This document shows positions 1 to 64,000 of a DNA stretch of 64,000 nt, piece by piece. Made by a program: the position numbers and the translations under genes. This stretch comes from Hymenobacter lapidiphilus (GTDB lineage Bacteria > Bacteroidota > Bacteroidia > Cytophagales > Hymenobacteraceae). The stretch's first letter is position 1. Each line of letters opens with the position of its first letter. The stretch lies in assembly GCF_013377885.1 (NCBI RefSeq), contig NZ_JABKAU010000021.1, positions 1 to 64,000 on the forward strand. The letters are read 5' to 3'. The notes beneath the pieces are model-generated. The model searched no databases. It had not been told where the DNA came from and saw nothing but the letters and a program-made list of their open reading frames with translations.

Positions 1-496
1 GTAGGCTGCTACGGCCCGGACCCCGGTTAAGGCTGGCAAGTATGTTGAAGCGGCCCCCGGATTGAGAGCAGGAGATTCATCGGAGACTAGCATAAATAAG
101 CGGGGATACCCAGTCCGATATTAGTGTAATAGGCTGGGCATAAAACTACAGCCAAGTAGCATATTGGAGCATGGTAATCAACCGTCTCTTACTTAGGATA
201 TTGGGTGAAAATGGTCCTGGTTTTTGTGCAATGATTACCAAGTCTTTGGCCGCGAACCTGAAATGGTGGCTTGCGAATCGTGTAGCCCCGGTAATACCAG
301 AGTTGTGGGCAGGCGCTACCACTGCAAGGTGGAAGTGGCCAGACAAGTGGCAAACTGGAGCTTCTTTGATTGAGTCCTTCGCCGCACCAGTTTCCGATTT
401 GCTACCTTTTAGCCCGAACAGGCAGGGATAATCTGCGCCGTAACCCGCTACGTTGGTCGTCAACCCCAAGCCAGTTGCCAACTTCCATAAAAAGCC
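1..496. other. Gene-free left edge
   Basis: No supportable gene. On the plus strand all three frames entering from the left edge stop within the first 65 bases, so at most about 20 codons of a truncated upstream gene could be present. Overlapping open frames at 146-481 (minus) and 171-431 (plus) have no signal peptide, motif or family resemblance and look like chance. A near-consensus -7 box (TACCTTTT, about 402-409) may serve the AraC gene downstream. Confidence 0.5.
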
Positions 497-1708
497 ATGC
501 AGATACCGTTTACCCCGCTTGTAGTGGCCCTGTTAGCCGTGGTGGCGCAGGCCGTTTTTGCGGCGGGGCTGCTGGCGCTGGCCCGTCGTAACCGCCTGCC
601 CAATGGGTTTCTGGCGCTGCTTATGCTGGCCATTGCCCTGTGGCTGCTCGACAGCTTTTTTCGGGTGGCCGGCATCTACGACCAAAATGCCAACTGGTAT
701 TTCGCGCCCATTTACTACTCCTTCGCTTTCGGGCCGCTGCTGTATTTCTACGTGCGCAGCCTTGTAAACCACGAATTCCGGTTTCGGGTGGGGCACCTCG
801 GGCATTTTGGGCCGGTGCTGTTGCAGGCCGCGTTGTACTGGGGCCTGCGTACCCAATCGTACGCCGCCCGCGCCTGGTTCTGGGAGCATGTGCACCGGCC
901 CTACACGTACCGGCTGGAGTTTATTGGTACCTGGGTGTCGCTTACCGTGTATTTGGGGCTGAGCCTGCACCTGCTGCGGCAGTACGGGCGCTGGTTGCCC
1001 GACAACTTCTCTGAAACTTCGGAGCTACGCCTGCGCTGGTTGCGGGTGCTGTTGGTGCTGGTGGGCCTCGTGAGCCTGCAATGGCTGCTGGAAGTAGTGC
1101 TGCGCGAGTTTTTCGGTCTTTACTACGAGTACAACTATTCTACCGAGTTGTTGGGTGGCGTGGTGTTTCTGATTGGCGTAGTCGGCCTGCGTCAGGCCGA
1201 TATGCGGGCCGTCAGCTTCGTGCCCGAGGCTGCCCCGGCCGCGCCCGAAACGGCGGCCTTTATTGGTGCAGGTACCCTTGCGGTTTCCGCCGTACCGCTC
1301 GGGCGCCCTGGCAACGCGTCTCCCGTGCCGACCTCTGCGCCCGGTACTTTAAGGGCCGCTGCGCCGGTAGCTGACGCGGCAGTGCTGGCGCGCATCCGGC
1401 GGGCGCTGGAAGAGGAGCGGCTCTACCTCAACCCCACACTCACACTGGCCGAGCTATCGGCGCACACCGGCTTGGCACCGCGCCTGATTTCGTTCACTGT
1501 CAACCAGGGATTCGGCCAGAGCTTCAACGACCTGATAAACGGTTACCGGGTGGCCGAGGTGAAGCGCCGGCTGGCCACCCCCGATGCCCAGCGCCTCACG
1601 TTGCTAGGGCTGGCGTTGGAGTGCGGCTTCAACTCCAAAACCACCTTCAACCGGATCTTCAAGCAGTTCACCGGCCAGGCCCCCCGCGAATGGGGCAGCG
1701 GCGAATAA
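497..1708 (+). CDS. Membrane-anchored AraC-family transcriptional regulator
   Basis: A 403-residue protein whose first ~235 residues form about seven hydrophobic segments (from residue 5 to about 235) joined by short loops. A Ala/Pro-rich linker (about 240-295) leads to a C-terminal AraC double helix-turn-helix (about 295-400). The second HTH is recognisable from the segment LGLALECGFNSKTTFNRIFK and the ending FTGQAPREW. This 7TM-AraC layout is common in Bacteroidota; the membrane part is thought to sense a ligand or envelope signal while the HTH binds DNA. No kinase or dedicated target sits beside it. The next gene (1901) is co-directional and encodes a secreted protein, so it is a possible but unproven target. 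Start chosen at the only ATG that precedes the first membrane segment. Confidence 0.9.
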   Translation: MQIPFTPLVVALLAVVAQAVFAAGLLALARRNRLPNGFLALLMLAIALWLLDSFFRVAGIYDQNANWYFAPIYYSFAFGPLLYFYVRSLVNHEFRFRVGHLGHFGPVLLQAALYWGLRTQSYAARAWFWEHVHRPYTYRLEFIGTWVSLTVYLGLSLHLLRQYGRWLPDNFSETSELRLRWLRVLLVLVGLVSLQWLLEVVLREFFGLYYEYNYSTELLGGVVFLIGVVGLRQADMRAVSFVPEAAPAAPETAAFIGAGTLAVSAVPLGRPGNASPVPTSAPGTLRAAAPVADAAVLARIRRALEEERLYLNPTLTLAELSAHTGLAPRLISFTVNQGFGQSFNDLINGYRVAEVKRRLATPDAQRLTLLGLALECGFNSKTTFNRIFKQFTGQAPREWGSGE

Positions 1709-1900
1709 GTAGGAAATGCATGAAGCAGGGCTGGTGCTTCTGGTAGGGAAAGGAGCTTGCATCCCGCAGGCGCATAAACAGTCCACCGATTTACCAAACT
1801 AGCGCCCATATCACGATTTGGGCCGTCCCGATGCCGGATTCGGGGCGCTTGGGGCAGTTTGGGCGGGCACCTTTGGGTCGTTCCTCAACCCCCAAGCCCC

Positions 1901-2425
1901 ATGAAACTACTGTTGCTATTGGCCGCGCTTACCGCCGCGCCGGCTCCTCTGCTGGCCCAGGCAATTCCGGCCCCGGCCTGGACCGACCACCGCCGCCTTC
2001 TGCCCGATAAGCTTCGGCAGGTGCCCGTGGGCCTCTCGCTCTGGCATACGCCCAACCCAGTGTACCCTAAACCCAACCCCGAGCAGCCCGGCGGTTTCGT
2101 GTGGCAGCATAGCACCATGGTGCGCTCCGAGGTGGGGGAGGAGCTGACGGTGGTGGAGTGCGGCAGCTTCATCTGGTACAGCGAAGCTGGCTGGCAAGTC
2201 AATCTGCAGCAGAATGCCACCGAATTTGCCACGCTTTTCCAGTGCCCCAACGGCCGCCTGAGCCCCGGCCGCACCTACACTTTTGCCCAAAACTACCGCT
2301 ACACCGACAGCGCCCGGGGCCTGTACGGCGGCGACGCGCTTTGGTACGTGCTGGCCCGCGACTCGGCCGGTAAGCTCTACAAGGGCTTCGGACTGGTTGA
2401 AACCGAAGCCACTCCGCAGAAATAG
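1901..2425 (+). CDS. Secreted protein of unknown function
   Basis: A 174-residue protein with a clear Sec signal peptide (MKLLLLLAALTAAPAPLLAQ, cut after LLAQ). The mature part has many Trp/Tyr residues and two Cys (in VECGSF and FQCPNG) that could form a disulfide. An in-frame ATG lies 42 bases upstream but would put a Pro/Trp-rich stretch before the signal peptide, so 1901 is preferred. I do not recognise the family. It lies 83 bases before another secreted protein, the YceI homologue, in the same direction, so the two may be co-transcribed. Confidence 0.75.
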   Translation: MKLLLLLAALTAAPAPLLAQAIPAPAWTDHRRLLPDKLRQVPVGLSLWHTPNPVYPKPNPEQPGGFVWQHSTMVRSEVGEELTVVECGSFIWYSEAGWQVNLQQNATEFATLFQCPNGRLSPGRTYTFAQNYRYTDSARGLYGGDALWYVLARDSAGKLYKGFGLVETEATPQK

Positions 2426-2508
2426 CAACGAGCCGCCGGCCGTTGCCCAACTCAACTTCCCGCACCCGGGCCGCGCATTCACATTCGCCCCCATCTTATA
2501 CTCAACCT

Positions 2509-3096
2509 ATGAAACTCCTCGTCCTTTTGCTCTTTCTGGCCTCGGCCGCACCCCAAAACGGGTTCGCCAATTCGCCACAACCGTCAATCCGGGCGGCGGC
2601 GGCCACTACCTACCGGATCGGGCCAGCCGTCGTTACCTGGACTGGCTATGCCGAAGTAGGGGGCTACGCGCCCAGCGGCACCGTGCAGCTACGCCGCGGC
2701 CGCTTCCGCTACGACGGCCGCACGCTGCGCAACGGCCGTTTCGAGTTCGATATGACCACCCTGGACCAGGAGCAGGCCCAGTTGGCCGAGCACTTGCGCG
2801 GAGAAGATTTCTTTGCGGTGGCGAAGTACCCAACGGCCGTTTTTGAGCTGCGGGAAGTGCGGGCTGGTATGGCCGTTGGCCAACTCACCATGCGCGGCGT
2901 TACCCGTCCCATCCGTTTTCCACTCGTCGTGAAGGCACGGCCCGATGGTCGGCTGCACATCAGCGGCAGCGCCACCCTCGACCGCACCCAATTTGGTATC
3001 CACTATAATTCCAGCAGCTTCTTCCAACATCTGGGCTCCTACGCCATCCGCAACGATTTTCGACTGGCTTTCGACCTAACGGCGGTGGGTGAATGA
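2509..3096 (+). CDS. YceI-family periplasmic protein
   Basis: A 195-residue secreted protein. Signal peptide at 1-19, followed by a YceI-like lipocalin fold: VVTWTGYAEVGG near the N-terminus, RNGRFEFDMTTLD, HLRGEDFFAVAKYPTAVFEL, then LTMRGVTRPIRFPL and a C-terminal DRTQFGIHYNSSSF. The phrase 'L-R-x-x-D-F-F-x-x-x-x-Y-P-x-A-x-F' is the family hallmark. YceI proteins bind long isoprenoid or lipid chains in the periplasm; the physiological ligand here is unknown. The ATG at 2509 is chosen because the signal peptide begins there; the open frame extends 66 bases further upstream without any signal-like sequence. Confidence 0.88.
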   Translation: MKLLVLLLFLASAAPQNGFANSPQPSIRAAAATTYRIGPAVVTWTGYAEVGGYAPSGTVQLRRGRFRYDGRTLRNGRFEFDMTTLDQEQAQLAEHLRGEDFFAVAKYPTAVFELREVRAGMAVGQLTMRGVTRPIRFPLVVKARPDGRLHISGSATLDRTQFGIHYNSSSFFQHLGSYAIRNDFRLAFDLTAVGE

Positions 3097-3204
3097 GTGG
3101 TAGTGCTATTTGGTAAGGCCGCCCGAGGCTCCACCTGGTCACGCAGTATGAAGTCAGAATTCGAAGTATCTGAGGAGTCAGCAGGGCATTAGTATCAGGG
3201 CTGG

Positions 3205-3212
3205 TAGCTTTG
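3205..3212 (+). promoter_or_regulatory. Candidate -7 promoter element (TAGCTTTG)
   Basis: Exact match to the Bacteroidota -7 consensus TAnnTTTG, 111 bases upstream of the small-protein gene at 3324. No clear TTG -33 element at the right distance, so the call is tentative. Confidence 0.35.
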
Positions 3213-3323
3213 TAACGCTTAAATTGCGCTGGCTCTGCCCCGTTTAGTCAATGTCGGCCAGGCAACACCAGTTGGCTGGCCGGCGTACATTCCACTCATC
3301 AACCTCCTCTTTACCCTTGCCCT

Positions 3324-3674
3324 ATGAACCACGCTAGCCGCATCGACAAGACTGTCCGCAACATCTATGACACCTTCGATAACCCGGGAGCCAACCCGCT
3401 GGAAGCTGGTCTGGGCGACATCGACAGCTGGATTGAGTCCCTCGACGGATTGGGTGGCTCGGCCCTGAACGGTCTGCAAAAGGAGTTGCGCAACCTGCGC
3501 TCCTACGTCGAGCGCGACGACCGGCCCGCCATTGCCGCCACCCTTCAGATGCTGGGCACCGAGACCTCGCGCATCGCCTCCAATATGCACAGCCTCACCG
3601 ACAATACTGGCGACCAGCTACGCCATTTGGGCCAGACGCTGGTAATTGCCGCCGGCAACCTGAAAATGTCGTAG
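3324..3674 (+). CDS. Small helical protein, first of a tandem paralogue pair
   Basis: A 116-residue protein with no signal peptide or membrane segment, probably cytoplasmic and mostly alpha-helical. It is clearly related to the next gene (3913-4248). Both share the core IDSW(I/V)..L.G.G..AL......EL.NL, a middle helix containing a LG.(E)(T/H)T-like segment, and the ending LGQTL..A...LK. I do not know a named family. The two copies are separated by an apparent terminator (3721-3772), so they are separate transcription units despite the duplication. Confidence 0.72.
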   Translation: MNHASRIDKTVRNIYDTFDNPGANPLEAGLGDIDSWIESLDGLGGSALNGLQKELRNLRSYVERDDRPAIAATLQMLGTETSRIASNMHSLTDNTGDQLRHLGQTLVIAAGNLKMS

Positions 3675-3720
3675 TCCGGTTTTGCACAAAATTCTGTAAC
3701 AAGATAAAGTAAGGCCGTGT

Positions 3721-3772
3721 AAAATTCGGGTTCCAAAAGTTGTGTAAGCAGCCCTTGGAACCCGAATTTTTT
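3721..3772 (+). terminator. Rho-independent-like hairpin
   Basis: Stem AATTCGGGTTCCAA paired with TTGGAACCCGAATT around an 18-base loop, followed by a T-run. It follows the 3324-3674 gene and separates it from its paralogue. Confidence 0.75.
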
Positions 3773-3912
3773 CGTCTGTACAGGCCTTTAGTCCCACACC
3801 ATTCACCGCCAGATATGTTTTGCTGGTAGATGTTTAATTATTTGACTATCAACTTTTAAAGACGGTGTGCGGTACTAGTGGTGTTAAATTCATCCACCAT
3901 AACCACACTACC

Positions 3913-4248
3913 ATGAGTGCTTCCACTTCCACCAGCCAACTCGACGCCACCCTCCAGGCCCTGCAAGGCGGCCTGAGCCAAGCCGCTCCGGCGGCCGGCG
4001 GCAACATCGACAGCTGGGTTTCAACCCTCAACGGCGCCGGCAGCCCCGCCCTAAGCGCTATTGCCGACGAGCTGAACAACCTGAAAACCGCCATTGGTGG
4101 CGGTGATGCCTCGAAAATCAGCCAGTCGCTGAGCACCCTGGGCGAGCACACCACCAAGGCCGCTGCCAGCGCCACCGACGACGCCAAAGACAAGCTCAAG
4201 CAACTCGGCCAAACGCTGAGTGACGCCGGTAAGTCGCTGAAGGCGTAA
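3913..4248 (+). CDS. Small helical protein, second of a tandem paralogue pair
   Basis: A 111-residue Ala/Ser/Thr-rich protein, predicted helical and soluble. It contains GGNIDSWVSTLNGAG (about 28-42), ADELNNLKTAI (about 56-66) and KLKQLGQTLSDAGKSLKA at the C-terminus, each aligning with a block of the upstream paralogue. The ATG at 3913 is preferred over an in-frame ATG 48 bases upstream because conservation with the paralogue and normal composition begin there. The Lys/Ala-rich heptad-like C-terminal half resembles apolipoprotein- or LEA-like amphipathic helices, but that is only compositional. Confidence 0.72.
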   Translation: MSASTSTSQLDATLQALQGGLSQAAPAAGGNIDSWVSTLNGAGSPALSAIADELNNLKTAIGGGDASKISQSLSTLGEHTTKAAASATDDAKDKLKQLGQTLSDAGKSLKA

Positions 4249-4293
4249 CTCCCGGTAGCTAGAAGGCAGGAGTCAGAAGCGAGAATATTCAAG

Positions 4294-4396
4294 CGCCTGC
4301 CATCCTGACAAAGCAAGGACCTTACCTCACAGAAACGAGTCGTTGTTACGGCCGTTCCGATGAGATAAGGTCCTTCTTGCGTGAGGATGGCAGGCG
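4294..4396. repeat. Long inverted repeat between convergent genes
   Basis: Arms 4294-4329 and 4361-4396 (36 bp each, roughly 85% complementary, 31-base loop). The arms begin CGCCTGCCATCCTGAC and include AAGGACCTTA. It lies between the convergent gene at 3913-4248 and gamma-glutamyltransferase, and resembles the GTCAT-C-TGA-CGAAG hairpin family at 26869, 39250 and 59512. It probably also works as a bidirectional terminator. Confidence 0.8.
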
Positions 4397-4416
4397 TTTC
4401 TGTTCGCTGCTAATCC

Positions 4417-6207
4417 CTAATATCCCGCTGCGTTGTCGTCGCCACGAGGGTCGGCGCCGCCTTCGAGGCGGCCGTCGGGCAGCACCCGGATGATTTCTAG
4501 GCGGCCCCAGGGGCTGCGGGCGTTGAGCTGGTAGCCACGGGCGCGGAGCGTGTCCTGAGCCGCGGGCAGCAAAGCGCCGGCCTCCACATCGAGCTGGTCG
4601 GGCAGCCACTGGTGGTGCAGGCGCGGCGCGGCCACGGCCTGCTGGGCGTTCTGGCCGTAGTCGATTACGTTGATAATGCCCTGCAGCACGCTCGTGATGA
4701 TGGTGCTGCCGCCGGGCGTACCGATGAGCAGGGCCAGCTTGTTATCCTTGAGCAGGATGGTGGGCGTCATGGAGGAAAGCATGCGCTTGCCGGGCGCAAT
4801 GGCGTTGGCCGCGCCGCCCACCAGCCCGTAGGCGTTGGGCGTGCCGGGCTTGCTGCTGAAATCGTCCATCTCATTGTTCAGCAGAAAGCCCGCCCCGGCT
4901 ACTACCACTTTGCTGCCATATGCCCCGTTGAGGGTGGTCGTGCAGCTCACCGCGTTGCCCTGGGCGTCCACGATATTGTAGTGCGTGGTCTGGTCCGACT
5001 CGTAGGCTGGCAGGCCCGTGCCGGCCGCTACCTGGGCGCTGGGTGTGGCCCGGCGTGGCTGCACCGAGGCCATGCGGCGGCGGTTGTAGGTTGGGTCGAG
5101 CAGCTGTACTACCGGTACGCGGCCAAAATCGGGGTCGCCGAGGTAGGTGGCGCGGTCGGCGTACACGCGGCGCTGGGCCTCGGTGAGCCAATGCACGGCC
5201 TCGGGCGCGTGCCAGCCGGCGGCCTGCAGGTTGTAGGGCTCCAGCATCTGTAGCATTTGCAGCAGGGCCACACCCCCCGAGCTGGGCGGCGGAAACGTGA
5301 GCACCTCGTAGCCCCGGTAGCTGCCTTTAAGCGGGGTGCGCCACTTGGGTTGGTAGGCGGCCAAGTCGGTTTTGGTGATGAGGCCGCCGCCGCGCTTCAT
5401 TTCGGCCACGAGTAAATCGGCCGTTTCGCCCGCGTAAAAGCCGGCCGCGCCCTGGTCGCGGATGCGGCCCAGCGTGCGGGCCAGCTGCACGTACTTAATT
5501 ACATCCCCTGCTTGCCAAGGACGGAAATCAGGCTGCGGATTACTGTAGGTGCCCAAGTCGTACGTACTGGCGTCGGGTCGCATATATGCGTTGCCTTGCG
5601 GGGTGAAACGTGCGAAGGCCGTCCGATTATCATTCAATCCGGTAGCCTCTTTCTTGGTAAGCGTTACGCCACCCAGTGCCAGCTGTGCGGCCGGCTCTAC
5701 TACGTCGCGCCACGGCAGCTTGCCCAGCTTCTGGTGCAGCGCCCACATGCCGGCCACGGTGCCCGGCACGCCGGCTGCCCGGTGGCCCCGGGTGCTGAGG
5801 TTGGGTATCACGTTACCGGCCGCATCGAGGTACATGTCGCGGGTGGCGGCGGCGGGAGCGGTTTCGCGGAAGTCGAGGGCTCCTTCCCGGCCATCGGCCC
5901 CGCGGTAGAGCACGAAGCCGCCACCCCCGATGTTACCGGCCACCGGCAAGGCTACGGCCAGCGCAAACTGCACGGCCACGGCCGCATCGTAGGCGTTGCC
6001 GCCGCGCTGCAGCACCTCCACCCCAATACGGGTGGCCTCGGGGTGGGCCGACGTAACCATGGCCTTGCTGGCAACAACGGGCGTGGCCATTGGTACCGGA
6101 GCGGCCAGTGTCGGAGCGGCCAGTGCCACAGGCGAGGTAGCGGGCGGGGCCGTGGTGCAGGCCGCCAGCCCGGCCGCCAGCAGTAAAAAATGGCTAAAGT
6201 GCTTCAT
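4417..6207 (-). CDS. ggt: Gamma-glutamyltransferase (GGT proenzyme)
   Basis: A 596-residue proenzyme that cleaves or transfers the gamma-glutamyl group of glutathione and related peptides outside the cytoplasm. It begins with a lipoprotein signal peptide ending in LAAC (Cys17), so it is probably anchored to a membrane, followed by an Ala/Pro linker. The N-terminal large-subunit region contains GGNAYDAAVAVQFAL and GNIGGGGFVLYR. The autocatalytic site is QTTHYN with nucleophile Thr407, and the small subunit has the substrate-loop residues NNEMDDFS (about 444-451) and the GTPGGSTIIT glycine loop (about 497-506). Length fits the family. It is divergent from the branching-enzyme gene. Confidence 0.95.
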   Translation of the reverse strand: MKHFSHFLLLAAGLAACTTAPPATSPVALAAPTLAAPVPMATPVVASKAMVTSAHPEATRIGVEVLQRGGNAYDAAVAVQFALAVALPVAGNIGGGGFVLYRGADGREGALDFRETAPAAATRDMYLDAAGNVIPNLSTRGHRAAGVPGTVAGMWALHQKLGKLPWRDVVEPAAQLALGGVTLTKKEATGLNDNRTAFARFTPQGNAYMRPDASTYDLGTYSNPQPDFRPWQAGDVIKYVQLARTLGRIRDQGAAGFYAGETADLLVAEMKRGGGLITKTDLAAYQPKWRTPLKGSYRGYEVLTFPPPSSGGVALLQMLQMLEPYNLQAAGWHAPEAVHWLTEAQRRVYADRATYLGDPDFGRVPVVQLLDPTYNRRRMASVQPRRATPSAQVAAGTGLPAYESDQTTHYNIVDAQGNAVSCTTTLNGAYGSKVVVAGAGFLLNNEMDDFSSKPGTPNAYGLVGGAANAIAPGKRMLSSMTPTILLKDNKLALLIGTPGGSTIITSVLQGIINVIDYGQNAQQAVAAPRLHHQWLPDQLDVEAGALLPAAQDTLRARGYQLNARSPWGRLEIIRVLPDGRLEGGADPRGDDNAAGY

Positions 6208-6318
6208 ATAGAGTAGAGGAGCTCGATTTTGGCCGAAAGAACGTCATTCTTCGCCGAGCCCTGAATGGGAGTGCGTTTATCTGCCGGCAATCAACCCGGC
6301 CACCAACTTTTCGGAAAA

Positions 6319-6351
6319 TTGGGCCACCTCATCCGATTCCACGTAGTTTTG
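6319..6351 (+). promoter_or_regulatory. Promoter of the branching-enzyme gene
   Basis: TTG at 6319-6321 and TAGTTTTG at 6344-6351 (22-base spacer) match the Bacteroidota -33/-7 pattern, 31 bases before the glgB start codon in the divergent ggt-glgB gap. Confidence 0.5.
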
Positions 6352-6382
6352 AGCGCAACCCTGCACCTTCGCCGCTTCTGCC

Positions 6383-8437
6383 ATGACCACCACCACGCCA
6401 ACTGCCTCGCTTGCCGCTGCTCCTGCCACTGCGCTGCCCCTCGTGCAGCACGACCCCTGGCTGGCTCCCTACGAGCCGGTGCTGCGCCGCCGCCAGCAGC
6501 GGCTGGAAGCCCGGCTGGCTGAAATCGGGCAGCAATACGGTTCGCTTAGCAAGTTTGCCACCGCCCACCAGCGCCTGGGCCTGCACTACGACGGCCGCCG
6601 CCGGGGCCACTGGTACCGCGAGTGGGCACCCGCCGCACAGGCCCTGAGTCTGATTGGCGACTTCAACGACTGGAACAGGCAGGCCACCCCGCTAATCAAG
6701 GGCGCCGACGGCGTTTGGGAAGTCTTTCTGCCCGACAAAGAGTACAAAGACCGCCTCACGCACCACTCCCTTTATAAAGTGCATGTAGTGTCGGCGCATG
6801 GTGCCCAGGACCGGCTGCCGGCCACCCTGCGCCGGGCCGTGCAGAATCCGGAAACGCACGACTTCGCCGGCCAGGTTTGGCGGCCCGAAACCCCGTTTGC
6901 CTGGACCGACCAGAAATTTCGGGTGGCCAACGCCGTGCGCGAGCCGTTGATTTACGAGGCCCACGTGGGTATGGCGTTGGAAGAGGGCCGGGTGGGCTCC
7001 TACCTGGAGTTTGCCGAACAGGTGCTGCCCCGCATTGCGGCCGGCGGCTACAACTGTGTGCAGCTGATGGCCGTGATGGAGCACCCGTACTATGGCTCGT
7101 TCGGCTACCATGTGGCCAATTTTTTCGCCGTTTCGTCGCGCTTCGGTACGCCCGAGGAGCTAAAACACCTCATCAACGAAGCCCACCGGCTGGGCGTGGC
7201 CGTGCTGCTCGATGTGGTGCATTCGCACGCCGTAAAAAACGAGGCCGAGGGCCTGGCCAACTTCGACGGCTCGGGCCACCAGTATTTTCATGCCGGAAGC
7301 CGGGGTGAGCACCCGGGCTGGGATTCGCGCCTCTTCGATTACGGCAAGCCCGAAGTGCAGCAGTTCCTGCTCAGCAACCTGCGCTACTGGCTCGAAGAGT
7401 TCCATATCGACGGCTTCCGCTTCGACGGAATTACCAGCATGCTCTACCATCACCACGGGGAAGGCGTCAGCTTCGGCGGCTACGAGTCGTATTTCGGGCC
7501 CGAGGTGGATGAGGACGCGGTGCTGTACCTGCAGCTGGCCACCACGCTGGTGCACGAAATCAAGCGCAGCGCCCTGCTGATTGCCGAAGACATGAGCGGC
7601 ATGCCGGGCCTGTGCCGGCCCATTGCCGAGGGCGGCGTGGGCTTTGGCTACCGGCTGGGCATGGGTATCCCCGATTACTGGATCAAGCTGCTCAAGCACA
7701 CCCGCGACGAAGACTGGAACCTCTACGACCTGTGGTATGTGCTGAACAACCGCCGCGACGGCGAAAAAACAGTGGCCTATGCCGAAAGCCACGACCAAGC
7801 CCTGGTAGGCGACAAAACCCTGGCCCAATGGCTACTCGACGATGCCATCTACCAGCACATGGGCCGCTCCGACACCGACCCGGTGGCCGCGCGGGGCGTG
7901 GCCCTGCACAAGCTCATCCGCCTGCTCACCGTTAGCCTGGGCGGTGAGGCTTACCTCAACTTTATCGGCAACGAGTTCGGCCACCCCGAGTGGGTTGATT
8001 TCCCGCGCGAAGGCAACAACTGGAGCCACCATTTTGCCCGCCGCCAGTGGAGCCTGGCCGACAACCCCGACCTCAAGTTTCAGTACCTGCTCAACTTCGA
8101 CAGGGCCATGATTGAGCTGGTCCGGAGCAGCCACTTGCTGGCCGCCGGTCCGGCCCGCCAGCTCCACCTCGACCCCGAAAACCAGGTGCTCGTGTTTCAG
8201 CGCGGCCCGTTACTGCTGGCCTTCAACCTGCACACCGAGCACAGCATCCCCGACTACCGCTTCGTGGTGCCCACTGCCGGCCGCTACCGCATTGTGCTCG
8301 ATTCCGATGCCCCCGACTTCGGCGGCTTCGCCCGCATCGACGATGACTACCGCTACGAAACCCTCGAGGAAAACGGCGTCCACAAGCTCAGCCTCTACCT
8401 CACAAGCCGCACAGCCCTGGTGCTGGAACGTATCTGA
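6383..8437 (+). CDS. glgB: 1,4-alpha-glucan branching enzyme (GH13)
   Basis: A 684-residue enzyme that makes alpha-1,6 branches in glycogen. A short N-terminal helix region precedes the CBM48-like domain (about 70-165, with WYREWAPAAQ and GDFNDWN). The GH13 barrel follows: YEAHVGMA (191-198), LLDVVHSHAVKN, nucleophile Asp348 in HIDGFRFDGI, acid/base Glu402 in LLIAEDMSG, and transition-state Asp471 in YAESHDQALVGD. An all-beta C-terminal domain ends the protein. It belongs to the shorter, eukaryote-like GlgB type common in Bacteroidota. A candidate promoter lies 31 bases upstream. The opposing unit downstream includes a glycogen-synthase-like half protein. Confidence 0.95.
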   Translation: MTTTTPTASLAAAPATALPLVQHDPWLAPYEPVLRRRQQRLEARLAEIGQQYGSLSKFATAHQRLGLHYDGRRRGHWYREWAPAAQALSLIGDFNDWNRQATPLIKGADGVWEVFLPDKEYKDRLTHHSLYKVHVVSAHGAQDRLPATLRRAVQNPETHDFAGQVWRPETPFAWTDQKFRVANAVREPLIYEAHVGMALEEGRVGSYLEFAEQVLPRIAAGGYNCVQLMAVMEHPYYGSFGYHVANFFAVSSRFGTPEELKHLINEAHRLGVAVLLDVVHSHAVKNEAEGLANFDGSGHQYFHAGSRGEHPGWDSRLFDYGKPEVQQFLLSNLRYWLEEFHIDGFRFDGITSMLYHHHGEGVSFGGYESYFGPEVDEDAVLYLQLATTLVHEIKRSALLIAEDMSGMPGLCRPIAEGGVGFGYRLGMGIPDYWIKLLKHTRDEDWNLYDLWYVLNNRRDGEKTVAYAESHDQALVGDKTLAQWLLDDAIYQHMGRSDTDPVAARGVALHKLIRLLTVSLGGEAYLNFIGNEFGHPEWVDFPREGNNWSHHFARRQWSLADNPDLKFQYLLNFDRAMIELVRSSHLLAAGPARQLHLDPENQVLVFQRGPLLLAFNLHTEHSIPDYRFVVPTAGRYRIVLDSDAPDFGGFARIDDDYRYETLEENGVHKLSLYLTSRTALVLERI

Positions 8438-8460
8438 ACCGGTAGCCTATAAAATCCCGG

Positions 8461-8563
8461 AGGTCGATGTAGGGGCGGGGCTTGTCCCCGCCCGCCGTTC
8501 GCATCGTTTCAACGGTAATCGTTCAACGGCGGGCGGGGGCAAGCCCCTCCCCTACATCGACCT
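8461..8563. repeat. GC-rich palindromic repeat (GTAGGGGCGGGGCTTG family)
   Basis: Arms 8461-8501 and 8525-8563 are nearly complementary and read AGGTCGATGTAGGGGCGGGG and its complement, around a loop containing CAACGGTAATCGTT. The same arm sequence recurs at 24828, 24881, 24961, 36285, 36358, 43964 and 44016. It is a dispersed REP/MITE-like element sitting just after glgB. Confidence 0.85.
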
Positions 8564-8610
8564 TTGCAACATAGGCTGTCTTCTAAACTACCGTCTTGAT
8601 TTTGCCCAAA

Positions 8611-8656
8611 CAAGAAGCCCCCGCACTCAACCGAGTACGGGGGCTTCTTCGTTTTT
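8611..8656. terminator. Bidirectional terminator hairpin
   Basis: AAGAAGCCCCCG paired with CGGGGGCTTCTT around a short loop, flanked by T-rich sequence on the right. It lies between convergent glgB and the YdeI-like gene. Confidence 0.8.
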
Positions 8657-8675
8657 CAGCTAACAGCTCAAAAAA

Positions 8676-9170
8676 TCAGGTGTTCTTTGTTCTACGGCCC
8701 GATTCGGCTTGTTCGAGCGCCTCATTGATGCGCAGGTCGCGGGCATCGGGCCTTTTGGCGCGACTAATGTGCTGGGCTAGCTGCTTGCGCTGGGTAAAGG
8801 GCAGCGCATCGAACCTGGCCTGCAGACCAGTGCGGTCGAGGGCCTGCGCCAGTTCGGCGGGTAGCTCGAGGCCGCTGGGGTCGGTATCGTGCCACAGTAC
8901 CACCTGCACGGTATCGGCCCAGGTTTTACCAATGGCGTTGCGCACTTCCTTGCGCACGCTGAAGCCATGGCTCTCGCCGCCCATGGGCGTCAGGTTCAGG
9001 CGAATGGGGAAACCGTCGATGGTGACCTGCACGGGCAGCGTGCCTTTAACGCCGTATTCGGCTGTCACGTCGAAGGGTACAACCACGAACACGCCGTTAT
9101 CGGCCCCATCCATTTCGAGCAGAGCGTCAAATTCGTGGCGGCGGGGCGTAGCGGGGGTAGAGGAACTCAT
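8676..9170 (-). CDS. YdeI/OmpD-associated (DUF1905 + bacteriocin-protection) protein
   Basis: A 164-residue soluble protein with two recognisable parts: a DUF1905 beta-barrel-like domain (about 10-95: FVVVPFDVTAEYGVKG and a glycine-rich GGESHGFSVRKEVR segment) and a C-terminal helical YdeI/OmdA-like part (about 105-155: LDRTGLQARFDALPFTQRKQ, then HISRAKRPDARDLRI). Members have been linked to resistance to a bacteriocin or to OmpD control, but a biochemical role is not established. Its ATG overlaps the stop of the upstream glycosyltransferase-like gene by four bases (ATGA), so the two are translationally coupled. Confidence 0.85.
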   Translation of the reverse strand: MSSSTPATPRRHEFDALLEMDGADNGVFVVVPFDVTAEYGVKGTLPVQVTIDGFPIRLNLTPMGGESHGFSVRKEVRNAIGKTWADTVQVVLWHDTDPSGLELPAELAQALDRTGLQARFDALPFTQRKQLAQHISRAKRPDARDLRINEALEQAESGRRTKNT

Positions 9171-10279
9171 TGGAAAGAAGAGGTAGTAAGGGGCCCGGCC
9201 AAACGGCCCGACCGGTGTTGTTCGATGTGAAGCAGCAGCTCGTTTATGGCGGCCGTATTACTGACGGCAATAGTCTGGAGCCGCTCGGGCGGCAACTGGT
9301 ACCGCTCGGTTAGCAGGCCAGCCACCTCGGCCGTAGAAGCCAGCACGAGGTCGGCGCGGCGCAGAGCCAGGCGTTCCAGGGCTACGGCCCAGCCGGTTTC
9401 GGCGGCGGTGGCCCGCTCCTGGGCCAGGCTGTGCACGTGCAGTACCAAGGGCCAGCCTGTTAGCTGCCGGATTTCCATGGCCGCCAGCCAGGTGGGCCAA
9501 TCTACGGCATAAATTACGGCAAACTGCCTGCCACTGGCCCAGCTGGTCGCAAAACGCGCATACTGAATCACCTGAAAGTTGAGGTCGGCGGCTGTGGCGC
9601 TGGGCGGATTGCGCCCTAAGGCGGCCAGCTCCTGCGTAAGCGTGGCGTGCACCCGCATAGGCGGCGGGGGTGTATCCGGCGCCGGATGCAGGTTGGTGGA
9701 GGCAGCTGAAGCCGCCGGTTCATTCCGCGGCTGCCCGGTGGCGCGGGCAGTGGGTGCCGTACTCGGCTCGACTGACGTGGGCCGGTCGGGCCCGGTGCCG
9801 GGAGCCGGCGAATTCCTGTCGGCCGGAATGGTGGCCGCTGGTGCTACCAAAGCAACTGGTGGGTGCACCGCGGACCCGGCTGGCAGTGCCGCCGGCTGCT
9901 CGGGCGCTGCCGGCCAGGCTGTTGGTGCAACAGTAGAAACGGGCACGGCCGAAACCCCGGGAGTAGCGCCCAGATAAGGTGCAGCCGGGCTGCTGCTGCC
10001 GATGTAGGGCGCTGCCGGAGCTTGCCATGCGGCCGGGTTCGGGCTGGGGCGGGCGGCGGTTTGAAGAGCAGCCAGATCCAGTTCGGCCAGTCCGGTAATG
10101 CGCAGGTTGGTCCCGACTGCGACAAAGGCCGGCTGCGGCTCGTGGGGCAGCAGCACCGCCAGGTTGGCTAATGGAGCCAACTGCTGCACCAGGTCCCGGA
10201 GCGGCGCACTAGCCGCTGGCTGAGGAGGAAATACTTCATTCCAGCCAAGTAGTAATACGCGGGAAGAAGCAGTGGACAT
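9167..10279 (-). CDS. N-terminal half of a glycogen-synthase-like GT-B glycosyltransferase
   Basis: A 370-residue protein. Residues 8-65 resemble the first Rossmann strand region of family-4/5 glycosyltransferases, with LLLGWNEVFPP near the start where active enzymes have a W-E-(F/Y)-PP-x-x-x-GG loop; here the Gly-Gly is absent. Residues 75-215 are an Ala/Pro/Thr-rich low-complexity stretch. Residues 235-365 return to GT-B sequence (FAVIYAVDWPTWLAAMEIRQ, GWPLVLHVHSL, RADLVLASTAEVAGLL). The protein ends where the nucleotide-sugar-binding C-terminal domain should start. It is therefore probably inactive alone, or a regulatory or degenerate copy. The gene overlaps the YdeI-like gene by four bases. 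Confidence 0.7.
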   Translation of the reverse strand: MSTASSRVLLLGWNEVFPPQPAASAPLRDLVQQLAPLANLAVLLPHEPQPAFVAVGTNLRITGLAELDLAALQTAARPSPNPAAWQAPAAPYIGSSSPAAPYLGATPGVSAVPVSTVAPTAWPAAPEQPAALPAGSAVHPPVALVAPAATIPADRNSPAPGTGPDRPTSVEPSTAPTARATGQPRNEPAASAASTNLHPAPDTPPPPMRVHATLTQELAALGRNPPSATAADLNFQVIQYARFATSWASGRQFAVIYAVDWPTWLAAMEIRQLTGWPLVLHVHSLAQERATAAETGWAVALERLALRRADLVLASTAEVAGLLTERYQLPPERLQTIAVSNTAAINELLLHIEQHRSGRLAGPLTTSSFQ

Positions 10280-10389
10280 AGGCTAGCAGACTGTAGAAGG
10301 AGATACCAGGAGTACGGCAAGGTAGAAAAAAAGGTAATGGGGCTCCCGGCCCCACCCCTCATTTCGCTCCTGGTTTCAGCCCCACAGGG

Positions 10390-12918
10390 TTATTCCACCA
10401 CTAGTCGCCGGCTTTGGCTGCCGCTGCGCACCAGATACAGCCCTGCGCGCAGGCCGGCGGGTAGCTCCAGGGTCAGGGGGCCGGCGGGCGGCATGGTAGT
10501 CGTCAGCAGCACGCGGCCCGTCAGGTCGAGTAGCTGTACCGGCTGGCCGGCGGGTAGGCCGCCCACCGATACCCGGCCCTCGCGGGCGGGGTTGGGCCAC
10601 AGCTGCCAGGTGGCGCTACCAGCCGGTACCGCCACCGGCCGCACCTCCGACAGGCTGGCCGTGCTATCAAGATCGAGCTGTTGCAGGCGGTAGTACACCA
10701 GCTGCGAGCCGTAGGTGGGCAACTGGCTGTCGGTGAACTCGTAAGTGGCGGCTTCGCCGCGGCCGGGTATCCACGCCCGGCGTCGGAACACCGTGCCATC
10801 GGTGGATACCTCTACCGCAAAGCCCGCGTTGTTGAGCTCGGTGGCCGTGCGCCAACGGAGCTGGGCCACGGCTCCGCGCGCCTCGGCCGTGAAGCTAACC
10901 AGCGTAACGGGCAACGGAACCGCCGGGCCACTCAGGGTAATGGTGGCCGGGCTGAGGGCAAAAAACACGTTGCCGACGGCTTCTACCTTAAGCCGGCCTT
11001 TGGTGGTTGGGGTTACGGGCAGGCGCACCGAGGCCGTGCCATTGTTGGGTACGCTGGCCGCCAGCACAGTAGGAAAGGTCAGGCCGCCGTCGTTGGAAAA
11101 CAAAATCCGCACGTTGGCGCAGCTCACGGGGGCCTGGTCGGTGCCGAGCACATCCCAGGTTACGGCGTAGAGGCTGTTTGGGGAAGCCGTGAGGGCCGCT
11201 GCCGGGGCCGTTACCCGAAACGGGCCGGCATCGGCCACGCTCATGCGCAGGTTGGCGCCGGCCACGCCGCCGCGGTTGTCGCGCACGGTCAGGCGGAAGT
11301 TGAGCGGCCGTGCTACCAGCGGTAGAATTTCGCCCACCGAGCTGGTGTTATTCAGGACGGCGTTTAGCTGTGGAAACGTGCGCGTAGGGCTGGTATTAGG
11401 CACAAAGCTGCGAAACAGCGGCGGTGCGCTGGCGTCGGTGGCTGCGCCGGCCAGGCCGGTGGGGTCGCCCAAATCGAGCTGCTCCCAGCTGTAAGCCAGG
11501 GCATCGTTGTCGGGGTCGGTGGCGGTGCCGGTGAGGGCAAAGGGGGTGCCCTTAGGAAGTACGAACGCGCCGGCCGGCACCTGCGCAGTTGGCGCGCGGT
11601 TGCCGTTGTTGGCCGTTAGCGTGCCGCAGGTAAGCTTGGGTATAATGGCGCTCAGGCTGGCTGCATGAAAGTACACAATGCCGGTTCCTACGTTGTCCGG
11701 ACTGCAGCGGCCATCATACGACATGATGGTGTTGCCCGCGCCCGGCTCGTAGGCCAGGGTGTTGCTGCGGTTGCCGCTGCAAGTGCCTTTGTCGCCGTTG
11801 AACGTGTGGCCGGAGCCCAGCTGGTGCCCGATTTCGTGCAAGGTTACTTCTGCAAGAAAATTAGCGTTGCTGGCCGTCGATGAACCGCCGCCCTTGCCCG
11901 ATACTCCCGAAGCAGTCGAACACACCACGCCCACGTAAGCCACCCCCGAGTAGCCGCCGCTGTTGTAGCCCAGCACATGGCCCAGGTCGTAGTTGGCGGG
12001 TCCAATCTGGGTGTTGAGTACACCCGCGTTAGCGTTCAGCAGGCCTACGGGCGAGGTATCTGAATAAGGACTGGTAGCGGCGTTGGCGAAGATGAGCTTG
12101 TCGTTGCCGGCTACCAACTCCAGGCGCAGGGCCAGCTCCCGCTCGTACACACCGTTGAGCGAGTTCACCAGCTTCACCAGCTCGCTCATCGTACCAGCTA
12201 CCGTGCCGCCGCCCAGTCGGCTCACAAACTCGGGAGTGGTGGCCACGGCCAAGCGCAGCGTGCGTAGCTGCCCGCCATACGGCGCGGGTGGGGCCGGGGG
12301 CGTATCGCCGGGGCGCTGCAACGGCGCATCGGGCGGCAGCAGGCTTTGGCAATCGAACGCAACCGGGGCCTGCGGGCGGCTCTGGTAAAAGGTGGAAGCG
12401 GCAGCCGATTCGTCGGCCAGAATGCTGCTGACGGCCCCATCGGCGGCCAGTAGCTGGGCGTGCAGCCCGGTTGGCGTCCATTCCAGGCGCACGGTAGCGG
12501 CGGGCTCATCGAGCGAGCGGCCGGCAAACGTGCGCAGGCGCGGGTAGCGGGCGGCCAGCGCCGGGGCCATTACGGGTACCCGCGTGAAAGCGTAGCGGCG
12601 CATTTGGCCATCGGGGTGGGGAAGTTCCAGTACTACCGGGGCCGCGGGCTGGTTTTCGGCCGGGGCCAGCGCCAGCCGGGCAGCCAGCTGGGTGGTATCG
12701 AGCCGGAACCAGCGGGCCGGCGGGCCGGCTACCGGGCCGCGGGCCGCTGCCGGCGCGGCCACCGGCTCCCAGAGCGATGCGCCATGCCCTGCCGTAATGG
12801 CCGGTTTTGTCGGGTTGGAAGGATTTGACTGGGCCGCAACAATGGTTGGCTGGCCGGTCAGAGCGGAAAAAACGAAGCTGCCAAGTAGCAGCCGAAGCGA
12901 AGAAATGGTTGGTTGCAT
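10390..12918 (-). CDS. Reprolysin-like zinc metallopeptidase with T9SS sorting domain
   Basis: An 842-residue exported protease. Signal peptide about 1-29. A propeptide-like region precedes the metzincin catalytic domain (about 215-430), with the zinc site HEIGHQLGSGH (361-371) and Met-turn IMSY (398-401). A beta-sandwich region (about 560-670) follows, then a linker resembling PVTLVSFTAEARG, and a C-terminal type IX secretion (type A) sorting domain (about 765-842, starting near WQLWPNPA and ending YLVRSGSQSRRLVVE). It should cross the outer membrane through the T9SS and be cell-surface or released. Monocistronic, with an AT-rich 258-bp upstream gap. Confidence 0.92.
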   Translation of the reverse strand: MQPTISSLRLLLGSFVFSALTGQPTIVAAQSNPSNPTKPAITAGHGASLWEPVAAPAAARGPVAGPPARWFRLDTTQLAARLALAPAENQPAAPVVLELPHPDGQMRRYAFTRVPVMAPALAARYPRLRTFAGRSLDEPAATVRLEWTPTGLHAQLLAADGAVSSILADESAAASTFYQSRPQAPVAFDCQSLLPPDAPLQRPGDTPPAPPAPYGGQLRTLRLAVATTPEFVSRLGGGTVAGTMSELVKLVNSLNGVYERELALRLELVAGNDKLIFANAATSPYSDTSPVGLLNANAGVLNTQIGPANYDLGHVLGYNSGGYSGVAYVGVVCSTASGVSGKGGGSSTASNANFLAEVTLHEIGHQLGSGHTFNGDKGTCSGNRSNTLAYEPGAGNTIMSYDGRCSPDNVGTGIVYFHAASLSAIIPKLTCGTLTANNGNRAPTAQVPAGAFVLPKGTPFALTGTATDPDNDALAYSWEQLDLGDPTGLAGAATDASAPPLFRSFVPNTSPTRTFPQLNAVLNNTSSVGEILPLVARPLNFRLTVRDNRGGVAGANLRMSVADAGPFRVTAPAAALTASPNSLYAVTWDVLGTDQAPVSCANVRILFSNDGGLTFPTVLAASVPNNGTASVRLPVTPTTKGRLKVEAVGNVFFALSPATITLSGPAVPLPVTLVSFTAEARGAVAQLRWRTATELNNAGFAVEVSTDGTVFRRRAWIPGRGEAATYEFTDSQLPTYGSQLVYYRLQQLDLDSTASLSEVRPVAVPAGSATWQLWPNPAREGRVSVGGLPAGQPVQLLDLTGRVLLTTTMPPAGPLTLELPAGLRAGLYLVRSGSQSRRLVVE

Positions 12919-13176
12919 AGAGGCGGAAAGGGGAACAAATCAGTCCTGCCGGGTTAAGCAGCCCGGACAGGTCGTGGCGCTCAAACGCCTGATTTCCTGG
13001 AATAATGCCCGCCAATTTGCTTCTGTTACGCCCCGTCCCCGGTTAGGTGTAATTCTGTATCGGAATCATTAAAAAATAAGGATAACTTCTTGCCTGCCTG
13101 CTACTTGATGCGGCTGAAGTTACATACAAAATTCGGGCATCCGGCCGCTGGCTGCCGTTGTGCGCCGGTGCTGATA

Positions 13177-14421
13177 TCAGCCAATTCGCTCGCGTAGGTA
13201 CTGGTACACCTCGGGGTTGCTGAGGAGCGTGCCGTGGTGCAGCTGCGGGTACACGCGGGTGCTGATGAGCCGGCCGGGTGGGGCGGCCGGGTCCTGAAAA
13301 ATACGGCCGGCGGCGCTGCCGGCGCCTACCAGCCCGTCGCCAAAGTAGTCGTGCAGTGCCGAGCTGGCCGATTTCAGCAACGAGCCCACCAGCACATGGT
13401 AATGCACATGGGGCAGCAGGGGTACCACCGTGCGGGGCGGAAACAGGTCGTCGGCGTGGGGGCTCTGCCAGTCCTCATCTACCAGCAGGGCGTGGCGCAA
13501 ATCCTTGATGCCGTTGCTGCGCTGGTCGAGCAGGCCACTGATGGCGCGGGTGGGCCAGAGGTTGATTTTGCGCAGTATCAGGCTGGTGAAGTGGCTGTTC
13601 TGTTCCAGAAATGAGCCGTCGTTGGGCACGCCCAGCAGAAACACGTCGCGCAGCCGATCCAGCCAGGAGTTGGTTTTCGGTGCTTGTTGTTTGGTTTTCG
13701 GGTTTGACTTTTTGCCGGTTGGCTTCGGCTCTTCAAGCGCAAGCTCCACGGTATCGAGATGCTCGCTAACCGGAGCCTCCGAGCTGCTCGCCAAACCATT
13801 TTCCCCTTTTAATTTTTCACTCGCGTTGGCTGCCTCCTCTGCATAATACCCGGCCGAGCGGATGAGCAGCCCGCCCATGCTGTGGCCCACCAGTACCAGC
13901 TCGCCCACGGCTTCGGGGTAGGTGGCCACCAGCTCGGTTAGCAGTTCGTGGAGGCGGCGGCCGTTCTCGGAAATGTGCAGGCCCGAGTTGAAGCGCACAT
14001 ACAGGCAGCATACTTCGGGCAGGTCCTGCTGCAACAGCGGGCCAAACCGCAGGTCGTCGGGGCCGTGGCCGGTCTGCCAGATAACTTCGTCGCCCATCAG
14101 CCCGTGCAGGAATACCACCGTGGTGCGCGGCCGGCCGCCGGTGGCCGGTTGCAGGCCGAGGTCGGCTACGGCTATATCGGCAGCATAGCGGCGGAAGCTG
14201 AACTGGATGGTGCGCCGGTCGTGGCGGGCGGCCAACTGGTCGCCGAAGGCTCCGTTGAGCACGGGCAGCGTGAAGTGCAGGTTGTCCTGGCCGATGCGGT
14301 AGAGGGCGCCGGCCCCATCAAAGGGGGCGCGGGCGGCCCGGCCCACGGCGGCGGCTACCCGCTTCCAGCGCGGGCGCTGGGGCGAAGGAGTAGCGTCTTC
14401 CTGGTCGAGCGGTTCAGTCAC
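13177..14421 (-). CDS. Alpha/beta hydrolase (lipase-like)
   Basis: About 414 residues. The oxyanion region is TTVVFLHGLMGDEVIW and the nucleophile elbow is VLVGHSMGGLL. A Ser/Lys-rich insertion of about 60 residues sits between the elbow and LGVPNDGSF. A probable catalytic His is in the C-terminal PQLHHGTLL. The family includes triacylglycerol lipases and PGAP1-like hydrolases; the substrate is unknown. The frame is open to an ATG at 14514, but I prefer the GTG at 14421: a near-consensus -7 box (TACTTTTA) lies just six bases upstream, and the extra N-terminal residues are not signal-like. On that reading the mRNA would be leaderless. Confidence 0.82.
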   Translation of the reverse strand: MTEPLDQEDATPSPQRPRWKRVAAAVGRAARAPFDGAGALYRIGQDNLHFTLPVLNGAFGDQLAARHDRRTIQFSFRRYAADIAVADLGLQPATGGRPRTTVVFLHGLMGDEVIWQTGHGPDDLRFGPLLQQDLPEVCCLYVRFNSGLHISENGRRLHELLTELVATYPEAVGELVLVGHSMGGLLIRSAGYYAEEAANASEKLKGENGLASSSEAPVSEHLDTVELALEEPKPTGKKSNPKTKQQAPKTNSWLDRLRDVFLLGVPNDGSFLEQNSHFTSLILRKINLWPTRAISGLLDQRSNGIKDLRHALLVDEDWQSPHADDLFPPRTVVPLLPHVHYHVLVGSLLKSASSALHDYFGDGLVGAGSAAGRIFQDPAAPPGRLISTRVYPQLHHGTLLSNPEVYQYLRERIG

Positions 14422-14426
14422 GGGAG

Positions 14427-14434
14427 TAAAAGTA
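14427..14434 (-). promoter_or_regulatory. Candidate -7 element (TACTTTTA) close to a GTG start
   Basis: Seven of eight matches to TAnnTTTG on the minus strand, ending six bases before the GTG at 14421. It supports that start for the hydrolase. Confidence 0.35.
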
Positions 14435-14576
14435 GCAAAGGAAGCCGCCGCATACGCCGCGCTGGCTACAAGCCCAAGATACCAGCTCGGCGCCGAATAC
14501 GCTGGCGGCCACAAGCAAAAGCGGGCCCCGACGCTGTACGCCGGAGCCCGCCCGCTGAAAATGGAACCCTGATTTT

Positions 14577-15560
14577 CTACTGCACCACCAGCTTGCGGAC
14601 CACCGGGCCAGTTGGCGCTTCGAGGCGCAACAGGTACACGCCCGGTCGCTGCGCGCGCAAATCGACCAGACGGCCGCGCGATTCGCTGGCCGCGGCCGCC
14701 GCCTGGCGCAGCACCAGCCGGCCGGTGGCGTCGGTTACGGTGAGCGGGGCCGTGGAGAGAGCCGCATCGGTTAGCGAGGCCAGGCTGAACTCGCCGGTAG
14801 CGCTGGGGTTGGGATACACCTGCAGCGCGGCGGCAGCCACTGGGGTGCGGTTGCCGGTTACGGCGCCCACCAGCTGCACATCGTCGATGAACATCTGAAC
14901 CGTGGGGTCGTTTTCGCCGGCCGTTGCCACTCCAAATCCGAGTGCCAGCGTATCGGGCTGGAGTCCCGACAGGTAGGTAATCGGTACATCCATAAGGGTA
15001 TAGGCCGCCTTAGGAAGTAATATCTGGGCGGCGGCAGCCACCGGAGTAGATTTGTTCAGCAGCGCCAGGAAGGCAACGCTTGAATCGGCTTCGACGGTAG
15101 AGCCCGTTAGTTTGTACCAGAACTGCAGGCGGGCAGGCCGACCGGTGTAGGGCACGCCATTGACCAGCTCGCCATCTTCATTGAAAGATGCTTTCAGCAG
15201 GACGCCGGGCAGCGTAAGCTCATCATCGCGCCGGGCCAGCGGCCGGGGCAGCTTCCGCAAGGCCGCTAGTTGCCTGGCCGTGCCCGTGCCGCGCAGGGCC
15301 AGCGCCTGATTCTGCAGCTTCGCCGCGAAGCTGCCGCCGTGCGCGTCGCCTGCCTTCGTAACGGTGCGTGGTGCTACAATCGGGGGCAGGCCCAGGCTGG
15401 CCAGCAGGTCGTCGGCGGTTATCCAGGCCGCTGGGGCTTCTACCAGGTTGCGGGGCTGCCAGGTTTCGAGGTTGCCGTTGGCTACGGCTGGAGTGGTTTG
15501 GGCATGGGCCACCAGCGGTAAGCCCGCCGCGGCAACTAATAGGTATAGCTGTTTTTTCAT
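14577..15560 (-). CDS. Exported T9SS type A sorting-domain protein
   Basis: A 327-residue protein. Signal peptide 1-20 (cut near VAHAQ). The mature N-terminus (NGNLETWQPR) and the following beta-rich domain with FIDDVQLVG (about residues 228-236) resemble a jelly-roll, carbohydrate-binding-like or PCMD-type domain. The C-terminal ~80 residues, from LQVYPNPSATGEFSL to GVYLLRLEAPTGPVVRKLVV, form a type A T9SS sorting domain. It probably sits on the cell surface; the ligand is unknown. It is encoded 75 bases downstream of the rhomboid-side gene cluster in opposite order but on the same strand. Confidence 0.85.
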   Translation of the reverse strand: MKKQLYLLVAAAGLPLVAHAQTTPAVANGNLETWQPRNLVEAPAAWITADDLLASLGLPPIVAPRTVTKAGDAHGGSFAAKLQNQALALRGTGTARQLAALRKLPRPLARRDDELTLPGVLLKASFNEDGELVNGVPYTGRPARLQFWYKLTGSTVEADSSVAFLALLNKSTPVAAAAQILLPKAAYTLMDVPITYLSGLQPDTLALGFGVATAGENDPTVQMFIDDVQLVGAVTGNRTPVAAAALQVYPNPSATGEFSLASLTDAALSTAPLTVTDATGRLVLRQAAAAASESRGRLVDLRAQRPGVYLLRLEAPTGPVVRKLVVQ

Positions 15561-15635
15561 GTTCTGAGGAGGCCGGTAGAGCAGAAATGGTTGCCAAAAG
15601 CTGAAAAAATAGTGCCGGTCCTGCGGCGGCTCTGT

Positions 15636-16520
15636 TCAGGCATTGCGCGGAGCCGCTGGCTTCGGGTCTGCCGGCCGTGGTGGCGGCAGCAGCGCGCCGA
15701 GCACGGCGCCGGCCAGCAGCCCGCCCACGTGGGCCGCGTTGTCGGTGGTGTGGGCTTCGAGTCCGCCTACCAGGCTGTTTACCATAAAATAGAGCACAAA
15801 CAGGCCCAGTGCCGCCCGCTCGGAGCGGCTGAGCGAGGCCGGCCGGCGCAGCAGCGTGGCCAGCAGCAGTCCATATAGCCCAAAAATGGCTCCCGAAGCG
15901 CCCACCGAGTTAACGCCCTGGCTGTGCCACCACAAGCTGGTCAGGCTGGCCGACACTCCGCTCAGCAGATACACGACCAGCAGCCGCCTGCTCCCCACCA
16001 GCCGCTCCGTGAGCAGCCCCAGAAAAACCAGGGTGAGCAGATTGAGCAGCAGATGGCCAAAGCCGCCGTGCAGGAACGTGCTCGTGAGCAGCCGCCAGGG
16101 CTGGCCGGGCAGCGTGAGGGGCGAATAGTTGGAGCCCCAGCGGATGAGGTCGGCGCCGGCGGGCTTCAGCAGGTTGGTGCCGGCCAGCCCCAGCAGCAGG
16201 TAGGCCACCAGGTTCAGCCAAAGCAGCGCCGGTGTGGCCCGGTAGCCCGCTCGGAACCCGAAAACACCCCGCAGCGTGGCCGCTACTCCGCCCGGGTCGG
16301 CAGCCTCTGGGGGCCCGGCCAAGCGGGGCGGGGCAGCTTCCGGGCTGGGTACGAGGCCGCGCCGCTGCAGCTCGTGGCCGGCGGCCTGGCCCACGGCCGG
16401 CGGGTACTCGGAGGCATGACGGGCCAGGTACAGCAGTTCGGCTTCGGTGTAGCCGGTCAGCGGGGTGGTAGCGGGGTCGGGAGGAAGTGGGTCGGGAGGG
16501 AGGCTGGCGGAATCGGGCAT
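15636..16520 (-). CDS. Rhomboid family intramembrane serine protease
   Basis: A 294-residue polytopic protease. An N-terminal cytoplasmic extension (1-95) precedes about six membrane helices. Visible catalytic features are HGGFGHLLLN (151-160, with the conserved His and Asn), nucleophile Ser209 in VGASGAIFG, and His264 in NAAHVGG. It should cleave membrane-spanning substrates within the bilayer. The N-terminal extension carries a module (TEAELLYL, then Tyr, Val, Ala and ELQRRG) shared with the gene just upstream in transcription order (16654-17496). The ATG at 16520 is preferred; the open frame runs 75 bases further without plausible protein sequence. Confidence 0.9.
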   Translation of the reverse strand: MPDSASLPPDPLPPDPATTPLTGYTEAELLYLARHASEYPPAVGQAAGHELQRRGLVPSPEAAPPRLAGPPEAADPGGVAATLRGVFGFRAGYRATPALLWLNLVAYLLLGLAGTNLLKPAGADLIRWGSNYSPLTLPGQPWRLLTSTFLHGGFGHLLLNLLTLVFLGLLTERLVGSRRLLVVYLLSGVSASLTSLWWHSQGVNSVGASGAIFGLYGLLLATLLRRPASLSRSERAALGLFVLYFMVNSLVGGLEAHTTDNAAHVGGLLAGAVLGALLPPPRPADPKPAAPRNA

Positions 16521-16653
16521 GGGCGGCACAGGAAGAGCGAGGCGCCGCTTCACCCTGTCGAATCGGATGCTGTGCGGCCCTGCAGCCGGCTTCATAAACC
16601 CTGCCAGCCCGCGCTACCTGCCAGAGTTGCCGGCTCGGCCTACAAAACCCGGC

Positions 16654-17496
16654 CTACAGCGTTTCGAGCCGGCCGCGGATAGGGGCGGCTTTGCGGTACT
16701 GGCCCAGTACTTCGCGGCTGATGCTGACCGCCTCCTGCTGGTCACGCTCCACGGTTTCACTGATCAAGGGCATATCCATGTCGGCGTGGGCCTTGAGGGC
16801 TTCGAGCGAGGTGCGGCGCAGGTCCATCCCGCCGCGCATCAGGGCCAGGCGGCTGTCCATCTCCGGCGTTAGGTTCTGGTCGTATACCATGGCACTCAAA
16901 AACCAATTCACGCGCTCCAGCCCAATGCCTACCTGGCCCGCGAATACGCTCGTAGTTGAGTCGCCGAGGGCCTGGGCTGTGAGGTAGGCGGCCGTGTTTT
17001 CGGCCAGCCAGTAGCGGCGGGCCATGCGGGCGTAGCGGCCGGCGGCTGTCGTGTCGGCGCGGTCGGCGGCGGGCAGCAGCCGGCGCGTGATGGCCACCTG
17101 CCCGGCTGCTTCCTGCTCGAAGGAGGGCAAGGGCCGGATAACCGTGGCTTCGAGCACAATGGGCGCGGCCGGAGCGGCCGCAATGGGGGCGGTAGGCTGG
17201 GGCCGTAGCATCCACCAGGCCACGGCCAGCGCCACGGCCAGCAGCAGCGCGCCCAGCAGCCACCTGTTTCCGCGTCCTGCGGAGGCAGTGTCGTCGTCGT
17301 AGTCGGTCGGAATGGGCAGAGCGGCGGGTTCGGAGAACGAGGGCGCTACGGGTACCAGCGCCCCGCGCTGCCGGAGTTCCTGCCGGGCGCGGGCTACCAC
17401 GCCCGCATCGTAGAAGTCGGGGTTTTCGATGAGGTACTGTAGCTCGGCAGTGGTTTTCTGCTGAAACGAATCGGGGGAGGAACTCAAACCGGGCAT
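16654..17496 (-). CDS. Single-pass membrane protein of unknown function
   Basis: A 280-residue protein. Residues about 15-46 hold a short helical module (TAELQYLIENPDFY, then ARQELRQRG) like that of the neighbouring rhomboid. A disordered acidic stretch with YDDD follows, then one membrane helix (about 78-96, WLLGALLLAVALAVAWWML), so the module is probably cytoplasmic. The ~180-residue C-terminal part is predicted extracytoplasmic and helical, with RYARMARRYWLAENTAAYL and several Arg/Met-rich segments. I do not recognise the family. Same strand as the rhomboid gene, 133 bases before it. Confidence 0.75.
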   Translation of the reverse strand: MPGLSSSPDSFQQKTTAELQYLIENPDFYDAGVVARARQELRQRGALVPVAPSFSEPAALPIPTDYDDDTASAGRGNRWLLGALLLAVALAVAWWMLRPQPTAPIAAAPAAPIVLEATVIRPLPSFEQEAAGQVAITRRLLPAADRADTTAAGRYARMARRYWLAENTAAYLTAQALGDSTTSVFAGQVGIGLERVNWFLSAMVYDQNLTPEMDSRLALMRGGMDLRRTSLEALKAHADMDMPLISETVERDQQEAVSISREVLGQYRKAAPIRGRLETL

Positions 17497-17723
17497 AGCG
17501 GATAACGGAGGTAAAATCGGCCGTTAAGTTGGGGAAAAGCCCGGATTTTTCAAGCACCCGCCGCCAACACCACCGCCATTCGGCCCGTATAGACTGCAGG
17601 AGCCGTCCTGCCGGCAGGGTCTGCTAACAGGCAACCGGCAAAACAGGCCGATGACCTTTCGGGCCCAGCGCGCTTTTATTCGGACGTCTCCTATGTTCTT
17701 ATTTTCAACATCTTATCCCCCAT

Positions 17724-18137
17724 ATGATGGCAAATGACCAGAAAAATCCCAATGACGAGCAGCAGAATGAGCATAACCGCACCCAGCAGCAGGTAGCCAA
17801 CGCCGGCAACAATGTCCCGCGCCCCGAAAATGTGGGTGGCGTGAGCGTGCAGCAGCAGGGTGGCAAGTCGCTTACTTCCGCGCCTGAGCCGGAAGGTGAC
17901 CACGGCGGCAACCGCGGTGGCAGCCAGGATGACGGCCCCAAAAGCGCCAAAGGCAGCAGCAACCGCGGCGGTCAGCCCGGTGCCGATCAGAAAAACGATG
18001 GCGGTGGCTCGGATGCCGAAAATGCCGATCAAACAAAGAACACTACCGCCTACAATATCGAGTATTCTAACGCCCGCTCGGCCCCCAGCTCGGCCAACGA
18101 CGGCGGCAAAATGGGTGACGCCGACAACCCGGCCTAG
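17724..18137 (+). CDS. Hydrophilic, intrinsically disordered protein
   Basis: A 137-residue protein almost wholly made of Asn, Gln, Gly, Asp, Lys, Ser and Ala, with no hydrophobic core, signal peptide or membrane segment. Composition resembles hydrophilin/stress-type disordered proteins. The start may be either of the two adjacent ATGs at 17724 and 17727. An open frame on the opposite strand (17691-18032) reads as a hydrophobic protein, but that is the expected mirror of hydrophilic codons. It sits 44 bases before a second short protein of the same kind, so the two are probably co-expressed. Confidence 0.6.
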   Translation: MMANDQKNPNDEQQNEHNRTQQQVANAGNNVPRPENVGGVSVQQQGGKSLTSAPEPEGDHGGNRGGSQDDGPKSAKGSSNRGGQPGADQKNDGGGSDAENADQTKNTTAYNIEYSNARSAPSSANDGGKMGDADNPA

Positions 18138-18181
18138 TTGGGTTCGGCGCAGCGCTTTTTCACCCTCTGATTCCTAGACCG

Positions 18182-18418
18182 ATGCAAGACTCTCCCAAAA
18201 AAGACCAGCAGCCCAACGCCGCCGCCACAGTAGCCGACGGTGCGGGCGAAGCCGCCCAGCAAACCGATTCGCCGGCCACTACCGGCGCAAACCCCGATGC
18301 CGCCATTCCCGAAAGCACCCAGGAAGACATGGGCGACGGCGCGGGCATCCGCGGCGGCTACGGCAACAGCGACCAGACCAACGGCCTCGAAGGTGGCCCC
18401 CAGACACCTTCCAAGTAA
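18182..18418 (+). CDS. Small hydrophilic disordered protein
   Basis: A 78-residue protein rich in Gly, Asp, Asn, Gln, Ala and Pro, beginning MQDSPKKDQQPNAAA and ending GGPQTPSK. It lacks any structured domain or export signal. Its composition matches the preceding gene. It is followed 20 bases later by a strong hairpin terminator, supporting the pair as a two-gene unit. Function unknown; a desiccation- or osmotic-stress hydrophilin is one guess based on composition only. Confidence 0.6.
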   Translation: MQDSPKKDQQPNAAATVADGAGEAAQQTDSPATTGANPDAAIPESTQEDMGDGAGIRGGYGNSDQTNGLEGGPQTPSK

Positions 18419-18438
18419 GCCAACGGTTTGTATCGTAA

Positions 18439-18494
18439 AAACACCCGACCCGCACCCCGGACCTATGTTTCGGAGTGCGGGTCGGGTGTTTTTT
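18439..18494 (+). terminator. Strong hairpin terminator
   Basis: AACACCCGACCCGCAC pairs with GTGCGGGTCGGGTGTT, followed by TTTT. It ends the two-gene disordered-protein unit and rules out the long upstream extension of the serine hydrolase frame. Confidence 0.85.
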
Positions 18495-18544
18495 GCCTTG
18501 CCTCCCGTTCGTGTCAGCTACTTGCTACCATATTCCGGCCATCC

Positions 18545-19747
18545 ATGCGCTACCTGCTTCTTTGTCTGTTCCTCACTGCAACCGGCGCGGCGTACGGCCA
18601 GAACCCGTTGCCCCAGCTGCTGCGCACCGACCCAACGCTGGCGGCCGTGGCCCGGCAGGCCGGCAAGTACCGCCTACAAATTCTGTACACCCAAATCAGG
18701 CGCGATGCGCAGGGCCGGCCGCATTTCAAGTCCTATAGCTACCGGCTACGGCCCGGCGAGTATTTCTATCCGGCCAGTGCCATTAAGCTGCCCGCCGCCC
18801 TGCTGGCCCTCGAAAAGCTCCACGAACTGCGCCAGACTCAGCCCGAGTTGCGCAGCAACGCTCCACTCCGCATAGCCGCCGCCGGCTGGGGCCAAACGCC
18901 GGTAGAGTATGACAGCACCAGCGCCGACGGCCGTGCCAGCCTGGCGCACTATGTGCACAAAATGCTGCTGGTGAGTGATAACGATGCCTATAACCGCCTC
19001 TACGAATTTGTGGGTCCGGCCGGGCTGAACCAGGGGCTGCGCGCCCACGGCCTGCACCGCACCGTGCTGCGCCACCGCCTTTCGGTGGGCGACCAGGACT
19101 CCACGGCCCGCCATACCAACCCGCTGGCCCTGTACACCGATACCACGCTGGCCCGGCCGCTATACCTGCAGCCGGCCGCCTATTTTGGGGGCCGCTGGCC
19201 GCGGGGCGCGCGCCGCGGCCGCCACATCGGATCGGCTTATCTGGAGGGCCAGCAGCGCATCAACCAGCCGCTCGATTTCAGCACTAAAAACGCCACCACT
19301 CTGGCCGATCTGCAGCGCAGCCTACAGCTGGTGCTGTTTCCCGAAACCGTGCCGCCCGCCCAGCGCCTGCGCCTCGATTCGGCTGACCGACGCCTAGTGC
19401 TCAACAGCCTGCACCAGCTGCCCCGCCAAAGCCAGCATCCGTGCTATCCGCCGGCCGATTACCCTGATAACCACGTTAAGTTTCTGCTGGCCGGCGGCCC
19501 CGCCGGGCCGCTGCCGGAAGGCGTGCGCATCTACAATAAAATAGGGTTGGCCTACGGTTTTCTCATCGACAACGCCTACATCGTTAGCCCCGAAACCGGC
19601 GTCGAGTTCCTGCTTAGCGCCGTTGTCTACGTGAACTCCGACGGCGTGCTCAACGACGATAAATACGACTACGATTCCGTTGGTTTCCCGTTCCTGCGCC
19701 GCCTGGGCGAGGTGGTGTACGAGCATGAGAAAAGCCGCCTGAAGTAA
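18545..19747 (+). CDS. Secreted serine hydrolase (class A beta-lactamase-like fold)
   Basis: A 400-residue exported protein with signal peptide 1-19 (cut after GAAYGQ). The beta-lactamase/penicillin-binding fold is shown by Ser78-x-x-Lys81 (YPASAIKLP) and an SDN motif (144-146) in LLVSDNDAYNRLYEF. A K-T/S-G triad equivalent is less clear (YNKIGLAYGFLIDN near the C-terminus). It may be a peptidoglycan DD-peptidase or an esterase rather than a true beta-lactamase. The start is set by the signal peptide and by the terminator immediately upstream. The downstream VanX-like dipeptidase, 79 bases away, also acts on cell-wall D-amino acid peptides. Confidence 0.82.
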   Translation: MRYLLLCLFLTATGAAYGQNPLPQLLRTDPTLAAVARQAGKYRLQILYTQIRRDAQGRPHFKSYSYRLRPGEYFYPASAIKLPAALLALEKLHELRQTQPELRSNAPLRIAAAGWGQTPVEYDSTSADGRASLAHYVHKMLLVSDNDAYNRLYEFVGPAGLNQGLRAHGLHRTVLRHRLSVGDQDSTARHTNPLALYTDTTLARPLYLQPAAYFGGRWPRGARRGRHIGSAYLEGQQRINQPLDFSTKNATTLADLQRSLQLVLFPETVPPAQRLRLDSADRRLVLNSLHQLPRQSQHPCYPPADYPDNHVKFLLAGGPAGPLPEGVRIYNKIGLAYGFLIDNAYIVSPETGVEFLLSAVVYVNSDGVLNDDKYDYDSVGFPFLRRLGEVVYEHEKSRLK

Positions 19748-19826
19748 GCTATTGGTCGTTAGCTTTCCGGCAAATAAAAGAGCATAAAGCGAACGACTAC
19801 TAGCGCTCAGCTAAACGCTTAAAAGA

Positions 19827-20453
19827 ATGCGTAACCCCTACAATCTTCCGCTAATCTGCTCCGTAGAACAGTACCGGGCGCAGGTGGACGCCGACCCCGA
19901 CCAGGAGCTGGTGGACCTGGTGGCCTGGGTGCCCGGCCTCGTGCCGGACCTGCGCTACGCCACCGCCAACAACCTGGCCGGCCGGCCACTGTATACCCGC
20001 GCTCAGGCTGTGGCGCGCCGGCCGGTGGCCGTGGCGCTGGCCCGGGTGCAGCAGCGCCTGGCCCCGCATGGCGTGGGCCTGTGCGTGTACGATGCCTACC
20101 GGCCCTACCACGTTACGCGCGCATTCTACGAGCTGATTGGAAACGAGGACTTTGCCGCGCCGCCCTGGCGTGGTTCGCGCCACAACCGCGGCTGCTCGGT
20201 TGATGTGGGACTGGTCCAGCTCGGCACCGGCCAACCCCTGCCGCTGCCCACCGCCTTCGACGAGCTAACGCCCGCCGCCCATGTCGGCTATAATGATCTG
20301 CCGGGCCACATGTTGTTCAACCGCAGCCTGCTGCTGGCCGGCATGGGGCTGGAGGGCTTCCGTAACTACCCCGCCGAGTGGTGGCACTTCGACCACCCCT
20401 GCTGGCCCGAGTTCGACCTGCTGGATTTGTCGTTCGAAGAACTGGCTCTTTGA
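19827..20453 (+). CDS. D-alanyl-D-alanine dipeptidase (M15D, VanX/DdpX-like)
   Basis: A 208-residue zinc dipeptidase that hydrolyses D-Ala-D-Ala. Ligands are His119 and Asp126 in SRHNRGCSVD and His187 in EWWHFDH; catalytic Glu184 precedes them; Arg92 in the YDAYRPY motif is the substrate-binding arginine. The protein lacks a signal peptide, consistent with cytoplasmic VanX/DdpX forms. There is no vanA/vanH partner, so the likely role is cell-wall dipeptide recycling rather than glycopeptide resistance. Its last four codons and stop lie inside a perfect inverted repeat shared with the end of dinB. Confidence 0.92.
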   Translation: MRNPYNLPLICSVEQYRAQVDADPDQELVDLVAWVPGLVPDLRYATANNLAGRPLYTRAQAVARRPVAVALARVQQRLAPHGVGLCVYDAYRPYHVTRAFYELIGNEDFAAPPWRGSRHNRGCSVDVGLVQLGTGQPLPLPTAFDELTPAAHVGYNDLPGHMLFNRSLLLAGMGLEGFRNYPAEWWHFDHPCWPEFDLLDLSFEELAL

Positions 20454-20534
20454 GTGAGCTGTTAGCTATTAGCTGTTAGCTTTTTCGTTGAACCAAAGCT
20501 AACAGCTAATAGCTAACAGCTCACTCAAAGAGCC
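20444..20534. repeat. Perfect 40-bp inverted repeat at two convergent gene ends
   Basis: Arms 20444-20483 and 20495-20534 are exact complements (GGCTCTTTGAGTGAGCTGTT and onward), separated by 11 bases. Each arm supplies the last codons and TGA stop of one of the flanking convergent genes (VanX-like ending in ELAL, DinB ending in GLAL). It can form a strong cruciform or terminator hairpin in both directions. Confidence 0.9.
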
Positions 20535-21607
20535 AAGCCCAGCTGCTGGCCTGTCTGGTCTTCCTGACTTTCGAGGGTGGAGAGGGTGATGCCCAGCAGG
20601 CGCACGCCCAGCGGCACGGGTAGTAGCGCCAGTAGTAGCTCGTGGGCCAGGCGCTCGGCCTGCTCGCGGTGCTGGAGCGGGGCAAACAGCGTGCGGCTGC
20701 GGGTTATCTGCTGGAAGTCGGCGTACTTTACTTTGAGCGTGAGCGTGCGGCCGCGCAGGCCCAGGCGCTCGGCGTGGCCCCAGGTGGTGGCCAGGCAGGG
20801 TACGAGGCGGGCCCACAGGTCGTCGTAGCTGGTCAGGTCGTGCTCGAAGGTGGTTTCGTTGCCGATGGACTTACGCACCCGGTCAGGGCGCACGGGGCGC
20901 GGGTCCTGGGCGCGGGCAATGAGGTAGTAATGCCCGCCGGCCTTGCCGAAATGCTGCCGCAGAAACGCCTCCGACTGCTGCCGTAAATCGAGGCCCGAGA
21001 AGACGCCGAGCTGGTTGAGCCGCGCCGCCGTGGCTGGCCCGATGCCGTGAAACTCGCCGACCCGCAGCTGCGCCACAAACGCCAGCCCCTGCTCGGGCCG
21101 GATAACGAACTGGCCGTTGGGCTTGCGGTAGTCGGAGGCCAGCTTAGCCAGAAACTTATTGTAGCTGATGCCCGCCGAAGCTGTTAACTGGGTCTGGCGC
21201 AGGATTTCGGCCCGGATTTCGCGCGCCACCTGGCTTGCCAGCACTACGCCCTTCAGGTTTTCGGTCACGTCGAGGTAGGCCTCATCCAACGACAGTGGCT
21301 CGATAAGCGGCGTGTACTCGGCGAAAATGGCCCGGATCTGCCGCGACACTTCCTTGTATACCTCGAAGCGCGGCTTTACGAACACCAGCTCGGGGCAGCG
21401 CCGCCGCGCCAGCGCCGACGACATGGCCGAGCGCACCCCAAACTGCCGGGCCTCGTAGCTGGCCGCCGCCACCACGCCCCGCTCGCGCGAGCCGCCCACC
21501 ACCACCGGCCGCCCCCGCAGCTCCGGCTGGTCGCGCTGCTCCACGGAAGCATAAAAGGCGTCCATGTCGAGGTGAATAATCTTGCGGTTTTCGGCGGCGG
21601 GCTCCAC
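20525..21607 (-). CDS. dinB: DNA polymerase IV (Y-family)
   Basis: A 360-residue translesion polymerase. Catalytic acidic residues are in HLDMDAFYASVE (near residue 13) and SLDEAYLDVTE (about 103-113). The Y-family motif VVGG is followed by GVVAAASYEARQFGVRSAM. HhH-type segments and a C-terminal little-finger domain end the protein. Start: a GTG, 15 bases ahead of conserved sequence, with a consensus -7 box only five bases upstream, so the message may be leaderless. The C-terminus lies in the palindrome shared with the convergent dipeptidase gene. Probably not SOS-controlled in any visible way; no LexA box was recognised. Confidence 0.93.
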   Translation of the reverse strand: MEPAAENRKIIHLDMDAFYASVEQRDQPELRGRPVVVGGSRERGVVAAASYEARQFGVRSAMSSALARRRCPELVFVKPRFEVYKEVSRQIRAIFAEYTPLIEPLSLDEAYLDVTENLKGVVLASQVAREIRAEILRQTQLTASAGISYNKFLAKLASDYRKPNGQFVIRPEQGLAFVAQLRVGEFHGIGPATAARLNQLGVFSGLDLRQQSEAFLRQHFGKAGGHYYLIARAQDPRPVRPDRVRKSIGNETTFEHDLTSYDDLWARLVPCLATTWGHAERLGLRGRTLTLKVKYADFQQITRSRTLFAPLQHREQAERLAHELLLALLPVPLGVRLLGITLSTLESQEDQTGQQLGLAL

Positions 21608-21611
21608 TCTG

Positions 21612-21619
21612 CAAAGGTA
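21612..21619 (-). promoter_or_regulatory. Candidate -7 element (TACCTTTG) for dinB
   Basis: Exact TAnnTTTG match on the minus strand, ending five bases before the GTG start. It also overlaps the 3' end of the upstream lipoprotein gene's flank, so dinB may have its own promoter. Confidence 0.45.
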
Positions 21620-22240
21620 CTATGGGGCCTTCTTGAAATAGGTAGTGCCCGGCTCCAACCGGGGCAGTAGCGGCTCCAGCTTCATTTGGCACCTCCGCTG
21701 GTCTACGTTCCGCAAATCGGCCGTAGGAAACAGCGAATCGATTTCAAGGCCCGAAGCCCGCACCACGCGGCCATACTGCGTCCCGTATCGTTGCGGCTGG
21801 CCCTGGTTCATGAGCGCCCGGTCGAGGTAAGTAGCGTAACTGGCCGGATGCAGCTGGCCGGCTTCATACAAAGCCTGCACCTTCGGCAAGTAGCGCACTT
21901 GCACCGAATCGGGGGCGTGCTGCAACAGCAGAAACGAGGCCTCGGGCTCAGCCTGAGCCAGCACCGGCCAGCCGTGGCGCTGCTCTAATTGCTGAAATTT
22001 ATGCAGCCGCGCCGAGTCGCGCCGCAGCAGCCAGCGGTTGGCCGTATCGGCCGCCACCGAGCGGAAACCGTGCTGGCGGAACACGGCAAAAATTGTCTGG
22101 CGGTCCTGCTGGTCGGCCTGGCGCAACGAATCGAGCGTTGCCACGAGGCCAGGTGGGGCGCTGCTGCCAACGGAACGGGTGGGAGTGGCAGTGCAGGCGG
22201 CCAGCAGGCCCTGAGAGAGTAGAAGAATGCAGCGAAACAT
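21620..22240 (-). CDS. Lipoprotein, DUF6624-like
   Basis: A 206-residue predicted lipoprotein: signal peptide ending in LLAAC (Cys16). The body is helical, with HGWPVLAQAEPEASFLLLQH, YLPKVQALYEAGQ, a DRALMNQGQPQRYGTQYG segment and an ending rich in Leu/Pro. This pattern (GWP..., LLLQHA, YLDR, Q-YGTQ) fits what I recall of DUF6624. The function of that family is not known. The ATG at 22240 is chosen because the lipoprotein signal begins there. Twelve bases separate it from dinB on the same strand. Confidence 0.72.
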   Translation of the reverse strand: MFRCILLLSQGLLAACTATPTRSVGSSAPPGLVATLDSLRQADQQDRQTIFAVFRQHGFRSVAADTANRWLLRRDSARLHKFQQLEQRHGWPVLAQAEPEASFLLLQHAPDSVQVRYLPKVQALYEAGQLHPASYATYLDRALMNQGQPQRYGTQYGRVVRASGLEIDSLFPTADLRNVDQRRCQMKLEPLLPRLEPGTTYFKKAP

Positions 22241-22336
22241 GAGGCAAAATAAGCCGTCGGGTCGGTAGAAGCCGGTTGGGTTGGCCGATTGACTGCAACG
22301 CCTGCGGCGAAGCATAACCGCTTCCTGGCTTCTTCC

Positions 22337-23272
22337 TTAATCCTGTATCGGGGCTACCGGGGGCACGGCGGCCAGCTGGCTGGGCTTGGGCTTGCGGCTT
22401 ACGAGGAACACGCCCAGAAAAATCAGCAGGCCCTGGCCGGCGCGGGCCCAGGTGAGCTGGTCTTTGCCCAAACTCACGGCAATGAGCACGGCCAGCGCGG
22501 GCTGCAGGTAGATGTAGGTGCCCAGCAGCGCGGGCGAGGCGTGTTTGAGGGCCCAGTTATTAAGCAGATACGCCAGAATCGTGACGCAGACGACCATGTA
22601 GGCCACCGCCGCCCAGATGCCGGGCGGGAAGCTGGCGTAGTCGGCGGCGGTGGCCTGCTGCCAGCCCACGGGCACGGCCAATACCGCGCCCACCAAAAAG
22701 ATGCGCGAAAGCACCGTGAACGGGTGATACTTGCGCATCAACGGCATCACAATCACCAGATAAATGCCGAACGCCGTGGCATTGAGCAGGATGTAGATGT
22801 CGCCCAGCAGCTCGTTGGTGCCGGCCACCTCGCCCGAGCTACGGCTGAGGATGATGCTGGCCGCGCCCAGCCCCGCCACGCCCACGCCCAGCACCCGCCG
22901 TAGCGTCAGCTTCTCGCTCAGCAGCCAGGCCGAGGCCAGCACCGTCACGACCGGCGCAATGGTCTGGATAAGCGAGGCGTTGATGGGCGAAGTCAGGTTG
23001 AGGCCCGAGAAGAACAGCAGCTGATTCAGCCCGATACCCAGCACCCCGCTGGCAATGGCCCGCAGGTTATCGGCGCGGCCGATTATTCGGTCGTGGGGCG
23101 CGGCCAGGCGGTGCGCGATGGTGAAAAACAGCAACGCCCCCACAATGCGCAGCAGCACCAGCCCAAACGGACCCATGTAGCGCGGCATCACGTCTTTGGA
23201 AATACTGTAGTTGGCCGCGTAAATCAGGGACACCACAAACAGGGCCGCGTGGACCTTAACGGAGGTTTTCAT
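22337..23272 (-). CDS. DMT-superfamily (EamA) exporter
   Basis: A 311-residue protein with ten membrane segments arranged as two EamA repeats (about 8-140 and 158-295), and a Lys/Pro-rich cytoplasmic tail. Representative segments are YAANYSISKDVMPRY near the N-terminus and GTYIYLQPALAVLIAVSLG in the second repeat. Drug/metabolite transporters of this type move amino acids, nucleotide-related compounds or sugars; the substrate cannot be inferred. It is divergent from rarA. The entire 221-bp gap between the two start codons is a nested inverted repeat. Confidence 0.9.
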   Translation of the reverse strand: MKTSVKVHAALFVVSLIYAANYSISKDVMPRYMGPFGLVLLRIVGALLFFTIAHRLAAPHDRIIGRADNLRAIASGVLGIGLNQLLFFSGLNLTSPINASLIQTIAPVVTVLASAWLLSEKLTLRRVLGVGVAGLGAASIILSRSSGEVAGTNELLGDIYILLNATAFGIYLVIVMPLMRKYHPFTVLSRIFLVGAVLAVPVGWQQATAADYASFPPGIWAAVAYMVVCVTILAYLLNNWALKHASPALLGTYIYLQPALAVLIAVSLGKDQLTWARAGQGLLIFLGVFLVSRKPKPSQLAAVPPVAPIQD

Positions 23273-23493
23273 TTCTTTTGAGCTTCAGGTCGCAAGCTAC
23301 AAGCTGCAGGCCCGATGAACGCTTTTGCATAGGATAATGGACGGTTGTAGAGACGCAATAGTTTGCGTCTCGTCGTTGCTGATGTTGTTTGCTTAGCTTC
23401 CTGACCCGAGCCGTGCAACGACGAGACGCAAACTATGGCGTCTCTACAGCCTCCCGCCCGAAGCTTGTAGCTTGCAGCTTAAATCTCAAAAAA
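23273..23493. repeat. Nested inverted repeat filling the gap between two divergent genes
   Basis: Inner arms 23343-23378 and 23416-23451 (36 bp, 34 matching) contain GTAGAGACGC and TTTGCGTCTCGTCGTTG. Outer arms at about 23281-23314 and 23454-23487 share GCAAGCTACAAGCT and flank the inner pair. The gap begins and ends directly at the ATG codons of the DMT gene (23272) and rarA (23494). Both genes must therefore be transcribed from, or across, this palindrome. Confidence 0.85.
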
Positions 23494-24831
23494 ATGTCCA
23501 CCGGCTCTCTTTTCGATTCCGACCCCGCGCCTAAATCAAGCCAACCGGCCCAACCGGCTGCCAACGCCCCGCTGGCCGAGCGCATGCGGCCCCGCACGCT
23601 GGCCGAGTACGCTGGCCAGCAGCACCTCATCGGCCCGGAAGGCGTGTTGCGGCGCTACCTGAACGCCGGACGGCTGCCTTCGCTGATTTTGTGGGGGCCG
23701 CCGGGCGTGGGCAAAACCACGCTGGCCAACCTGCTGGCCGCCGAGCTGGGCAAGCCCTTCGCTTCGCTGAGCGCCGTGAATGCGGGCGTGAAAGACGTGC
23801 GCGAGGTAATTGAGCGGGCCCGCCGGCAGCCAGGTACCATTCTGTTCATTGATGAAATTCACCGTTTCAGCAAAAGCCAGCAGGATGCGCTGCTTGGGGC
23901 CGTGGAGCAGGGCATCGTTACGCTCATCGGGGCCACCACCGAAAACCCCTCGTTTGAAGTGATTCCGGCCGTGCTGAGCCGCTCGCAGGTGTACGTGCTG
24001 GAGCCGCTGGGCAAAGACGTACTTACTGGCCTCGTAAATAAAGCCCTGGCCGAAGACGAAGTGCTCAGGCTGAAAAAAGTGCGCGTGCAGGACTACGGCG
24101 CCCTACTCACCATCTCGGGTGGCGATGCCCGCAAGCTGCTCAACCTGCTCGATATTGTGGTGGAAGCCACCCGGCCCGACCCCAAAACCGGCGAAATCGT
24201 GCTCACCGATGAGAGCGTGCAGCAGCTGGCCCAGCAGCGCCTGGCCCGCTACGACAAGGGTGGCGAGATGCACTACGACGTCATTTCGGCCTTCATCAAA
24301 AGCATCCGTGGCTCCGACCCCAATGCGGCCCTTTACTATCTGGCCGTGATGCTCGAAGGCGGTGAGGACGTGAAGTTCATTGCCCGTCGGCTGCTCATTC
24401 TAGCCTCCGAAGACGTGGGCCTGGCCAATCCCAACGCCCTGATTCTGGCCCAGAGCTGCTTCCAGGCCGTTACGATTATCGGCATGCCCGAGTCGGATAT
24501 TATTCTGGGCCAGACGGTGGTGTACCTCGCCACTTCGCCCAAGAGCAACGCCAGCTACAAGGCCATACGGGCGGCGCGGGCGCTGGTGCGCCAGCAGGGC
24601 GTGCTGCCCGTGCCGCTTCCGCTGCGCAACGCCCCCACCAAGCTCATGAAGGAACTCGATTACGGCAGCCAGTACCAGTACTCGCACGATTACCCCGGCC
24701 ACTTCGCCTACCAGGAGTTCCTGCCCGAGCCCTTGAGCGGCACCACCTTCTACCAGCCCGCCGACAACCCCGCCGAAACCAAAGCCCGCGAGCGGCTGCG
24801 GGAGCTGTGGGGCCAGAAGTACGGCATGTAG
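23494..24831 (+). CDS. rarA: Replication-associated recombination protein A (AAA+ ATPase)
   Basis: A 445-residue clamp-loader-like ATPase (RarA/MgsA, Rad17/WRNIP1 relatives) acting at stalled forks. Walker A is [12 protein letters not shown] (about residues 68-79), Walker B is [10 protein letters not shown], and sensor 1 is [13 protein letters not shown]. The C-terminal tetramerisation domain includes [20 protein letters not shown] and [12 protein letters not shown], then [14 protein letters not shown]. The frame opens at 23389 but that segment lies in the palindrome, so the ATG at 23494 is taken. Its stop codon (24829-24831) lies inside a GC-rich REP unit (GTAGGGGCGGGG). Confidence 0.95.
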
Positions 24832-24999
24832 GGGCGGGGCTTGCCCCCGCCCGCCATTGAACGGTTATCGGTAAACAGCAGGCCGGAACGATGTAGGGGC
24901 GGGGCTTGCCCCCGCCCGCCGTTAACGCCATTGAACAAAACTGTTGGAATGGTTCCAACAGCGGGCGGGGGCAAGCCCCGCCCCTACGTCGTTCCGGCC
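24828..24999. repeat. Cluster of three GC-rich palindromic repeat units
   Basis: Two direct units (24828-24864 and 24881-24923) and one inverted unit (24961-24999) of GTAGGGGCGGGGCTTGCCCC. The second and third also share the flank GGCCGGAACGA. The first unit provides the TAG stop of rarA. Because all three arms are complementary, several alternative hairpins can form between rarA and sppA. Confidence 0.85.
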
Positions 25000-25048
25000 G
25001 CAAAACAGGCTGTTGGTTGAATAGCCGGCGGCGGGGCAGCAAAGCGCT

Positions 25049-25056
25049 TACATTTG
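25049..25056 (+). promoter_or_regulatory. Candidate -7 element (TACATTTG) for sppA
   Basis: Exact TAnnTTTG match 32 bases before the sppA start. No correctly spaced TTG was found. Confidence 0.4.
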
Positions 25057-25087
25057 TTATCAGACCTCACTTGCCTAGCTTATCTCC

Positions 25088-26845
25088 ATGCGACAGTTCT
25101 TTAAATACGTGCTCGCCACCATCACCGGCGTTGTCATTCTGAGCATCGTCAGCTCGCTGCTGCTGCTGGCGCTGATTGCCGGGCTGGCCTCGTCGGACAA
25201 AACCATTACCGTGGCCAAAAACTCGGTGCTGGAGCTCAAGCTGGACAAGCCGATTGGCGAGCGGGGCTTCGATAATCCGTTGGCCAGTTTCTCGGGCGGG
25301 CAGACCAGCACGCTGGGGCTGCACGAACTGAAAACCGCCATCCGCCGCGCTACCAAGGACGACGACATTAAGGGCATTTTCCTGAATCTGGAGTTGGTGC
25401 AGGGCGGCATGGCCTCGCTGGAGGAAATCCGCCACGAACTGCTGGAGTTCAAGAAAGGCGGCAAATTCATCGTGAGCTACGCCGATGCGCAGTCGGAGAA
25501 GAGCTACTACTTGGCCTCGGTGGCCGATAAGCTCTACCTCAACCCCCAGGGCACGCTCGAATTCAACGGCCTGAGCTCGGAGCCAACCTACTTCAAAGGC
25601 TTGTTCGATAAGCTGGGCGTGGAGGTGCAGATTTTCCGGGTGGGTACCTACAAGAGCGCCGTCGAGCCTTACTTCCGCACCAGCATGTCCGACTCGGCGC
25701 GGCTGCAGACTTCGACCTTCCTCAACTCGCTCAACAACGCCATGCTGGCCGATGTGGCCGCCAGCCGCAGCATTGCTCCGGCCCGCCTGAAGGTGATTTC
25801 GGACTCGATGCTAGTGCACAACGCCGACGACGCCAAGCGCCTGAAGCTGGTAACCGACCTGGGCTACTACGACCAGGCCACCGACTACATGAAGGGCAAG
25901 CTGGGCCTGAAAAAAGATGCCAAGCTGAGCCTGCTGGCCCTGGGCGACTACGCCAAAAACAACGAGGACGACACCAACAGCAGTAGCAACCGCATTGCCG
26001 TGGTGTACGCCGAGGGCGACATTGTAACCGGCAAAGGCGGTAACAACAGCATCGGCAGCACCCGCTTTGCCGAAGCCATTCGCAAGGCCCGCCTCGATGA
26101 CAACGTGAAGGCCGTGGTGCTGCGCATCAACTCGCCCGGCGGCTCATCGCTGGCTTCCGACATCATCTACCGCGAAGTGATGCTGACCAAGAAAGCCAAG
26201 CCCGTTATTGCCAGCATGTCGGATGTGGCGGCTTCGGGCGGCTACTTCATTGCCATGGGCTGCGACACCATTGTGGCTCACCCCACCACCATCACCGGCT
26301 CGATTGGCGTGTTTGGCGTGCTGCCCAACCTGGGCCCTTTCCTGAGCGACAAAATCGGCATCACGACTGACCGCGTAACCACCGGCGAATTCTCCGACTT
26401 TCCCACCGTAACGCGCGCCCTCACGCCCTACGAGCAGCAGCAGTTTCAGCAGGAAATCAACCGCATCTACGCCGACTTCACCACCAAAGCCGCGGCCGGC
26501 CGCAACATGCCCGTCGAGCGCCTGCGCCGGTTCGCTTCGGGCCGGGTATGGTCGGGTACCGATGCCAAGGCCCGTGGCCTGGTAGATGTGCTGGGCTCGA
26601 TGGACGATGCGTTGCGCATTGCCGCCCGCCGGGCCAAGCTGAAGGAGGGCGAGTACCGCATTCAGCAGCTGCCCCGCCAGAAAACCTTCGCCGAGGAGCT
26701 GTTCAGCTCGTTCGGCGCCGAGGCCCGTCTGCGGGCCGTGAAGGAAGAAATGGGCCCGTTCTACCCCATGTACGTGCAGTACAAGCAGCTCTCGGAGATG
26801 CGTGGCGCCCAGGCCCGCCTGCCCTTCGAGCTGAACGTGCGGTAA
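25088..26845 (+). CDS. sppA: Signal peptide peptidase SppA, long (67K) type
   Basis: A 585-residue membrane protease that degrades cleaved signal peptides. One N-terminal membrane anchor (about 12-34) precedes two tandem S49 domains. The catalytic dyad is Lys189 (VGTYKSAVEPY) in the N-terminal repeat and Ser383 (DVAASGGYFIA) in the C-terminal repeat, as in the E. coli enzyme. INSPGGSSLASD marks the substrate-binding strand. Length matches the long type. A -7 box lies 32 bases upstream; the GC-rich repeat cluster separates it from rarA. A 46-bp hairpin follows its stop and precedes the phosphorylase gene. Confidence 0.95.
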   Translation: MRQFFKYVLATITGVVILSIVSSLLLLALIAGLASSDKTITVAKNSVLELKLDKPIGERGFDNPLASFSGGQTSTLGLHELKTAIRRATKDDDIKGIFLNLELVQGGMASLEEIRHELLEFKKGGKFIVSYADAQSEKSYYLASVADKLYLNPQGTLEFNGLSSEPTYFKGLFDKLGVEVQIFRVGTYKSAVEPYFRTSMSDSARLQTSTFLNSLNNAMLADVAASRSIAPARLKVISDSMLVHNADDAKRLKLVTDLGYYDQATDYMKGKLGLKKDAKLSLLALGDYAKNNEDDTNSSSNRIAVVYAEGDIVTGKGGNNSIGSTRFAEAIRKARLDDNVKAVVLRINSPGGSSLASDIIYREVMLTKKAKPVIASMSDVAASGGYFIAMGCDTIVAHPTTITGSIGVFGVLPNLGPFLSDKIGITTDRVTTGEFSDFPTVTRALTPYEQQQFQQEINRIYADFTTKAAAGRNMPVERLRRFASGRVWSGTDAKARGLVDVLGSMDDALRIAARRAKLKEGEYRIQQLPRQKTFAEELFSSFGAEARLRAVKEEMGPFYPMYVQYKQLSEMRGAQARLPFELNVR

Positions 26846-26868
26846 GGTTGGTTTTTGGCGTGTAGATG

Positions 26869-26986
26869 AACGTCATTCAGAGCGAAGCGAAGAATCTCGC
26901 TTGCTGACATTGCAATAGTAACAAGGGGGTGCCCTTACTTTGCAGTGTCAGCAAGCGAGATTCTTCGCTTCGCTCTGAATGACGTT
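26869..26986. repeat. Long hairpin repeat, GTCATTC-GAGCGAAGC family
   Basis: Arms 26869-26914 and 26941-26986 (46 bp each, one mismatch) with a 26-base loop. The arms contain AACGTCATTCAGAGCGAAGC and AGAATCTCGCTTGCTGACA. It lies between sppA and the purine nucleoside phosphorylase gene, 15 bases ahead of the phosphorylase start codon. Confidence 0.9.
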
Positions 26987-27001
26987 TTATCAAAAATCAG
27001 C

Positions 27002-27820
27002 ATGCAGCAACTCCACGAAGCCACCGCTTACCTCCAGAAAACCCTGCAGGACTTCCGCCCCGAGGCGGGCATCATCCTCGGCACCGGGCTGGGCGCGCTG
27101 GCCAACGAAATTGAGGTGGCGCACCGCTTCAGCTACGCCGATATTCCGCACTTCCCGGTTTCGACGGTGGAAAGCCATGCCGGCGAGCTGCTGGCGGGCA
27201 CGCTGGCGGGCAAAAAGGTACTCGTCATGCACGGGCGGTTCCACTTCTACGAAGGCTACAGCATGCAGCAGGTGGTGTTTCCGGTGCGCGTGATGAAGCT
27301 GCTGGGCATCCGCAACCTGTTCGTTAGCAACGCCAGCGGCGGCATCAACCCCGACTACGACTACGCCGACCTGATGCTGCTCGAAGACCACATCAACTTG
27401 CAGCCTACCAACCCGCTCGTAGGCCAAAACCTCGACGAGCTGGGCCCGCGCTTCCCCGATATGCTGGAGCCCTACGACCTGCGCCTGTTGAGCCTCGCCG
27501 AGGAGGCGGCCCGCGACCTGGGCCTGAGCCAGTATATGCGCCGCGGCGTGTACGCCAGCCTGCCCGGCCCCATGCTCGAAACGCCCGCCGAATACCGTTA
27601 CCTGCGCACCATCGGGGCCGATGCCGTGGGCATGAGCACGGTGCCCGAGGTAATTGCCGCCGTCCAGATGGGCCTGCCGGTGCTGGCCGTGTCGGTCATC
27701 ACCGATCTGTGCGCCCCCGGCAAGCTCAAAAAGGTCAACATCGCCGACATCCTGGCTACCGCTGCCACCGCCGAGCCCCGGCTCACGGCCCTGATTAAGG
27801 CTGTGCTGGGGAAGCTGTAA
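27002..27820 (+). CDS. Purine-nucleoside phosphorylase (trimeric type)
   Basis: A 272-residue enzyme that cleaves purine nucleosides with phosphate to give the base and ribose-1-phosphate. Motifs: GIILGTGLGALANEI (phosphate loop, about residues 23-37), ESHAGELLAGTL, VMHGRFHFYEGYS, LFVSNASGGINPDY, GVYASLPGPMLETPAEYR, and DAVGMSTVPEVIAA. Length and motifs fit the mammalian-like, trimeric PNP class. The frame opens 57 bases earlier, but that part lies within the hairpin repeat; ATG 27002 is chosen. It may be read from a promoter inside the repeat loop (a TACTTTG-like sequence). Confidence 0.95.
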   Translation: MQQLHEATAYLQKTLQDFRPEAGIILGTGLGALANEIEVAHRFSYADIPHFPVSTVESHAGELLAGTLAGKKVLVMHGRFHFYEGYSMQQVVFPVRVMKLLGIRNLFVSNASGGINPDYDYADLMLLEDHINLQPTNPLVGQNLDELGPRFPDMLEPYDLRLLSLAEEAARDLGLSQYMRRGVYASLPGPMLETPAEYRYLRTIGADAVGMSTVPEVIAAVQMGLPVLAVSVITDLCAPGKLKKVNIADILATAATAEPRLTALIKAVLGKL

Positions 27821-27854
27821 GGGCGGTTGTCGGCTCCGGGCATGGCTTACTTAC

Positions 27855-27898
27855 CCTGAAAGCCCCTGATATCGGCACGGAAGTTAGGGGCTTTCAGG
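27855..27898 (+). terminator. Hairpin terminator
   Basis: CCTGAAAGCCCCT pairs with AGGGGCTTTCAGG around an 18-base loop between the convergent phosphorylase and lipoprotein genes. Confidence 0.75.
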
Positions 27899-27942
27899 TT
27901 AAGTGGAGCGTGGCGGGGAGCGCCAGCGGGTGGAGTGTCACT

Positions 27943-28362
27943 CTATCGCACGGTTTTAAACATAAAAGACCCCGCTGGGCCGCCCCGGTCGCGGTAGAGG
28001 AACAAAGATTCTGCATTGATGGCTTCCACGTAGAAATCCTGCTGGTCGCCTGTGGGGTCGGTAAGGTGGAGCCGACGGTTATGGGAGCCGGTGAGTTTCC
28101 AGGTGCCGGCCGTTTCAGAGCTGTTGCTGAGCAGAATGCGGCGGTAGCTGCTGTCGGGGGCGAAGCGCAACGCAAACCGGTCTTTGATGGAGTCGGCCCT
28201 GGTTATCTGGCCGGCGGTTTTATACTCACTTAGATACCAAGTGCCGGCTTGGGTGAAGGCGGCCACCGTTATGACTGGCTGCGGTAAGTCTTCTTCGCAC
28301 TGCGACGCCACCAAGGGCAGGGTCATCAGACCAAGTATGGCGGCTACGGTAGGGTTACGCAT
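27943..28362 (-). CDS. Small lipocalin-like secreted protein or lipoprotein
   Basis: A 139-residue protein. N-terminal signal peptide ends LPLVASQC, so it is probably a lipoprotein with Cys22, although the lipobox is weak. The remainder is beta-rich with GTWYLSEYKTAGQ, TRADSIKDRFALRF, GTWKLTGSHNRRLHL and ESLFLYRDR, a pattern like calycin/lipocalin-type stress-response lipoproteins (two 'G-x-W' strands). No function can be given. The ATG at 28362 precedes the signal; longer frames upstream are not signal-like. Confidence 0.72.
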   Translation of the reverse strand: MRNPTVAAILGLMTLPLVASQCEEDLPQPVITVAAFTQAGTWYLSEYKTAGQITRADSIKDRFALRFAPDSSYRRILLSNSSETAGTWKLTGSHNRRLHLTDPTGDQQDFYVEAINAESLFLYRDRGGPAGSFMFKTVR

Positions 28363-28548
28363 GGCTAAGGTGCAGTGGGTTATGTTGAGGAGCCGGGCAG
28401 CAGGGCAAAGGTGGCAATCTGACGGCAATCCGGCGCAAAAAAGAAAACACCCGCCAATGACGGGTGCCTTCCTGCGTATCTCCACAACCAAACCGGGAGA
28501 AAAAAGTAAGGTGGCCGGTTGCAGCCGGCCGCCTAATCACTGCGAAGC

Positions 28549-29109
28549 TTAGCGCACTGTGGTCGGAAACACCACTTCCACATCGGTGCTGCCGGGGGCG
28601 AAGGTGCCGTTTTTGGCACCGGGCTGATGACGGAGCGTGACTTTGAGCGTGCCCGAGGCGCTACCCGTCGTTATAAGGCGGGTTTGCAGGCCTACCTCTA
28701 GGTTATTCTGGTCCTTGTCGGTGCGCGTTACGGTCACCAAGTTGGCCGGGGCCGGCTCAAACACCAGTAGGTGCTCATCGGCTTCGGCCCGCACTTCGGC
28801 CGAGATGTCGGTGGCTGGGTTTTTGGTTTCGTCGAGCAACGTAACGACGCCGGTGTAAGTAGTGTTGGGTGCCAGGTTCAGGCTGCCGATAACAGGTGCG
28901 GAGCCCCCGTCGCCATCCAAGTCGCGGTAGCTCACGGTTACCGGTGCCCCGCCGCTCAAGGGGGTCAGCGTGTAGGTAACGGTGGTAATCTGCTCGTTAT
29001 CCTCGTCGGGCGTGGGGTCGTCATTATCCGAGCAGGCGCTGAACAACGGCGCGGTGGCCAGCATCGAGAGCATCAATAGGCGGGCGGGGGTGTGCAACAG
29101 GTTTTTCAT
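28549..29109 (-). CDS. Lipoprotein of the TonB-receptor-linked 'type 1 periplasmic binding fold' class
   Basis: A 186-residue lipoprotein: signal peptide ending FSAC (Cys26) then an Asp/Glu-rich linker (SDNDDPTPDEDNEQ). The rest is a beta-sandwich: TYTLTPLSGGAPVTVSYRD, then LNLAPNTTYTGVVTLLDE, then LVTVTRTDKDQNNLEVG, then LKVTLRHQPGAKNG. I recognise it as the kind of lipoprotein usually encoded directly downstream of metal-related TonB receptors in Bacteroidota, with a plausible job at the cell surface as a partner of the receptor. It follows the receptor gene by 94 bases on the same strand. Confidence 0.75.
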   Translation of the reverse strand: MKNLLHTPARLLMLSMLATAPLFSACSDNDDPTPDEDNEQITTVTYTLTPLSGGAPVTVSYRDLDGDGGSAPVIGSLNLAPNTTYTGVVTLLDETKNPATDISAEVRAEADEHLLVFEPAPANLVTVTRTDKDQNNLEVGLQTRLITTGSASGTLKVTLRHQPGAKNGTFAPGSTDVEVVFPTTVR

Positions 29110-29203
29110 GGTAAAAAGGAATAAAGGGTGAAGTTTTGAAAAGGAGTTTTTGGAGAAAAAAACAAGGTCGAAAGCTTGTGCTACCGGGCTGTCGGCCAAC
29201 AAC

Positions 29204-31621
29204 TCAGAAAGCCAGCGGCACACGCACGCGTAGCGTCACGTTGCGGCCCATCTCGTCGGCGAAGTAGCGGTAGCGGTTGAGGTAGTCGCGGTAGCGGTGG
29301 TTGAGCAAGTTGGAGCCGGCCACGCTTACTTCGAGCGGCAGGCGGCCCCAGTGCAGCGTGGTACCGGCCTGCAGGCCCAGCAGCGCGTAGCCGGCGGGTG
29401 GGGCCTTGTAGTCGCGGGCGGCATAGTTGTCCGGTACGCGGGTCTGGCGGGCTACCGCGCTGCCGCCCAACTGCACGTAACGCTGGCTCAGGCTCCCGCC
29501 CGGCTGGTCGGCAAAATCATGGCGCACCGCTATTTCGGCCCGGTCGGCAGGCATCAAAATCTGCCATTCATCGGCGCGGGTGTCGCGGGCGCGCACCACC
29601 GAGCCCTTGGCCGTCAGCAGCCAGCGCGGGGCCAGTTGGTAGCTGCCCGTTATATCAGCGCCGCGCAGCGTGGCATCGGTTTGTTGGTACTGCCGGCTGA
29701 TGAGCGCGCCCCGAATGGTAACTACGGGCGGTAAAATGGGCACCTGGTAGATGAAGTCGGTGATGCGCGTCTGGTAGAGTGTGATTTCGCCGTTCAGGCG
29801 CGGATTGTTGTGCCAGGTGGCCGTCAGGCCTACGTTCAGAGCCGTTTCGGGTACCAGCGCACCGTTGCCGGGCACCAGGTCGTAGCCCAACTCGTACTGG
29901 GCATTGTGCACGCCGTCGCTGAACCGCTCGTTGGCGGCCGGGGCGCGGCGCGTGAGGCCGGTAGCCAGGTTGAGGGTCAGGTGAGCGGTTGGGTCGAAGG
30001 TGGCTCCCAGCGAGGCGGCCGGGGTGGTGTACTGAAACCGGCTGCGGTCCACGAAAAACACGCCGTTGGCATCCCGGTCGCCGCGCCGTACCTGTAAGTC
30101 GCGCCGGTCGAGGCGGGCCCCGGCTTCCAGCAGCCACTTGTCTTTCTGCCAGCGTTCAATCCAGAAAGCTCCTCCACTTGTGCTGGTGTAAAAGGGGATG
30201 AACTGCCGGCTGCCGGGCGTGTAGCGGTTGGCCTGGTAGGTGCCGGCCAGGCCCACGCTACCCGTAAAATTGCGCCAGGGCCGGTGCTCCCAGAGCAACT
30301 CGGCGGTGCTGGTGCGGTTGGTGTAGCTGAGTTCGGGCAGGTTGCGGGCAGCCAGGTTGTTGTTGCGGGGGCGGTTACGGTCGTACTCGTCGCGGTAGTC
30401 AATCTGCTGGCCCAGGGTAGCCGACAGCCGGCCCGCCGAACCGGTGCGTATGAAGCCCGTGAGCCGGCCCAAATCGTGGCGCACCTGTTGGTAGGCCCGG
30501 TTTATGGCATAGCTGAAACCCCCGGTTTCCAGGGGTCGGGCCCGGGCAATGGCCCGCACCAAGTCGGAGGGGTTGCCCACCTCGGCGGCCGGCAGAATCC
30601 CGAGTTGGGTGTGAAACTGACTGTAAAATACGTCGAGCCCGTAGCTGTCTTTGCGCCAGCCGGCGGCGGCCGAAAAGCTGTATTCTGAGAACCCCGAGTT
30701 GCGCAGGTAGTAGCCGGGCGCCCGCATGGTACCGGCCCGCCTGGCCGTACCCTGCACCCGCCAGCTGAGGGCCGGCAGCTGGTGCAGGTTGCCTTCCAGC
30801 ATTCCCGAAGCAGCACCCATGCCGTTGTTGGTTATACCCACCAAGTGTAGTTCGGCACCGGTGCCTGCCGAGTCGCGCAGGGGCTTGGGTTCCACCAGCA
30901 CTACGCCCCCAATGGCGTCGGACCCATACCTGACGCTGGCCGCGCCCTTCACCACCGTCAGGCGGGAGGCACTGAACGGGTCGATTTCGGGGCCGTGGTC
31001 CTGGCCCCATTGCTGGCCTTCCTGCCGCACCCCATTGTTGAGGATGGTGAGGCGGTTGGAGTGCAGCCCATGAATCATCGGCTTGAAAATGCTCGGACCC
31101 GTCTGGATGGCCGTTACACCCGCAATATTCTGCAGTGCCTCGCCCAGCGTTTCCCCGCGGGTTTGTTGCAACTCCTGCCCACTGAGCGTGGCCGTAGGCT
31201 GGCTCACGGGGGCTGTTACCCGCTCGCCGCGGATATTGGCCCCGCGCAACATAACTGCATTGGGGTGCAGCCGGAAGTCGCGGACTACGGCCCGGTCCAC
31301 GCGTAGTTCGGTCGTTTCGGGTTCGTAGCCCACAAACGTTACCCGTACATGGTAGAGGCCGGGGCAGAGGTGGAAATGAAAGTTGCCCGCGTTATCGGTC
31401 TGGGTAGCCTGCTGGGTTTCGAGCAGCACCACTGTTGCGCCCGGCAGGTCGGCCCGCGACTCATGGTCGGCCACGCGGCCGCTCAACGACAGCGCACAGG
31501 CTTCGGCAAGCGCCGGCACCTGGGCCTGGGCTGGCGGCCGTGTGCCCGCCATGCCCAGCACGAGCAGTAGGCTCAGCCACAGCCGGGGCAACTCCGGGCT
31601 GCCCGGAATTCGGATACGCAT
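29204..31621 (-). CDS. TonB-dependent receptor, probable metal (zinc) uptake
   Basis: An 805-residue outer-membrane receptor. Signal peptide about 1-34; CarboxypepD_reg-like domain (about 45-120, with GATVVLLETQQATQTDNAGNF); plug (about 135-245); beta-barrel to the C-terminal Phe. The plug has HGLHSNRLTILNNGVR (residues 184-199), then EGQQWGQDHGPEIDPF (201-216). That GQQWGxDHGPEI signature is what I associate with zinc-type (ZnuD-like) receptors of Bacteroidota, and the divergent Fur/Zur regulator and His-rich small protein support a metal role. It shares the downstream lipoprotein. Confidence 0.85.
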   Translation of the reverse strand: MRIRIPGSPELPRLWLSLLLVLGMAGTRPPAQAQVPALAEACALSLSGRVADHESRADLPGATVVLLETQQATQTDNAGNFHFHLCPGLYHVRVTFVGYEPETTELRVDRAVVRDFRLHPNAVMLRGANIRGERVTAPVSQPTATLSGQELQQTRGETLGEALQNIAGVTAIQTGPSIFKPMIHGLHSNRLTILNNGVRQEGQQWGQDHGPEIDPFSASRLTVVKGAASVRYGSDAIGGVVLVEPKPLRDSAGTGAELHLVGITNNGMGAASGMLEGNLHQLPALSWRVQGTARRAGTMRAPGYYLRNSGFSEYSFSAAAGWRKDSYGLDVFYSQFHTQLGILPAAEVGNPSDLVRAIARARPLETGGFSYAINRAYQQVRHDLGRLTGFIRTGSAGRLSATLGQQIDYRDEYDRNRPRNNNLAARNLPELSYTNRTSTAELLWEHRPWRNFTGSVGLAGTYQANRYTPGSRQFIPFYTSTSGGAFWIERWQKDKWLLEAGARLDRRDLQVRRGDRDANGVFFVDRSRFQYTTPAASLGATFDPTAHLTLNLATGLTRRAPAANERFSDGVHNAQYELGYDLVPGNGALVPETALNVGLTATWHNNPRLNGEITLYQTRITDFIYQVPILPPVVTIRGALISRQYQQTDATLRGADITGSYQLAPRWLLTAKGSVVRARDTRADEWQILMPADRAEIAVRHDFADQPGGSLSQRYVQLGGSAVARQTRVPDNYAARDYKAPPAGYALLGLQAGTTLHWGRLPLEVSVAGSNLLNHRYRDYLNRYRYFADEMGRNVTLRVRVPLAF

Positions 31622-31789
31622 GAAATAGGGAAGGGAAGCCGGGGAATATAAAACCGGCCGTCGGGGGAAGCAGGGCTTCGGATAGAAGCAAGCGTGCTTA
31701 CAGTTGGGAAACAGTTGTTTGCCTGTGCCCGCTGCTCATCGGAAAATTATCCGGAGCAGGTACCATAGCGCCACCAACAGGCCGCTGAA

Positions 31790-32131
31790 CTATATCCGGT
31801 GGGGCGGGCCGCGCGAGTCGGCGGCCGGGGTGCGGGCATCCTGCCAGGCGGGCAGTACGGCCGCGGAAGCCGGCACTTGGTAAGCGGCAAATACAAGCGG
31901 CAACTCAACTGGCGCGCTTGCTTGGAATGGCACGTGACAGAAGTTGTCGACGATGCAGTGCTTGTGCTCGGCACTGAGCACAGTTTTGCCGTGTAGCTCC
32001 CCGGGAGCCAAGCTGGGCTCCTCGGTGGTGTGCTCGTGTGCGTGCAGGTTCAGTACCCACGCCTCCGGCAGCAGAACCCGCGTAAAGCAGATCAGCAGCA
32101 ACAGGGCCAGTCGGGAACGAAGAGTTTGCAC
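31790..32131 (-). CDS. Small His/Cys-rich exported protein (HYC_CC_PP-like)
   Basis: A protein of about 113 residues from the GTG at 32131. A hydrophobic segment (LALLLLICFTRVLLPEAWVL) at the N-terminus is followed by HAHEHTTEEP and by HKHCIVDNFCHVPFQ, a His/Cys cluster resembling the HYC_CC_PP-type small proteins seen next to metal-related TonB receptors in Bacteroidota. It probably binds a metal at the envelope. The open frame continues upstream to 32227, but a perfect -7 box (TATATTTG) overlaps that part, so the GTG or the TTG six bases earlier is likelier. It lies between the TonB receptor and the divergent Fur gene. Confidence 0.65.
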   Translation of the reverse strand: MQTLRSRLALLLLICFTRVLLPEAWVLNLHAHEHTTEEPSLAPGELHGKTVLSAEHKHCIVDNFCHVPFQASAPVELPLVFAAYQVPASAAVLPAWQDARTPAADSRGPPHRI

Positions 32132-32155
32132 GTGCAACAGTGTAGCTTGTTGGGC

Positions 32156-32163
32156 CAAATATA
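32156..32163 (-). promoter_or_regulatory. -7 element (TATATTTG) for the metal-locus transcript
   Basis: Perfect TAnnTTTG on the minus strand, 25 bases upstream of the chosen GTG of the His/Cys-rich gene and likely the start of the transcript continuing into the TonB receptor. No TTG at the usual distance. Forward strand nearby shows CCGAATATCGG, a short palindrome that could be an operator. Confidence 0.5.
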
Positions 32164-32211
32164 ATACCGAATATCGGACTTTGCCCACTGATCGGGTTTC
32201 GAGCCGGCCTA

Positions 32212-32241
32212 TTGGGCCCAGCTGCAACTTTGTTACTTTTG
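32212..32241 (+). promoter_or_regulatory. Promoter for the Fur-family regulator
   Basis: TTG at 32212-32214 and TACTTTTG at 32234-32241, spaced by 19 bases: a textbook Bacteroidota promoter, 60 bases before the fur start codon. Confidence 0.65.
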
Positions 32242-32301
32242 TAGTTATTCGCCCGGCATGCTCGCTCCGGCCTGCAGCCAGGTATTTATCCTTCCATCCC
32301 C

Positions 32302-32736
32302 ATGCCTACCGCCGCCGACCGACTTGTTCGAACCCTGAGCCAACACGGCTTGCGCCAGACACCCGTACGCCGAAGCGTATTGCAGGTGCTGGCTGATGCC
32401 GCCTTCGCACTGTCGGGTAGTGAGATAGAGCAGCAGTTGCCTGCCGGTACCGACCGCATCACACTCTACCGCACCCTCAAATCGTTCGAAGAAAGTGGGC
32501 TGATTCATCGGGTCATCGATTCCACCGACGTTGTTCGCTACGCCGCCTGCTCGATTGAGTGCAGCGCCAAGGCCCACTTCGATAACCATGTGCATTTCAA
32601 ATGCACCATCTGCCAGCATATCTACTGTCTCAACCAGGTCGCCATTCCGGCCGTTACGCTGCCCGCCCAGTTCCAGGTCGTCAGCCGCGACTACTTGCTG
32701 GCGGGTGTATGCCGCGAGTGCCAGCCGGCTGTATAG
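32302..32736 (+). CDS. Fur-family metalloregulator, probably Zur
   Basis: A 144-residue repressor. Winged helix at the N-terminus (about 5-75: RQTPVRRSVLQVL, ITLYRTLKSFEESGLIHR) and a dimerisation/metal domain (about 80-140) with HFDNHVHFKCTIC, then CREC near the C-terminus (structural zinc site Cys pairs). It sits divergently from the TonB receptor unit with metal-locus promoters back to back, so local control is very likely. The context of a ZnuD-like receptor suggests Zur rather than iron Fur, but the metal cannot be read from sequence alone. Confidence 0.9.
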   Translation: MPTAADRLVRTLSQHGLRQTPVRRSVLQVLADAAFALSGSEIEQQLPAGTDRITLYRTLKSFEESGLIHRVIDSTDVVRYAACSIECSAKAHFDNHVHFKCTICQHIYCLNQVAIPAVTLPAQFQVVSRDYLLAGVCRECQPAV

Positions 32737-32882
32737 CACTGCTGCATCAACCCCATAACCAACACCATTACCCACACAGGAGTACCACTGAACTCGTGCG
32801 GGGGCGCTTTATGAGGAAGGAAAGCGGAAGCGTGCTACTGCTGGACGAAGACGCTACACTCAGCCGCTACGCCGCTGTCACC

Positions 32883-32916
32883 GGCTCCCGACTCTACAGA
32901 GTCGGGAGCCGTTTTT
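32883..32916. terminator. Terminator hairpin
   Basis: GGCTCCCGACTCT pairs with AGAGTCGGGAGCC, with a following TTTTT on the plus strand. It stops fur transcription and lies ahead of the convergent DUF4249 gene. Confidence 0.8.
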
Positions 32917-32922
32917 ACGTTA

Positions 32923-33792
32923 TCAGCGCACAATTACGGTGCGTCGGTCGTAGCTGAGCACCGTGAATACGCCTAACCCACCTTCCACGGTACTGCGGAT
33001 GCCGGCCGGTTGCGAGAAGGGGTTGCCATTAGCGTTTCGCGCATCTTCCACCGACTCCAGAAAGTTGTTGTAGGCTTGGTCTAGGTGGAAAAGGGTAACG
33101 ACCACCGTATCGTTGGGGCGGAAGCGGTAGCTGGTGCCGAGCGTGAATTCTTCGCCATTGTTGAGGCGGTCCTGCACGACAAACTCGCTCTCGGGGTTGT
33201 CGTTGATGCTGTCCTTATGGATCATCAGCCGGTAGAAGTTGAGCGGGGTGGCCGGGTCGCGGAAACGGGTCAGAATCAGGGCCTCGCGGAATTCGGGCTC
33301 CCGGTCGTTGAACTGCCACTCCACCGTATCGATGGGGATGCGGCCGGGCATGGTGGCCGTACCCGTTACGCGCCGGCCCTTGTTGTCGGTTACTTCGAGC
33401 TGAAACCGCTGGCCCGGCTGGGGGCTTAGCGGACGGGTGCCGATGTGGGTGTAGGCTTTGCCCGTGCGCCGGTCGAGGCCCGGGGCGAAGCGCAGGTTTT
33501 CGCGGCTGCCGTCGGGCAGCGTCAGTGTAACGGCTACTTCGGTGGGAACGGTGGGGGTGGGGGCACTCAGGTAGGGCACCGACTCGGTGACGGTGAGACG
33601 CGGCACCTGCCCGTTTTCCAGGTAGGCCTCCACTACCAGCTGGGCCGGCAGCACCGGCAGCACTACGTCAATATCCTTCTGCAGCCCGCAGCCGGCCAGC
33701 CCGCCCGCCAGCCCGGCCAGCGTAAGGCCCGTGGCCAGCAGCCCGGCCCGCGCCGAGCACAACATGCGCGAAACCTTATCAGTATGCCTCAT
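32923..33792 (-). CDS. DUF4249 lipoprotein
   Basis: A 289-residue lipoprotein with signal peptide ending GLAGCG (lipobox Cys, about residue 35). DUF4249 signature: QLVVEAYLENGQVPRLTVTES near the mature N-terminus and a C-terminal FTVLSYDRRTVIVR after an NFLESVEDARNANGNPF segment. The family is encoded with TonB receptors, as here: six bases separate it from the receptor stop on the same strand. DUF4249 lipoproteins are thought to be periplasmic or surface partners for receptor substrate capture, with the cargo unknown. Confidence 0.9.
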   Translation of the reverse strand: MRHTDKVSRMLCSARAGLLATGLTLAGLAGGLAGCGLQKDIDVVLPVLPAQLVVEAYLENGQVPRLTVTESVPYLSAPTPTVPTEVAVTLTLPDGSRENLRFAPGLDRRTGKAYTHIGTRPLSPQPGQRFQLEVTDNKGRRVTGTATMPGRIPIDTVEWQFNDREPEFREALILTRFRDPATPLNFYRLMIHKDSINDNPESEFVVQDRLNNGEEFTLGTSYRFRPNDTVVVTLFHLDQAYNNFLESVEDARNANGNPFSQPAGIRSTVEGGLGVFTVLSYDRRTVIVR

Positions 33793-33798
33793 CCGTGC

Positions 33799-36147
33799 TC
33801 AGAATTTAAAGTTGTAGGTAACCGACGGAATCACTGGAAACAACGACACTTGCCGGGCCCGGAAGCCGGTAATTGCCTCGGTCTCGGGGTCTTCGAGCTG
33901 CTCGAAGAAGACGAAGAACGGGTTGCGACGGTTGTAGGCGTTGTAGATGCTGAAGGTCAGGTCGGCGGCCGGAATCCAGCGGGTGGGCTTCATTTGCCAC
34001 ACCACGCCAATATCGAGGCGGTTGACCGGAGCCAGCCGGGTGGTGTTGCGTTGCGGGTAAACCGGCACCGGCCCGGTATTCTCGCCAAACACATCTTGGA
34101 ACAGGAAACGTGCCTGCGGCAGCGTGGTAGGCTGGCCCGAGCTGAATACGAACGAGCTGGTAAGCTTCAGGCGCTCCGACAAATTGTAGATACCCACCAC
34201 CGACAGGTTGTGGCGACGGTCGTAAATCGGGAAAAACGAGTTGCCGTTGTTGATGCCCGCCGTGCCCCGCTGGGCCGGAAACTGCCGGTTGGTCCAAGCC
34301 AGCGTATAGCCAATCCAGCCCGTGAGGCGACCTTGCTTTTTCTCCAGGTACAGTTCGTTGCCGTAGGCCCAGCCCTTGCCAAACAGGAACTCGCCGTCGA
34401 GGTCGGGATTCACGAACAGCTGGGCTCCGTCCTTGAAGTCAATCTGGCGTTGGGCCCACTTGTAGTACACCTCGTTGGTGAGCAGGTAGCGGCCGTCGCC
34501 GAGCAGCCAGCTCACGCCGGCGGCCACCTGCTGGCTGCGCTGCGGCAGCACCGATTCGCGCGAGGGGTACCAGATATCGGTGGGCAGCGAGGCTCCAGAG
34601 TTGGTTACCAGATGCACGTACTGGTACATCAGGGCGTAACTGGCCTTCACCGAAACGTTGGATTTGAGGGCGTAGCGGGCCGCGGCCCGGGGCTCCAGAC
34701 CCCCGTAGCGGTTGCCCGCACCTTCCGACTGGAAGCCCGAGGCCCGCAGGCCGTACTCGAACTGCCACTTATCGTTGGGTTTGTACACGTCGGAAGCGTA
34801 CACGGCCCCTTCTTGGCCGCTGTAGCGGGTATCGGAGCCGAAATTGATGCGCCCGTCTTCGGAGCTGGCCTGCAGGCGACCGGTGCCAAAGCGGTGGTTG
34901 GTGAGCGTGGCCCCGAAGCGGAATTCGTGCTGGTCGTTGGGCCGGTAGTCGAGGTCGGAGCGCAGCGTGAAATCCTGGATGTCGGAGGCCAGGCTGAAGC
35001 TGAACTGGTCGAGGCGGTTGGTGATTTCGTATTTATAGCCGGTGTACGAAACGGTGGTGTTCAGAAACAGCCGCGAGTTGTACACGTGGTTCCAGCGCAG
35101 CGAGGCCACCCGGTTGCCCCAGTTGAAGTCGAAGTTGAAGCCGTTCTGGGAGTTGAAGCCAAACACGTCGTTGCCGTAATAGCCGGTCAGGAACAGCTCA
35201 TCTTTGGGGCCGAGCTTGTAATTGGCCTTGGCGTTGAAATCGTAGAAGTAGTAGTCCGGAATCGGGTCAAACTCGGGGTCGTCGGCGTTGAGGCGGTTGA
35301 TCTGGCGCGTGAACACGTCGAAATACGTGCGGCGGCCGGCCACCAGAAACGCGCCCTTGCCTTTCTTGATCGGCCCTTCCAACGCCAGGCGCGACGAGAT
35401 GAGGCCGAGGCCGCCACTCACGCCGATTTTCTCGGCGTTGCCGGGGCGCATCTTCACATCGACCACCGACGAAAGACGGCCGCCGTACTGGGCCGGAAAC
35501 CCGCCCTTGTACAAGTCCACCGACTGCACGGCATCCGAATTGAACACCGAAAACAGCCCGAACAGGTGACTGGGATTGTATACCAGCGCATCGTCGAGCA
35601 GCACCAGGTTCTGGTCGGCCGCGCCGCCGCGCACAAACAGACCGGTAGTACCTTCGCCGCCGTTCTGCACACCGGGCTTGAGCTGTAGGGTTTTGAGAAT
35701 ATCGACCTCGCCAAACAAAGCGGGCAGCAGCTTAGCCTCCTTGGCCGTGAGGCGCTCCATGCTCATCTGGGTGGTTTGCAGCTTCTGCTCCAGCGTGCCG
35801 CTGCCCTCTACTACCACTTCGCCCAACTCGTTGCCGGCCGCCGTCAGCTGGAAGCTCTGGCGCTGGTCGCGGGTCAGGTTTAAGTCGCGGCTCAGGCTTT
35901 GATAGCCGATAAACGATACTACCAGCTGGTAGCGGCCAGCGGGCAGCGTGAGCTGGTAGGCCCCTTTTTCGTCGGCAGTGGCACCGAGGCCCAGCGCGGG
36001 CACTGCTACAGTGGCACCGGGCAATATTTCGCCGTTACCGGCTGCTTTCACCAACCCACTGAGGGTGTAGAGGGCCTGGGCAAAAGATGCGGCGGGCAAT
36101 AGTGTGAAAGCCAGCAGAAAAAGCCCGAAAGCGAAGCGTAAAATCAT
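33799..36147 (-). CDS. TonB-dependent receptor with CarboxypepD_reg domain
   Basis: A 782-residue receptor (start at ATG 36147). Signal peptide about 1-23 (cut near SFAQ). CarboxypepD_reg domain about 28-110 (GATVAVPALGLGATADEKGAY, YQLVVSFIGYQ). Plug about 115-240 (AKLLPALFGEVDILKTLQL, TGLFVRGGAADQNLVLLDD), then a 22-strand barrel ending YNFKF. It is followed by the DUF4249 gene. In Bacteroidota this pair takes up an unidentified substrate, often peptide-, siderophore- or polymer-like. A -7 box (TACCTTTG) lies 26 bases upstream of the start. Confidence 0.9.
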   Translation of the reverse strand: MILRFAFGLFLLAFTLLPAASFAQALYTLSGLVKAAGNGEILPGATVAVPALGLGATADEKGAYQLTLPAGRYQLVVSFIGYQSLSRDLNLTRDQRQSFQLTAAGNELGEVVVEGSGTLEQKLQTTQMSMERLTAKEAKLLPALFGEVDILKTLQLKPGVQNGGEGTTGLFVRGGAADQNLVLLDDALVYNPSHLFGLFSVFNSDAVQSVDLYKGGFPAQYGGRLSSVVDVKMRPGNAEKIGVSGGLGLISSRLALEGPIKKGKGAFLVAGRRTYFDVFTRQINRLNADDPEFDPIPDYYFYDFNAKANYKLGPKDELFLTGYYGNDVFGFNSQNGFNFDFNWGNRVASLRWNHVYNSRLFLNTTVSYTGYKYEITNRLDQFSFSLASDIQDFTLRSDLDYRPNDQHEFRFGATLTNHRFGTGRLQASSEDGRINFGSDTRYSGQEGAVYASDVYKPNDKWQFEYGLRASGFQSEGAGNRYGGLEPRAAARYALKSNVSVKASYALMYQYVHLVTNSGASLPTDIWYPSRESVLPQRSQQVAAGVSWLLGDGRYLLTNEVYYKWAQRQIDFKDGAQLFVNPDLDGEFLFGKGWAYGNELYLEKKQGRLTGWIGYTLAWTNRQFPAQRGTAGINNGNSFFPIYDRRHNLSVVGIYNLSERLKLTSSFVFSSGQPTTLPQARFLFQDVFGENTGPVPVYPQRNTTRLAPVNRLDIGVVWQMKPTRWIPAADLTFSIYNAYNRRNPFFVFFEQLEDPETEAITGFRARQVSLFPVIPSVTYNFKF

Positions 36148-36172
36148 CGAAACCAACCGTGCATTAAGCGTG

Positions 36173-36180
36173 CAAAGGTA
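36173..36180 (-). promoter_or_regulatory. -7 element (TACCTTTG) of the TonB/DUF4249 unit
   Basis: Exact TAnnTTTG match on the minus strand, 25 bases before the receptor start. No clear TTG at the right distance. Confidence 0.5.
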
Positions 36181-36284
36181 CACCCGCGTTCTGCAAACCC
36201 GGCAGCATGCCGAATGTTGCCGGCCCTTTCCGGGCAGATATGGCACGTATATAATCCAAGTTGCGAAGTGGGTCTATACAGGAC

Positions 36285-36388
36285 GATGTAGGAGCGGGGC
36301 TTGCCCCCGCCCGCCGTTCGCGCCGCATTAATTGTACTCTTTCATCGGGAATCGTTCAACGGCGGGCGGGGACAAGCCCCGCCCCTAC
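36285..36388. repeat. GC-rich palindromic repeat (GTAGGGGCGGGGCTTG family)
   Basis: Arms 36285-36318 (GATGTAGGAGCGGGGCTTG and onward) and 36358-36388 (inverted) around a 39-base loop. The left flank CCAAGTTGCGAAGTGG, about 20 bases before the arm, recurs before the copy at 43964. It sits between the TonB promoter and the end of the thioredoxin gene. Confidence 0.85.
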
Positions 36389-36420
36389 AGCGTGCTGATT
36401 GACTTGCTGCGCATTCGGGC

Positions 36421-36729
36421 CTACTTGATGGCCCCTTGAATGGCTTGGCTTATCTGGGCCGCGGGCACTACGCCTGCCTGCCGCCAGACCGGCTGCCCCT
36501 GATGAAACAAAATCAGGGTAGGAATACTCTGGACCCGAAACTGCTGGGCCACTGCCTGGTTTTTGTCAACGTCGATTTTAATAACCTTGAGCTTACCCTG
36601 ATGCTGGTTGGCTACCTGCTCCAGAATGGGGGCCATCGTTTTGCAGGGGCCGCACCAATCGGCATAGAAATCAACCAGGACAGGCATGCCGGGGCTGTTG
36701 AGGAGTTCGGAAAACGACTTTTTAGGCAT
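36421..36729 (-). CDS. trxA: Thioredoxin
   Basis: A 102-residue thioredoxin: reduces protein disulfides in the cytoplasm. Active site ADWCGPCKTMAP (Cys-Gly-Pro-Cys), then KLKVIKIDVDKNQ, QSIPTLILFHQGQP (cis-Pro loop) and a C-terminal helix. No signal peptide. ATG 36729 gives a standard-length thioredoxin; the longer frame upstream is unlike a signal sequence. Downstream of a terminator (36827-36855) and read from its own promoter (36796). Confidence 0.93.
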   Translation of the reverse strand: MPKKSFSELLNSPGMPVLVDFYADWCGPCKTMAPILEQVANQHQGKLKVIKIDVDKNQAVAQQFRVQSIPTLILFHQGQPVWRQAGVVPAAQISQAIQGAIK

Positions 36730-36795
36730 AACGAGAGTAGTAGAAAGGTGGCAGGCTCCAAAACGAGCGGTGGGTATAGGTACGCAGCCGCCCGG

Positions 36796-36803
36796 CAAAA
36801 GTA
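36796..36803 (-). promoter_or_regulatory. -7 element (TACTTTTG) for thioredoxin
   Basis: Exact TAnnTTTG on the minus strand 66 bases before the trxA start; a TTTTTG tract 22 bases further upstream may serve as -33. Confidence 0.5.
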
Positions 36804-36826
36804 GCGGAGCCAAACAGGCAGAATGC

Positions 36827-36855
36827 AAAAAGCCCGGTGCTGTAGCACCGGGCTT
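36827..36855 (-). terminator. Terminator after the secreted-protein gene
   Basis: AAAGCCCGGTGCT pairs with AGCACCGGGCTTT and is followed by a T-run on the minus strand. It ends the 36890-37330 transcript. Confidence 0.8.
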
Positions 36856-36889
36856 TAGGTAGGAGGAAAGACAAAAACTGGTCTGCCGC

Positions 36890-37330
36890 TTATTGCTTGG
36901 TTATCAGGTTCACGTCGTTGGCTACTTCGGAGAAGCTGAAACTGCCGCCCACCACTTTTTTGCCGTTTACCTGGCACTCCCAGGTGTAGGCACCGGGCGC
37001 GGCCGTGCCAGCTTCACCAGAAGAGGCCTTGAAGTAGTCGGCCTCAGTAGCCAGCGAAGGGAAGAGCACATCAACCCCGTTCTGGCCCCGCTCAATTTCC
37101 TTCACCAGAATGAACGCCTTGCCGGTGCGCTGGCTGGTTACCACGAACTTAGCTGAGTAGGCACCCAGCTGTCCGAACTTATCTACTACGCCCAGCTTGG
37201 CAAACGTTTCGGTGGATACGAGCCAGGTTTGGGCCCGCGCCTGCGAAGGGGAGAAAACCGCCAGCACCAACAGCAGCGCAGCAGCGGGCACCAGTCGGCG
37301 CAAAATAAAATCAAGAGTAGAAAGACGCAT
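36890..37330 (-). CDS. Small secreted protein of unknown function
   Basis: A 146-residue protein with signal peptide about 1-33 (AAALLLVLAVFSPSQARAQ). The mature part is beta-rich, with TETFAKLGVVDKFGQLGAYSA near its start, LVKEIERGQNGVDVLFP, and TWECQVNGKKVVGGSFSF. One Cys only. I do not recognise the family; it looks like a small extracytoplasmic beta-barrel or immunoglobulin-like protein. It has its own -7 box (37438) and terminator, so it is monocistronic. Confidence 0.7.
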   Translation of the reverse strand: MRLSTLDFILRRLVPAAALLLVLAVFSPSQARAQTWLVSTETFAKLGVVDKFGQLGAYSAKFVVTSQRTGKAFILVKEIERGQNGVDVLFPSLATEADYFKASSGEAGTAAPGAYTWECQVNGKKVVGGSFSFSEVANDVNLITKQ

Positions 37331-37704
37331 AGACGGCGGCAAAAAAGTGAAAAAGAGATTCAACGAGAAGGTGGTTCCTGCTTCCCGGCAGTGCTTAGGT
37401 AGCCGGGTAATATTTGGGAATATAGACAAGAAGTAACCAAATATAAATACTCTCCAGATCATTTTTACAAGATTATGGCATTTAAATTATCATGGTTGTA
37501 TTATTATCTGAATGACGAGTAGTGAAAGCAAGGAACGAGTCCGGAGCTGTCGAAAGCCCGCTTGGTTTCTGGGTCTAAAGCACTGGCCAGTCAGCCTGTT
37601 TGCGGAGCTGACTGCACCGCCAAACACCGCCGAAAAGCCTGCGAAACCCGGCAACCGGTCGCGTGTTATTTCCCATCAGGCCATTCTACCTGTTAGGTCC
37701 GTTT
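37331..37704. other. AT-rich 374-bp gap
   Basis: Contains the minus-strand promoter of the preceding gene (TATATTTG at 37438-37445 with TTG at 37468-37470) in an AT-rich tract (about 37400-37520), then ordinary sequence. No further gene or repeat seen. Confidence 0.55.
37438..37470 (-). promoter_or_regulatory. Promoter for the small secreted-protein gene
   Basis: TATATTTG (37438-37445) and TTG (37468-37470), separated by 22 bases, on the minus strand in an AT-rich stretch. Confidence 0.5.
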
Positions 37705-38016
37705 ATGTCCATTGATTTCACTACAACTGCCGAAGAGTCGGGTGGCCACCGGTGCGCGCTGTGCGAGCGGGATGTGCAGCGCACGTCGCGCCACCATCTG
37801 GTGCCCCGCGAGGAGGGAGGGCGCCACGGCCCCACCGCCGACCTCTGCCAGCCCTGCCACAGTACCATCCATCTGCTACTCGACAACAAAGCCCTGGCCC
37901 GCCACTACGCCAGCATCGAACAGCTGCGCACGGCCGAGGAACTGCAGAAATACCTGCACTGGATTCGCCGCAGCCGGGTAGAACGTATCAGTAACCGGCG
38001 TGCGGGGCGGCGATGA
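37705..38016 (+). CDS. Small HNH-type nuclease-fold protein
   Basis: A 103-residue protein. Zinc-ribbon-like Cys pairs frame an HNH motif: HRCALCERD, then TSRHHLVPREEGG, then ADLCQPCHSTIHLL. C-terminal part is helical and basic (ISNRRAGRR at the end). HNH nucleases cut DNA, but such small free-standing copies are common in Cytophagales and their substrate is unknown. ATG 37705 is chosen because the sequence before it has no family character. Not beside a restriction-modification gene or phage feature. Confidence 0.8.
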   Translation: MSIDFTTTAEESGGHRCALCERDVQRTSRHHLVPREEGGRHGPTADLCQPCHSTIHLLLDNKALARHYASIEQLRTAEELQKYLHWIRRSRVERISNRRAGRR

Positions 38017-38138
38017 AACGCAAGGGGGAACGGCTTTTTTCATCGTCCACAACGAAGCCGAACAACTGCTACGCATCGTTAGTATTGTGCTAGAGATGCT
38101 TTTACTTCACCTGCGGCTTCGCTTACCCCAGATGGAGA

Positions 38139-39257
38139 ATGACGCGCTTTCTCACTTCCTCCCTCTCGCTTCCCTTTTCATTGTCCAGATACTTCGTTCC
38201 CTTTCAGGCATTGCGCCACCAGCCAACCATTGTGGTAGACAGCACGGGCCTGGGTGCCGCGCTTACGCTGGCGCACTGGCGCGGGGCGGCCACGCCCGTT
38301 GCCCTGCGCGGTGATACCAGCGCCGGCTCGGCGCTGCGGGCCCTGCATGCCCCCGATACGCCCGGTTTGCAGGCTCGCGCCGTAACAGCTAATCACTTCG
38401 ATATTGACGGATTTGTGGGCGTGTGGGCGCTGCTGAACCCCGAGTTGGCCTTGCGCCACGAACCCCTGCTGCGCCTCGTGGCCACGCTCGGCGACTTCCG
38501 CGAAATCGACTGGCAGCACCCACTCGCCGACCATGCGCTGCAACTGGTAAGCTGGTTGAATGCCGAAGAAAAAGCCCGCTTCTACGAGCCTTTTGGGGCT
38601 CCTGCCCGCCGCCGCCGCGAAGATGAAGCTTCGGCCGAAAAATTTGCCTGGTTTCTGCCTCGCCTCGCCGAACTGCTGGAAAACCCCGAAGCCGGCCGCG
38701 CTGCCTGGGAGCCCGCGTTTGCGCTCGTAAAGCAAGCCGTAGCCGTGTTGCAGGGCCCCGTCACCACCGTGCGCCGCTACCCCGCCATCGGCCTGACGGT
38801 GGTACAGACGCCCGAGCCATTGCCCTACTATGCCCTGTTCGGTCCTAGCATCGGCACTGATATGGTGCTGAGCCTCTACGACGGCCAACGCTACGAGCTG
38901 GAGTACAAATACACCACTTGGATTGACCTGGAAAGCCGCCCCACGCTACCCCGCCTGCCCCTCGGTGCCCTGGCCGACCGCCTGAACGACCTGGAAACCA
39001 CCACCCGCCGCTGGACCCACGACGGCATCACCGACACCGGCCCGCTGCTGCGCCTGAGTGGCCGCGTCCTCAGCAAAGCGCAACGCTACGCCGACCCCGA
39101 CCAGCGTCCGATTTTTGCTTCCTCCATCGTGCCCGCCGAGCTGGAACGGGAAGTGGTAGCGTTTTTCGGTGCCGCATATGCAGGCATTGAGCCGAAAAAA
39201 TACTGGAGCTGGGCGGAAGTGAAGGCGGCGGGGGTAGAGGAGGAGATGGAGAACTGA
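38139..39257 (+). CDS. DUF6687-like protein of unknown function
   Basis: A 372-residue soluble protein. It contains RYFVPFQAL near residue 17, HQPTIVVDSTGLGAALTLAH, and HFDIDGFVGVWALLNPELA (about 87-105), a DxDG-like segment somewhat like DHH-type phosphoesterases. It ends in a Lys/Glu-rich tail. I think this is DUF6687, but a function is not known. The start is uncertain; a TTG at 38181 would begin just before the recognisable part. The final codons and stop are part of the left arm of the inverted repeat at 39250. Confidence 0.7.
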   Translation: MTRFLTSSLSLPFSLSRYFVPFQALRHQPTIVVDSTGLGAALTLAHWRGAATPVALRGDTSAGSALRALHAPDTPGLQARAVTANHFDIDGFVGVWALLNPELALRHEPLLRLVATLGDFREIDWQHPLADHALQLVSWLNAEEKARFYEPFGAPARRRREDEASAEKFAWFLPRLAELLENPEAGRAAWEPAFALVKQAVAVLQGPVTTVRRYPAIGLTVVQTPEPLPYYALFGPSIGTDMVLSLYDGQRYELEYKYTTWIDLESRPTLPRLPLGALADRLNDLETTTRRWTHDGITDTGPLLRLSGRVLSKAQRYADPDQRPIFASSIVPAELEREVVAFFGAAYAGIEPKKYWSWAEVKAAGVEEEMEN

Positions 39258-39392
39258 GAAAAGGCACGTCATTCCGAGCGAAGCCGAAAGCGCAGTTGAA
39301 GAATCTCTACCGCAATGGTAATTCTGTTGGTTGCAACGAAGCAATAGAGATTCTTCGGCTTCGCTCAGAATGACGTGCCTTTTCTCAGTTCT
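39250..39392. repeat. Long hairpin repeat overlapping a gene end (GTCATTC-GAGCGAAGC family)
   Basis: Left arm from 39250 (GAGAACTGAGAAAAGGCACG) and right arm to 39392 are complementary except for one 12-base insertion in the left arm. They include CACGTCATT and AGAATCTCT. The left arm includes the stop codon of the preceding gene. It sits between that gene and the convergent sbcC gene. Confidence 0.88.
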
Positions 39393-39419
39393 CACTCTTC
39401 ACCTCTCATTTCTTACCTC

Positions 39420-42400
39420 TCACTCTCCAAACCCCAGTACCTGCAATGAGCTGATGCCGCCGGTACCTTTGCGCACGTTGATCTGGGTGCTGACGCGCTC
39501 CTTTAATGCTTCGACGTGCGAGATAATGCCGATGGTTTTGCCGGTGCCCTGCAGCATTTCGAGGGCCGAAAGGGCCACATCGAGCGTGTCGGGGTCGAGT
39601 GTGCCGAAGCCCTCGTCGATGAAGAGCGTGTCGATTTGAGTGCGGCGGCCGGCCAGTTCCGACAGGCCCAGGGCCAGCGCTAGGCTCACCAGAAAGCTCT
39701 CACCGCCCGAAAGCGAGTTCATCGAGCGTACGGCCCCGGCCTGATACTCGTCCTGAATGAGCAGGTCGAGGTGCTGCTCGGCGTGGCGTAGGATGCGGTA
39801 ACGGTCGGTGAAGCGGTGTAGGTGGCGGTTGGCCAGATCGACGAGGCGGGCCAGCGTGAGGCCCTGGGCAAATTCGCTGAACTTCTTGCCGTCGGCCGAG
39901 CCAATGAGTTCGGCCAGGTGCCGCCAGCGCAGGGCCTGCTGCTGCTGGTTTTCGAGGGCCGTGGCCAGCTCGGCGTGGCGCTGCTGGCCGGCGCGGTGGG
40001 CACTGAGACGCTCCTGGCGCTGCCCCAGCTGCTGGTTAAGCATGGCCAGCTGCTCGTTGGCACCCGCCAGCTGCTGAGCGGTATGCTCGGGGGCGTCGGT
40101 GGTGCGGGCGCGGGCCACCTGCTGCTCCAGCTCGGTGGTGGCATCCAGCAACACCCGCTCGGCCAGGGCTGCGTCTTGCTCATGCTGCTGCAACTGCGTT
40201 TGCAGGCTGGCGGCCTCCGGTTGGGGTAGCAGCAGGGGCGACAGCGCGGCGGGGTCGGGGGCAAGGCCGGCTGCGGCCAGGGCCGCCGCGAGGCTTGTGT
40301 GGCGCTGGTCGTGGGCCAGTTGCTGGGCCGCGGCGTCCTGCTCGCGCTGGCGGAGCTGGTCGGCGGCCACCGTAAGGGCCGTATCGTGCCGGCGGAACTG
40401 CTCATCGGCCTGCTCGCGGCGCTGGCTGGTCGACTTCACGGCCTGCTCTAGCGTCTGCCGCACTCCAGCCACGTCGGACTCGGGCAACAGGGCCAGCCGC
40501 TCGGCTCGCTGCTGCTCAATGGCACGGTTCTGATCCACTAAACCCTGCTTGTTCTCCTGCAGCCAGACCTGGGCTTTTTGCTTTTCAACCATCAGGTAGT
40601 CGATGCGCACCTGATCTGCTTTGACCTGCTCGCTGGCTTTATTGAATTCGGCCTGGCGGGCCTTGAACTCGGCCTCCAGGGCCCGGAGCTGCGTGATCAT
40701 GGCGGCTCCGTTTTCCCCCGTAAAGGTCAGGCCAAAGTTGGTTAGCAGGCTTTCCAACTGGTTTTTCACGCTGGGCAGCTGCTCCTGCACGTCCCGGAGC
40801 TGCTGCTGGGTTTCGTGCAAATCCTGCTGGCTGCCTACCTGGGCATTCTGGGCGGCCAGCTGCCCGGCCAAGGCACTGGCCAATTGCATTTCGGCTTCGG
40901 CCCGCTGCTTGTTCAGGTCCTGAAGCTGTTGCACCAGCGCCCGGCTTTCGGCGGGTATGGCTTCCTCGCGGGCCGGCGTCACGAACTGCAACGGGGCGTC
41001 GGGGGCTACGCGGCTGGCGTCGCCGCCGGCATTTTCGAGTAGGTTGAGGAAGGTGTTGAGGCGGTTGATGCGGGTGTTGAGGGCGTGGGCCTCCTGGGTC
41101 AGGCTTTCCACTTTGGCCTGCTCCTGCGCCAGGCCGGCATCGGTAAGGCCGAGCACGCCGGCTGCGTACGGGTGCTCCAAAGCGCCGCACAGCGGGCAGG
41201 GCGCGTGGGGCTCCAGCTGCCGCCGGGCCTCCTCGTGGCTGAGAATAAGCTGCTGGGCCTGGGCGAGTTGGCGCTGGGTTTCGCGGTGGGTTTCTTTTTC
41301 GGCCAGCTCCCGGCGCAGGGTCTGTATGTGGTGGTGCAGCAGGCGCAGGCGCTCGTCGCGGGTGGTGGCAGCAACCTGAATTTGCTGCTCGGCGGCTTCG
41401 AGGTGCTGGCGGGCGAGGCGGGCGGCAGTGGTGGCCTGCTGCTCCTGCTGCCCGGCCGTGTGCAGGCGGCTGGCCAGCGTGGTTACGCGCAGGTTTAGCT
41501 GGCCATCCTCGGTGCGCAGCCGGTCCCAGTCCTGCACCAAGCCCGTAAAAGTGGCAAAAGCGTCCAGCATCTCAGCCCGGCGGCCATGTTCGCGAAGCCA
41601 GGCCGTGGTTGTTTCGAGCTGCTCGCGGGCCTGCTGGCTGCGGGCGCTGATGGCGGCTAACTCGGTGTTCAGGCGTTTGCAGGCTTCGTTGCGCTGTTCG
41701 TATTCCTGGCGGCGGCCGTCCAGCTCGCGGACTTGCTGGACGATAGTCAGGTCGAGCTTTTCGGCGGCCAGCAGCACCGGGGCCTGGGCCTCACGGGTGG
41801 CGGTGGCACTTTCGAGTGCCTCGTGGGCAGTGATGTGGGCAGTTTCGGCAGCGGCGCGGCGCTCCTGCAGTTGGGGCAGCTGCTGGCGCAGGCGTTCGGT
41901 TTCAGTTTGCAGGCGGGCCAGCTGCCCGGCATCCTGGCGCAGCAGCGCCAGCTCGGGGGCAAAGGGGAGCGCCTGCAGGTGTAGCGCCAGCCGCTGGCAC
42001 TGCGGAGCCAGGGTTTCGGCCTGCGCGGCCAGCTGCCGACGGCGCTGTTCGACTCCAAGCTGCTTCTGCTGCAAATCGTGCAGGCGTTGGTGCCAGCGCT
42101 GGGTTTCGCGCAGCTGCTCCTGGCGGGCAGTGGCCTCGGTCAGCTGGCGGGTCAGGCTTTGGGCTTCTTCTTCCAGAAAAGCGGCTTCCTCGGGCGAGAG
42201 CAGCGCCACCCCGTTCAGGCCCTGACGCAGCTGTTCCACCTGCTGGGTTTCGTGCTTGGCCCGCTCGAAAGCCGCCCGCGAAATGTCGGAGTACTTCTTG
42301 GTATCGGTGATTTTTTCCAGCAGCTGGGCCCGCTCGCCAGCAGGGGCCTTCAGAAACCGCGTAAAGTCGCCCTGGGCCAGCAGCACCGAGCGCAGAAACT

Positions 42401-42851
42401 GCTTGTATTCGAGCCCGCTCAGCTCGGCCACCCGGCGCGGTACCTTGGCCTTGTAGGTTTCCAGGAACTCCCAGGTTTCGGTGCCGTCTTCGGCCTGCTT
42501 CCGCTCACTGAGTTCCATTCTGGGATCCTGCAGGTTGGCCCCGGCGCGCTTGCGGGCGCGGTACTGGCCCCACTTGCTGCGGTACTGCTGCCCGTTCACC
42601 TCAAACTCTACCTCGGCCCAGCTCTCGCCCGTACCGTGGCTCATTACGTGCTCGGGCCCCGTGGTTTCGTGGCGGGGTACCTGGCCGTAAAGGGCCAGCG
42701 TAATGGCGTCGAGGATGGTAGTTTTGCCTGCCCCGGTGGCTCCGGTAATGGCAAACAGGCCCGCATCAGCCAGCGGCGCGATGCTGAAATCCACGAAATG
42801 TTCGCCGCGCAAAGAGTTGAGGTTGAGGAAGCGGACGCGGAGGATTTTCAT
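39420..42851 (-). CDS. sbcC: Exonuclease subunit SbcC (Rad50-type ATPase)
   Basis: A 1143-residue SMC-like ATPase that with SbcD cuts hairpins and processes DNA ends. Walker A is TGATGAGKTT (about residues 36-45). Two long coiled coils are rich in Gln/Glu/Leu/Ala and flank a zinc hook at CPLC (in LEPHAPCPLCGALEHPYA). The ABC signature is NSLSGGESFLVSLALALGLS and the Walker B is LFIDEGFGTLDP. The start is ATG 42851. It is separated from sbcD by nhaA and other genes, which is unusual because the two normally form one operon. A hairpin repeat lies 28 bases beyond its stop. Confidence 0.95.
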   Translation of the reverse strand: MKILRVRFLNLNSLRGEHFVDFSIAPLADAGLFAITGATGAGKTTILDAITLALYGQVPRHETTGPEHVMSHGTGESWAEVEFEVNGQQYRSKWGQYRARKRAGANLQDPRMELSERKQAEDGTETWEFLETYKAKVPRRVAELSGLEYKQFLRSVLLAQGDFTRFLKAPAGERAQLLEKITDTKKYSDISRAAFERAKHETQQVEQLRQGLNGVALLSPEEAAFLEEEAQSLTRQLTEATARQEQLRETQRWHQRLHDLQQKQLGVEQRRRQLAAQAETLAPQCQRLALHLQALPFAPELALLRQDAGQLARLQTETERLRQQLPQLQERRAAAETAHITAHEALESATATREAQAPVLLAAEKLDLTIVQQVRELDGRRQEYEQRNEACKRLNTELAAISARSQQAREQLETTTAWLREHGRRAEMLDAFATFTGLVQDWDRLRTEDGQLNLRVTTLASRLHTAGQQEQQATTAARLARQHLEAAEQQIQVAATTRDERLRLLHHHIQTLRRELAEKETHRETQRQLAQAQQLILSHEEARRQLEPHAPCPLCGALEHPYAAGVLGLTDAGLAQEQAKVESLTQEAHALNTRINRLNTFLNLLENAGGDASRVAPDAPLQFVTPAREEAIPAESRALVQQLQDLNKQRAEAEMQLASALAGQLAAQNAQVGSQQDLHETQQQLRDVQEQLPSVKNQLESLLTNFGLTFTGENGAAMITQLRALEAEFKARQAEFNKASEQVKADQVRIDYLMVEKQKAQVWLQENKQGLVDQNRAIEQQRAERLALLPESDVAGVRQTLEQAVKSTSQRREQADEQFRRHDTALTVAADQLRQREQDAAAQQLAHDQRHTSLAAALAAAGLAPDPAALSPLLLPQPEAASLQTQLQQHEQDAALAERVLLDATTELEQQVARARTTDAPEHTAQQLAGANEQLAMLNQQLGQRQERLSAHRAGQQRHAELATALENQQQQALRWRHLAELIGSADGKKFSEFAQGLTLARLVDLANRHLHRFTDRYRILRHAEQHLDLLIQDEYQAGAVRSMNSLSGGESFLVSLALALGLSELAGRRTQIDTLFIDEGFGTLDPDTLDVALSALEMLQGTGKTIGIISHVEALKERVSTQINVRKGTGGISSLQVLGFGE

Positions 42852-42881
42852 GCGGAATAAATGGGGCAGGAGCGGGGACTG

Positions 42882-42889
42882 CAAAGATA
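42882..42889 (-). promoter_or_regulatory. -7 element (TATCTTTG) for sbcC
   Basis: Exact TAnnTTTG on the minus strand, 30 bases before the sbcC start. Confidence 0.45.
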
Positions 42890-43022
42890 AGCTGTTCGGC
42901 CGGGCACGGCCCGCGCCATAGCCCAAGCGACCTGCAGAGTGGCTGATGCGCGGCCCTCATTTTCGCGGAACAGGAAAAGGCCTGAGCACGGGCGAATAGT
43001 GCCGAATCCCTTTCTTTGGTTC

Positions 43023-43559
43023 ATGCAAAGCAACTCTCACCCACGAAGCAAAAGCAACTCCCCCGGCCGCATTTGTGCCTTGCTGGCACTGGTGGCCCTG
43101 GCCGGGAGCAGCGCCTGCACCACGGTAAAGCCCCTGGTCCCGGTGTCGCCAGCGTCCAAAGCGCCCGTTTCGCCAGAACTCTACCGTACCATTGCCCGGC
43201 TGGACAGCGCTATGTTCGTGGCCTTCAACCAACACGACGCGGATAAGCTACAAACCTACTTTGCCGACGACCTGGAGTTCTTCCACGACAAAGGCGGCGT
43301 GTCCGATTTCCGGCAGACAATGGATGCCTTCCGCCGCATGTTCGAGCAGAACAAAACCACCGGCCTGAACCGGCAGCTCGTGCCCGGCACCCTGGAAGTG
43401 TTTCCCATCAAGGATTACGGGGCCGTGGAAACCTACGAGCACCGTTTCTGCCACGTTGAAAACGGCAAAGACGACTGCGGAACCTTCAAGAATATGATGG
43501 TTTGGCGGCTGAAAGACGGCCGCTGGCAGGTAACGCGGGTGGTGAGCTACGACCACTGA
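43023..43559 (+). CDS. SnoaL-like (nuclear-transport-factor-2 fold) lipoprotein
   Basis: A 178-residue predicted lipoprotein with lipobox SSAC (about residue 32). Residues about 50-175 fit the NTF2-like/DUF4440 fold: ARLDSAMFVAFNQHDADKLQT, YFADDLEFFHDKGGVSDFRQ, MVWRLKDGRWQVTRVVSYD. The fold binds small molecules but catalysis is not implied. Start chosen at the ATG ahead of the basic region of the signal peptide. It is divergent from sbcC. Confidence 0.82.
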   Translation: MQSNSHPRSKSNSPGRICALLALVALAGSSACTTVKPLVPVSPASKAPVSPELYRTIARLDSAMFVAFNQHDADKLQTYFADDLEFFHDKGGVSDFRQTMDAFRRMFEQNKTTGLNRQLVPGTLEVFPIKDYGAVETYEHRFCHVENGKDDCGTFKNMMVWRLKDGRWQVTRVVSYDH

Positions 43560-43637
43560 GTTGTGTGAAATGCGCTACTCATTCCTGCTCTTGGTAGCTT
43601 GGAAGTGCAGCTCAATAATTGGGAATTACTGGCGTAG

Positions 43638-43925
43638 CTGCGCGAGGCCACCTTCATCGACAATGACGGTGGTGAAGCCTACCGGCTCGACTTCCAATCA
43701 GCCCTAACGGCTGCAGATATGACAGAAGCCAGCCTGCTCTTTCCGGCTGGTGAACTGGCGCCGGAACTGCAGGAAGTTCTGGCCGTCAGCAAAGGATGGG
43801 ACGGTTACGGGCCGGAGGCAGTGTATTTTGACACTATCGGCCAATTCGGCTTTATGGAGTTGATGCCCTCAACCGACAGCGGCTGTGGAGCAGATGATGC
43901 CGCCATCCTGGAAACGGTAGACTAA
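43638..43925 (+). pseudogene. Small orphan frame, possibly a truncated gene
   Basis: An ATG-initiated frame of 68 residues starts at 43719 (MTEASLLFPAGELAPELQEV). The frame stays open back to 43638, and translated upstream sequence (reading FIDNDGGEAYRLDFQSALTA just before the ATG) looks like protein. A TAG at 43635-43637 interrupts further coding-like sequence upstream (VQLNNWELLA). So either the gene starts at the ATG or the whole thing is a decayed longer gene. No family recognised. Confidence 0.4.
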
Positions 43926-43963
43926 CTGCTTACTCCAGGTTGCGAAGTGGTTTGCCGAAATGG

Positions 43964-44049
43964 TGTAGGGGCGGGGCTTGTCCCCGCCCGCCGCTGAACG
44001 GTCCGGGGTGAATCGTTCAACGGCGGGCGGGGCCAAGCCCCGCCCCTAC
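43964..44049. repeat. GC-rich palindromic repeat (GTAGGGGCGGGGCTTG family)
   Basis: Arms 43964-43994 (GTAGGGGCGGGGCTTGTCCC) and 44016-44049 (inverted). Preceded by CCAGGTTGCGAAGTGG, a flank also seen before the copy at 36285. It lies at the 3' side of nhaA. Confidence 0.85.
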
Positions 44050-44074
44050 GTCGTGCTGCGGGCCCAGGGGGCAG

Positions 44075-45406
44075 CTACCGCCCACTGACAACCTCCACCT
44101 TCGGCAATGGCATGGTGCGCAGCAGCAGGAAGCCCAGGGTACCGGATATGAGCGAGGCGGTGAGGATGGCCAGCTTGGCTACCGGCTCACCGGCCGAGTG
44201 CTCGCCCAGGGCCAAAAGCGTGATAAACAACGACATAGTGAAGCCGATGCCGCCCAACAGGCCGGCACCCCAGATGTGCCGCCACGTAACGCCGGCCGGC
44301 AGCGAGGCCCAGCCCAAGCGGATACTCAGCCAGCTGAGAGCCCCGATGCCCAGCGGCTTGCCTACTGTGAGGCCCAGAATGATGCCCATCCCCAGCGGCG
44401 TAAGCAGGTCGCGGAACACCGATGCTTCGATTTCGAGGCTGGTGTTGGCGAAGGCGAAGAGGGGGATGATGACGAAGGCCACCACCGAGTGTAGGCGCTG
44501 CTCCAGCTTTTGGGCCGGCGAGCTGATAGAATCGGAAAGGTACTCCAGCTCTTCGCTGATGATGCGCGGGTTGGCTCCCAGGCCGTGTACCTCGTCCTGG
44601 AGCATGCTCAGGCGGCTATTGAGCATGAGCAGCAGCTCGGGCTTGGCCATGCCGATGCGCGACGGAATAGTGAAGGCCAGCATTACGCCAGCCAGCGTGG
44701 CGTGCACCCCCGACTCGTGCATGAAAAACCACAGCAGCGCCCCCAGTGGCATATACACCACCAGGCTGCGCACGCCCAGCAGGTTCAGGTTCATCAGCAG
44801 CGCCCACACGGCCAGGGCCAGGTACAGGGAGTTAAGGTGCAGGTTGGTGGTGTAGTAACCGGCAATTACCAGCACGGCCCCCAGGTCATCAACAATAGCC
44901 AGCGCGGTGAGGAATACCTTGAGGCCCAAGGGTACGCGCGGCCCCAGCAGCTGCAGCACGGCCAGCGCAAAGGCAATGTCGGTGGCCATCGGAATGCCCC
45001 AGGCGTTGGCAGAGGGCTCGCCCCGGTTGATGAAAAAGTACACCAGCGCCGGCACCACCATGCCGCCAAAGGCCGCCGCAATGGGCAGCGTGGCCTGCCG
45101 CCGGTCCGAAAGCTCGCCCTCCAATAACTCCCGCTTGATTTCCAGGCCCACGATGAGAAAGAAAATACTCATCAGCCCGTCGTTGATCCAGTGCAGCAAA
45201 CTCAGGTTCAGGCCCAGGCCGTTAACGGTGAGGTTGAGGTGCTTGTCCCAGAGCTGGGGGAAAAAGTGCGCCGGACCCCAGTTGACATTGGCTAGTACCA
45301 GGGCCAGTACAGCGCTGGCCATCAGCATGATGCCGCCCGCTGCCTCGCGACGGAAAAACTCGGCAAAGGGCCGCACCAGCGGACGAACGATTTGGGATAC
45401 AGCCAT
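44075..45406 (-). CDS. nhaA: Na+/H+ antiporter NhaA
   Basis: A 443-residue inner-membrane antiporter that exchanges Na+ (or Li+) for H+ and aids pH and salt tolerance. About 12 membrane helices. Visible motifs: GLMSIFFLIVGLEIKREL, PMATDIAFALAVLQLLG (conserved Asp), and LAIVDDLGAVLVIAGYY with the paired Asp-Asp of the ion site. Start at ATG 45406; the open frame beyond is not membrane-like. A -7 box (45508) gives it a ~100-base leader. It lies between sbcD and the sbcC region on the same strand. Confidence 0.95.
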   Translation of the reverse strand: MAVSQIVRPLVRPFAEFFRREAAGGIMLMASAVLALVLANVNWGPAHFFPQLWDKHLNLTVNGLGLNLSLLHWINDGLMSIFFLIVGLEIKRELLEGELSDRRQATLPIAAAFGGMVVPALVYFFINRGEPSANAWGIPMATDIAFALAVLQLLGPRVPLGLKVFLTALAIVDDLGAVLVIAGYYTTNLHLNSLYLALAVWALLMNLNLLGVRSLVVYMPLGALLWFFMHESGVHATLAGVMLAFTIPSRIGMAKPELLLMLNSRLSMLQDEVHGLGANPRIISEELEYLSDSISSPAQKLEQRLHSVVAFVIIPLFAFANTSLEIEASVFRDLLTPLGMGIILGLTVGKPLGIGALSWLSIRLGWASLPAGVTWRHIWGAGLLGGIGFTMSLFITLLALGEHSAGEPVAKLAILTASLISGTLGFLLLRTMPLPKVEVVSGR

Positions 45407-45507
45407 AGAAGCCAGCAGGGTAGGGGTGCACAGGCCGGAGGCTAAAAGCTGCCGCGGGCCCAGGGTAGCGAACTGTGGCACGGCAAACGTGCCCCGGCTC
45501 TCTCGGC

Positions 45508-45515
45508 CAAAGATA
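45508..45515 (-). promoter_or_regulatory. -7 element (TATCTTTG) for nhaA
   Basis: Exact TAnnTTTG on the minus strand in the 146-bp gap between sbcD and nhaA, about 100 bases ahead of the nhaA start. Confidence 0.45.
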
Positions 45516-45552
45516 CGAGACTCACCACAGCCGTTGGCCACGAAGCGGCCTT

Positions 45553-46782
45553 TTACAGGCTTTCCAGCAGCTCATCGAAAGTGCGTAGCAGTTCGGCGCG
45601 GACCTCTGCCGGCTCGGCTTCCAGACGTTGCTCGAATACCTCGCGGGCCGTAAAATCGTGGAGGCTGCGGGTGAGGCTGGCTTCGGCTTCCTCGTTGGCC
45701 CCCAGCGGCCGCAGGGCAATCAGGCGCAGGTGCCGCCGGGCCAGCACCACGAGCTGTTGCCGGTCGAGGGCGTCAACTACCTTCAGCAGCGTTTCGGCTA
45801 CTTCCAGCTGGCTCAGCTCCGAATGCACCTGCACATCGGCCCAGGCCGGCAGCGCGTAGCCGGCGTTGTCGTAGGCCGTGAGGGCCGCAGTAACTTCCTG
45901 CAGCGTGCCATGCATGCGCACCAGCCGCCGTGCGCCCGGCACCGGCCGGCTGTTCAGGCTGGCTACTTTACCGGCCGCAAACTCCACCAGCAATACTTCT
46001 TTGGCGTGGTCGACTTCGGAAAACGACAAGGCAATAGGAGACCCCGAGTAGCGGATGTGCTCCTGCCCGCCCACCCGTTGGGGCCGGTGCAGGTGGCCCA
46101 GCGCCACGTAGTCGAAAACGGCCGGGAAATGGTCGGCGGTTACCTGGCCCAGATTGCCCACATGAATAGTGCGTTCCGAATCGGAGGGGGCAGCGCCGGC
46201 GGCGTAGAGGTGGCCGGTAGCCAGCACGGGCAGCCCCAGCGCCTTCAGCTGCCACACCTGCTCCACCTCGGCCACGCGGGCGTAATGGTCGGCCAGGCCC
46301 TGCCTGATGCGGGTTTCGCGCTCCTCGGCCGACTCGCCGGGCACCGAGAGGCGCACATCCCGGTCGCGCAGAAAGGGCACGGCGCACACCACCAGTCCCG
46401 GTTTGCCGGCGGCATCATCAAGCACCAGCACCTGATCCTCGAAGCACTCGGGTACGCAGCCCACCACATGCACCCGCAGGTGGCGCAGCAGCCGGGCCGG
46501 CGCGTTCAGGGTGGCGGGCGAGTCGTGGTTACCGCCCACCACCACCACGTCGCGGCAGCCCGTGTTGCGCAGCTTCAGCAGGAAATCGTAGTACAGCTCC
46601 AGGGCCTGGTTGGAGGGCGAGCCAGTATCGAACACGTCGCCGGCCACGATGAGCACCTCCACCTTTTCCTCCTGAATAGTGGCAATGAGCCAATCAAGAA
46701 AATGGCGGTGTTCCTCGGTCCGCTCGTGACCCTGAATAAACCGCTGGCCCAGATGCCAGTCGGCGGTATGCAATACGCGCAT
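45553..46782 (-). CDS. sbcD: Exonuclease subunit SbcD (Mre11-type nuclease)
   Basis: A 409-residue metallophosphoesterase partner of SbcC. Metal-site motifs in order: HTADWHLGQRF (residue ~5), VAGDVFDTGSPSNQ (~47), VVGGNHDSPATL (~83), then GHLYAAGA and ALGHLHRPQR (the final His ligand). The C-terminal part is the SbcC-binding region. The frame is open further upstream, but the metallophosphoesterase domain starts at ATG 46782. sbcC lies about 3 kb away, past nhaA and a small lipoprotein gene, so the pair is split here. Confidence 0.94.
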   Translation of the reverse strand: MRVLHTADWHLGQRFIQGHERTEEHRHFLDWLIATIQEEKVEVLIVAGDVFDTGSPSNQALELYYDFLLKLRNTGCRDVVVVGGNHDSPATLNAPARLLRHLRVHVVGCVPECFEDQVLVLDDAAGKPGLVVCAVPFLRDRDVRLSVPGESAEERETRIRQGLADHYARVAEVEQVWQLKALGLPVLATGHLYAAGAAPSDSERTIHVGNLGQVTADHFPAVFDYVALGHLHRPQRVGGQEHIRYSGSPIALSFSEVDHAKEVLLVEFAAGKVASLNSRPVPGARRLVRMHGTLQEVTAALTAYDNAGYALPAWADVQVHSELSQLEVAETLLKVVDALDRQQLVVLARRHLRLIALRPLGANEEAEASLTRSLHDFTAREVFEQRLEAEPAEVRAELLRTFDELLESL

Positions 46783-46889
46783 GGGTTTTTTAATGGACTT
46801 TTTGTAGAGGCGCGCAGAGAGTTTTGTGTGGACTAAGGTGTTTAGTCGTGTGCCTAAGCAGAACATTCGCGCTTCTCAGCGAGAAACTA

Positions 46890-47237
46890 CTACTGTGTAT
46901 CTACCAGATTCTTAATTAGTGAGTAGTAATAAACTTGGTTGCGAGTGATGCTAGTAGCCTCTTTACTCACTTTCTCACCCTTCATTCTTCTAAGATATAG
47001 TGGAAGAACTCTCTCGAATACCTTGAAACTAAGTTTTCTGTTCACTGATATTTCACTCGAAGGGCTGTTCTTCAATGCACCACTGATGTAAACGAAATCA
47101 GACGAGGCAGTAGCCGTAAACCATTTATATGGCTTATTAATGATGGGCTCTGTATGAAATTCTTTGCTATTATTCCCAAGTGCTGTGATTATTAATCTCC
47201 AAGCAGCGTGAGCATCTATATTATTCATGGCCGGCAT
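46890..47237 (-). CDS. AT-rich orphan gene, function unknown
   Basis: A 115-residue frame (or 112 from the next ATG at 47228), with AT-rich codons (many AAT, ATA, AAA, TTA) that stand out in this GC-rich window. The protein contains AWRLIITALGNNSKEF, PYKWFTATASSDFVYISGAL and LYLRRMKGEKVSKEAT; no membrane segment, signal peptide or known domain. It follows the persulfide dioxygenase-rhodanese stop by 18 bases on the same strand. Its low GC suggests acquisition from elsewhere. Flanking GC-rich codons (MPA) probably belong to the host sequence, so 47228 may be the true start. Confidence 0.55.
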   Translation of the reverse strand: MPAMNNIDAHAAWRLIITALGNNSKEFHTEPIINKPYKWFTATASSDFVYISGALKNSPSSEISVNRKLSFKVFERVLPLYLRRMKGEKVSKEATSITRNQVYYYSLIKNLVDTQ

Positions 47238-47255
47238 CTGGCGCTATCTAACATG

Positions 47256-48620
47256 CTATACTTGAAATGAGGTAACGGATTCACCCAAATCAAACACCGC
47301 AACGCCTGGCAAGGCGGCCTGCACGATGCTGGCACCGGCCGCCGAGCGGTAGCCGCCGGCACAGTGTACCAGTACGGGCTTGTCGGTCGGAATTTCGGCG
47401 GTTCGCTCGCGCAGCTCGGGCAGCGGAATATTCAGGGCGTTGTCGAACAGCCGTTCTTTTGCCTCGGTGCGGTTGCGGATGTCGACGATGGTGTAGTTGT
47501 CGGGGTGCTGGCGCACGTGTTCCACGTCGGTGGTGGGGTTGGTGGCGGGCTGTTCGCGGGGGGCGAGCAAGGCGCCTTTAATATTGGTTTCGTAGCCGAT
47601 TTTGGCCGCCTTGCGGATGATGGTATCGAGGGCAATTTGCGAGTCGGCCAGCAGATAGAACGGCTCATCGGGGCCCACAATCGAGCCCAGCCAGGTTTCA
47701 AACTTGCCCCCATCCATCAAATTGATGGCCCCGGGCAGGTGGCCGGCCCGGAATTCATCGGCCGGCCGGGTGTCTACTACCAGTACGTCGGGCAGCATCT
47801 CGGTTTCGTCGCGCAGGCGCGGCACCGTCCGGATGCTGTCTTCGAAGGGCTGGGCTCCCAGTTTATTCAGCAGCACATTGTGCCCGAAATACTTGGGCAT
47901 AAACGGCTGGTCTTCGAGCAGGGTCTTCACAAAGTCCTCCTCGCTCATGGGTTGCAGGGCGTAGTTGGTTTTGGTTTCCTTGCCGATGGTGGAGTCGAGG
48001 TCGGGGCTGGTGGTTTTGCCACACAGCGAACCGGGGCCGTGGGCTGGGTATACCTTGGTAGAGGCGGGCAGCGTCATCAGCTTCTGGCGGGTGCTGTGGT
48101 AGAGCTGGGCCGCCAACGACTCGCGGCTATGCCCACCTACGGCGTCGGACTCGCGCAAATCGGGCCGGCCTACGTCGCCCACAAACAGCGTGTCGCCGGT
48201 GAAAACGGCCCGGGTCTGGGCCAGCTCGTCCATCAGCAGCACGCTAATAGAGTCGGGCGAGTGGCCGGGCGTGTTGAGCGCGTGCAGCTCGACGGTGCCC
48301 ACTGCAATGCGCTGGCCGTCGTCGAACGTCTGGTGCGGGTAGCTGGCCTGGGCCAGCCGGCTGATGTAAATGGGGGCACCGGTTTCCTGCGCTATTTCGA
48401 GGTGCGAGCTAACGAAATCGGCGTGGGGGTGGGTTTCGATGATAGCCACAATGCGGGCCTCGTGCTCATCGGCGAAATCGTAGTAGGGCTGCGGGTCGCG
48501 GGCGGGGTCAATGAGGGCAATCTGGCCTTCGCTGCGGATGGCGTAGCTCGCGTGGGCCAGGCCTTTATCGTAAAACTGCTGAATTTGTACCGAGCCGGTA
48601 CTACTGGGCAGAGGACTCAT
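47256..48620 (-). CDS. Persulfide dioxygenase-like MBL-fold protein fused to two rhodanese domains
   Basis: A 454-residue fusion of sulfide/persulfide metabolism. MBL domain (1-250): ETHPHADFVSSH (62-73), a GHSPDSISVLLMDE segment, GDTLFVGDVGRPDL (142-155), KVYPAHGPGS (189-198); this is the ETHE1-type mononuclear iron site. First rhodanese domain (about 275-350) has AD at the active-loop position, not Cys, so it is catalytically dead. Second rhodanese (about 375-454) has the active Cys420 in VLVHCAGGYRSA. Likely role: oxidise glutathione persulfide and transfer sulfane sulfur. Monocistronic except for the AT-rich gene behind it. Confidence 0.9.
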   Translation of the reverse strand: MSPLPSSTGSVQIQQFYDKGLAHASYAIRSEGQIALIDPARDPQPYYDFADEHEARIVAIIETHPHADFVSSHLEIAQETGAPIYISRLAQASYPHQTFDDGQRIAVGTVELHALNTPGHSPDSISVLLMDELAQTRAVFTGDTLFVGDVGRPDLRESDAVGGHSRESLAAQLYHSTRQKLMTLPASTKVYPAHGPGSLCGKTTSPDLDSTIGKETKTNYALQPMSEEDFVKTLLEDQPFMPKYFGHNVLLNKLGAQPFEDSIRTVPRLRDETEMLPDVLVVDTRPADEFRAGHLPGAINLMDGGKFETWLGSIVGPDEPFYLLADSQIALDTIIRKAAKIGYETNIKGALLAPREQPATNPTTDVEHVRQHPDNYTIVDIRNRTEAKERLFDNALNIPLPELRERTAEIPTDKPVLVHCAGGYRSAAGASIVQAALPGVAVFDLGESVTSFQV

Positions 48621-48773
48621 GGGGTGTTGGATGTGGTGAAAGGTGCCCGGGCCATTACCAGGCGATTGTAAAGGGGCATACTTCCAAATATACGTAACCC
48701 AACTGCTCCGCGCTTTAAAAGTTGGTTGCTCCGGCGCCGAAGCTTGCTACTATAGTGCCGGCTCCGGCCCGCA

Positions 48774-48803
48774 AAAAAGCCCCGAACCGGGTGGTTCGGG
48801 GCT
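48774..48803 (-). terminator. Terminator for the Spy-like gene
   Basis: AGCCCCGAACC pairs with GGTTCGGGGCT, then a T-run on the minus strand, just past the Spy-like gene end. Confidence 0.8.
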
Positions 48804-48832
48804 TCCGTGGTGCAAGGCTACAAGCAGGAATC

Positions 48833-49243
48833 CTAGCTTTTGGTCTTCATCTTCATTTTCCGGCTGCCCCGGTTGTCGGCGCGCTCCTCACGCTGCTGGC
48901 TGTACTGGGTGTACTGGTCGGCCGTGAGGATGCCCTTGAGCTGGGCGTCGTACTTGTCGCGGGCGGTTTGCATGGTCTGGCGCATGGCGGTTCGGTCGCC
49001 GCCAGGTTGCATCTGGCCACGCATCGTTTGCATTTCTGCGCGGCGAGCTTGTTCCAGGCTTACAATTTGGGTGCGCTGGTCGGCCGAAAGAGTAAGTTGT
49101 TTGGTGAGGCGGTCGGCCAGCTGTTCGGGCGTGGCCGGCTCCGGACGGCCGTTGGCCGAGCGTTGGGAGGGGTTGGCAGTCTGGGCGTTAGTAGTGCCGA
49201 CAGTCAGAGCCGCAGCGGCCAGTAGAATGAGCAACTTTTTCAT
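48833..49243 (-). CDS. Spy/CpxP-like small periplasmic helical protein
   Basis: A 136-residue secreted protein: signal peptide 1-20 (LLAAAALTVGTTNAQ), then an Arg/Gln/Met-rich helical body with LTLSADQRTQIVSLEQARR, MRGQMQPGGDRTAMRQTM and LTADQYTQYSQQREER. The LTxxQ-type repeats and Lys/Met-rich tail (RKMKMKTKS) match small Spy/DUF4890-like envelope proteins that respond to stress. No Cpx-like sensor is adjacent. Divergent from the permease gene, with a 206-bp gap that contains a short palindrome (GCCTCTTTAAGAGGC). Confidence 0.75.
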   Translation of the reverse strand: MKKLLILLAAAALTVGTTNAQTANPSQRSANGRPEPATPEQLADRLTKQLTLSADQRTQIVSLEQARRAEMQTMRGQMQPGGDRTAMRQTMQTARDKYDAQLKGILTADQYTQYSQQREERADNRGSRKMKMKTKS

Positions 49244-49449
49244 GATGGAGGAGTCTGTGGACTTGGTTTGCGGCTGATAGACCCCTGTGCGGCCGGTAGG
49301 TTTAATGGGGTTGGTTTTTTGCCCGCGCCGATAAACAGGGCCTTCAAAACCGGATTATCGCCCTATATTGGGCCTCTTTAAGAGGCGGCAGTTCACTTCG
49401 CTTACCTGATAACTCATCTTTTCACTTCTCTAAATTTTCATTTTCCTCT

Positions 49450-51030
49450 ATGGCAAATGTTTTCGCCAAAAAACCGCTGGCTGTGCTCCTGGGTGAGGCC
49501 AACTCCACTGGGCACGGTACCCTGCAACGGACGCTGGGCGCGGGCAACCTGGTAGCCCTGGGCGTGGGCGCTATCATCGGAGCGGGCCTGTTTGTGCGCA
49601 CTGCCGCCGCTGCTGCGCAGGCTTCCGGTCCGGGCGTAACGCTGGCTTTCATTCTGGCTGCCTTCGGTTGCGTATTCGCCGGTTTGTGCTACGCCGAGTT
49701 TGCCGCCATGATTCCGATTGCCGGTTCGGCCTACACCTACGCCTACACCACTATGGGCGAACTGGTAGCCTGGATTATCGGCTGGGCACTCATCATGGAG
49801 TACGCCCTGGGGGCGGCTACCGTATCCATCGCCTGGAGCGAGTATCTGAACAAGCTGCTGGAGACGTTTGGGACGGGAATACCGTATGCCCTATGCCATT
49901 CTCCCCTGGAGCGCGCTGTGATTGACGGTGTGGCCCAGCAGGGCGTTATCAACCTGCCGGCACTGCTCATCATCGTGGCCCTGAGCCTGTTGCTGGTGAA
50001 AGGCACGCAGGAGTCGGCCATGTTCAACGCCGTTATTGTGGTGCTGAAAGTGCTCATCGTTATCGTGTTCATCGGGGTGGGCTGGCAGTTCATCGACCCG
50101 GCCAACCACACGCCTTACCTGATTCCGGCCGATGCCGTAGTGAAAAATGCTGCCGGTGAGGTGGTACGCACCTACGAAGGCTGGAACAAGCACGGCTGGG
50201 GCGGTATTCTGGGTGGCGCGGGCATCGTGTTCTTTGCCTTCATTGGTTTCGACGCCGTAAGCACGGCTGCGCAGGAAGCCCGTAACCCCAAGCGCGACAT
50301 GCCTATCGGTATTCTCGGTTCGCTGGCCCTTTGCACCGTCCTCTATATCCTGTTCGGTCACGTGCTGACGGGTGTGGCCAACTGGCGCGAATTCGCCGAT
50401 CCGGCGGTAGGCGGCGAGGCTTCAGTAAGCTACGCCATTAGCGCGCACATGACCGGCTACGGCTGGCTGGCTACCGCCGTAACGGTAGGTATCCTGCTGG
50501 GTTTCACGTCGGTAATGCTGGTAATGCTGATGGGGCAGAGCCGGGTTTTCTTCTCGATGGCCAAAGACGGGCTGATGCCCAGGGCTTTCTCCGAACTGCA
50601 CCCGCGCTTCAACACGCCCTACAAATCCAACCTCATCCTGATGGTATTCGTGGGTCTGTTTGCGGCCTTCGTACCCGGCAACCTGGCCGGCGACCTTACC
50701 TCGTTCGGTACGCTGCTGGCCTTTGTGCTGGTAAGCCTAGGCGTATGGATTATGCGCAAGTCGGACCCCGACCAGCCGCGTCCGTTCCGGGCTCCACTCT
50801 CGTCGGCAAGCTTCCCGCTGGTACCCATTATGGGTGCGCTTGTATGCTCGGCCCTCATTATTGGTCTCGATGTAGCCACGCTGGAAGTAGCGGCCATTTG
50901 GATGGTACTGGGCTTCATTGTATACTTCCTCTATGGCAAACGCAACTCCATGCTCCAGAAGGGCGTGGTGGTAGTGCCCACCGAAATAGACGAGGAAGCC
51001 TTCATCAAGCCCGACAAAGACAACCTCTAG
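49450..51030 (+). CDS. Amino acid permease (APC superfamily, CAT/YfnA-like)
   Basis: A 526-residue transporter with about 12-14 membrane segments. It opens with GAIIGAGLFVRTAAAAAQ, the conserved APC first-helix glycine motif. Further markers are GVTLAFILAAFGCVFAGLCYAEFA, IPIAGSAYTYAYTTMG, GAGIVFFAFIGFDAVSTAAQE and PKRDMPIGILGSL. It resembles cationic or broad amino-acid transporters (bacterial YfnA/CAT-type). The C-terminus is long and acidic. Start is the only ATG in the right place after an AT-rich leader; a terminator follows its end. Confidence 0.92.
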   Translation: MANVFAKKPLAVLLGEANSTGHGTLQRTLGAGNLVALGVGAIIGAGLFVRTAAAAAQASGPGVTLAFILAAFGCVFAGLCYAEFAAMIPIAGSAYTYAYTTMGELVAWIIGWALIMEYALGAATVSIAWSEYLNKLLETFGTGIPYALCHSPLERAVIDGVAQQGVINLPALLIIVALSLLLVKGTQESAMFNAVIVVLKVLIVIVFIGVGWQFIDPANHTPYLIPADAVVKNAAGEVVRTYEGWNKHGWGGILGGAGIVFFAFIGFDAVSTAAQEARNPKRDMPIGILGSLALCTVLYILFGHVLTGVANWREFADPAVGGEASVSYAISAHMTGYGWLATAVTVGILLGFTSVMLVMLMGQSRVFFSMAKDGLMPRAFSELHPRFNTPYKSNLILMVFVGLFAAFVPGNLAGDLTSFGTLLAFVLVSLGVWIMRKSDPDQPRPFRAPLSSASFPLVPIMGALVCSALIIGLDVATLEVAAIWMVLGFIVYFLYGKRNSMLQKGVVVVPTEIDEEAFIKPDKDNL

Positions 51031-51059
51031 GAGCCTGCTCAGCAGTTTCAACCCAACGC

Positions 51060-51095
51060 AAAAGCCCCGTCAGAATTTTCTGATGGGGCTTTTGC
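51060..51095. terminator. Bidirectional terminator hairpin
   Basis: AAAAGCCCC(G/A)TCAGAA arms around a short loop between the permease and the convergent DUF2945-like gene; T-runs on both sides. Confidence 0.8.
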
Positions 51096-51115
51096 ATTGG
51101 GTGCTGCCAACGGCG

Positions 51116-51325
51116 TTAAGGGGCCGCCGTCACTTCGCTTTTCAGCTTGAGCACTTTGTCGCCGTTATCCTGCACAATGAGGTAGGCGGGGTTTTCGGGT
51201 GTGCCGTTTCGGGTGATTTCGGAACCCTTAATTTTACGGCTAACGGATTCCTTGTAGGTCTCCTCGATTTTGCCGGTGGCCGTACCGGTGCCGTATTTCC
51301 AGCTTACTTGAGTGCCTTTGCGCAT
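51116..51325 (-). CDS. DUF2945 / hypervirulence-associated TUDOR-domain protein
   Basis: A 69-residue protein: KGTQVSWKYGTGTATGKIEE, then a SVSRKIKGSEITRNG loop and NPAYLIVQDNGDKVLKLKSE. These fit the small beta-barrel DUF2945/TUDOR family found in bacteria and fungi. Its molecular role is unclear. It is single and convergent with the permease. Confidence 0.85.
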   Translation of the reverse strand: MRKGTQVSWKYGTGTATGKIEETYKESVSRKIKGSEITRNGTPENPAYLIVQDNGDKVLKLKSEVTAAP

Positions 51326-51681
51326 GGGGAAGTATGTGAGAATCGGGTGAGAAAAGATAAAGCAGGAGTAGTACCCTGGTTTACTGCCAATGCCCCGGTC
51401 GTGTTGCCAGGAGCGGCCGGGCCCAATGTGCGCCTGCCCGGATTTATGTATCTTTCTTATAACCCAAGCCAGTTATGGCAGCCCCGGGCCTGGAGTTTAG
51501 CCGCTTTATATTGTAGCATGTAAACATGGAGTGTAGCGCGCACCAACCGAAGCGCTAGCTTGATATATGTGTCCTGGAGCGCAGGTGGTTGTAGATATTG
51601 ATGTGCCAAGCCGGAGCTTTGCTTCGCGGTCCTGCAGTTCGCGCTATGCACCTGTGGTCTGCTTTTACACAAGTCCTGTAT
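51326..51681. other. 356-bp gap upstream of the response regulator
   Basis: No gene or repeat supported. Contains AT-rich patches (for example near 51505-51520) that could hold regulatory sequence for the divergent DUF2945-like and response-regulator genes. Confidence 0.45.
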
Positions 51682-52350
51682 ATGTCTGTTTCTTCTGTAT
51701 CTGAAACCGTTATCAGCTTACTATTGGTCGATGATCACCCGATGATAGTAGAGGGCATCCGGCAAATGCTGCTGCCTGAAGCCGATTTGCAGGTAGTAGC
51801 CCAGGCTAATGGGGGGGAGCAGGCGCTGGAGCTGCTCGAAGTCCACCCGCATGTACGCGTGGTCCTGCTCGACCTGAGCATGCCCGGTATGAGCGGTATT
51901 GAGCTGGCCCGCGCCATTCGGGCAGGCTGGCCCAATGCGCGGGTGCTGGCCCTAAGCATGTTTCATGACCATACCACGGTAGCCGAAGTGCTGGAGGCCG
52001 GCGGGGCGGGCTATGTGCTTAAAACGGCCAGCCGCACCGAACTGAGCACTGCCATCCGGCAGGTAGCGGCGGGCGGCACCTACTTCAGCCAGGATGTGGC
52101 CGACACACTGCTCCAGTGCCAGCAGATTGCTGCCGGCCTGGAGGCCGCCCGTCCGCCTGCCATCACCCCCCGCGAGCGGGAAATTCTGCAGCTTGTGGCC
52201 CGCGAGCACTCCAATCTGGAAATAGCCGAAGCCCTGTTTATCAGCGAACGGACAGTGGAAACCCACCGTCGTAACCTGCTGGCGAAAACCAACTCCAAAT
52301 CGGTGGTAGGCCTGATTCAATACGCCATCCGCCACAACCTGCTTGCGTAG
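51682..52350 (+). CDS. NarL/LuxR-family response regulator (orphan)
   Basis: A 222-residue two-component regulator. Receiver domain (about 12-130): LLLVDDHPMIVEG (acidic pair Asp and phosphate pocket), VVLLDLSMPGMSG with the phospho-acceptor Asp, LALSMFHDHTTV, GAGYVLKTASRTEL. LuxR-type HTH (about 155-220): PREREILQLVAREHSNLEIAE, LFISERTVETHRRNLLAKTN. No histidine kinase is adjacent, so the partner is elsewhere. Start chosen at ATG 51682, immediately ahead of the receiver domain. A strong terminator follows. Confidence 0.93.
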   Translation: MSVSSVSETVISLLLVDDHPMIVEGIRQMLLPEADLQVVAQANGGEQALELLEVHPHVRVVLLDLSMPGMSGIELARAIRAGWPNARVLALSMFHDHTTVAEVLEAGGAGYVLKTASRTELSTAIRQVAAGGTYFSQDVADTLLQCQQIAAGLEAARPPAITPREREILQLVAREHSNLEIAEALFISERTVETHRRNLLAKTNSKSVVGLIQYAIRHNLLA

Positions 52351-52373
52351 CAGCTACTGAGCCGCCAGCCCAA

Positions 52374-52431
52374 ACACCCGCCCCGCAACCAGACACCTTT
52401 CAAAGGAGATGTCCGGTTGCGGGGCGGGTGT
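52374..52431 (+). terminator. Terminator after the response regulator
   Basis: ACACCCGCCCCGCAACC pairs with GGTTGCGGGGCGGGTGT, a strong GC-rich stem with a loop of about 24 bases. Confidence 0.85.
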
Positions 52432-52740
52432 CTTCGGTGTATTGTGCCCGGCAAGTACCTGCATGCCACCCCAGCGGGGCTGCGGCCTAACAGTCATAGG
52501 GTTAGTTATTTGGTAGATGATGTAGAACGATGCCTACGTGCTAGCACGTATTTTTTACTCTAATGGCAGGATGTTTTAGATTTTATCAATAAAAAATGTA
52601 CCTTGGTATCATTCAATTGAATAAAAATATCGTCATGTTGTTGGGCGCTACTTCAAAGCCGTTTTCTGCAGGCGGCGGCACCCTGGCTAACGAGAACACC
52701 TCTCTGCTACGCTTCTACTCATATCAAACTTCCTGCTGCC
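52432..52740. other. AT-rich intergenic stretch
   Basis: About 300 bases between the response-regulator terminator and a 64-residue frame. Low GC (for example ATTTTATCAATAAAAAATG at about 52578). A near-consensus TACCTTGG at about 52598 may be a -7 element. No repeat or gene supported. Confidence 0.45.
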
Positions 52741-52935
52741 ATGTCATCAAAAATCCTCTCCTTCATTTGCCACGTACCAGCAATGAGTGCCGGGGCTCAT
52801 GCTGCTGCTGCTGCTGCTGCCACAAACCGTAAATCTGCTCCGCGTAAAACCGAAAACTCCACTCCCAGCGGGCACTTCGCGGCCATTTACGAGAACGAGC
52901 GGTTCGTGCGCTTTAAGTATATGCACAATAACTAG
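52741..52935 (+). CDS. Small protein with a GCT-repeat alanine tract, unknown
   Basis: A 64-residue frame beginning MSSKILSFICHVPAMSAGAH and then seven consecutive Ala residues encoded mainly by a run of GCT codons (about 52798-52821). A basic middle (TNRKSAPRKTE) and an aromatic C-terminus (FVRFKYMHNN) follow. No domain, export signal or membrane segment. The run of GCT is a trinucleotide microsatellite that could vary in length. Starting codon and translation are unproven, but the start is at a reasonable distance from an AT-rich leader. Confidence 0.45.
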   Translation: MSSKILSFICHVPAMSAGAHAAAAAAATNRKSAPRKTENSTPSGHFAAIYENERFVRFKYMHNN

Positions 52936-53081
52936 CCATACGCTAACTCCGCCTTGAGTGGTTGAGCCAGGTAAACCGGCACCGTGCTTCCGTTGGGAGG
53001 CGCGGTGCCCTGGTGTTGGGGGCACAGGCAGGCAGCCCGGCAAATGGGGTAACTTGCCGGCTCGTTCATCGTTTTGTGTGC

Positions 53082-55139
53082 ATGATTCAGCTTTTGCTTT
53101 GCCGGACCACCTGGTTTCTTTCCTTGTTTTTTCTGCTGTCAGCCAGCGCCCAGGCCCAGCCGGGCGGCCCGTTACTGCCCGATGCTTCGGCCTGGTACGG
53201 GGTAGTGGCGCGTAGCAGCGGCCGCTCGCTCGATATTGCCAATGCCTCGGCCGAAGCTGGGGCCGCCGCGGTGCAGTGGGAGTTCACGCACACCGATAGC
53301 CAGCAGTGGCGCTTCGTGCCGGCTTCGGCGGGCAGCGAGTTCTTCCGGATTGTTGTGCGCCACACCGGCCAATGCCTCACCCTCACCGGCCCCGAAGAAA
53401 ACGCGCCCCTTAGCCAGCGCCCCTGGGACGGCAGCTTTTACCAGCAGTGGAAACTGGTTCCTTCGGGGCCGCTGGGCAGCTTTATGCTCGTCAGCCGGGG
53501 CAACGACAAGTGCGCTGCACTGGCGGCGGCCGACAAGTTTAATGGCACGCCCATGGTGGGCCAGAAACCCCAGAACCGCGCCTCGCAACAGTGGAAGCTG
53601 TTTAAGCTGCGCCTGAACCTGGACCCCTCGCTGCCCGGCTTTGGCGTACCCGAGCCGTTGCTGAGCCTGAACACGCCCACCGGCAACGAGCTGCAGCCCG
53701 TGGTAGCACCCGATGGCAATACCCTGTACTTCAGCCGCACCCGCTTTGCTGGCAACACCGAGGGCGTTACCGAATCGGGCGACATTTGGGTGAGTACTTC
53801 GGCCAACAATGGCCGTACCTGGGCCCCGGCTACCCGCTTCGATGTGCTCAATACCAGCCAGCACAACGGTGTGATGAGCGTGGTAGAAGAAGGCAAGGCC
53901 CTGATAGTGCGCGGCAGCTACGGGCGCGACGGCTCGTTTCAGGATGCAGGCCTGAGCAAGGTGCCGCGCAGCGTATCGGCCAAGAAAAACCGGCCGCAGG
54001 AAGTGGAAGTGGCCAACTACTACTCGGCCGGCCCGGCAACCGGCTTCTTTATGAGCCCCGATCAGCAGATTTTGCTGCTGAGCCTGGAGCGCAGCGACTC
54101 GGAAGGTGCCAACGACCTGTACGTGAGCCGGCCCACGCCCAGCGGCCTCTGGACCCAGCCGCTCAACCTGGGAGCCGTCATCAACTCGCCGGGTTTCGAC
54201 TTTGCTCCCTGGCTTTCCAGTGATGGCAAGACGCTGTACTTCAGCTCTTACGGCCATGCCGGCTACGGTGGCTCCGATATTTTTGTGAGCACCCGCCTCG
54301 ATGATTCCTGGACCAGCTGGACTGAGCCGCGCAACCTGGGCTTTCCCATCAACGGGCCCGGCTTCAATGCCTACCTGAGCCTGTCGGCGGATGAGAAGCA
54401 GGCGTTTTTCTCCTCCACTGCCTCGGTAAATGGCCCCGCCGACCTATTCCGCACCGCTACGGGTACCAAGCCGGCCGCTCCCGATACAGTGGTGGCCCCG
54501 CCGGTAGCCGTGGTTACGCCCACCCCCGCCACGCCCCGCACGCTGCTCACGGGCCGCACGCTCGATGCCAAAACCAATAAGGCTCTGGCTACCCAGGTGC
54601 AGGTAAACCGCCTGGGCAACGATTTGCTATTCAATGCCACCGCCCGTACCGATGTAGCGCTGGGCGCTTTCCAGATGACGCTGCCGCCCGGTCGTTACCG
54701 CATTCAGGCTACCCGCGTAGGCTACCTCACCGCCACCGACACTATTACCATGACTGGTTCGCGCAGTATCGAACTGACGCTGGTACCGGCTGCCGTGGGC
54801 TCCAGCCTGGAGCTGCCGACGCTCATTTTTGCCCAGGGCAAGTTTACGCTGCTGCCGGCCTCCTACACCGAGCTCAACCGCTTGGCCCGCACCCTCGAAG
54901 ACAACCCCATGGTGAACATCCGTCTCGAAGGCCACACCGACAACCAGGGCAGCGCCGACCTCAACGTAAAGCTGTCGGAAGACCGCGTGAACGAGGTAAA
55001 GCGCTACCTCGTGAGCCGGGGTGTAGCCGAGCGGCGCATCAGCACGATAGGTTTGGGCGGCAGCCGTCCGCGGGCCTCCAACGCCCAGGAGAACACCCGT
55101 AAGCTCAACCGCCGCGTCGAGTTCACCATTGTGAAGTAG
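53082..55139 (+). CDS. OmpA-family protein with ricin-type and PD40 repeats
   Basis: A 685-residue envelope protein. Signal peptide about 1-24 (cut near SAQAQ). Residues about 30-175 hold three ricin-type QxW segments (DSQQWRFV, FYQQWKLV, ASQQWKLF). Residues about 185-460 contain WD40/PD40-type repeats (for example GNTLYFSRTR, GKTLYFSSYGH). A CarboxypepD_reg domain lies at about 495-570. The C-terminus (580-685) is an OmpA peptidoglycan-binding domain with EGHTDNQGSADLN, LSEDRVNEVKRYL and RKLNRRVEF. It may link a glycan-binding surface module to peptidoglycan. Its precise ligand is unknown. Confidence 0.88.
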   Translation: MIQLLLCRTTWFLSLFFLLSASAQAQPGGPLLPDASAWYGVVARSSGRSLDIANASAEAGAAAVQWEFTHTDSQQWRFVPASAGSEFFRIVVRHTGQCLTLTGPEENAPLSQRPWDGSFYQQWKLVPSGPLGSFMLVSRGNDKCAALAAADKFNGTPMVGQKPQNRASQQWKLFKLRLNLDPSLPGFGVPEPLLSLNTPTGNELQPVVAPDGNTLYFSRTRFAGNTEGVTESGDIWVSTSANNGRTWAPATRFDVLNTSQHNGVMSVVEEGKALIVRGSYGRDGSFQDAGLSKVPRSVSAKKNRPQEVEVANYYSAGPATGFFMSPDQQILLLSLERSDSEGANDLYVSRPTPSGLWTQPLNLGAVINSPGFDFAPWLSSDGKTLYFSSYGHAGYGGSDIFVSTRLDDSWTSWTEPRNLGFPINGPGFNAYLSLSADEKQAFFSSTASVNGPADLFRTATGTKPAAPDTVVAPPVAVVTPTPATPRTLLTGRTLDAKTNKALATQVQVNRLGNDLLFNATARTDVALGAFQMTLPPGRYRIQATRVGYLTATDTITMTGSRSIELTLVPAAVGSSLELPTLIFAQGKFTLLPASYTELNRLARTLEDNPMVNIRLEGHTDNQGSADLNVKLSEDRVNEVKRYLVSRGVAERRISTIGLGGSRPRASNAQENTRKLNRRVEFTIVK

Positions 55140-55186
55140 GCATCCTGGGCCGCCCGGCGCGGCGGCTCCGCTGTTCCACTACTGAT

Positions 55187-56092
55187 ATGCACGCCATCGT
55201 TCATCGCGAAATTGCTCTGCCCAACCTGCCCTCCGCTTCGGGGGCCGAGCTGGTAGGCAACGCGCTGTACGTTATCGGCGACGACTCGCCCTGGCTTTAC
55301 CGGCTCGATGCGGCCACACTGGCCACAGACAAGGCTACGGCCCTGTTCGAAACGGCCCATTTCAGCCAGGGACGCATTCCCAAGCACCTCAAACCCGACC
55401 TGGAGTGCCTGACCATTATTTGTGCTGCCGACGGTGAAACCGGGCTGCTGGCCCTGGGCTCGGGTGCCACACCGGCCCGCGAGCAGGGCTACTGGGTGCC
55501 GCTGACTGGCCCCGAAAACTTGCCCGGCAGCGTGTACCCGTTAAGTATGGCGGGTCTGTACGCGGCATTGCGGCCGCATCTGCCGGCCGGTGCCACGCTC
55601 AACCTGGAAGCTGCCGCCGCTACCACCACCGAGCTGTTGCTGTTGCAGCGCACAGTGGGGGCAGCCGTTGGCGGTAACCTGTTGTTTCGGCTGCCGCTGG
55701 CTGCCACGCTGGCTTTTCTGTACCGCCGGCAGCCTTCGCCGCCCCCGGTGCGGGTGCAACGTTTTCAGCTTCCAACCATTGACGGGAAGCCGGCCGGTTT
55801 TTCGGGTGCTGCCTGGTTTGCGGGCCGGCTGTTTGTAACGGCATCGGTAGAAGACACGGCCGACGCCGTGCTCGACGGGGCTGTGCTGGGCTCGTTTGTG
55901 GGCGTGCTGCCTCCCAAAGCGGGCGCTGCGGCGCTGGCCCGCCTGATGTGGCCCGATGGCCGGCCTTACTTGGGCAAGGTGGAAAGCGTAGCCGTGCGCC
56001 GCCAGGTAGCTCGCGGCCACTTCGAGCTGCTGCTGGTAACCGACGACGACACTGGCGGCTCGACGGCCGTATTGGCTGAGCTCGTTGTCTAA
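55187..56092 (+). CDS. DUF6929-like beta-propeller-like protein
   Basis: A 301-residue soluble protein with no export signal. It has repeated beta-rich blocks: NALYVIGDDSPWLYRLD near the N-terminus, ECLTIICAADGETGLLALGSG, LNLEAAAATTTELLLLQR, SGAAWFAGRLFVTASVEDTA, and a C-terminal KVESVAVRRQVARGHFELLLVTDDDTGGS. The pattern matches what I recall of DUF6929, a presumed propeller family of unknown function. It follows the OmpA-type gene by 47 bases on the same strand; co-transcription is possible. Confidence 0.75.
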   Translation: MHAIVHREIALPNLPSASGAELVGNALYVIGDDSPWLYRLDAATLATDKATALFETAHFSQGRIPKHLKPDLECLTIICAADGETGLLALGSGATPAREQGYWVPLTGPENLPGSVYPLSMAGLYAALRPHLPAGATLNLEAAAATTTELLLLQRTVGAAVGGNLLFRLPLAATLAFLYRRQPSPPPVRVQRFQLPTIDGKPAGFSGAAWFAGRLFVTASVEDTADAVLDGAVLGSFVGVLPPKAGAAALARLMWPDGRPYLGKVESVAVRRQVARGHFELLLVTDDDTGGSTAVLAELVV

Positions 56093-56286
56093 ATCAGCAG
56101 TTTTGTGGTCGTTTCCTGGAGGGGAGCAGAAGCGCTGGTTTGTAATTCGGAGGCTGTAAATCGGGCTTCCATTGGATTGAAAATCAATAGTTGAACTGAG
56201 CTTAGGAATAGTGTAGCTCAGGGAATTATCCAGCGGATAGGGGTGTTTTTTCGGGGTTACTATTCTGCCATCTTTTCCCCGATTTT

Positions 56287-56565
56287 ATGTTGTTGCTTCC
56301 CACCCGTTTTATGTACCCCGTAAGTGCCGTGCAGCTACAGGAGCGGCAGGGCTTACTACCCGCCGAGTTTCTGCCTGCCATCGAACAATTGCGTCCTTTC
56401 CTCGAAAAAGAGCAGGCCTACGGTGAAATATGCACTACCACCGCCGAGTCGGCAAAGGGCCGGACGCTGCTGGTGTCGTACCGCAAAAGCTATGCACCCG
56501 AACAGGGGTTCGTGGTCGAAATTCTGGATATTGAAGTGGTGGCCCCGCTGGCTCGGGCAGCGTAG
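56287..56565 (+). CDS. Small conserved-looking protein, unknown
   Basis: A 92-residue soluble protein (MYPVSAVQLQERQGLLPAEF after a possible alternative start at 56311) with helical segments and LVSYRKSYAPEQGFVVEIL near the C-terminus. No domain is recognised. A strong terminator follows 25 bases later, suggesting a genuine short transcript. Confidence 0.55.
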   Translation: MLLLPTRFMYPVSAVQLQERQGLLPAEFLPAIEQLRPFLEKEQAYGEICTTTAESAKGRTLLVSYRKSYAPEQGFVVEILDIEVVAPLARAA

Positions 56566-56589
56566 GGGTCGGTTCACGTGCCTCAACAG

Positions 56590-56624
56590 AAACGCCCGTT
56601 TCCTTTGGAAGCGGGCGTTTTTTG
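56590..56624 (+). terminator. Hairpin terminator
   Basis: AAACGCCCG(TTTCC) pairs with (GGAAG)CGGGCGTTT, followed by a T-run, between the small gene at 56287 and the convergent membrane-protein gene. Confidence 0.85.
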
Positions 56625-56678
56625 CTTAGTTCACTGCTTCATCTGGTAGAAAGCTATTGGCTTAAATCTGTCAGCTTC

Positions 56679-57779
56679 CTAAGAGTTGCGCCGCCAGATA
56701 AAGCCGTCGAGCACATAATGGGTGGCCTGGGGCAGCGCCAGTAGCGGCACCAGCAGCGTCAAGGCAGCAGAGTCGGCCAGGGCGGGCAGCTGCTGGAACC
56801 AGCCGAATACGGCCGCGTGCTCCCGCCATACCAACCCGTCCCAGAGGCCTTCTTCCAGCAGGGCAAACGCAATCAGGCTGCCCAAAAACAGCAGCACGCC
56901 GTAGCGGCCCTGCCACCAGTTGGGCTGTTGGGCGGCTGGTTTGGAAGCTGGCTTGGAAGCTGACGTCTGGCTACTGATCCAGACCAAAGCCAGATAGGGA
57001 ATGCCGTGGGCCACTACGTTGAGTAGCGTGAACACCAAATCGGCGTTGAACACCACGATGCCCACGTACCAGGAGGCCGCCGTGCCCAGCAGCAACAGGT
57101 TGCGGGGCCAGTTGAGTTGCTTGGTGCGGTGCCATTGCCGCGCCTCTTTCAGCAGGTAAGTCGCTAGTAATCCAAGGTACAGCACCCCCAACAGCAGCCG
57201 GCCGGCGGGCCAGTCGTGCTGCACAAAATCACCCTCGACGAACCAATTGAAATTGCGTGGGGGCGACAAATGCCACCAAAGTAAGGGGTAGAGCGTGGCA
57301 GCGTAAACCAGGATGGCATCGAGGTGGCGGCCGGGGGCTTCGGGCTCGAAACGGCTGTAGAGCCGCAGGAACCCGTATTGCTGCCGGACGAAGTGGAATA
57401 CCGCTGTGTAGGCCAGCACCCGCCAGAACCACAGGCTGCCGCCCAGCGCGTGCAGTCCCACCCCCACCACGTAGCAGCCCAGCGGCACGGCCCAAAGCAA
57501 AGTGCCAAACCGCTGCCGCCGCGCCTTGTCGAAGTAGGTGCGAAACAGCGTGCTGTACACGTGGGCCACATCAATGAGCACCACCAGCCCCACCCAGGCC
57601 CACAGCGGCATGGCCGCAGCCGTCCGCAACGTGGGGGGCAAGGCGGCTACCATCACCAAAGCCAGAAATGGCGGGGCCAGAATCCAGAGCCCATCAAAGC
57701 GGGCCGACCGAATCCAGGGTTGGCTGGCGGCAGGCGGCGGTGGGGCAACGGGAGCAACCGGGGCGGGGTGAGTAAGCAT
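56679..57779 (-). CDS. Polytopic membrane protein with four candidate metal-binding histidines
   Basis: A 366-residue membrane protein with about nine to ten helices. Histidines sit in or near membrane segments: His73 (VAHVYSTLF), His129 (AVFHFVRQQYGF), His258 (VVAHGIPYLALVW) and His354 (QATHYVLDGFIWR). Their spacing recalls membrane metalloenzymes such as the Brp/Blh carotenoid oxygenases or di-iron membrane desaturases, but that is an inference; I do not recognise a family. It begins 30 bases downstream of the FAD-protein stop, at the end of the polyamine-related unit, and so is likely co-transcribed with it. Confidence 0.75.
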   Translation of the reverse strand: MLTHPAPVAPVAPPPPAASQPWIRSARFDGLWILAPPFLALVMVAALPPTLRTAAAMPLWAWVGLVVLIDVAHVYSTLFRTYFDKARRQRFGTLLWAVPLGCYVVGVGLHALGGSLWFWRVLAYTAVFHFVRQQYGFLRLYSRFEPEAPGRHLDAILVYAATLYPLLWWHLSPPRNFNWFVEGDFVQHDWPAGRLLLGVLYLGLLATYLLKEARQWHRTKQLNWPRNLLLLGTAASWYVGIVVFNADLVFTLLNVVAHGIPYLALVWISSQTSASKPASKPAAQQPNWWQGRYGVLLFLGSLIAFALLEEGLWDGLVWREHAAVFGWFQQLPALADSAALTLLVPLLALPQATHYVLDGFIWRRNS

Positions 57780-57809
57780 GGCAGTCGAAAATACGAGGCG
57801 CGGCGGAAG

Positions 57810-59468
57810 TTACGCCGGAGTCGGGCGCCGGGCGGCCTGCACTTCCCGCGCCGCCCGCTGGCCCTGTGCGAAGCCTTCCTCGAAGATCGAGATGCCACTC
57901 AGGTCGGTGTGGGCGAAGAAAAGCTGGTTCTGCCAGGGCCGGGCCGCCGCGGCGCGGGCCCCGCCCCACAGAAAGCCGGGCGTGGGCGCTACCATACCGT
58001 GGCCCCATACCCACACGTCGGCGCGCAAAACCTGGGCCGTGAGGCCGTGGTGGGCAGTTTCCAGCTCGGCCAGCGCCTGGCGCACCCACTCGTCGTAGCT
58101 GGTTTGGTAGGCTTGCCGGCGGGCGGCTTCGGGGCTGGCGTCCGACAACGGCCGGTACCAGGTAACCACCCGCGCGCCGGCATCGGTCTGGCTCAGGCTT
58201 TGGTGGCCGGCATCCACGTAACCCACCGAATCGGTGCCGTAGAGCACATTATCCCAGCTCAGGGGCTGGCCGGGGCCCTGCGGCAGGCCTTCTACAGTGA
58301 GATTGACCACCACCCAGGGCACGCGGTGGACGGGCAGCGGGCGGTGGGCGGCGGCGGGCAGCCCCGCCAGCAACCGCTCGGTAATGAACAGCGGCGTGGC
58401 CATTAGTACTTGCCGGGCCGTTACGCGGGTGGTCTGTTTCGTGGCCACGTCGTAGCAATCCACGGCCAGGCCGGTGGGCGTTTGGTGCAGGGCGAAGGCT
58501 ACCGTATCGGGGCGGATGGAGGACTGAGCCTGCCGACGTAGCTGCTCTACCAGAAAACCGTTGCCGGCCGGCCAGGTCAGCACATCGGCCCCGTTGGCGT
58601 TGTGGGCGCGACCCTTACGGGCGGCAAAGTAGTGTAGCCCCGCCCAGGCCGATACCTGGGCGGCCGTGGCCCCATAATCGTCGCGGCAGCTGTAGTCGAA
58701 GTACCAGCGCAGGTGCGGACTGGTGAAGCCCTGCTCATCGAGCCAGGCAGCAAACGGCTGCTCATCGAGGCGTCGGAACTGCTCATCCTGCGACGATGCT
58801 TCCAACGGAATCACAAAAGCGTCGCGCCCGTCGGTGCCCACTGTCTGGCGCAGTTCCTCGATGAGGGCGAAGAAACGAGCTATCTGTTCCTTTTCGGCCG
58901 GCGGCACGCCTAGTTCAGGCACCAGCCCGTTTTGCCAGTGGCCTTTTATAAAAAGCCGCTCCTCCAGGTCGTGGCAGAGGTAATATTCGTTGTAAATGGG
59001 CAGGTCGGAAGCTGCATCGGTGCCAGTGATAACGCCCGCGTCGCGCAGAAACGCCAGTAGTTCGTGGTTGCGTGGGTCGGGTACGGGCAGGTAGTGGGCG
59101 CCCCAGGGGTAGGCCGATACGCCGTTGTGACCGGCGCGCGAGTTGCCGCCGGGCTGCTCATCCAATTCTACCAGCAGCACCTGCCCGGGTTGCAGCCCCT
59201 GGCGCTCCAGTTCCCGCCGGGCCGTCAGGCCAGCTACGCCGCCGCCCACAATCAGCACTTCTACTGCCTCGGTGCGGGTGGGATCGGGCAGCCGGGCCGG
59301 GTCGCGCAGCAGGTGCCCGGTGGCGTGGTTGGCCCCGTGCATACTGCCTCGGATATGGCTGCGACGGGAGCCCGGCGCGCACGAATGCAGCCCCGCCAGC
59401 GGCGCCAGCAGCAGCCCCGCGCTTCCCATAGCAGCGCGTTGCAGAAAATGACGGCGGGAGGAAGGCAT
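57810..59468 (-). CDS. Tat-exported FAD-dependent amine-oxidase-like protein
   Basis: A 552-residue flavoprotein. Twin-arginine signal (RRHFLQRAAMGSAGLLLAP) with a Cys at LHSC (Cys30), so it may be a Tat-exported lipoprotein. FAD-binding VEVLIVGGGVAGLTARREL (residues 70-88) and GGNSRAGHNGVSAYPWGAHY (about 107-126); the C-terminal FAD contact is near DLSGISIFEEGFAQGQRAAR. Resembles NAD(P)/FAD-type flavin amine oxidoreductases. With the neighbouring spermidine-synthase-like and SpeD-like proteins, an amine or polyamine-type substrate in the envelope is plausible but unproven. Confidence 0.85.
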   Translation of the reverse strand: MPSSRRHFLQRAAMGSAGLLLAPLAGLHSCAPGSRRSHIRGSMHGANHATGHLLRDPARLPDPTRTEAVEVLIVGGGVAGLTARRELERQGLQPGQVLLVELDEQPGGNSRAGHNGVSAYPWGAHYLPVPDPRNHELLAFLRDAGVITGTDAASDLPIYNEYYLCHDLEERLFIKGHWQNGLVPELGVPPAEKEQIARFFALIEELRQTVGTDGRDAFVIPLEASSQDEQFRRLDEQPFAAWLDEQGFTSPHLRWYFDYSCRDDYGATAAQVSAWAGLHYFAARKGRAHNANGADVLTWPAGNGFLVEQLRRQAQSSIRPDTVAFALHQTPTGLAVDCYDVATKQTTRVTARQVLMATPLFITERLLAGLPAAAHRPLPVHRVPWVVVNLTVEGLPQGPGQPLSWDNVLYGTDSVGYVDAGHQSLSQTDAGARVVTWYRPLSDASPEAARRQAYQTSYDEWVRQALAELETAHHGLTAQVLRADVWVWGHGMVAPTPGFLWGGARAAAARPWQNQLFFAHTDLSGISIFEEGFAQGQRAAREVQAARRPTPA

Positions 59469-59511
59469 GGGGTATTGAATAAAGGATTTGGTAGAACAAT
59501 TAACGCGGCAC

Positions 59512-59635
59512 TGTCATGCTGAGCGAAGGCGCAGCCGCAGTCGAAGCATCTCTACTGTAATGGTAATCCAAACGTCATAATTACTAATGCGGTAGAGATG
59601 CTTCGACTGCGGCTGCGCCTTCGCTCAGCATGACA
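59512..59635. repeat. Perfect 44-bp inverted repeat inside the polyamine operon
   Basis: Arms 59512-59555 and 59592-59635 are exact complements (TGTCATGCTGAGCGAAGGCG and onward) around a 36-base loop. It fills the gap between the spermidine-synthase stop and the FAD-protein start in an otherwise tight operon. Member of the GTCAT-C-TGAGCGAAG family seen at 4294, 26869 and 39250. Confidence 0.92.
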
Positions 59636-59662
59636 CCATTTTACTATCAGCCTTTATCAACC

Positions 59663-61255
59663 TTAGTGCGCATACGGGCCCCAGTCTTCCTCGAAATACC
59701 GGACAAGCGCCTGGTTATTGAGCTGGTTGATTTCGGTGGGCACCTCGCTCATGTCGGGCGGGAAGAAGCGCATGTCGCGGATGGTGGCGGGCGTAACGTA
59801 GCGCAGGCCGGGGGGCAGCGGGCCGGCGTCGGGGCGCCAGTGGCTGTTGCGGCCTGCCAATATGAAGCCCCACTCGCCAAACGAGGGCACGTAAGCATGG
59901 TAGGGCAGGGTGGTGAAACCGGCGGCTTCCAGCGTGTGGGCCACGCACCAGAACGAGCGGCGGGCCACGTAGGGCGAAGTGCTCTGCACCACGGCCCAGC
60001 CGCCGGGGGCCAGCCGCTGCTCCAGGGCCCGGTAAAATGCCGCCGAGTAAAGCTTGCCGATGGAGTAGTTGCCGGGGTCGGGGAAATCGACGATGATGCA
60101 GTCGTAGCGGCTGGTATCCTGCCGAATCCACTGGTAGGCGTCGGCGTTGGTTACGCGCACTTTGGGGTTGAGTAGGGCGCGCTGGTTGAGTTCGAGCAGC
60201 ATCTGGTTTTGCTGGAACAAGCGGGTCATGCCCGGGTCAAGGTCCACGAGGTCGATGTGTTCCAGCTGCGGGTATTTGAGTAGTTCGCGCACGGCCAGCC
60301 CGTCGCCGCCGCCCAGCACCAGCACCCGGCGGGCCTTGGGTAGCGCCTGCATGGCGGGGTGCACCAAGGCTTCGTGGTAGCGGTACTCATCGGCCGAGCT
60401 GAACTGCAGGTTGCCGTTGAGAAACAGGCGCAGCTCGCGCTGGTTTTTGGTGAGCACCAGCCGCTGGTAGGGCGTGGTTTTGGTATAAATCACCTGATCC
60501 TGAAACGCCAGCCCTTCGGTGTAGGCCTGCAGTTGCCCGGCGTAGCCAAACGTTACGGCCAGGGCCAGCAGCGAGGCCGCCAGCGCCCCACCGAGGCTGC
60601 GCCGAAAGGGGCGTGTTTCGGGAAAGCGGTACAGCGCAATGCCGGCCACCACCACGTTCAGGGCCCCGCATAGCAGCGACGTGCGGATGAGCCCCAGCTG
60701 CGGTACCAGCACCAGCGGAAACACCAGCGAAGCCAGCAGCGCCCCGATATAATCGAAGGTGAACACCCGCGAAACCAAGTCCTTGAACTCGAAGCGGTTT
60801 TCCAGAATCCGCATCAGCAGCGGAATTTCCAGCCCCACCAGAATGCCCGTTAGGCCCACCAGCGAGTACAGAATCAGGCGGAAAGAGCTGACGTGTTCGA
60901 ACAACAGAAACAGCAGCGGAGCCGAAAAACCGCCCACCAGCCCCACCAGAATCTCCAGCTGAATAAACCAGCGCAGCAGCGAGCCGCCCAAATAGCGCGA
61001 CAGCCACGAGCCGATGCCCATCGCAAACAGATAGGCCCCGATGATGGTGGAAAACTGCAGCACCGAGTCGCCGAGCAGGTAGGAGGCTAGCGTGCCCGCA
61101 ATCAACTCGTAAATCAGCCCGCAGGTGGCAATAACGAACACCGAGCCCAGCAGCAGCGTGGGGCGGTAGTCGAGCGGGGCGGCAGGTAGGGCAGCGGCAG
61201 CCGATGGGGAACCGGATGCCTTCCGCCGCACCCGCCGCACGGGTACTTTATCCAT
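59663..61255 (-). CDS. Membrane-anchored spermidine synthase-like aminopropyltransferase
   Basis: A 530-residue protein with about seven N-terminal membrane helices (residues ~34-245) fused to a spermine/spermidine synthase domain (~250-525). Markers: YQRLVLTKN, LFLNGNLQFSSADEYRYHEAL, SAM-type binding loop VLVLGGGDGL (312-321), DLDPGMTRLF, NADAYQWI, DFPDPGNYSIG (with Asp390 and Asp393, the amine-site acids), and a C-terminal substrate segment. The enzyme transfers an aminopropyl group from decarboxylated S-adenosylmethionine. Membrane anchoring suggests an unusual acceptor. It overlaps the DUF350 gene by eight bases. Confidence 0.9.
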   Translation of the reverse strand: MDKVPVRRVRRKASGSPSAAAALPAAPLDYRPTLLLGSVFVIATCGLIYELIAGTLASYLLGDSVLQFSTIIGAYLFAMGIGSWLSRYLGGSLLRWFIQLEILVGLVGGFSAPLLFLLFEHVSSFRLILYSLVGLTGILVGLEIPLLMRILENRFEFKDLVSRVFTFDYIGALLASLVFPLVLVPQLGLIRTSLLCGALNVVVAGIALYRFPETRPFRRSLGGALAASLLALAVTFGYAGQLQAYTEGLAFQDQVIYTKTTPYQRLVLTKNQRELRLFLNGNLQFSSADEYRYHEALVHPAMQALPKARRVLVLGGGDGLAVRELLKYPQLEHIDLVDLDPGMTRLFQQNQMLLELNQRALLNPKVRVTNADAYQWIRQDTSRYDCIIVDFPDPGNYSIGKLYSAAFYRALEQRLAPGGWAVVQSTSPYVARRSFWCVAHTLEAAGFTTLPYHAYVPSFGEWGFILAGRNSHWRPDAGPLPPGLRYVTPATIRDMRFFPPDMSEVPTEINQLNNQALVRYFEEDWGPYAH

Positions 61256-61463
61256 GAATGGCCGAACTGATAATCAGGGCCACGGCAATCATAAAGGCTG
61301 CCGCCATAATGGCCAGAGCCATGTTGTGCTCCTCGATAATTTCCTTCCAGAGCGTGCCTGGCGTGAGCTTGTCGATGACAAAGAAGCTGAGCATCAGAAT
61401 ACTAATGCCTATCACCGAGTACAGCACCGACGCGATGATGAGCTTGAAGTTGAGGTATTCCAT
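61248..61463 (-). CDS. DUF350 small membrane protein
   Basis: A 71-residue protein with two membrane helices (KLIIASVLYSVIGISILML and ALAIMAAAFMIAVALIISS), joined by a Lys/Glu-rich turn, matching half of the DUF350 (YjfL-like) family. Its function is unknown; the family is found in gene clusters with DUF4178 and polyamine-related enzymes. It overlaps the aminopropyltransferase gene by eight bases, indicating translational coupling. Confidence 0.88.
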   Translation of the reverse strand: MEYLNFKLIIASVLYSVIGISILMLSFFVIDKLTPGTLWKEIIEEHNMALAIMAAAFMIAVALIISSAIHG

Positions 61464-61467
61464 TTTT

Positions 61468-61617
61468 GGAGGAGCTAGGAGTTAGAAGCCAGAAGCTAGA
61501 ATCGGGAGGGCAAGTATGGAGTGGCAGAAGTGATGGACGGGAAGACAAGCAAGGCGCGAGGGGTGGCGAGACAGCACGAACGACTTCTAGCTTCTGGCTT
61601 CTAACTCCTACCTCCTC
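61468..61617. repeat. Inverted repeat between the 63-aa gene and DUF350
   Basis: Arms 61468-61503 and about 61585-61617 share GGAGTTAGAAGCCAGAAGCTAGAA and its complement around an 80-base loop. It fills nearly the whole gap between the two genes of the operon. The core resembles GAGTCAGAAGCGAGAA at about 4269, just ahead of the 4294 repeat. Confidence 0.8.
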
Positions 61618-61624
61618 AAGAGAA

Positions 61625-61816
61625 TCATTTATGAAAGTACATGACCCGGCCGCGGGAGCCGCCGGTTCTGGCGGTGCCGTTGCGGTTGGGCTCGGCCTCG
61701 TTGTCGTCGCCGAGCAGGCGGTGGCCCGAGAGGCTGGCCCACATGAAGACGCTGTACACCAGCACGGCAAACAGGGCGTAAAAACGGATTTTCCAGAGGG
61801 AGCGGAACCAGTCCAT
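61625..61816 (-). CDS. 63-residue single-helix membrane protein
   Basis: A 63-residue protein with one membrane segment (KIRFYALFAVLVYSVFMWASL, residues about 9-29) and a charged Gly/Arg/Asn-rich C-terminal tail. It lies 21 bases after the DUF4178 stop on the same strand and is separated from DUF350 by a palindromic repeat. Function unknown; the operon position suggests a small accessory component of the membrane complex. Confidence 0.65.
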   Translation of the reverse strand: MDWFRSLWKIRFYALFAVLVYSVFMWASLSGHRLLGDDNEAEPNRNGTARTGGSRGRVMYFHK

Positions 61817-61837
61817 GCGGCGGTGGGAGAAGGTGTA

Positions 61838-63166
61838 TTAGGAGGGGCCGAAGTCGGAGTTCTGCCAGCGGGTGTGTTCGTGCGATGCCCGGCGGAGGTA
61901 TATGTAACCGGGATACAGCAGCAGCAGCAACAGCGTCAGCACGGCATTGGAGCCGGCTGTGGCGCGGGCCTGCACCGTAGCCCGGAACGCTACCTGCTCG
62001 GCTTTGCCGGGCTCGGCGAGCGGGTAAAAGTTGAGGTGATACTGGCCGGCCGGAACTTCGTTGAGCAAGGTGGCGGCCTCCTGCTTGCCTTCCTGCCAGC
62101 TTTCACCGTCTTCCACGCCCGAGTAATGCTCCAGGTTGGTGCTGGCCGCAAATTGCTGGCCGGTTTGCTCGTTCACCAGCGCGTAGGGGATTTCCACCCA
62201 GCTATTGTTCAGGCCGGCCCACAAATCCACGGTAAGCGCGCCGGTGCCGGGCACCGTGAACGAGGGCGACACCAGCATCGGCCGCTCAGTGGCCGGCGGC
62301 AGGAACGAGGAGCCTGAGTCGGCTATACCAGATGATGGCCCGGCGACGGAGCTGATGAACTCCTGTTTGAATACAGTTTCATTGCCCCACTTCATCAGAA
62401 ACAAGTGAGTGAGTACCACTACCAAGGCCATTACCAGCGAAAACGTGCGCAGTTGGTCCCAGCTTCCGTGAGCCGGTGCCGGTTGCGCCGCCCCCACGCC
62501 GCTGCGGTAGGGGAGTTGCGCCAGAGGTACCCCGAAGGCTTCGGCTACCTCGCGGGGCTCCAGGTGTCGGGCCCGAAACCAAGAGCCTTTCTTGCGGCCA
62601 ACCCGCTCGCGTACCAGCATGTGGGGCGGGCTGATGTATTCTGAAATATTCAGGCTTTCGTCGGCCAGCACGTTCCAGTCGAACTCGCCCTCGGCGTACA
62701 GCACCCGGGGTGAATAGCGGTTGTAGAGGTGAAAATCCTGCTCGGTGGTGGCAAGCACACCCTGCGAGTTGGGCCTGAATTGCTCGTCGGTAGGCTCAAT
62801 CAGCAGCCAGTGGCCCTGGAACACGGCCAGTTGGCGGGCGGATCCGGTAGTTTCGTGGCGGAGCTGAAATTCCTCCCAGCGGTAGTCAGGCCCTTTGGCT
62901 TCACAACGCCATTGATAGCCCGTAATGCGGTAGGTTTCGCCATCCAGCTGGCCGGAGCTGCCCAGCGCCAGCGGCCGGTTATAGGTTGGTTGGTCTTGGA
63001 AGCGGCGCAGCTGCTTGGCCGCCTGGGTTCCGGGTTGCTCAAAGAAAGTGCGGCACTCGGGGCAGCCAAAAAAGTTGCTCTGCTGGGTATCGAAGTAGCG
63101 TACCTCGTGGCTGCAGTGGGGGCAGCGCACGGCGGCAGGGGCAAAGGTGGTAGCGGCCTCGTTCAT
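61838..63166 (-). CDS. DUF4178 protein with N-terminal zinc ribbon and membrane tail
   Basis: A 442-residue protein. N-terminal zinc ribbon with Cys15-x2-Cys18 and Cys35-x2-Cys38. DUF4178-like beta region follows (about 75-215), including GYQWRCEAKGPDYRWEEFQL and EGEFDWNVLADESLNISEY. A membrane helix lies at about 240-257 and a second near the C-terminus (LLLLLLYPGYIYLR), with an extracytoplasmic domain between. Its ATG overlaps the stop of the upstream SpeD-like gene by four bases (ATGA), so the two are translationally coupled. DUF4178 has no known enzymatic role; links to polyamine-type genes recur. Confidence 0.85.
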   Translation of the reverse strand: MNEAATTFAPAAVRCPHCSHEVRYFDTQQSNFFGCPECRTFFEQPGTQAAKQLRRFQDQPTYNRPLALGSSGQLDGETYRITGYQWRCEAKGPDYRWEEFQLRHETTGSARQLAVFQGHWLLIEPTDEQFRPNSQGVLATTEQDFHLYNRYSPRVLYAEGEFDWNVLADESLNISEYISPPHMLVRERVGRKKGSWFRARHLEPREVAEAFGVPLAQLPYRSGVGAAQPAPAHGSWDQLRTFSLVMALVVVLTHLFLMKWGNETVFKQEFISSVAGPSSGIADSGSSFLPPATERPMLVSPSFTVPGTGALTVDLWAGLNNSWVEIPYALVNEQTGQQFAASTNLEHYSGVEDGESWQEGKQEAATLLNEVPAGQYHLNFYPLAEPGKAEQVAFRATVQARATAGSNAVLTLLLLLLYPGYIYLRRASHEHTRWQNSDFGPS

Positions 63167-63516
63167 CGGCGTACCTCAGTTTTTTGCTGCTCGGTGGCCC
63201 CAAAAAAAGCCAGGGTAGCGGCGTACAGCGCCTGGGCCCGGTCGGCATTATCGCGCCGGAAATTGCTCAGGAACACATCGAAGGTAGCCAGGCCGTGCTC
63301 GGGCCAGGTATGAATGCTCAGGTGCGACTCGGTGAGGGCCACCACAGCCGTGAAGCCGCCTTCCTCGAAGCCGTGGTAGGCCGCGCCTACTGCCGTGAGG
63401 CCCTGCGCGGCAACCTGGGCCTCGAAGAACGTTCGGCAGGCTTCCATATCCCGTAGGGCAGCTTCGGGAGCCGTAAACGTAGCCAGAATGTGAAGCCCGG
63501 GGGCGTAAGAATCCAT
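63163..63516 (-). CDS. S-adenosylmethionine decarboxylase-like (SpeD/SpeH) protein, catalytic Cys replaced
   Basis: A 117-residue proenzyme of the bacterial small-subunit type. Self-cleavage Ser64 is present in LTESHLSIHTWPE, with His69 and the following Glu. The position equivalent to the catalytic Cys (DVFTCG in family members) reads DVFLSNF, giving Ser84 instead of Cys. A normal product would be decarboxylated SAM for aminopropyl transfer. The start is ATG 63516; a longer frame from a TTG at 63522 adds two residues. First gene of the operon; a near-consensus -7 box (TATCTTTC) lies at 63561. Confidence 0.85.
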   Translation of the reverse strand: MDSYAPGLHILATFTAPEAALRDMEACRTFFEAQVAAQGLTAVGAAYHGFEEGGFTAVVALTESHLSIHTWPEHGLATFDVFLSNFRRDNADRAQALYAATLAFFGATEQQKTEVRR

Positions 63517-63560
63517 CAGCAAGATGTAGCCATCCGACCTAAACTACCAGATCGAAGCCG

Positions 63561-63568
63561 GAAAGATA
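63561..63568 (-). promoter_or_regulatory. Candidate -7 element (TATCTTTC) of the polyamine-type operon
   Basis: Seven of eight matches to TAnnTTTG on the minus strand, 44 bases before the SpeD-like ATG. Weak support. Confidence 0.3.
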
Positions 63569-63605
63569 GCAAAATGCTGAAATGGTAAACTCGTCGGCTA
63601 TTTCT

Positions 63606-64000
63606 TTACTTGGCCGGTGGGGCCAGGGCCTGAATCCAGCTGCGAATGGCATCGAGGGCGGCCGTGGAGACTGCCGGAGACTGCCGGCCGTCGATAAGTG
63701 GCCACTCATTGGCCGGACCCTGAAACAGGTGGTTTACGCCAGCCAGCTGGCGGCTTTCGACTAGTTTGGTGCCCTTCAGGCCCTTCGTCAGCAGGCTGAG
63801 ATTAACGTCGGGGCTAAGCAGCAAATCGTCGGTGCCGTGCAGCAGTAGCACCGGACACTGCACCGCGGCCAACTCCTGCTGAGGATAAAAGCGCAGGTAC
63901 GACCGGGTCCAGGGCGTAGTGAGGCGGTCGGCTACCGTAGCGTAGGCCGAATCGGGCTGGTTGGGCCGTTGCGTCCGTAGTGCCTGTAGCAGCAGGTCGC
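63606..64000 (-). CDS. Alpha/beta hydrolase, C-terminal part (cut by window edge)
   Basis: The minus-strand frame runs off the right edge. Its visible part reads RSYLRFYPQQELAAVQCPVL and onward with LLHGTDDLLLS, VNHLF (probable catalytic His) and a helical C-terminus. The 'P-V-L-x-x-H-G-x-x-D' strand fits the acid-bearing end of an alpha/beta hydrolase. The nucleophile is outside the window. It lies upstream of and co-directional with the SpeD-like gene; the ~90-base gap is AT-rich enough for a separate promoter. Confidence 0.7.
   Translation of the reverse strand, partial: DLLLQALRTQRPNQPDSAYATVADRLTTPWTRSYLRFYPQQELAAVQCPVLLLHGTDDLLLSPDVNLSLLTKGLKGTKLVESRQLAGVNHLFQGPANEWPLIDGRQSPAVSTAALDAIRSWIQALAPPAK

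Follow-up and report, generated by a model that had tools for sequence, protein, structure and literature searches.

Results and Discussion

The window, a stretch of 64,000 nucleotides from Hymenobacter lapidiphilus, holds a set of seven genes on the minus strand (56679-63516; all coordinates below refer to this strand) which is a real conserved unit and not a chance grouping. In transcription order, the genes encode SpeD, a DUF4178 protein, a 63-amino-acid membrane protein, a DUF350 protein, a membrane-fused aminopropyltransferase (7TM-SpeE), an FAD protein and a polytopic protein. We tentatively propose, with a little less than even confidence, that this operon makes a peptide tail, anchored in the membrane, whose final residue bears a polyamine tip. 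We infer that the operon itself most likely supplies the acceptor, in the form of the Lys at the C-terminus of the 63-aa protein. The preliminary description of this DNA had suggested that an aminopropyl group is placed on an envelope acceptor and then oxidised, which fits the anatomy.

If true, the proposal would add to polyamine biology both a new kind of protein modification and a function in the envelope. The C-terminal Lys also offers a testable candidate acceptor for membrane-fused spermidine synthases. The rule for tail ends (Lys versus Gly-Gly) and the small protein as an overlooked acceptor candidate appear to be new here, as judged from the best literature matches, among which no published mention of such a rule was found and subscription journals were sparsely covered.

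Layout and conservation of the operon

An ORF check bore out all seven reading frames, with the strand and positions originally given for them. The intergenic gaps are −4, 21, 161, −8, 194 and 30 bp in transcription order, so the tight spacing first described holds at only four of the six junctions and fails at the gaps of 161 and 194 bp. The 194-bp gap between the SpeE and FAD genes is atypical, since the median at this junction across 72 related loci was −4 (48/72 at or below 50, with script-chosen starts).

Close homologues of the polytopic gene occurred in nine of 296 Bacteroidota genomes sampled, and all nine carry the set in one order and on one strand, which argues against chance clustering. 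Among 80 further loci, the full seven-gene order was recovered in 41 with our own profiles, and another 16 were without only the small-protein match or the DUF350 match. The remaining 23 showed duplicated or split DUF4178 genes (often without a SpeD match), order swaps of overlapping ORFs, two missing matches or contig edges; the genuine exceptions were L048, with FAD and polytopic genes, and L106, with the polytopic gene alone. Six loci with no SpeE match within the stretch (L042, L048, L055, L102, L106 and L110) were left out of the counts. The expectation that the genes are conserved together in related genomes was thus upheld by both the nine close homologues and the wider survey. Around the SpeE gene, the FAD gene and the polytopic gene are accessory, being present at some loci and missing from others: both are absent from L133 and L161, and the FAD gene occurs without the polytopic gene in L129, L134, L142, L143, L144 and L162.

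The membrane-fused transferase and its partners

The 7TM-SpeE protein (59663..61255) combines an MFS-half-like membrane domain with an aminopropyltransferase domain in one chain. It matches NF002956/PRK03612 (polyamine aminopropyltransferase) over nearly its full length, at residues 31-526 with 671 bits against a cut-off of 472, and preserves the catalytic motifs GGGDG and DxxDP; by family match, it is an aminopropyltransferase-family enzyme. Lys plus Arg in its loops came to 1.97/4.07/3.39 versus 0.00/0.05/0.08 in 74 sequences. By charge, the enzyme domain and the tail are predicted to lie outside, in which case decarboxylated AdoMet (dcAdoMet) would need export, a difficulty for the mechanism proposed below. 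No phage record covered 80% of the 7TM query. For a Phyllobacterium gene annotated as ‘fused MFS/spermidine synthase’ (L160), the annotation lists none of the partners, and the locus was left out of the counts.

The DUF4178 protein (61838..63166; PF13785, 1.6e-14) has CxxC pairs near its N-terminus, followed in a 70-sequence profile by the DUF4178 domain, a transmembrane segment, an outer domain and a further transmembrane segment; charge predicts a cytoplasmic DUF4178 domain. The DUF350 protein (61248..61463; PF03994, 2.1e-14) is a short form with two hydrophobic, putatively transmembrane, segments. DUF350 matches were absent in L132, L144, L163 and L164.

SpeD and the polyamine supply of the genome

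The SpeD-like protein (63163..63516) is a putative pyruvoyl decarboxylase of the AdoMet decarboxylase family, matching PF02675 (AdoMet_dc) at 5.6e-22 and 78.6 bits against a cut-off of 25. It retains the ESH cleavage motif of class 1b, and a Ser aligns with the class 1b proton-donor Cys of 2iii and 1tlu. This Cys acts as the catalytic proton donor; its position held Ser in 67 and Cys in 17 of 84 readable SpeD sequences. Activity on AdoMet is uncertain because of the Ser at the donor position and because the score falls below the TIGR03330 cut-off (72.8 vs 75.65). The substitution also means that SpeD may be a neofunctionalised arginine or ornithine decarboxylase, going by passages of PMC10407285 on such enzymes. 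We nevertheless retain an AdoMet role, as dcAdoMet is required by the operon SpeE and no other SpeD was found in the genome. No SpeD was detected nearby in 13 of 98 tabulated loci.

The preliminary description had set the operon apart from soluble spermidine synthesis, and the genomes agree that it is apparently not the cell's polyamine supply. A deoxyhypusine-synthase-family gene (SpeY-type, PF01916) was present in 12/12 genomes checked, with or without the operon; the operon SpeD and SpeE are the only copies found in this genome; and the single operon-less congener checked has neither. Housekeeping spermidine synthesis is therefore disfavoured as the purpose of the operon. The carboxyspermidine route received no support, with nspC over cut-off in 0/12 genomes; weak nspC matches in seven of the twelve were discounted, as they probably represent LysA-like decarboxylases. 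The main polyamine of Hymenobacter is probably homospermidine, for which no supporting statement was found in the literature searched.

The last residue of the tail protein

The 63-aa protein (61625..61816) has a single transmembrane segment, a predicted N-in/C-out orientation by charge and no Pfam or NCBIfam match over cut-off. It ends in MYFHK, and the same His-Lys end was found in 59/59 homologue copies detected by HMM. The survey extends this to 82/82 assessable loci of 83 (nine from the first genome sample and 74 from the polytopic-protein scan), 75 by one filter and seven otherwise; L074, at a contig edge, lacks the tail slot and was not assessable, and L019 and L097 are apparently one genome in two rows. 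The same filter applied to the opposite strand yielded 55 ORFs, of which 0/55 ended in HK.

A membrane-anchored tail was also present in all 22 loci chosen solely by an NF002956 match over cut-off. In 20 of these, the tail ended in Lys and no YgiC/YjfC homologue occurred in the stretch read (11-20 kb), while in the other two (L163 and L164) it ended in Gly-Gly and a YgiC/YjfC homologue was present (Fisher 0.0043 for tail end against ligase presence). The final four loci were read after the Lys rule had been formed: two fitted, and the Gly-Gly pair had not been predicted. The proteins in this slot are dissimilar to one another, including single-transmembrane peptides, lipoproteins and a DUF4178 fusion ending SGSHK (L134); what they have in common is a tail rich in G, S and R and the same final residue. 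Ctha_1186-like lipoproteins in the slot ended GK in 5/5 cases, and the plasmid tails read, six from 13 records matching the window SpeE, ended SHK, HGK, SHK, RVK, SGK and SGK. Tails beyond the close family were picked by eye or as Lys-ended membrane ORFs near SpeE and, because Lys is the last residue of roughly one long ORF in ten (163/1676), single distant cases are weak on their own.

A His ahead of the terminal Lys goes with the presence of the FAD gene. HK or HGK ended the tail in 88/88 assessable loci with that gene, 82 of them relatives obtained via polytopic-protein searches, and in 2/11 Lys-tail loci without it.

Gly-Gly ends recur beside the ligases themselves. Proteins adjacent to E. 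coli YgiC/YjfC and homologues ended in Gly-Gly at 10 of 14 loci, and no such neighbour was shown at the other four; these include L158, where no neighbour turned up, and L156, whose neighbour ends in ASS; at both, the reading covered ORFs of at least 90 aa on the ligase's strand. The plasmid YjfC matches were 12 hand-picked from 40 listed, of 164 records. Since L163 and L164 combine a ligase and a Gly-Gly tail with the absence of both DUF4178 and DUF350 matches, their SpeE may make free polyamine. No YjfC homologue was found in the window or contig flank (L032; phmmer, E≤0.01); with its HK tail, the operon has neither the GSP_synth ATP-grasp protein nor the GG-ended partner of a YgiC/YjfC ligase system.

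The FAD and polytopic proteins

The FAD protein (57810..59468) matches NAD_binding_8 and DAO over cut-off and is predicted to be Tat-exported. Its N-terminus is Tat-lipoprotein-like: 59 of 74 homologous sequences carry a [RK]RxF motif there, and 71 have a Cys after the hydrophobic stretch, 70 with G, A, S or N at −1. Profile matches are to amine oxidases and SpdH, the best being 2b9w, presumably a fatty-acid isomerase. The structural model (pLDDT 91.1) has the amine-oxidase fold, its best Foldseek match being 8p84 (E 8.5e-23). PF01593 is not matched by the window protein and is matched by 55 of 60 alignment members at E≤0.01. MAO/PAO-type flavin amine oxidases typically have a flavin-facing Lys, but in the alignment columns of the 60 homologues no Lys is conserved in at least 90%. 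The label ‘amine-oxidase-like’ therefore stands for the fold and is not established for the activity.

The polytopic protein (56679..57779) is an orphan with conserved D70-x-x-H73, H129 with Q133-Q134, H258-G and H354-Y-x-x-D358. The four histidines picked out as candidate metal sites, which we take to be H73, H129, H258 and H354 from this pattern, proved invariant in 74 sequences, as did H170; one may speculate from them that the protein binds heme or iron. The window protein gave no Pfam or NCBIfam match over cut-off and no PDB profile match, and its 74 homologues gave weak, scattered Pfam matches (best E 0.0045). Its model (pLDDT 90.9) had no Foldseek match at E≤0.001 in the PDB and viral sets. 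Microbial rhodopsin-like matches were not taken as evidence of a relationship, because the best VIA-align result (Z 6.5, rmsd 4.9, 168 aligned) lies in the range common for helical bundles. Distant stand-alone relatives (L026-L031) keep the D/H and His pattern and have none of the other six genes.

Proposed mechanism and alternatives

In the proposed mechanism, SpeD would make dcAdoMet, as expected of its family, and 7TM-SpeE would move the aminopropyl group onto the 63-aa protein, at the epsilon-amine of its invariant C-terminal Lys. The Lys side chain corresponds to the aminobutyl half of putrescine, so the product would carry a -(CH2)4-NH-(CH2)3-NH2 tip; an identical tip would arise on GG-ended tails when YgiC/YjfC-type ligases attach spermidine to them. 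The DUF4178 and DUF350 proteins may be membrane partners of the transferase or serve donor supply. In the weakest step of the scheme, the Tat-exported FAD protein would act on the tip beyond the cytoplasmic membrane, by oxidation or some other tailoring, and might pass electrons via the polytopic partner. It is possible, though we hold it less firmly than the tail itself, that the two enzyme types converge, the ligases acting on Gly-Gly and 7TM-SpeE on Lys to yield N-epsilon-(3-aminopropyl)lysine, with the His-Lys subclass processed by the Tat flavoenzyme.

A membrane-fused transferase, a Tat-exported flavoenzyme and relatives in an envelope-stress context would also suit a 7TM-SpeE whose aminopropyl acceptor is a lipid or another molecule of the envelope. 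The Lys-ended protein would then be a recruitment or assembly subunit with its last residue as docking signal, and an invariant C-terminus could equally be a docking motif or a substrate. We regard this as unlikely; it leaves unexplained both the tail and last residue shared by dissimilar proteins and the switch from Lys to Gly-Gly alongside a peptide-spermidine-ligase homologue. It seems rather unlikely that the system produces spermidine or an analogue near the membrane as a free or exported polyamine, which its other proteins then sense or tailor. The intact SpeE motifs and the NCBIfam name of the enzyme would accord with it, and the ligase of L163/L164 would need spermidine, yet a SpeY-type gene is present whether or not the operon is. 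Strains with a similar system, studied by Li et al. in 2019 (Biochem J), are moreover said to contain no spermidine, and the enzyme reportedly did not complement a SpeE deletion.

It is quite improbable that the FAD and polytopic proteins form a separate pathway, such as a lipid or carotenoid-like redox route, sharing only co-regulation with the aminopropyl core. Their accessory distribution, the lack of a Lys conserved in at least 90% of the FAD homologues and the best match to 2b9w point that way, but the FAD gene overlaps or abuts the SpeE gene in most relatives and the His-Lys end tracks its presence.

Comparison with known systems

Operons with PspA-CesT, 7TM-spermidine-synthase, DUF350 and DUF4178 are placed in an envelope-stress context in passages of Ravi et al. 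(2024; PMC11237479), which also speak of aminopropylation of other substrates. The earlier remark that such neighbourhoods had been noted in comparative genomics of envelope-stress systems was thus correct, and on those passages the operon core (SpeD, DUF4178, DUF350, 7TM-SpeE) belongs to an already described group. Both have 7TM-SpeE, DUF350 and DUF4178 in one operon with a membrane-anchored extra protein, which is the Ctha_1186 lipoprotein in that group and the short HK-tail protein in the window; neither the latter nor the polytopic protein appears in those passages. Homologues of PspA, CesT, SPFH and Ctha_1186 were not found in the window or contig flank (L032; phmmer, E≤0.01), which is thus without the PspA-CesT dyad and Ctha_1186 of the group. 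The same queries found PspA and CesT in three of five Ctha-type loci (L126, L128 and L130) and not in L127 and L132. A class-level Ctha_1186 search returned 2/98 genomes, both already in the set, and added no member.

The system of Li et al. reportedly paired AdoMetDC with an MFS-SpdSyn fusion and DUF350, and is said to have been described with no acceptor candidate named. It has in common with the window operon a SpeD and a membrane-fused SpeE with a putative non-putrescine acceptor. SpdH, which we take to be the Pseudomonas spermidine dehydrogenase, shares the amine-oxidase fold and an N-terminal profile alignment with the FAD protein, at 14% identity in the structural match.

E. coli YjfC and YgiC (yjfIJKLMC, ygiBC) are peptide--spermidine ligases by RefSeq name, a function reportedly tied to work by Pederick from 2023. 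The yjf operon shares DUF350 with the window and also has PspA, as in the group of Ravi et al. In Pseudomonas, a related operon, bac, has an effect on biofilm formation, according to passages of PMC10948618. Like that of the window, both E. coli operons pair a polyamine enzyme with a neighbouring membrane-anchored tail that is rich in G, S and R and has a constant C-terminus, but they use an ATP-grasp ligase and a GG end where the window has SpeE and a Lys end. The tail rule thereby links 7TM-SpeE operons to ygiBC and yjf, for whose DUF1190 proteins we know of no assigned role. Hypusine and the polyamine-lysines of silaffins likewise carry a polyamine on a lysine side chain; they are made by different enzymes, and the modification proposed here would lie on the C-terminal Lys of a membrane peptide.

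Conservation of the operon

The operon belongs to a known kind of system, and its new part is a candidate aminopropyl acceptor, the C-terminal Lys of a small membrane protein (the tail protein). No description of such an acceptor was found in the literature, which was available in part. The seven genes of the preliminary description are all present and consecutive on the minus strand (56,679–63,516) of the window, itself part of a 72,928-base contig. They encode, in order, a SpeD-like protein (AdoMet decarboxylase family), DUF4178, the 63-aa tail protein, DUF350, a membrane-fused spermidine-synthase-like aminopropyltransferase (7TM-SpeE; NF002956), a Tat-exported flavoenzyme (the FAD protein) and an orphan polytopic protein, with junctions of -4, 21, 161, -8, 194 and 30 bases. 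An alpha/beta-hydrolase-like gene, judged by eye, lies directly upstream on the same strand (63606–64000).

Among the matches listed, the polytopic gene has its closest named relatives in Hymenobacter, with 82% identity in the best H. actinosclerus segment. In a phylum sample of 296 genomes the polytopic protein was matched at E ≤ 0.001 in 15, and at E < 1e-70 in nine, including the window's genome. All nine strong matches (four families) carry SpeD, DUF4178, DUF350, 7TM-SpeE, FAD and polytopic genes in one common order, all on the same strand, and a small ORF separates DUF4178 from DUF350. The genes are thus kept together in related genomes. At the six weak matches the polytopic gene alone was matched and none of the other operon genes.

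Scanning the whole collection with an alignment of polytopic proteins returned at least 588 stretches, at least 522 of them encoding a relative. The best 80, which were kept, are mostly from Bacteroidota, joined by MAGs labelled Leptospiraceae, Verrucomicrobia, Cyanobacteria and FCPU426 and by one Bryobacterales genome. By profile, 41 of the 80 have the full seven-gene order, and in 16 the sole gap is the small-protein or the DUF350 match; the remaining 23 show duplicated or split DUF4178 (often without a SpeD match), order swaps of overlapping ORFs, two missing matches or contig edges. The exceptions are locus L106, with just the polytopic gene, and L048 (Hymenobacter sp. BT559), where the FAD and polytopic genes stand alone in 20 kb, the FAD ORF is shorter (443 aa), and the operon looks as if it were decaying.

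Core and accessory genes

DUF4178 was detected in 12 of the 296 genomes, and beyond the three already read it gave nine further loci in three layouts. Five (L126–L128, L130, L132) combine a short DUF4178, a lipoprotein like Ctha_1186 and 7TM-SpeE, with PspA and CesT alongside in L126, L128 and L130 and a long DUF350 in four, L132 having no DUF350 match. This is the layout described by Ravi et al. (PMC11237479). An ion-transport-family gene (PF00520; 9007–9801) also lies inside the L132 operon. Two loci (L129, L131) are SPFH/band-7 operons with two DUF4178, DUF350, 7TM-SpeE and SpeD, one of them with FAD; the L131 band-7 protein (14712–15827) contains a GYF_2 domain. The last two have the Bacteroidota core, L134 with FAD and without the polytopic gene, L133 without both. 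A Novosphingobium plasmid carries SPFH, two DUF4178, a 48-aa protein, DUF350, SpeE, FAD and SpeD. In an Alteromonas plasmid operon (L147), a 'toxic anion resistance protein' gene (11551–12657) adjoins DUF4178, SpeD and 7TM-SpeE, which may connect this operon with Ter-type stress systems.

Every locus that was read and has the slot intact contains both SpeE and the tail protein. Most, though not all, also have DUF4178, DUF350 and SpeD, while the FAD and polytopic genes are accessory; in no locus read did the polytopic gene adjoin SpeE in the absence of FAD.

The predicted model of the FAD protein (pLDDT 91.1) has a fold that matches those of monoamine oxidase, protoporphyrinogen oxidase and spermidine dehydrogenase. 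Since no Lys is conserved at 90% across 60 homologues, a dehydrogenase or other chemistry is as likely as an oxidase. The polytopic model is confident, and fold searches gave no accepted structural match for it. Distant stand-alone polytopic relatives (L026–L031; ORFs of about 380–450 aa) keep D-x-x-H, H-x-x-R-Q, H and H-Y-x-x-D; the other six operon genes are absent there, and these loci gave no clue to function.

Polyamine supply

Polyamine genes were surveyed in 12 genomes: nine with the full operon, two with the core only or the core plus FAD, and one operon-less congener. SpeD occurs once in each of the other 11, always at the operon, and is absent from the congener; a strong SpeE match occurs once in each of the same 11, also at the operon, with extra weak short matches in six. 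CASDC exceeded the cut-off in none of the 12, with weak matches in seven. All 12 have a deoxyhypusine-synthase-family gene (PF01916), which appears to be of the SpeY type; such enzymes serve homospermidine synthesis (PMC10407285). Short PF01564-like ORFs (~225–240 aa) lie at a distance of roughly 4–12 kb from it in five genomes that belong to a single family (contigs G222:C18, G206:C1, G245:C23, G174:C22 and G289:C54). Housekeeping polyamine synthesis is an unlikely purpose of the operon SpeD and SpeE. Li et al. 2019 reportedly found that such AdoMet decarboxylases are active, that spermidine is missing and that the fusion cannot stand in for SpeE.

Where solved SpeDs have the catalytic proton-donor Cys, the aligned residue of the window's SpeD (63163–63516) is Ser. 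Among 84 readable operon SpeDs the position is Ser in 67 and Cys in 17, the latter including families f6 and f7 and plasmid copies, and the two forms may differ in activity.

The tail protein and its topology

The 63-aa protein combines a single transmembrane segment, close to the N-terminus, with an acidic stretch, a variable tail rich in G/S/R/H and a terminal YFHK. All 59 profile-found copies end in HK. The phylum sample and the collection-wide scan together give 83 SpeE-bearing loci, of which L019 and L097 appear to be one genome. An automated filter passes a tail ending in HK in 75 of them, and seven more were shown to end in HK independently of the filter, making 82 of 82 assessable loci (L074, which starts inside SpeE, was left out). 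The same filter on the opposite strand passed 55 ORFs, none ending in HK, and among 1676 ORFs of ≥250 aa in long loci 163 end in K, nine in HK and 17 in GK.

Lysine also ends the tails of more distant loci: HYHK in L129, YHHK in L133, PSFGK in L131, and SGSHK in L134, which lacks the small gene and carries the tail on its DUF4178 protein. The Ctha_1186-like lipoproteins end in GK (5/5) and have no recognisable relation to the small protein. Six plasmid loci end in SHK (Novosphingobium, Burkholderia), HGK (Gemmatirosa), RVK (Tritonibacter) and SGK (Ensifer, Alteromonas). As several out-of-family tails had been located by seeking Lys-ended membrane ORFs near SpeE, a less biased sample was taken by NF002956, which exceeded its cut-off in 22 of the 296 genomes; 18 had been read earlier, and of the last four, L161 ends in QHK and L162 in YHK. 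An HK or HGK tail occurs in 88 of 88 assessable FAD loci versus 2 of 11 Lys-tail loci without FAD, 82 of the 88 having been chosen via the polytopic gene and being mutually related.

Mean loop K+R in 74 aligned 7TM-SpeE sequences was 1.97, 4.07 and 3.39 (in) versus 0.00, 0.05 and 0.08 (out), and after TM7 the catalytic domain is predicted by charge to lie outside. The same measure predicts an N-in, C-out orientation for the small protein, despite a basic distal tail. This topology would put the transferase, the tail and the Tat-exported flavoenzyme in one compartment, but the donor would need a passage across the membrane, possibly by way of the MFS-like half. The hydrophobicity of TM2 is only moderate, and the predicted topology would invert if any one of the seven segments were no true transmembrane segment.

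The preliminary description had proposed that an aminopropyl-type group is put on an envelope acceptor and may then be oxidised. This reading is supported in part, and its acceptor is sharpened to a candidate.

Comparison with known systems

The last two NF002956 loci, L163 and L164, have a single-TM protein ending in RSYGG beside SpeD and a GSP_synth ATP-grasp protein (PF03738; E 3.1e-81 and 9.9e-76), with the 7TM-SpeE gene divergent and no DUF4178 or DUF350 match. Across 110 loci scanned by profile, YgiC/YjfC homologues were confined to these two and two E. coli regions. The 22 loci thus comprise 20 Lys ends without a ligase and two GG ends with one (Fisher 0.0043, ignoring relatedness and counting ligases within the stretch read). 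RefSeq annotates E. coli YgiC and YjfC as peptide--spermidine ligases, and the proteins encoded beside them, YgiB and YjfM, both have GG ends. Including these two and eight homologue loci, the neighbour ends in GG in 10 of 14 ligase loci; in the other four it ends in CCG, SGS or ASS, or none was found. An Arthrobacter ORF beside a YjfC homologue (L154, 3592–4269), partly annotated as tRNA-dihydrouridine synthase, ends in GGGGHGG and looks like a GG-type tail protein.

The E. coli yjf operon also contains DUF350, like the window operon, and PspA. Spermidine joined by its aminobutyl end to a C-terminal carboxylate would leave the tip -(CH2)4-NH-(CH2)3-NH2, and an aminopropyl group added to a C-terminal Lys would leave the same tip; because the two chemistries would converge in this way, we infer that the C-terminal Lys may be the acceptor.
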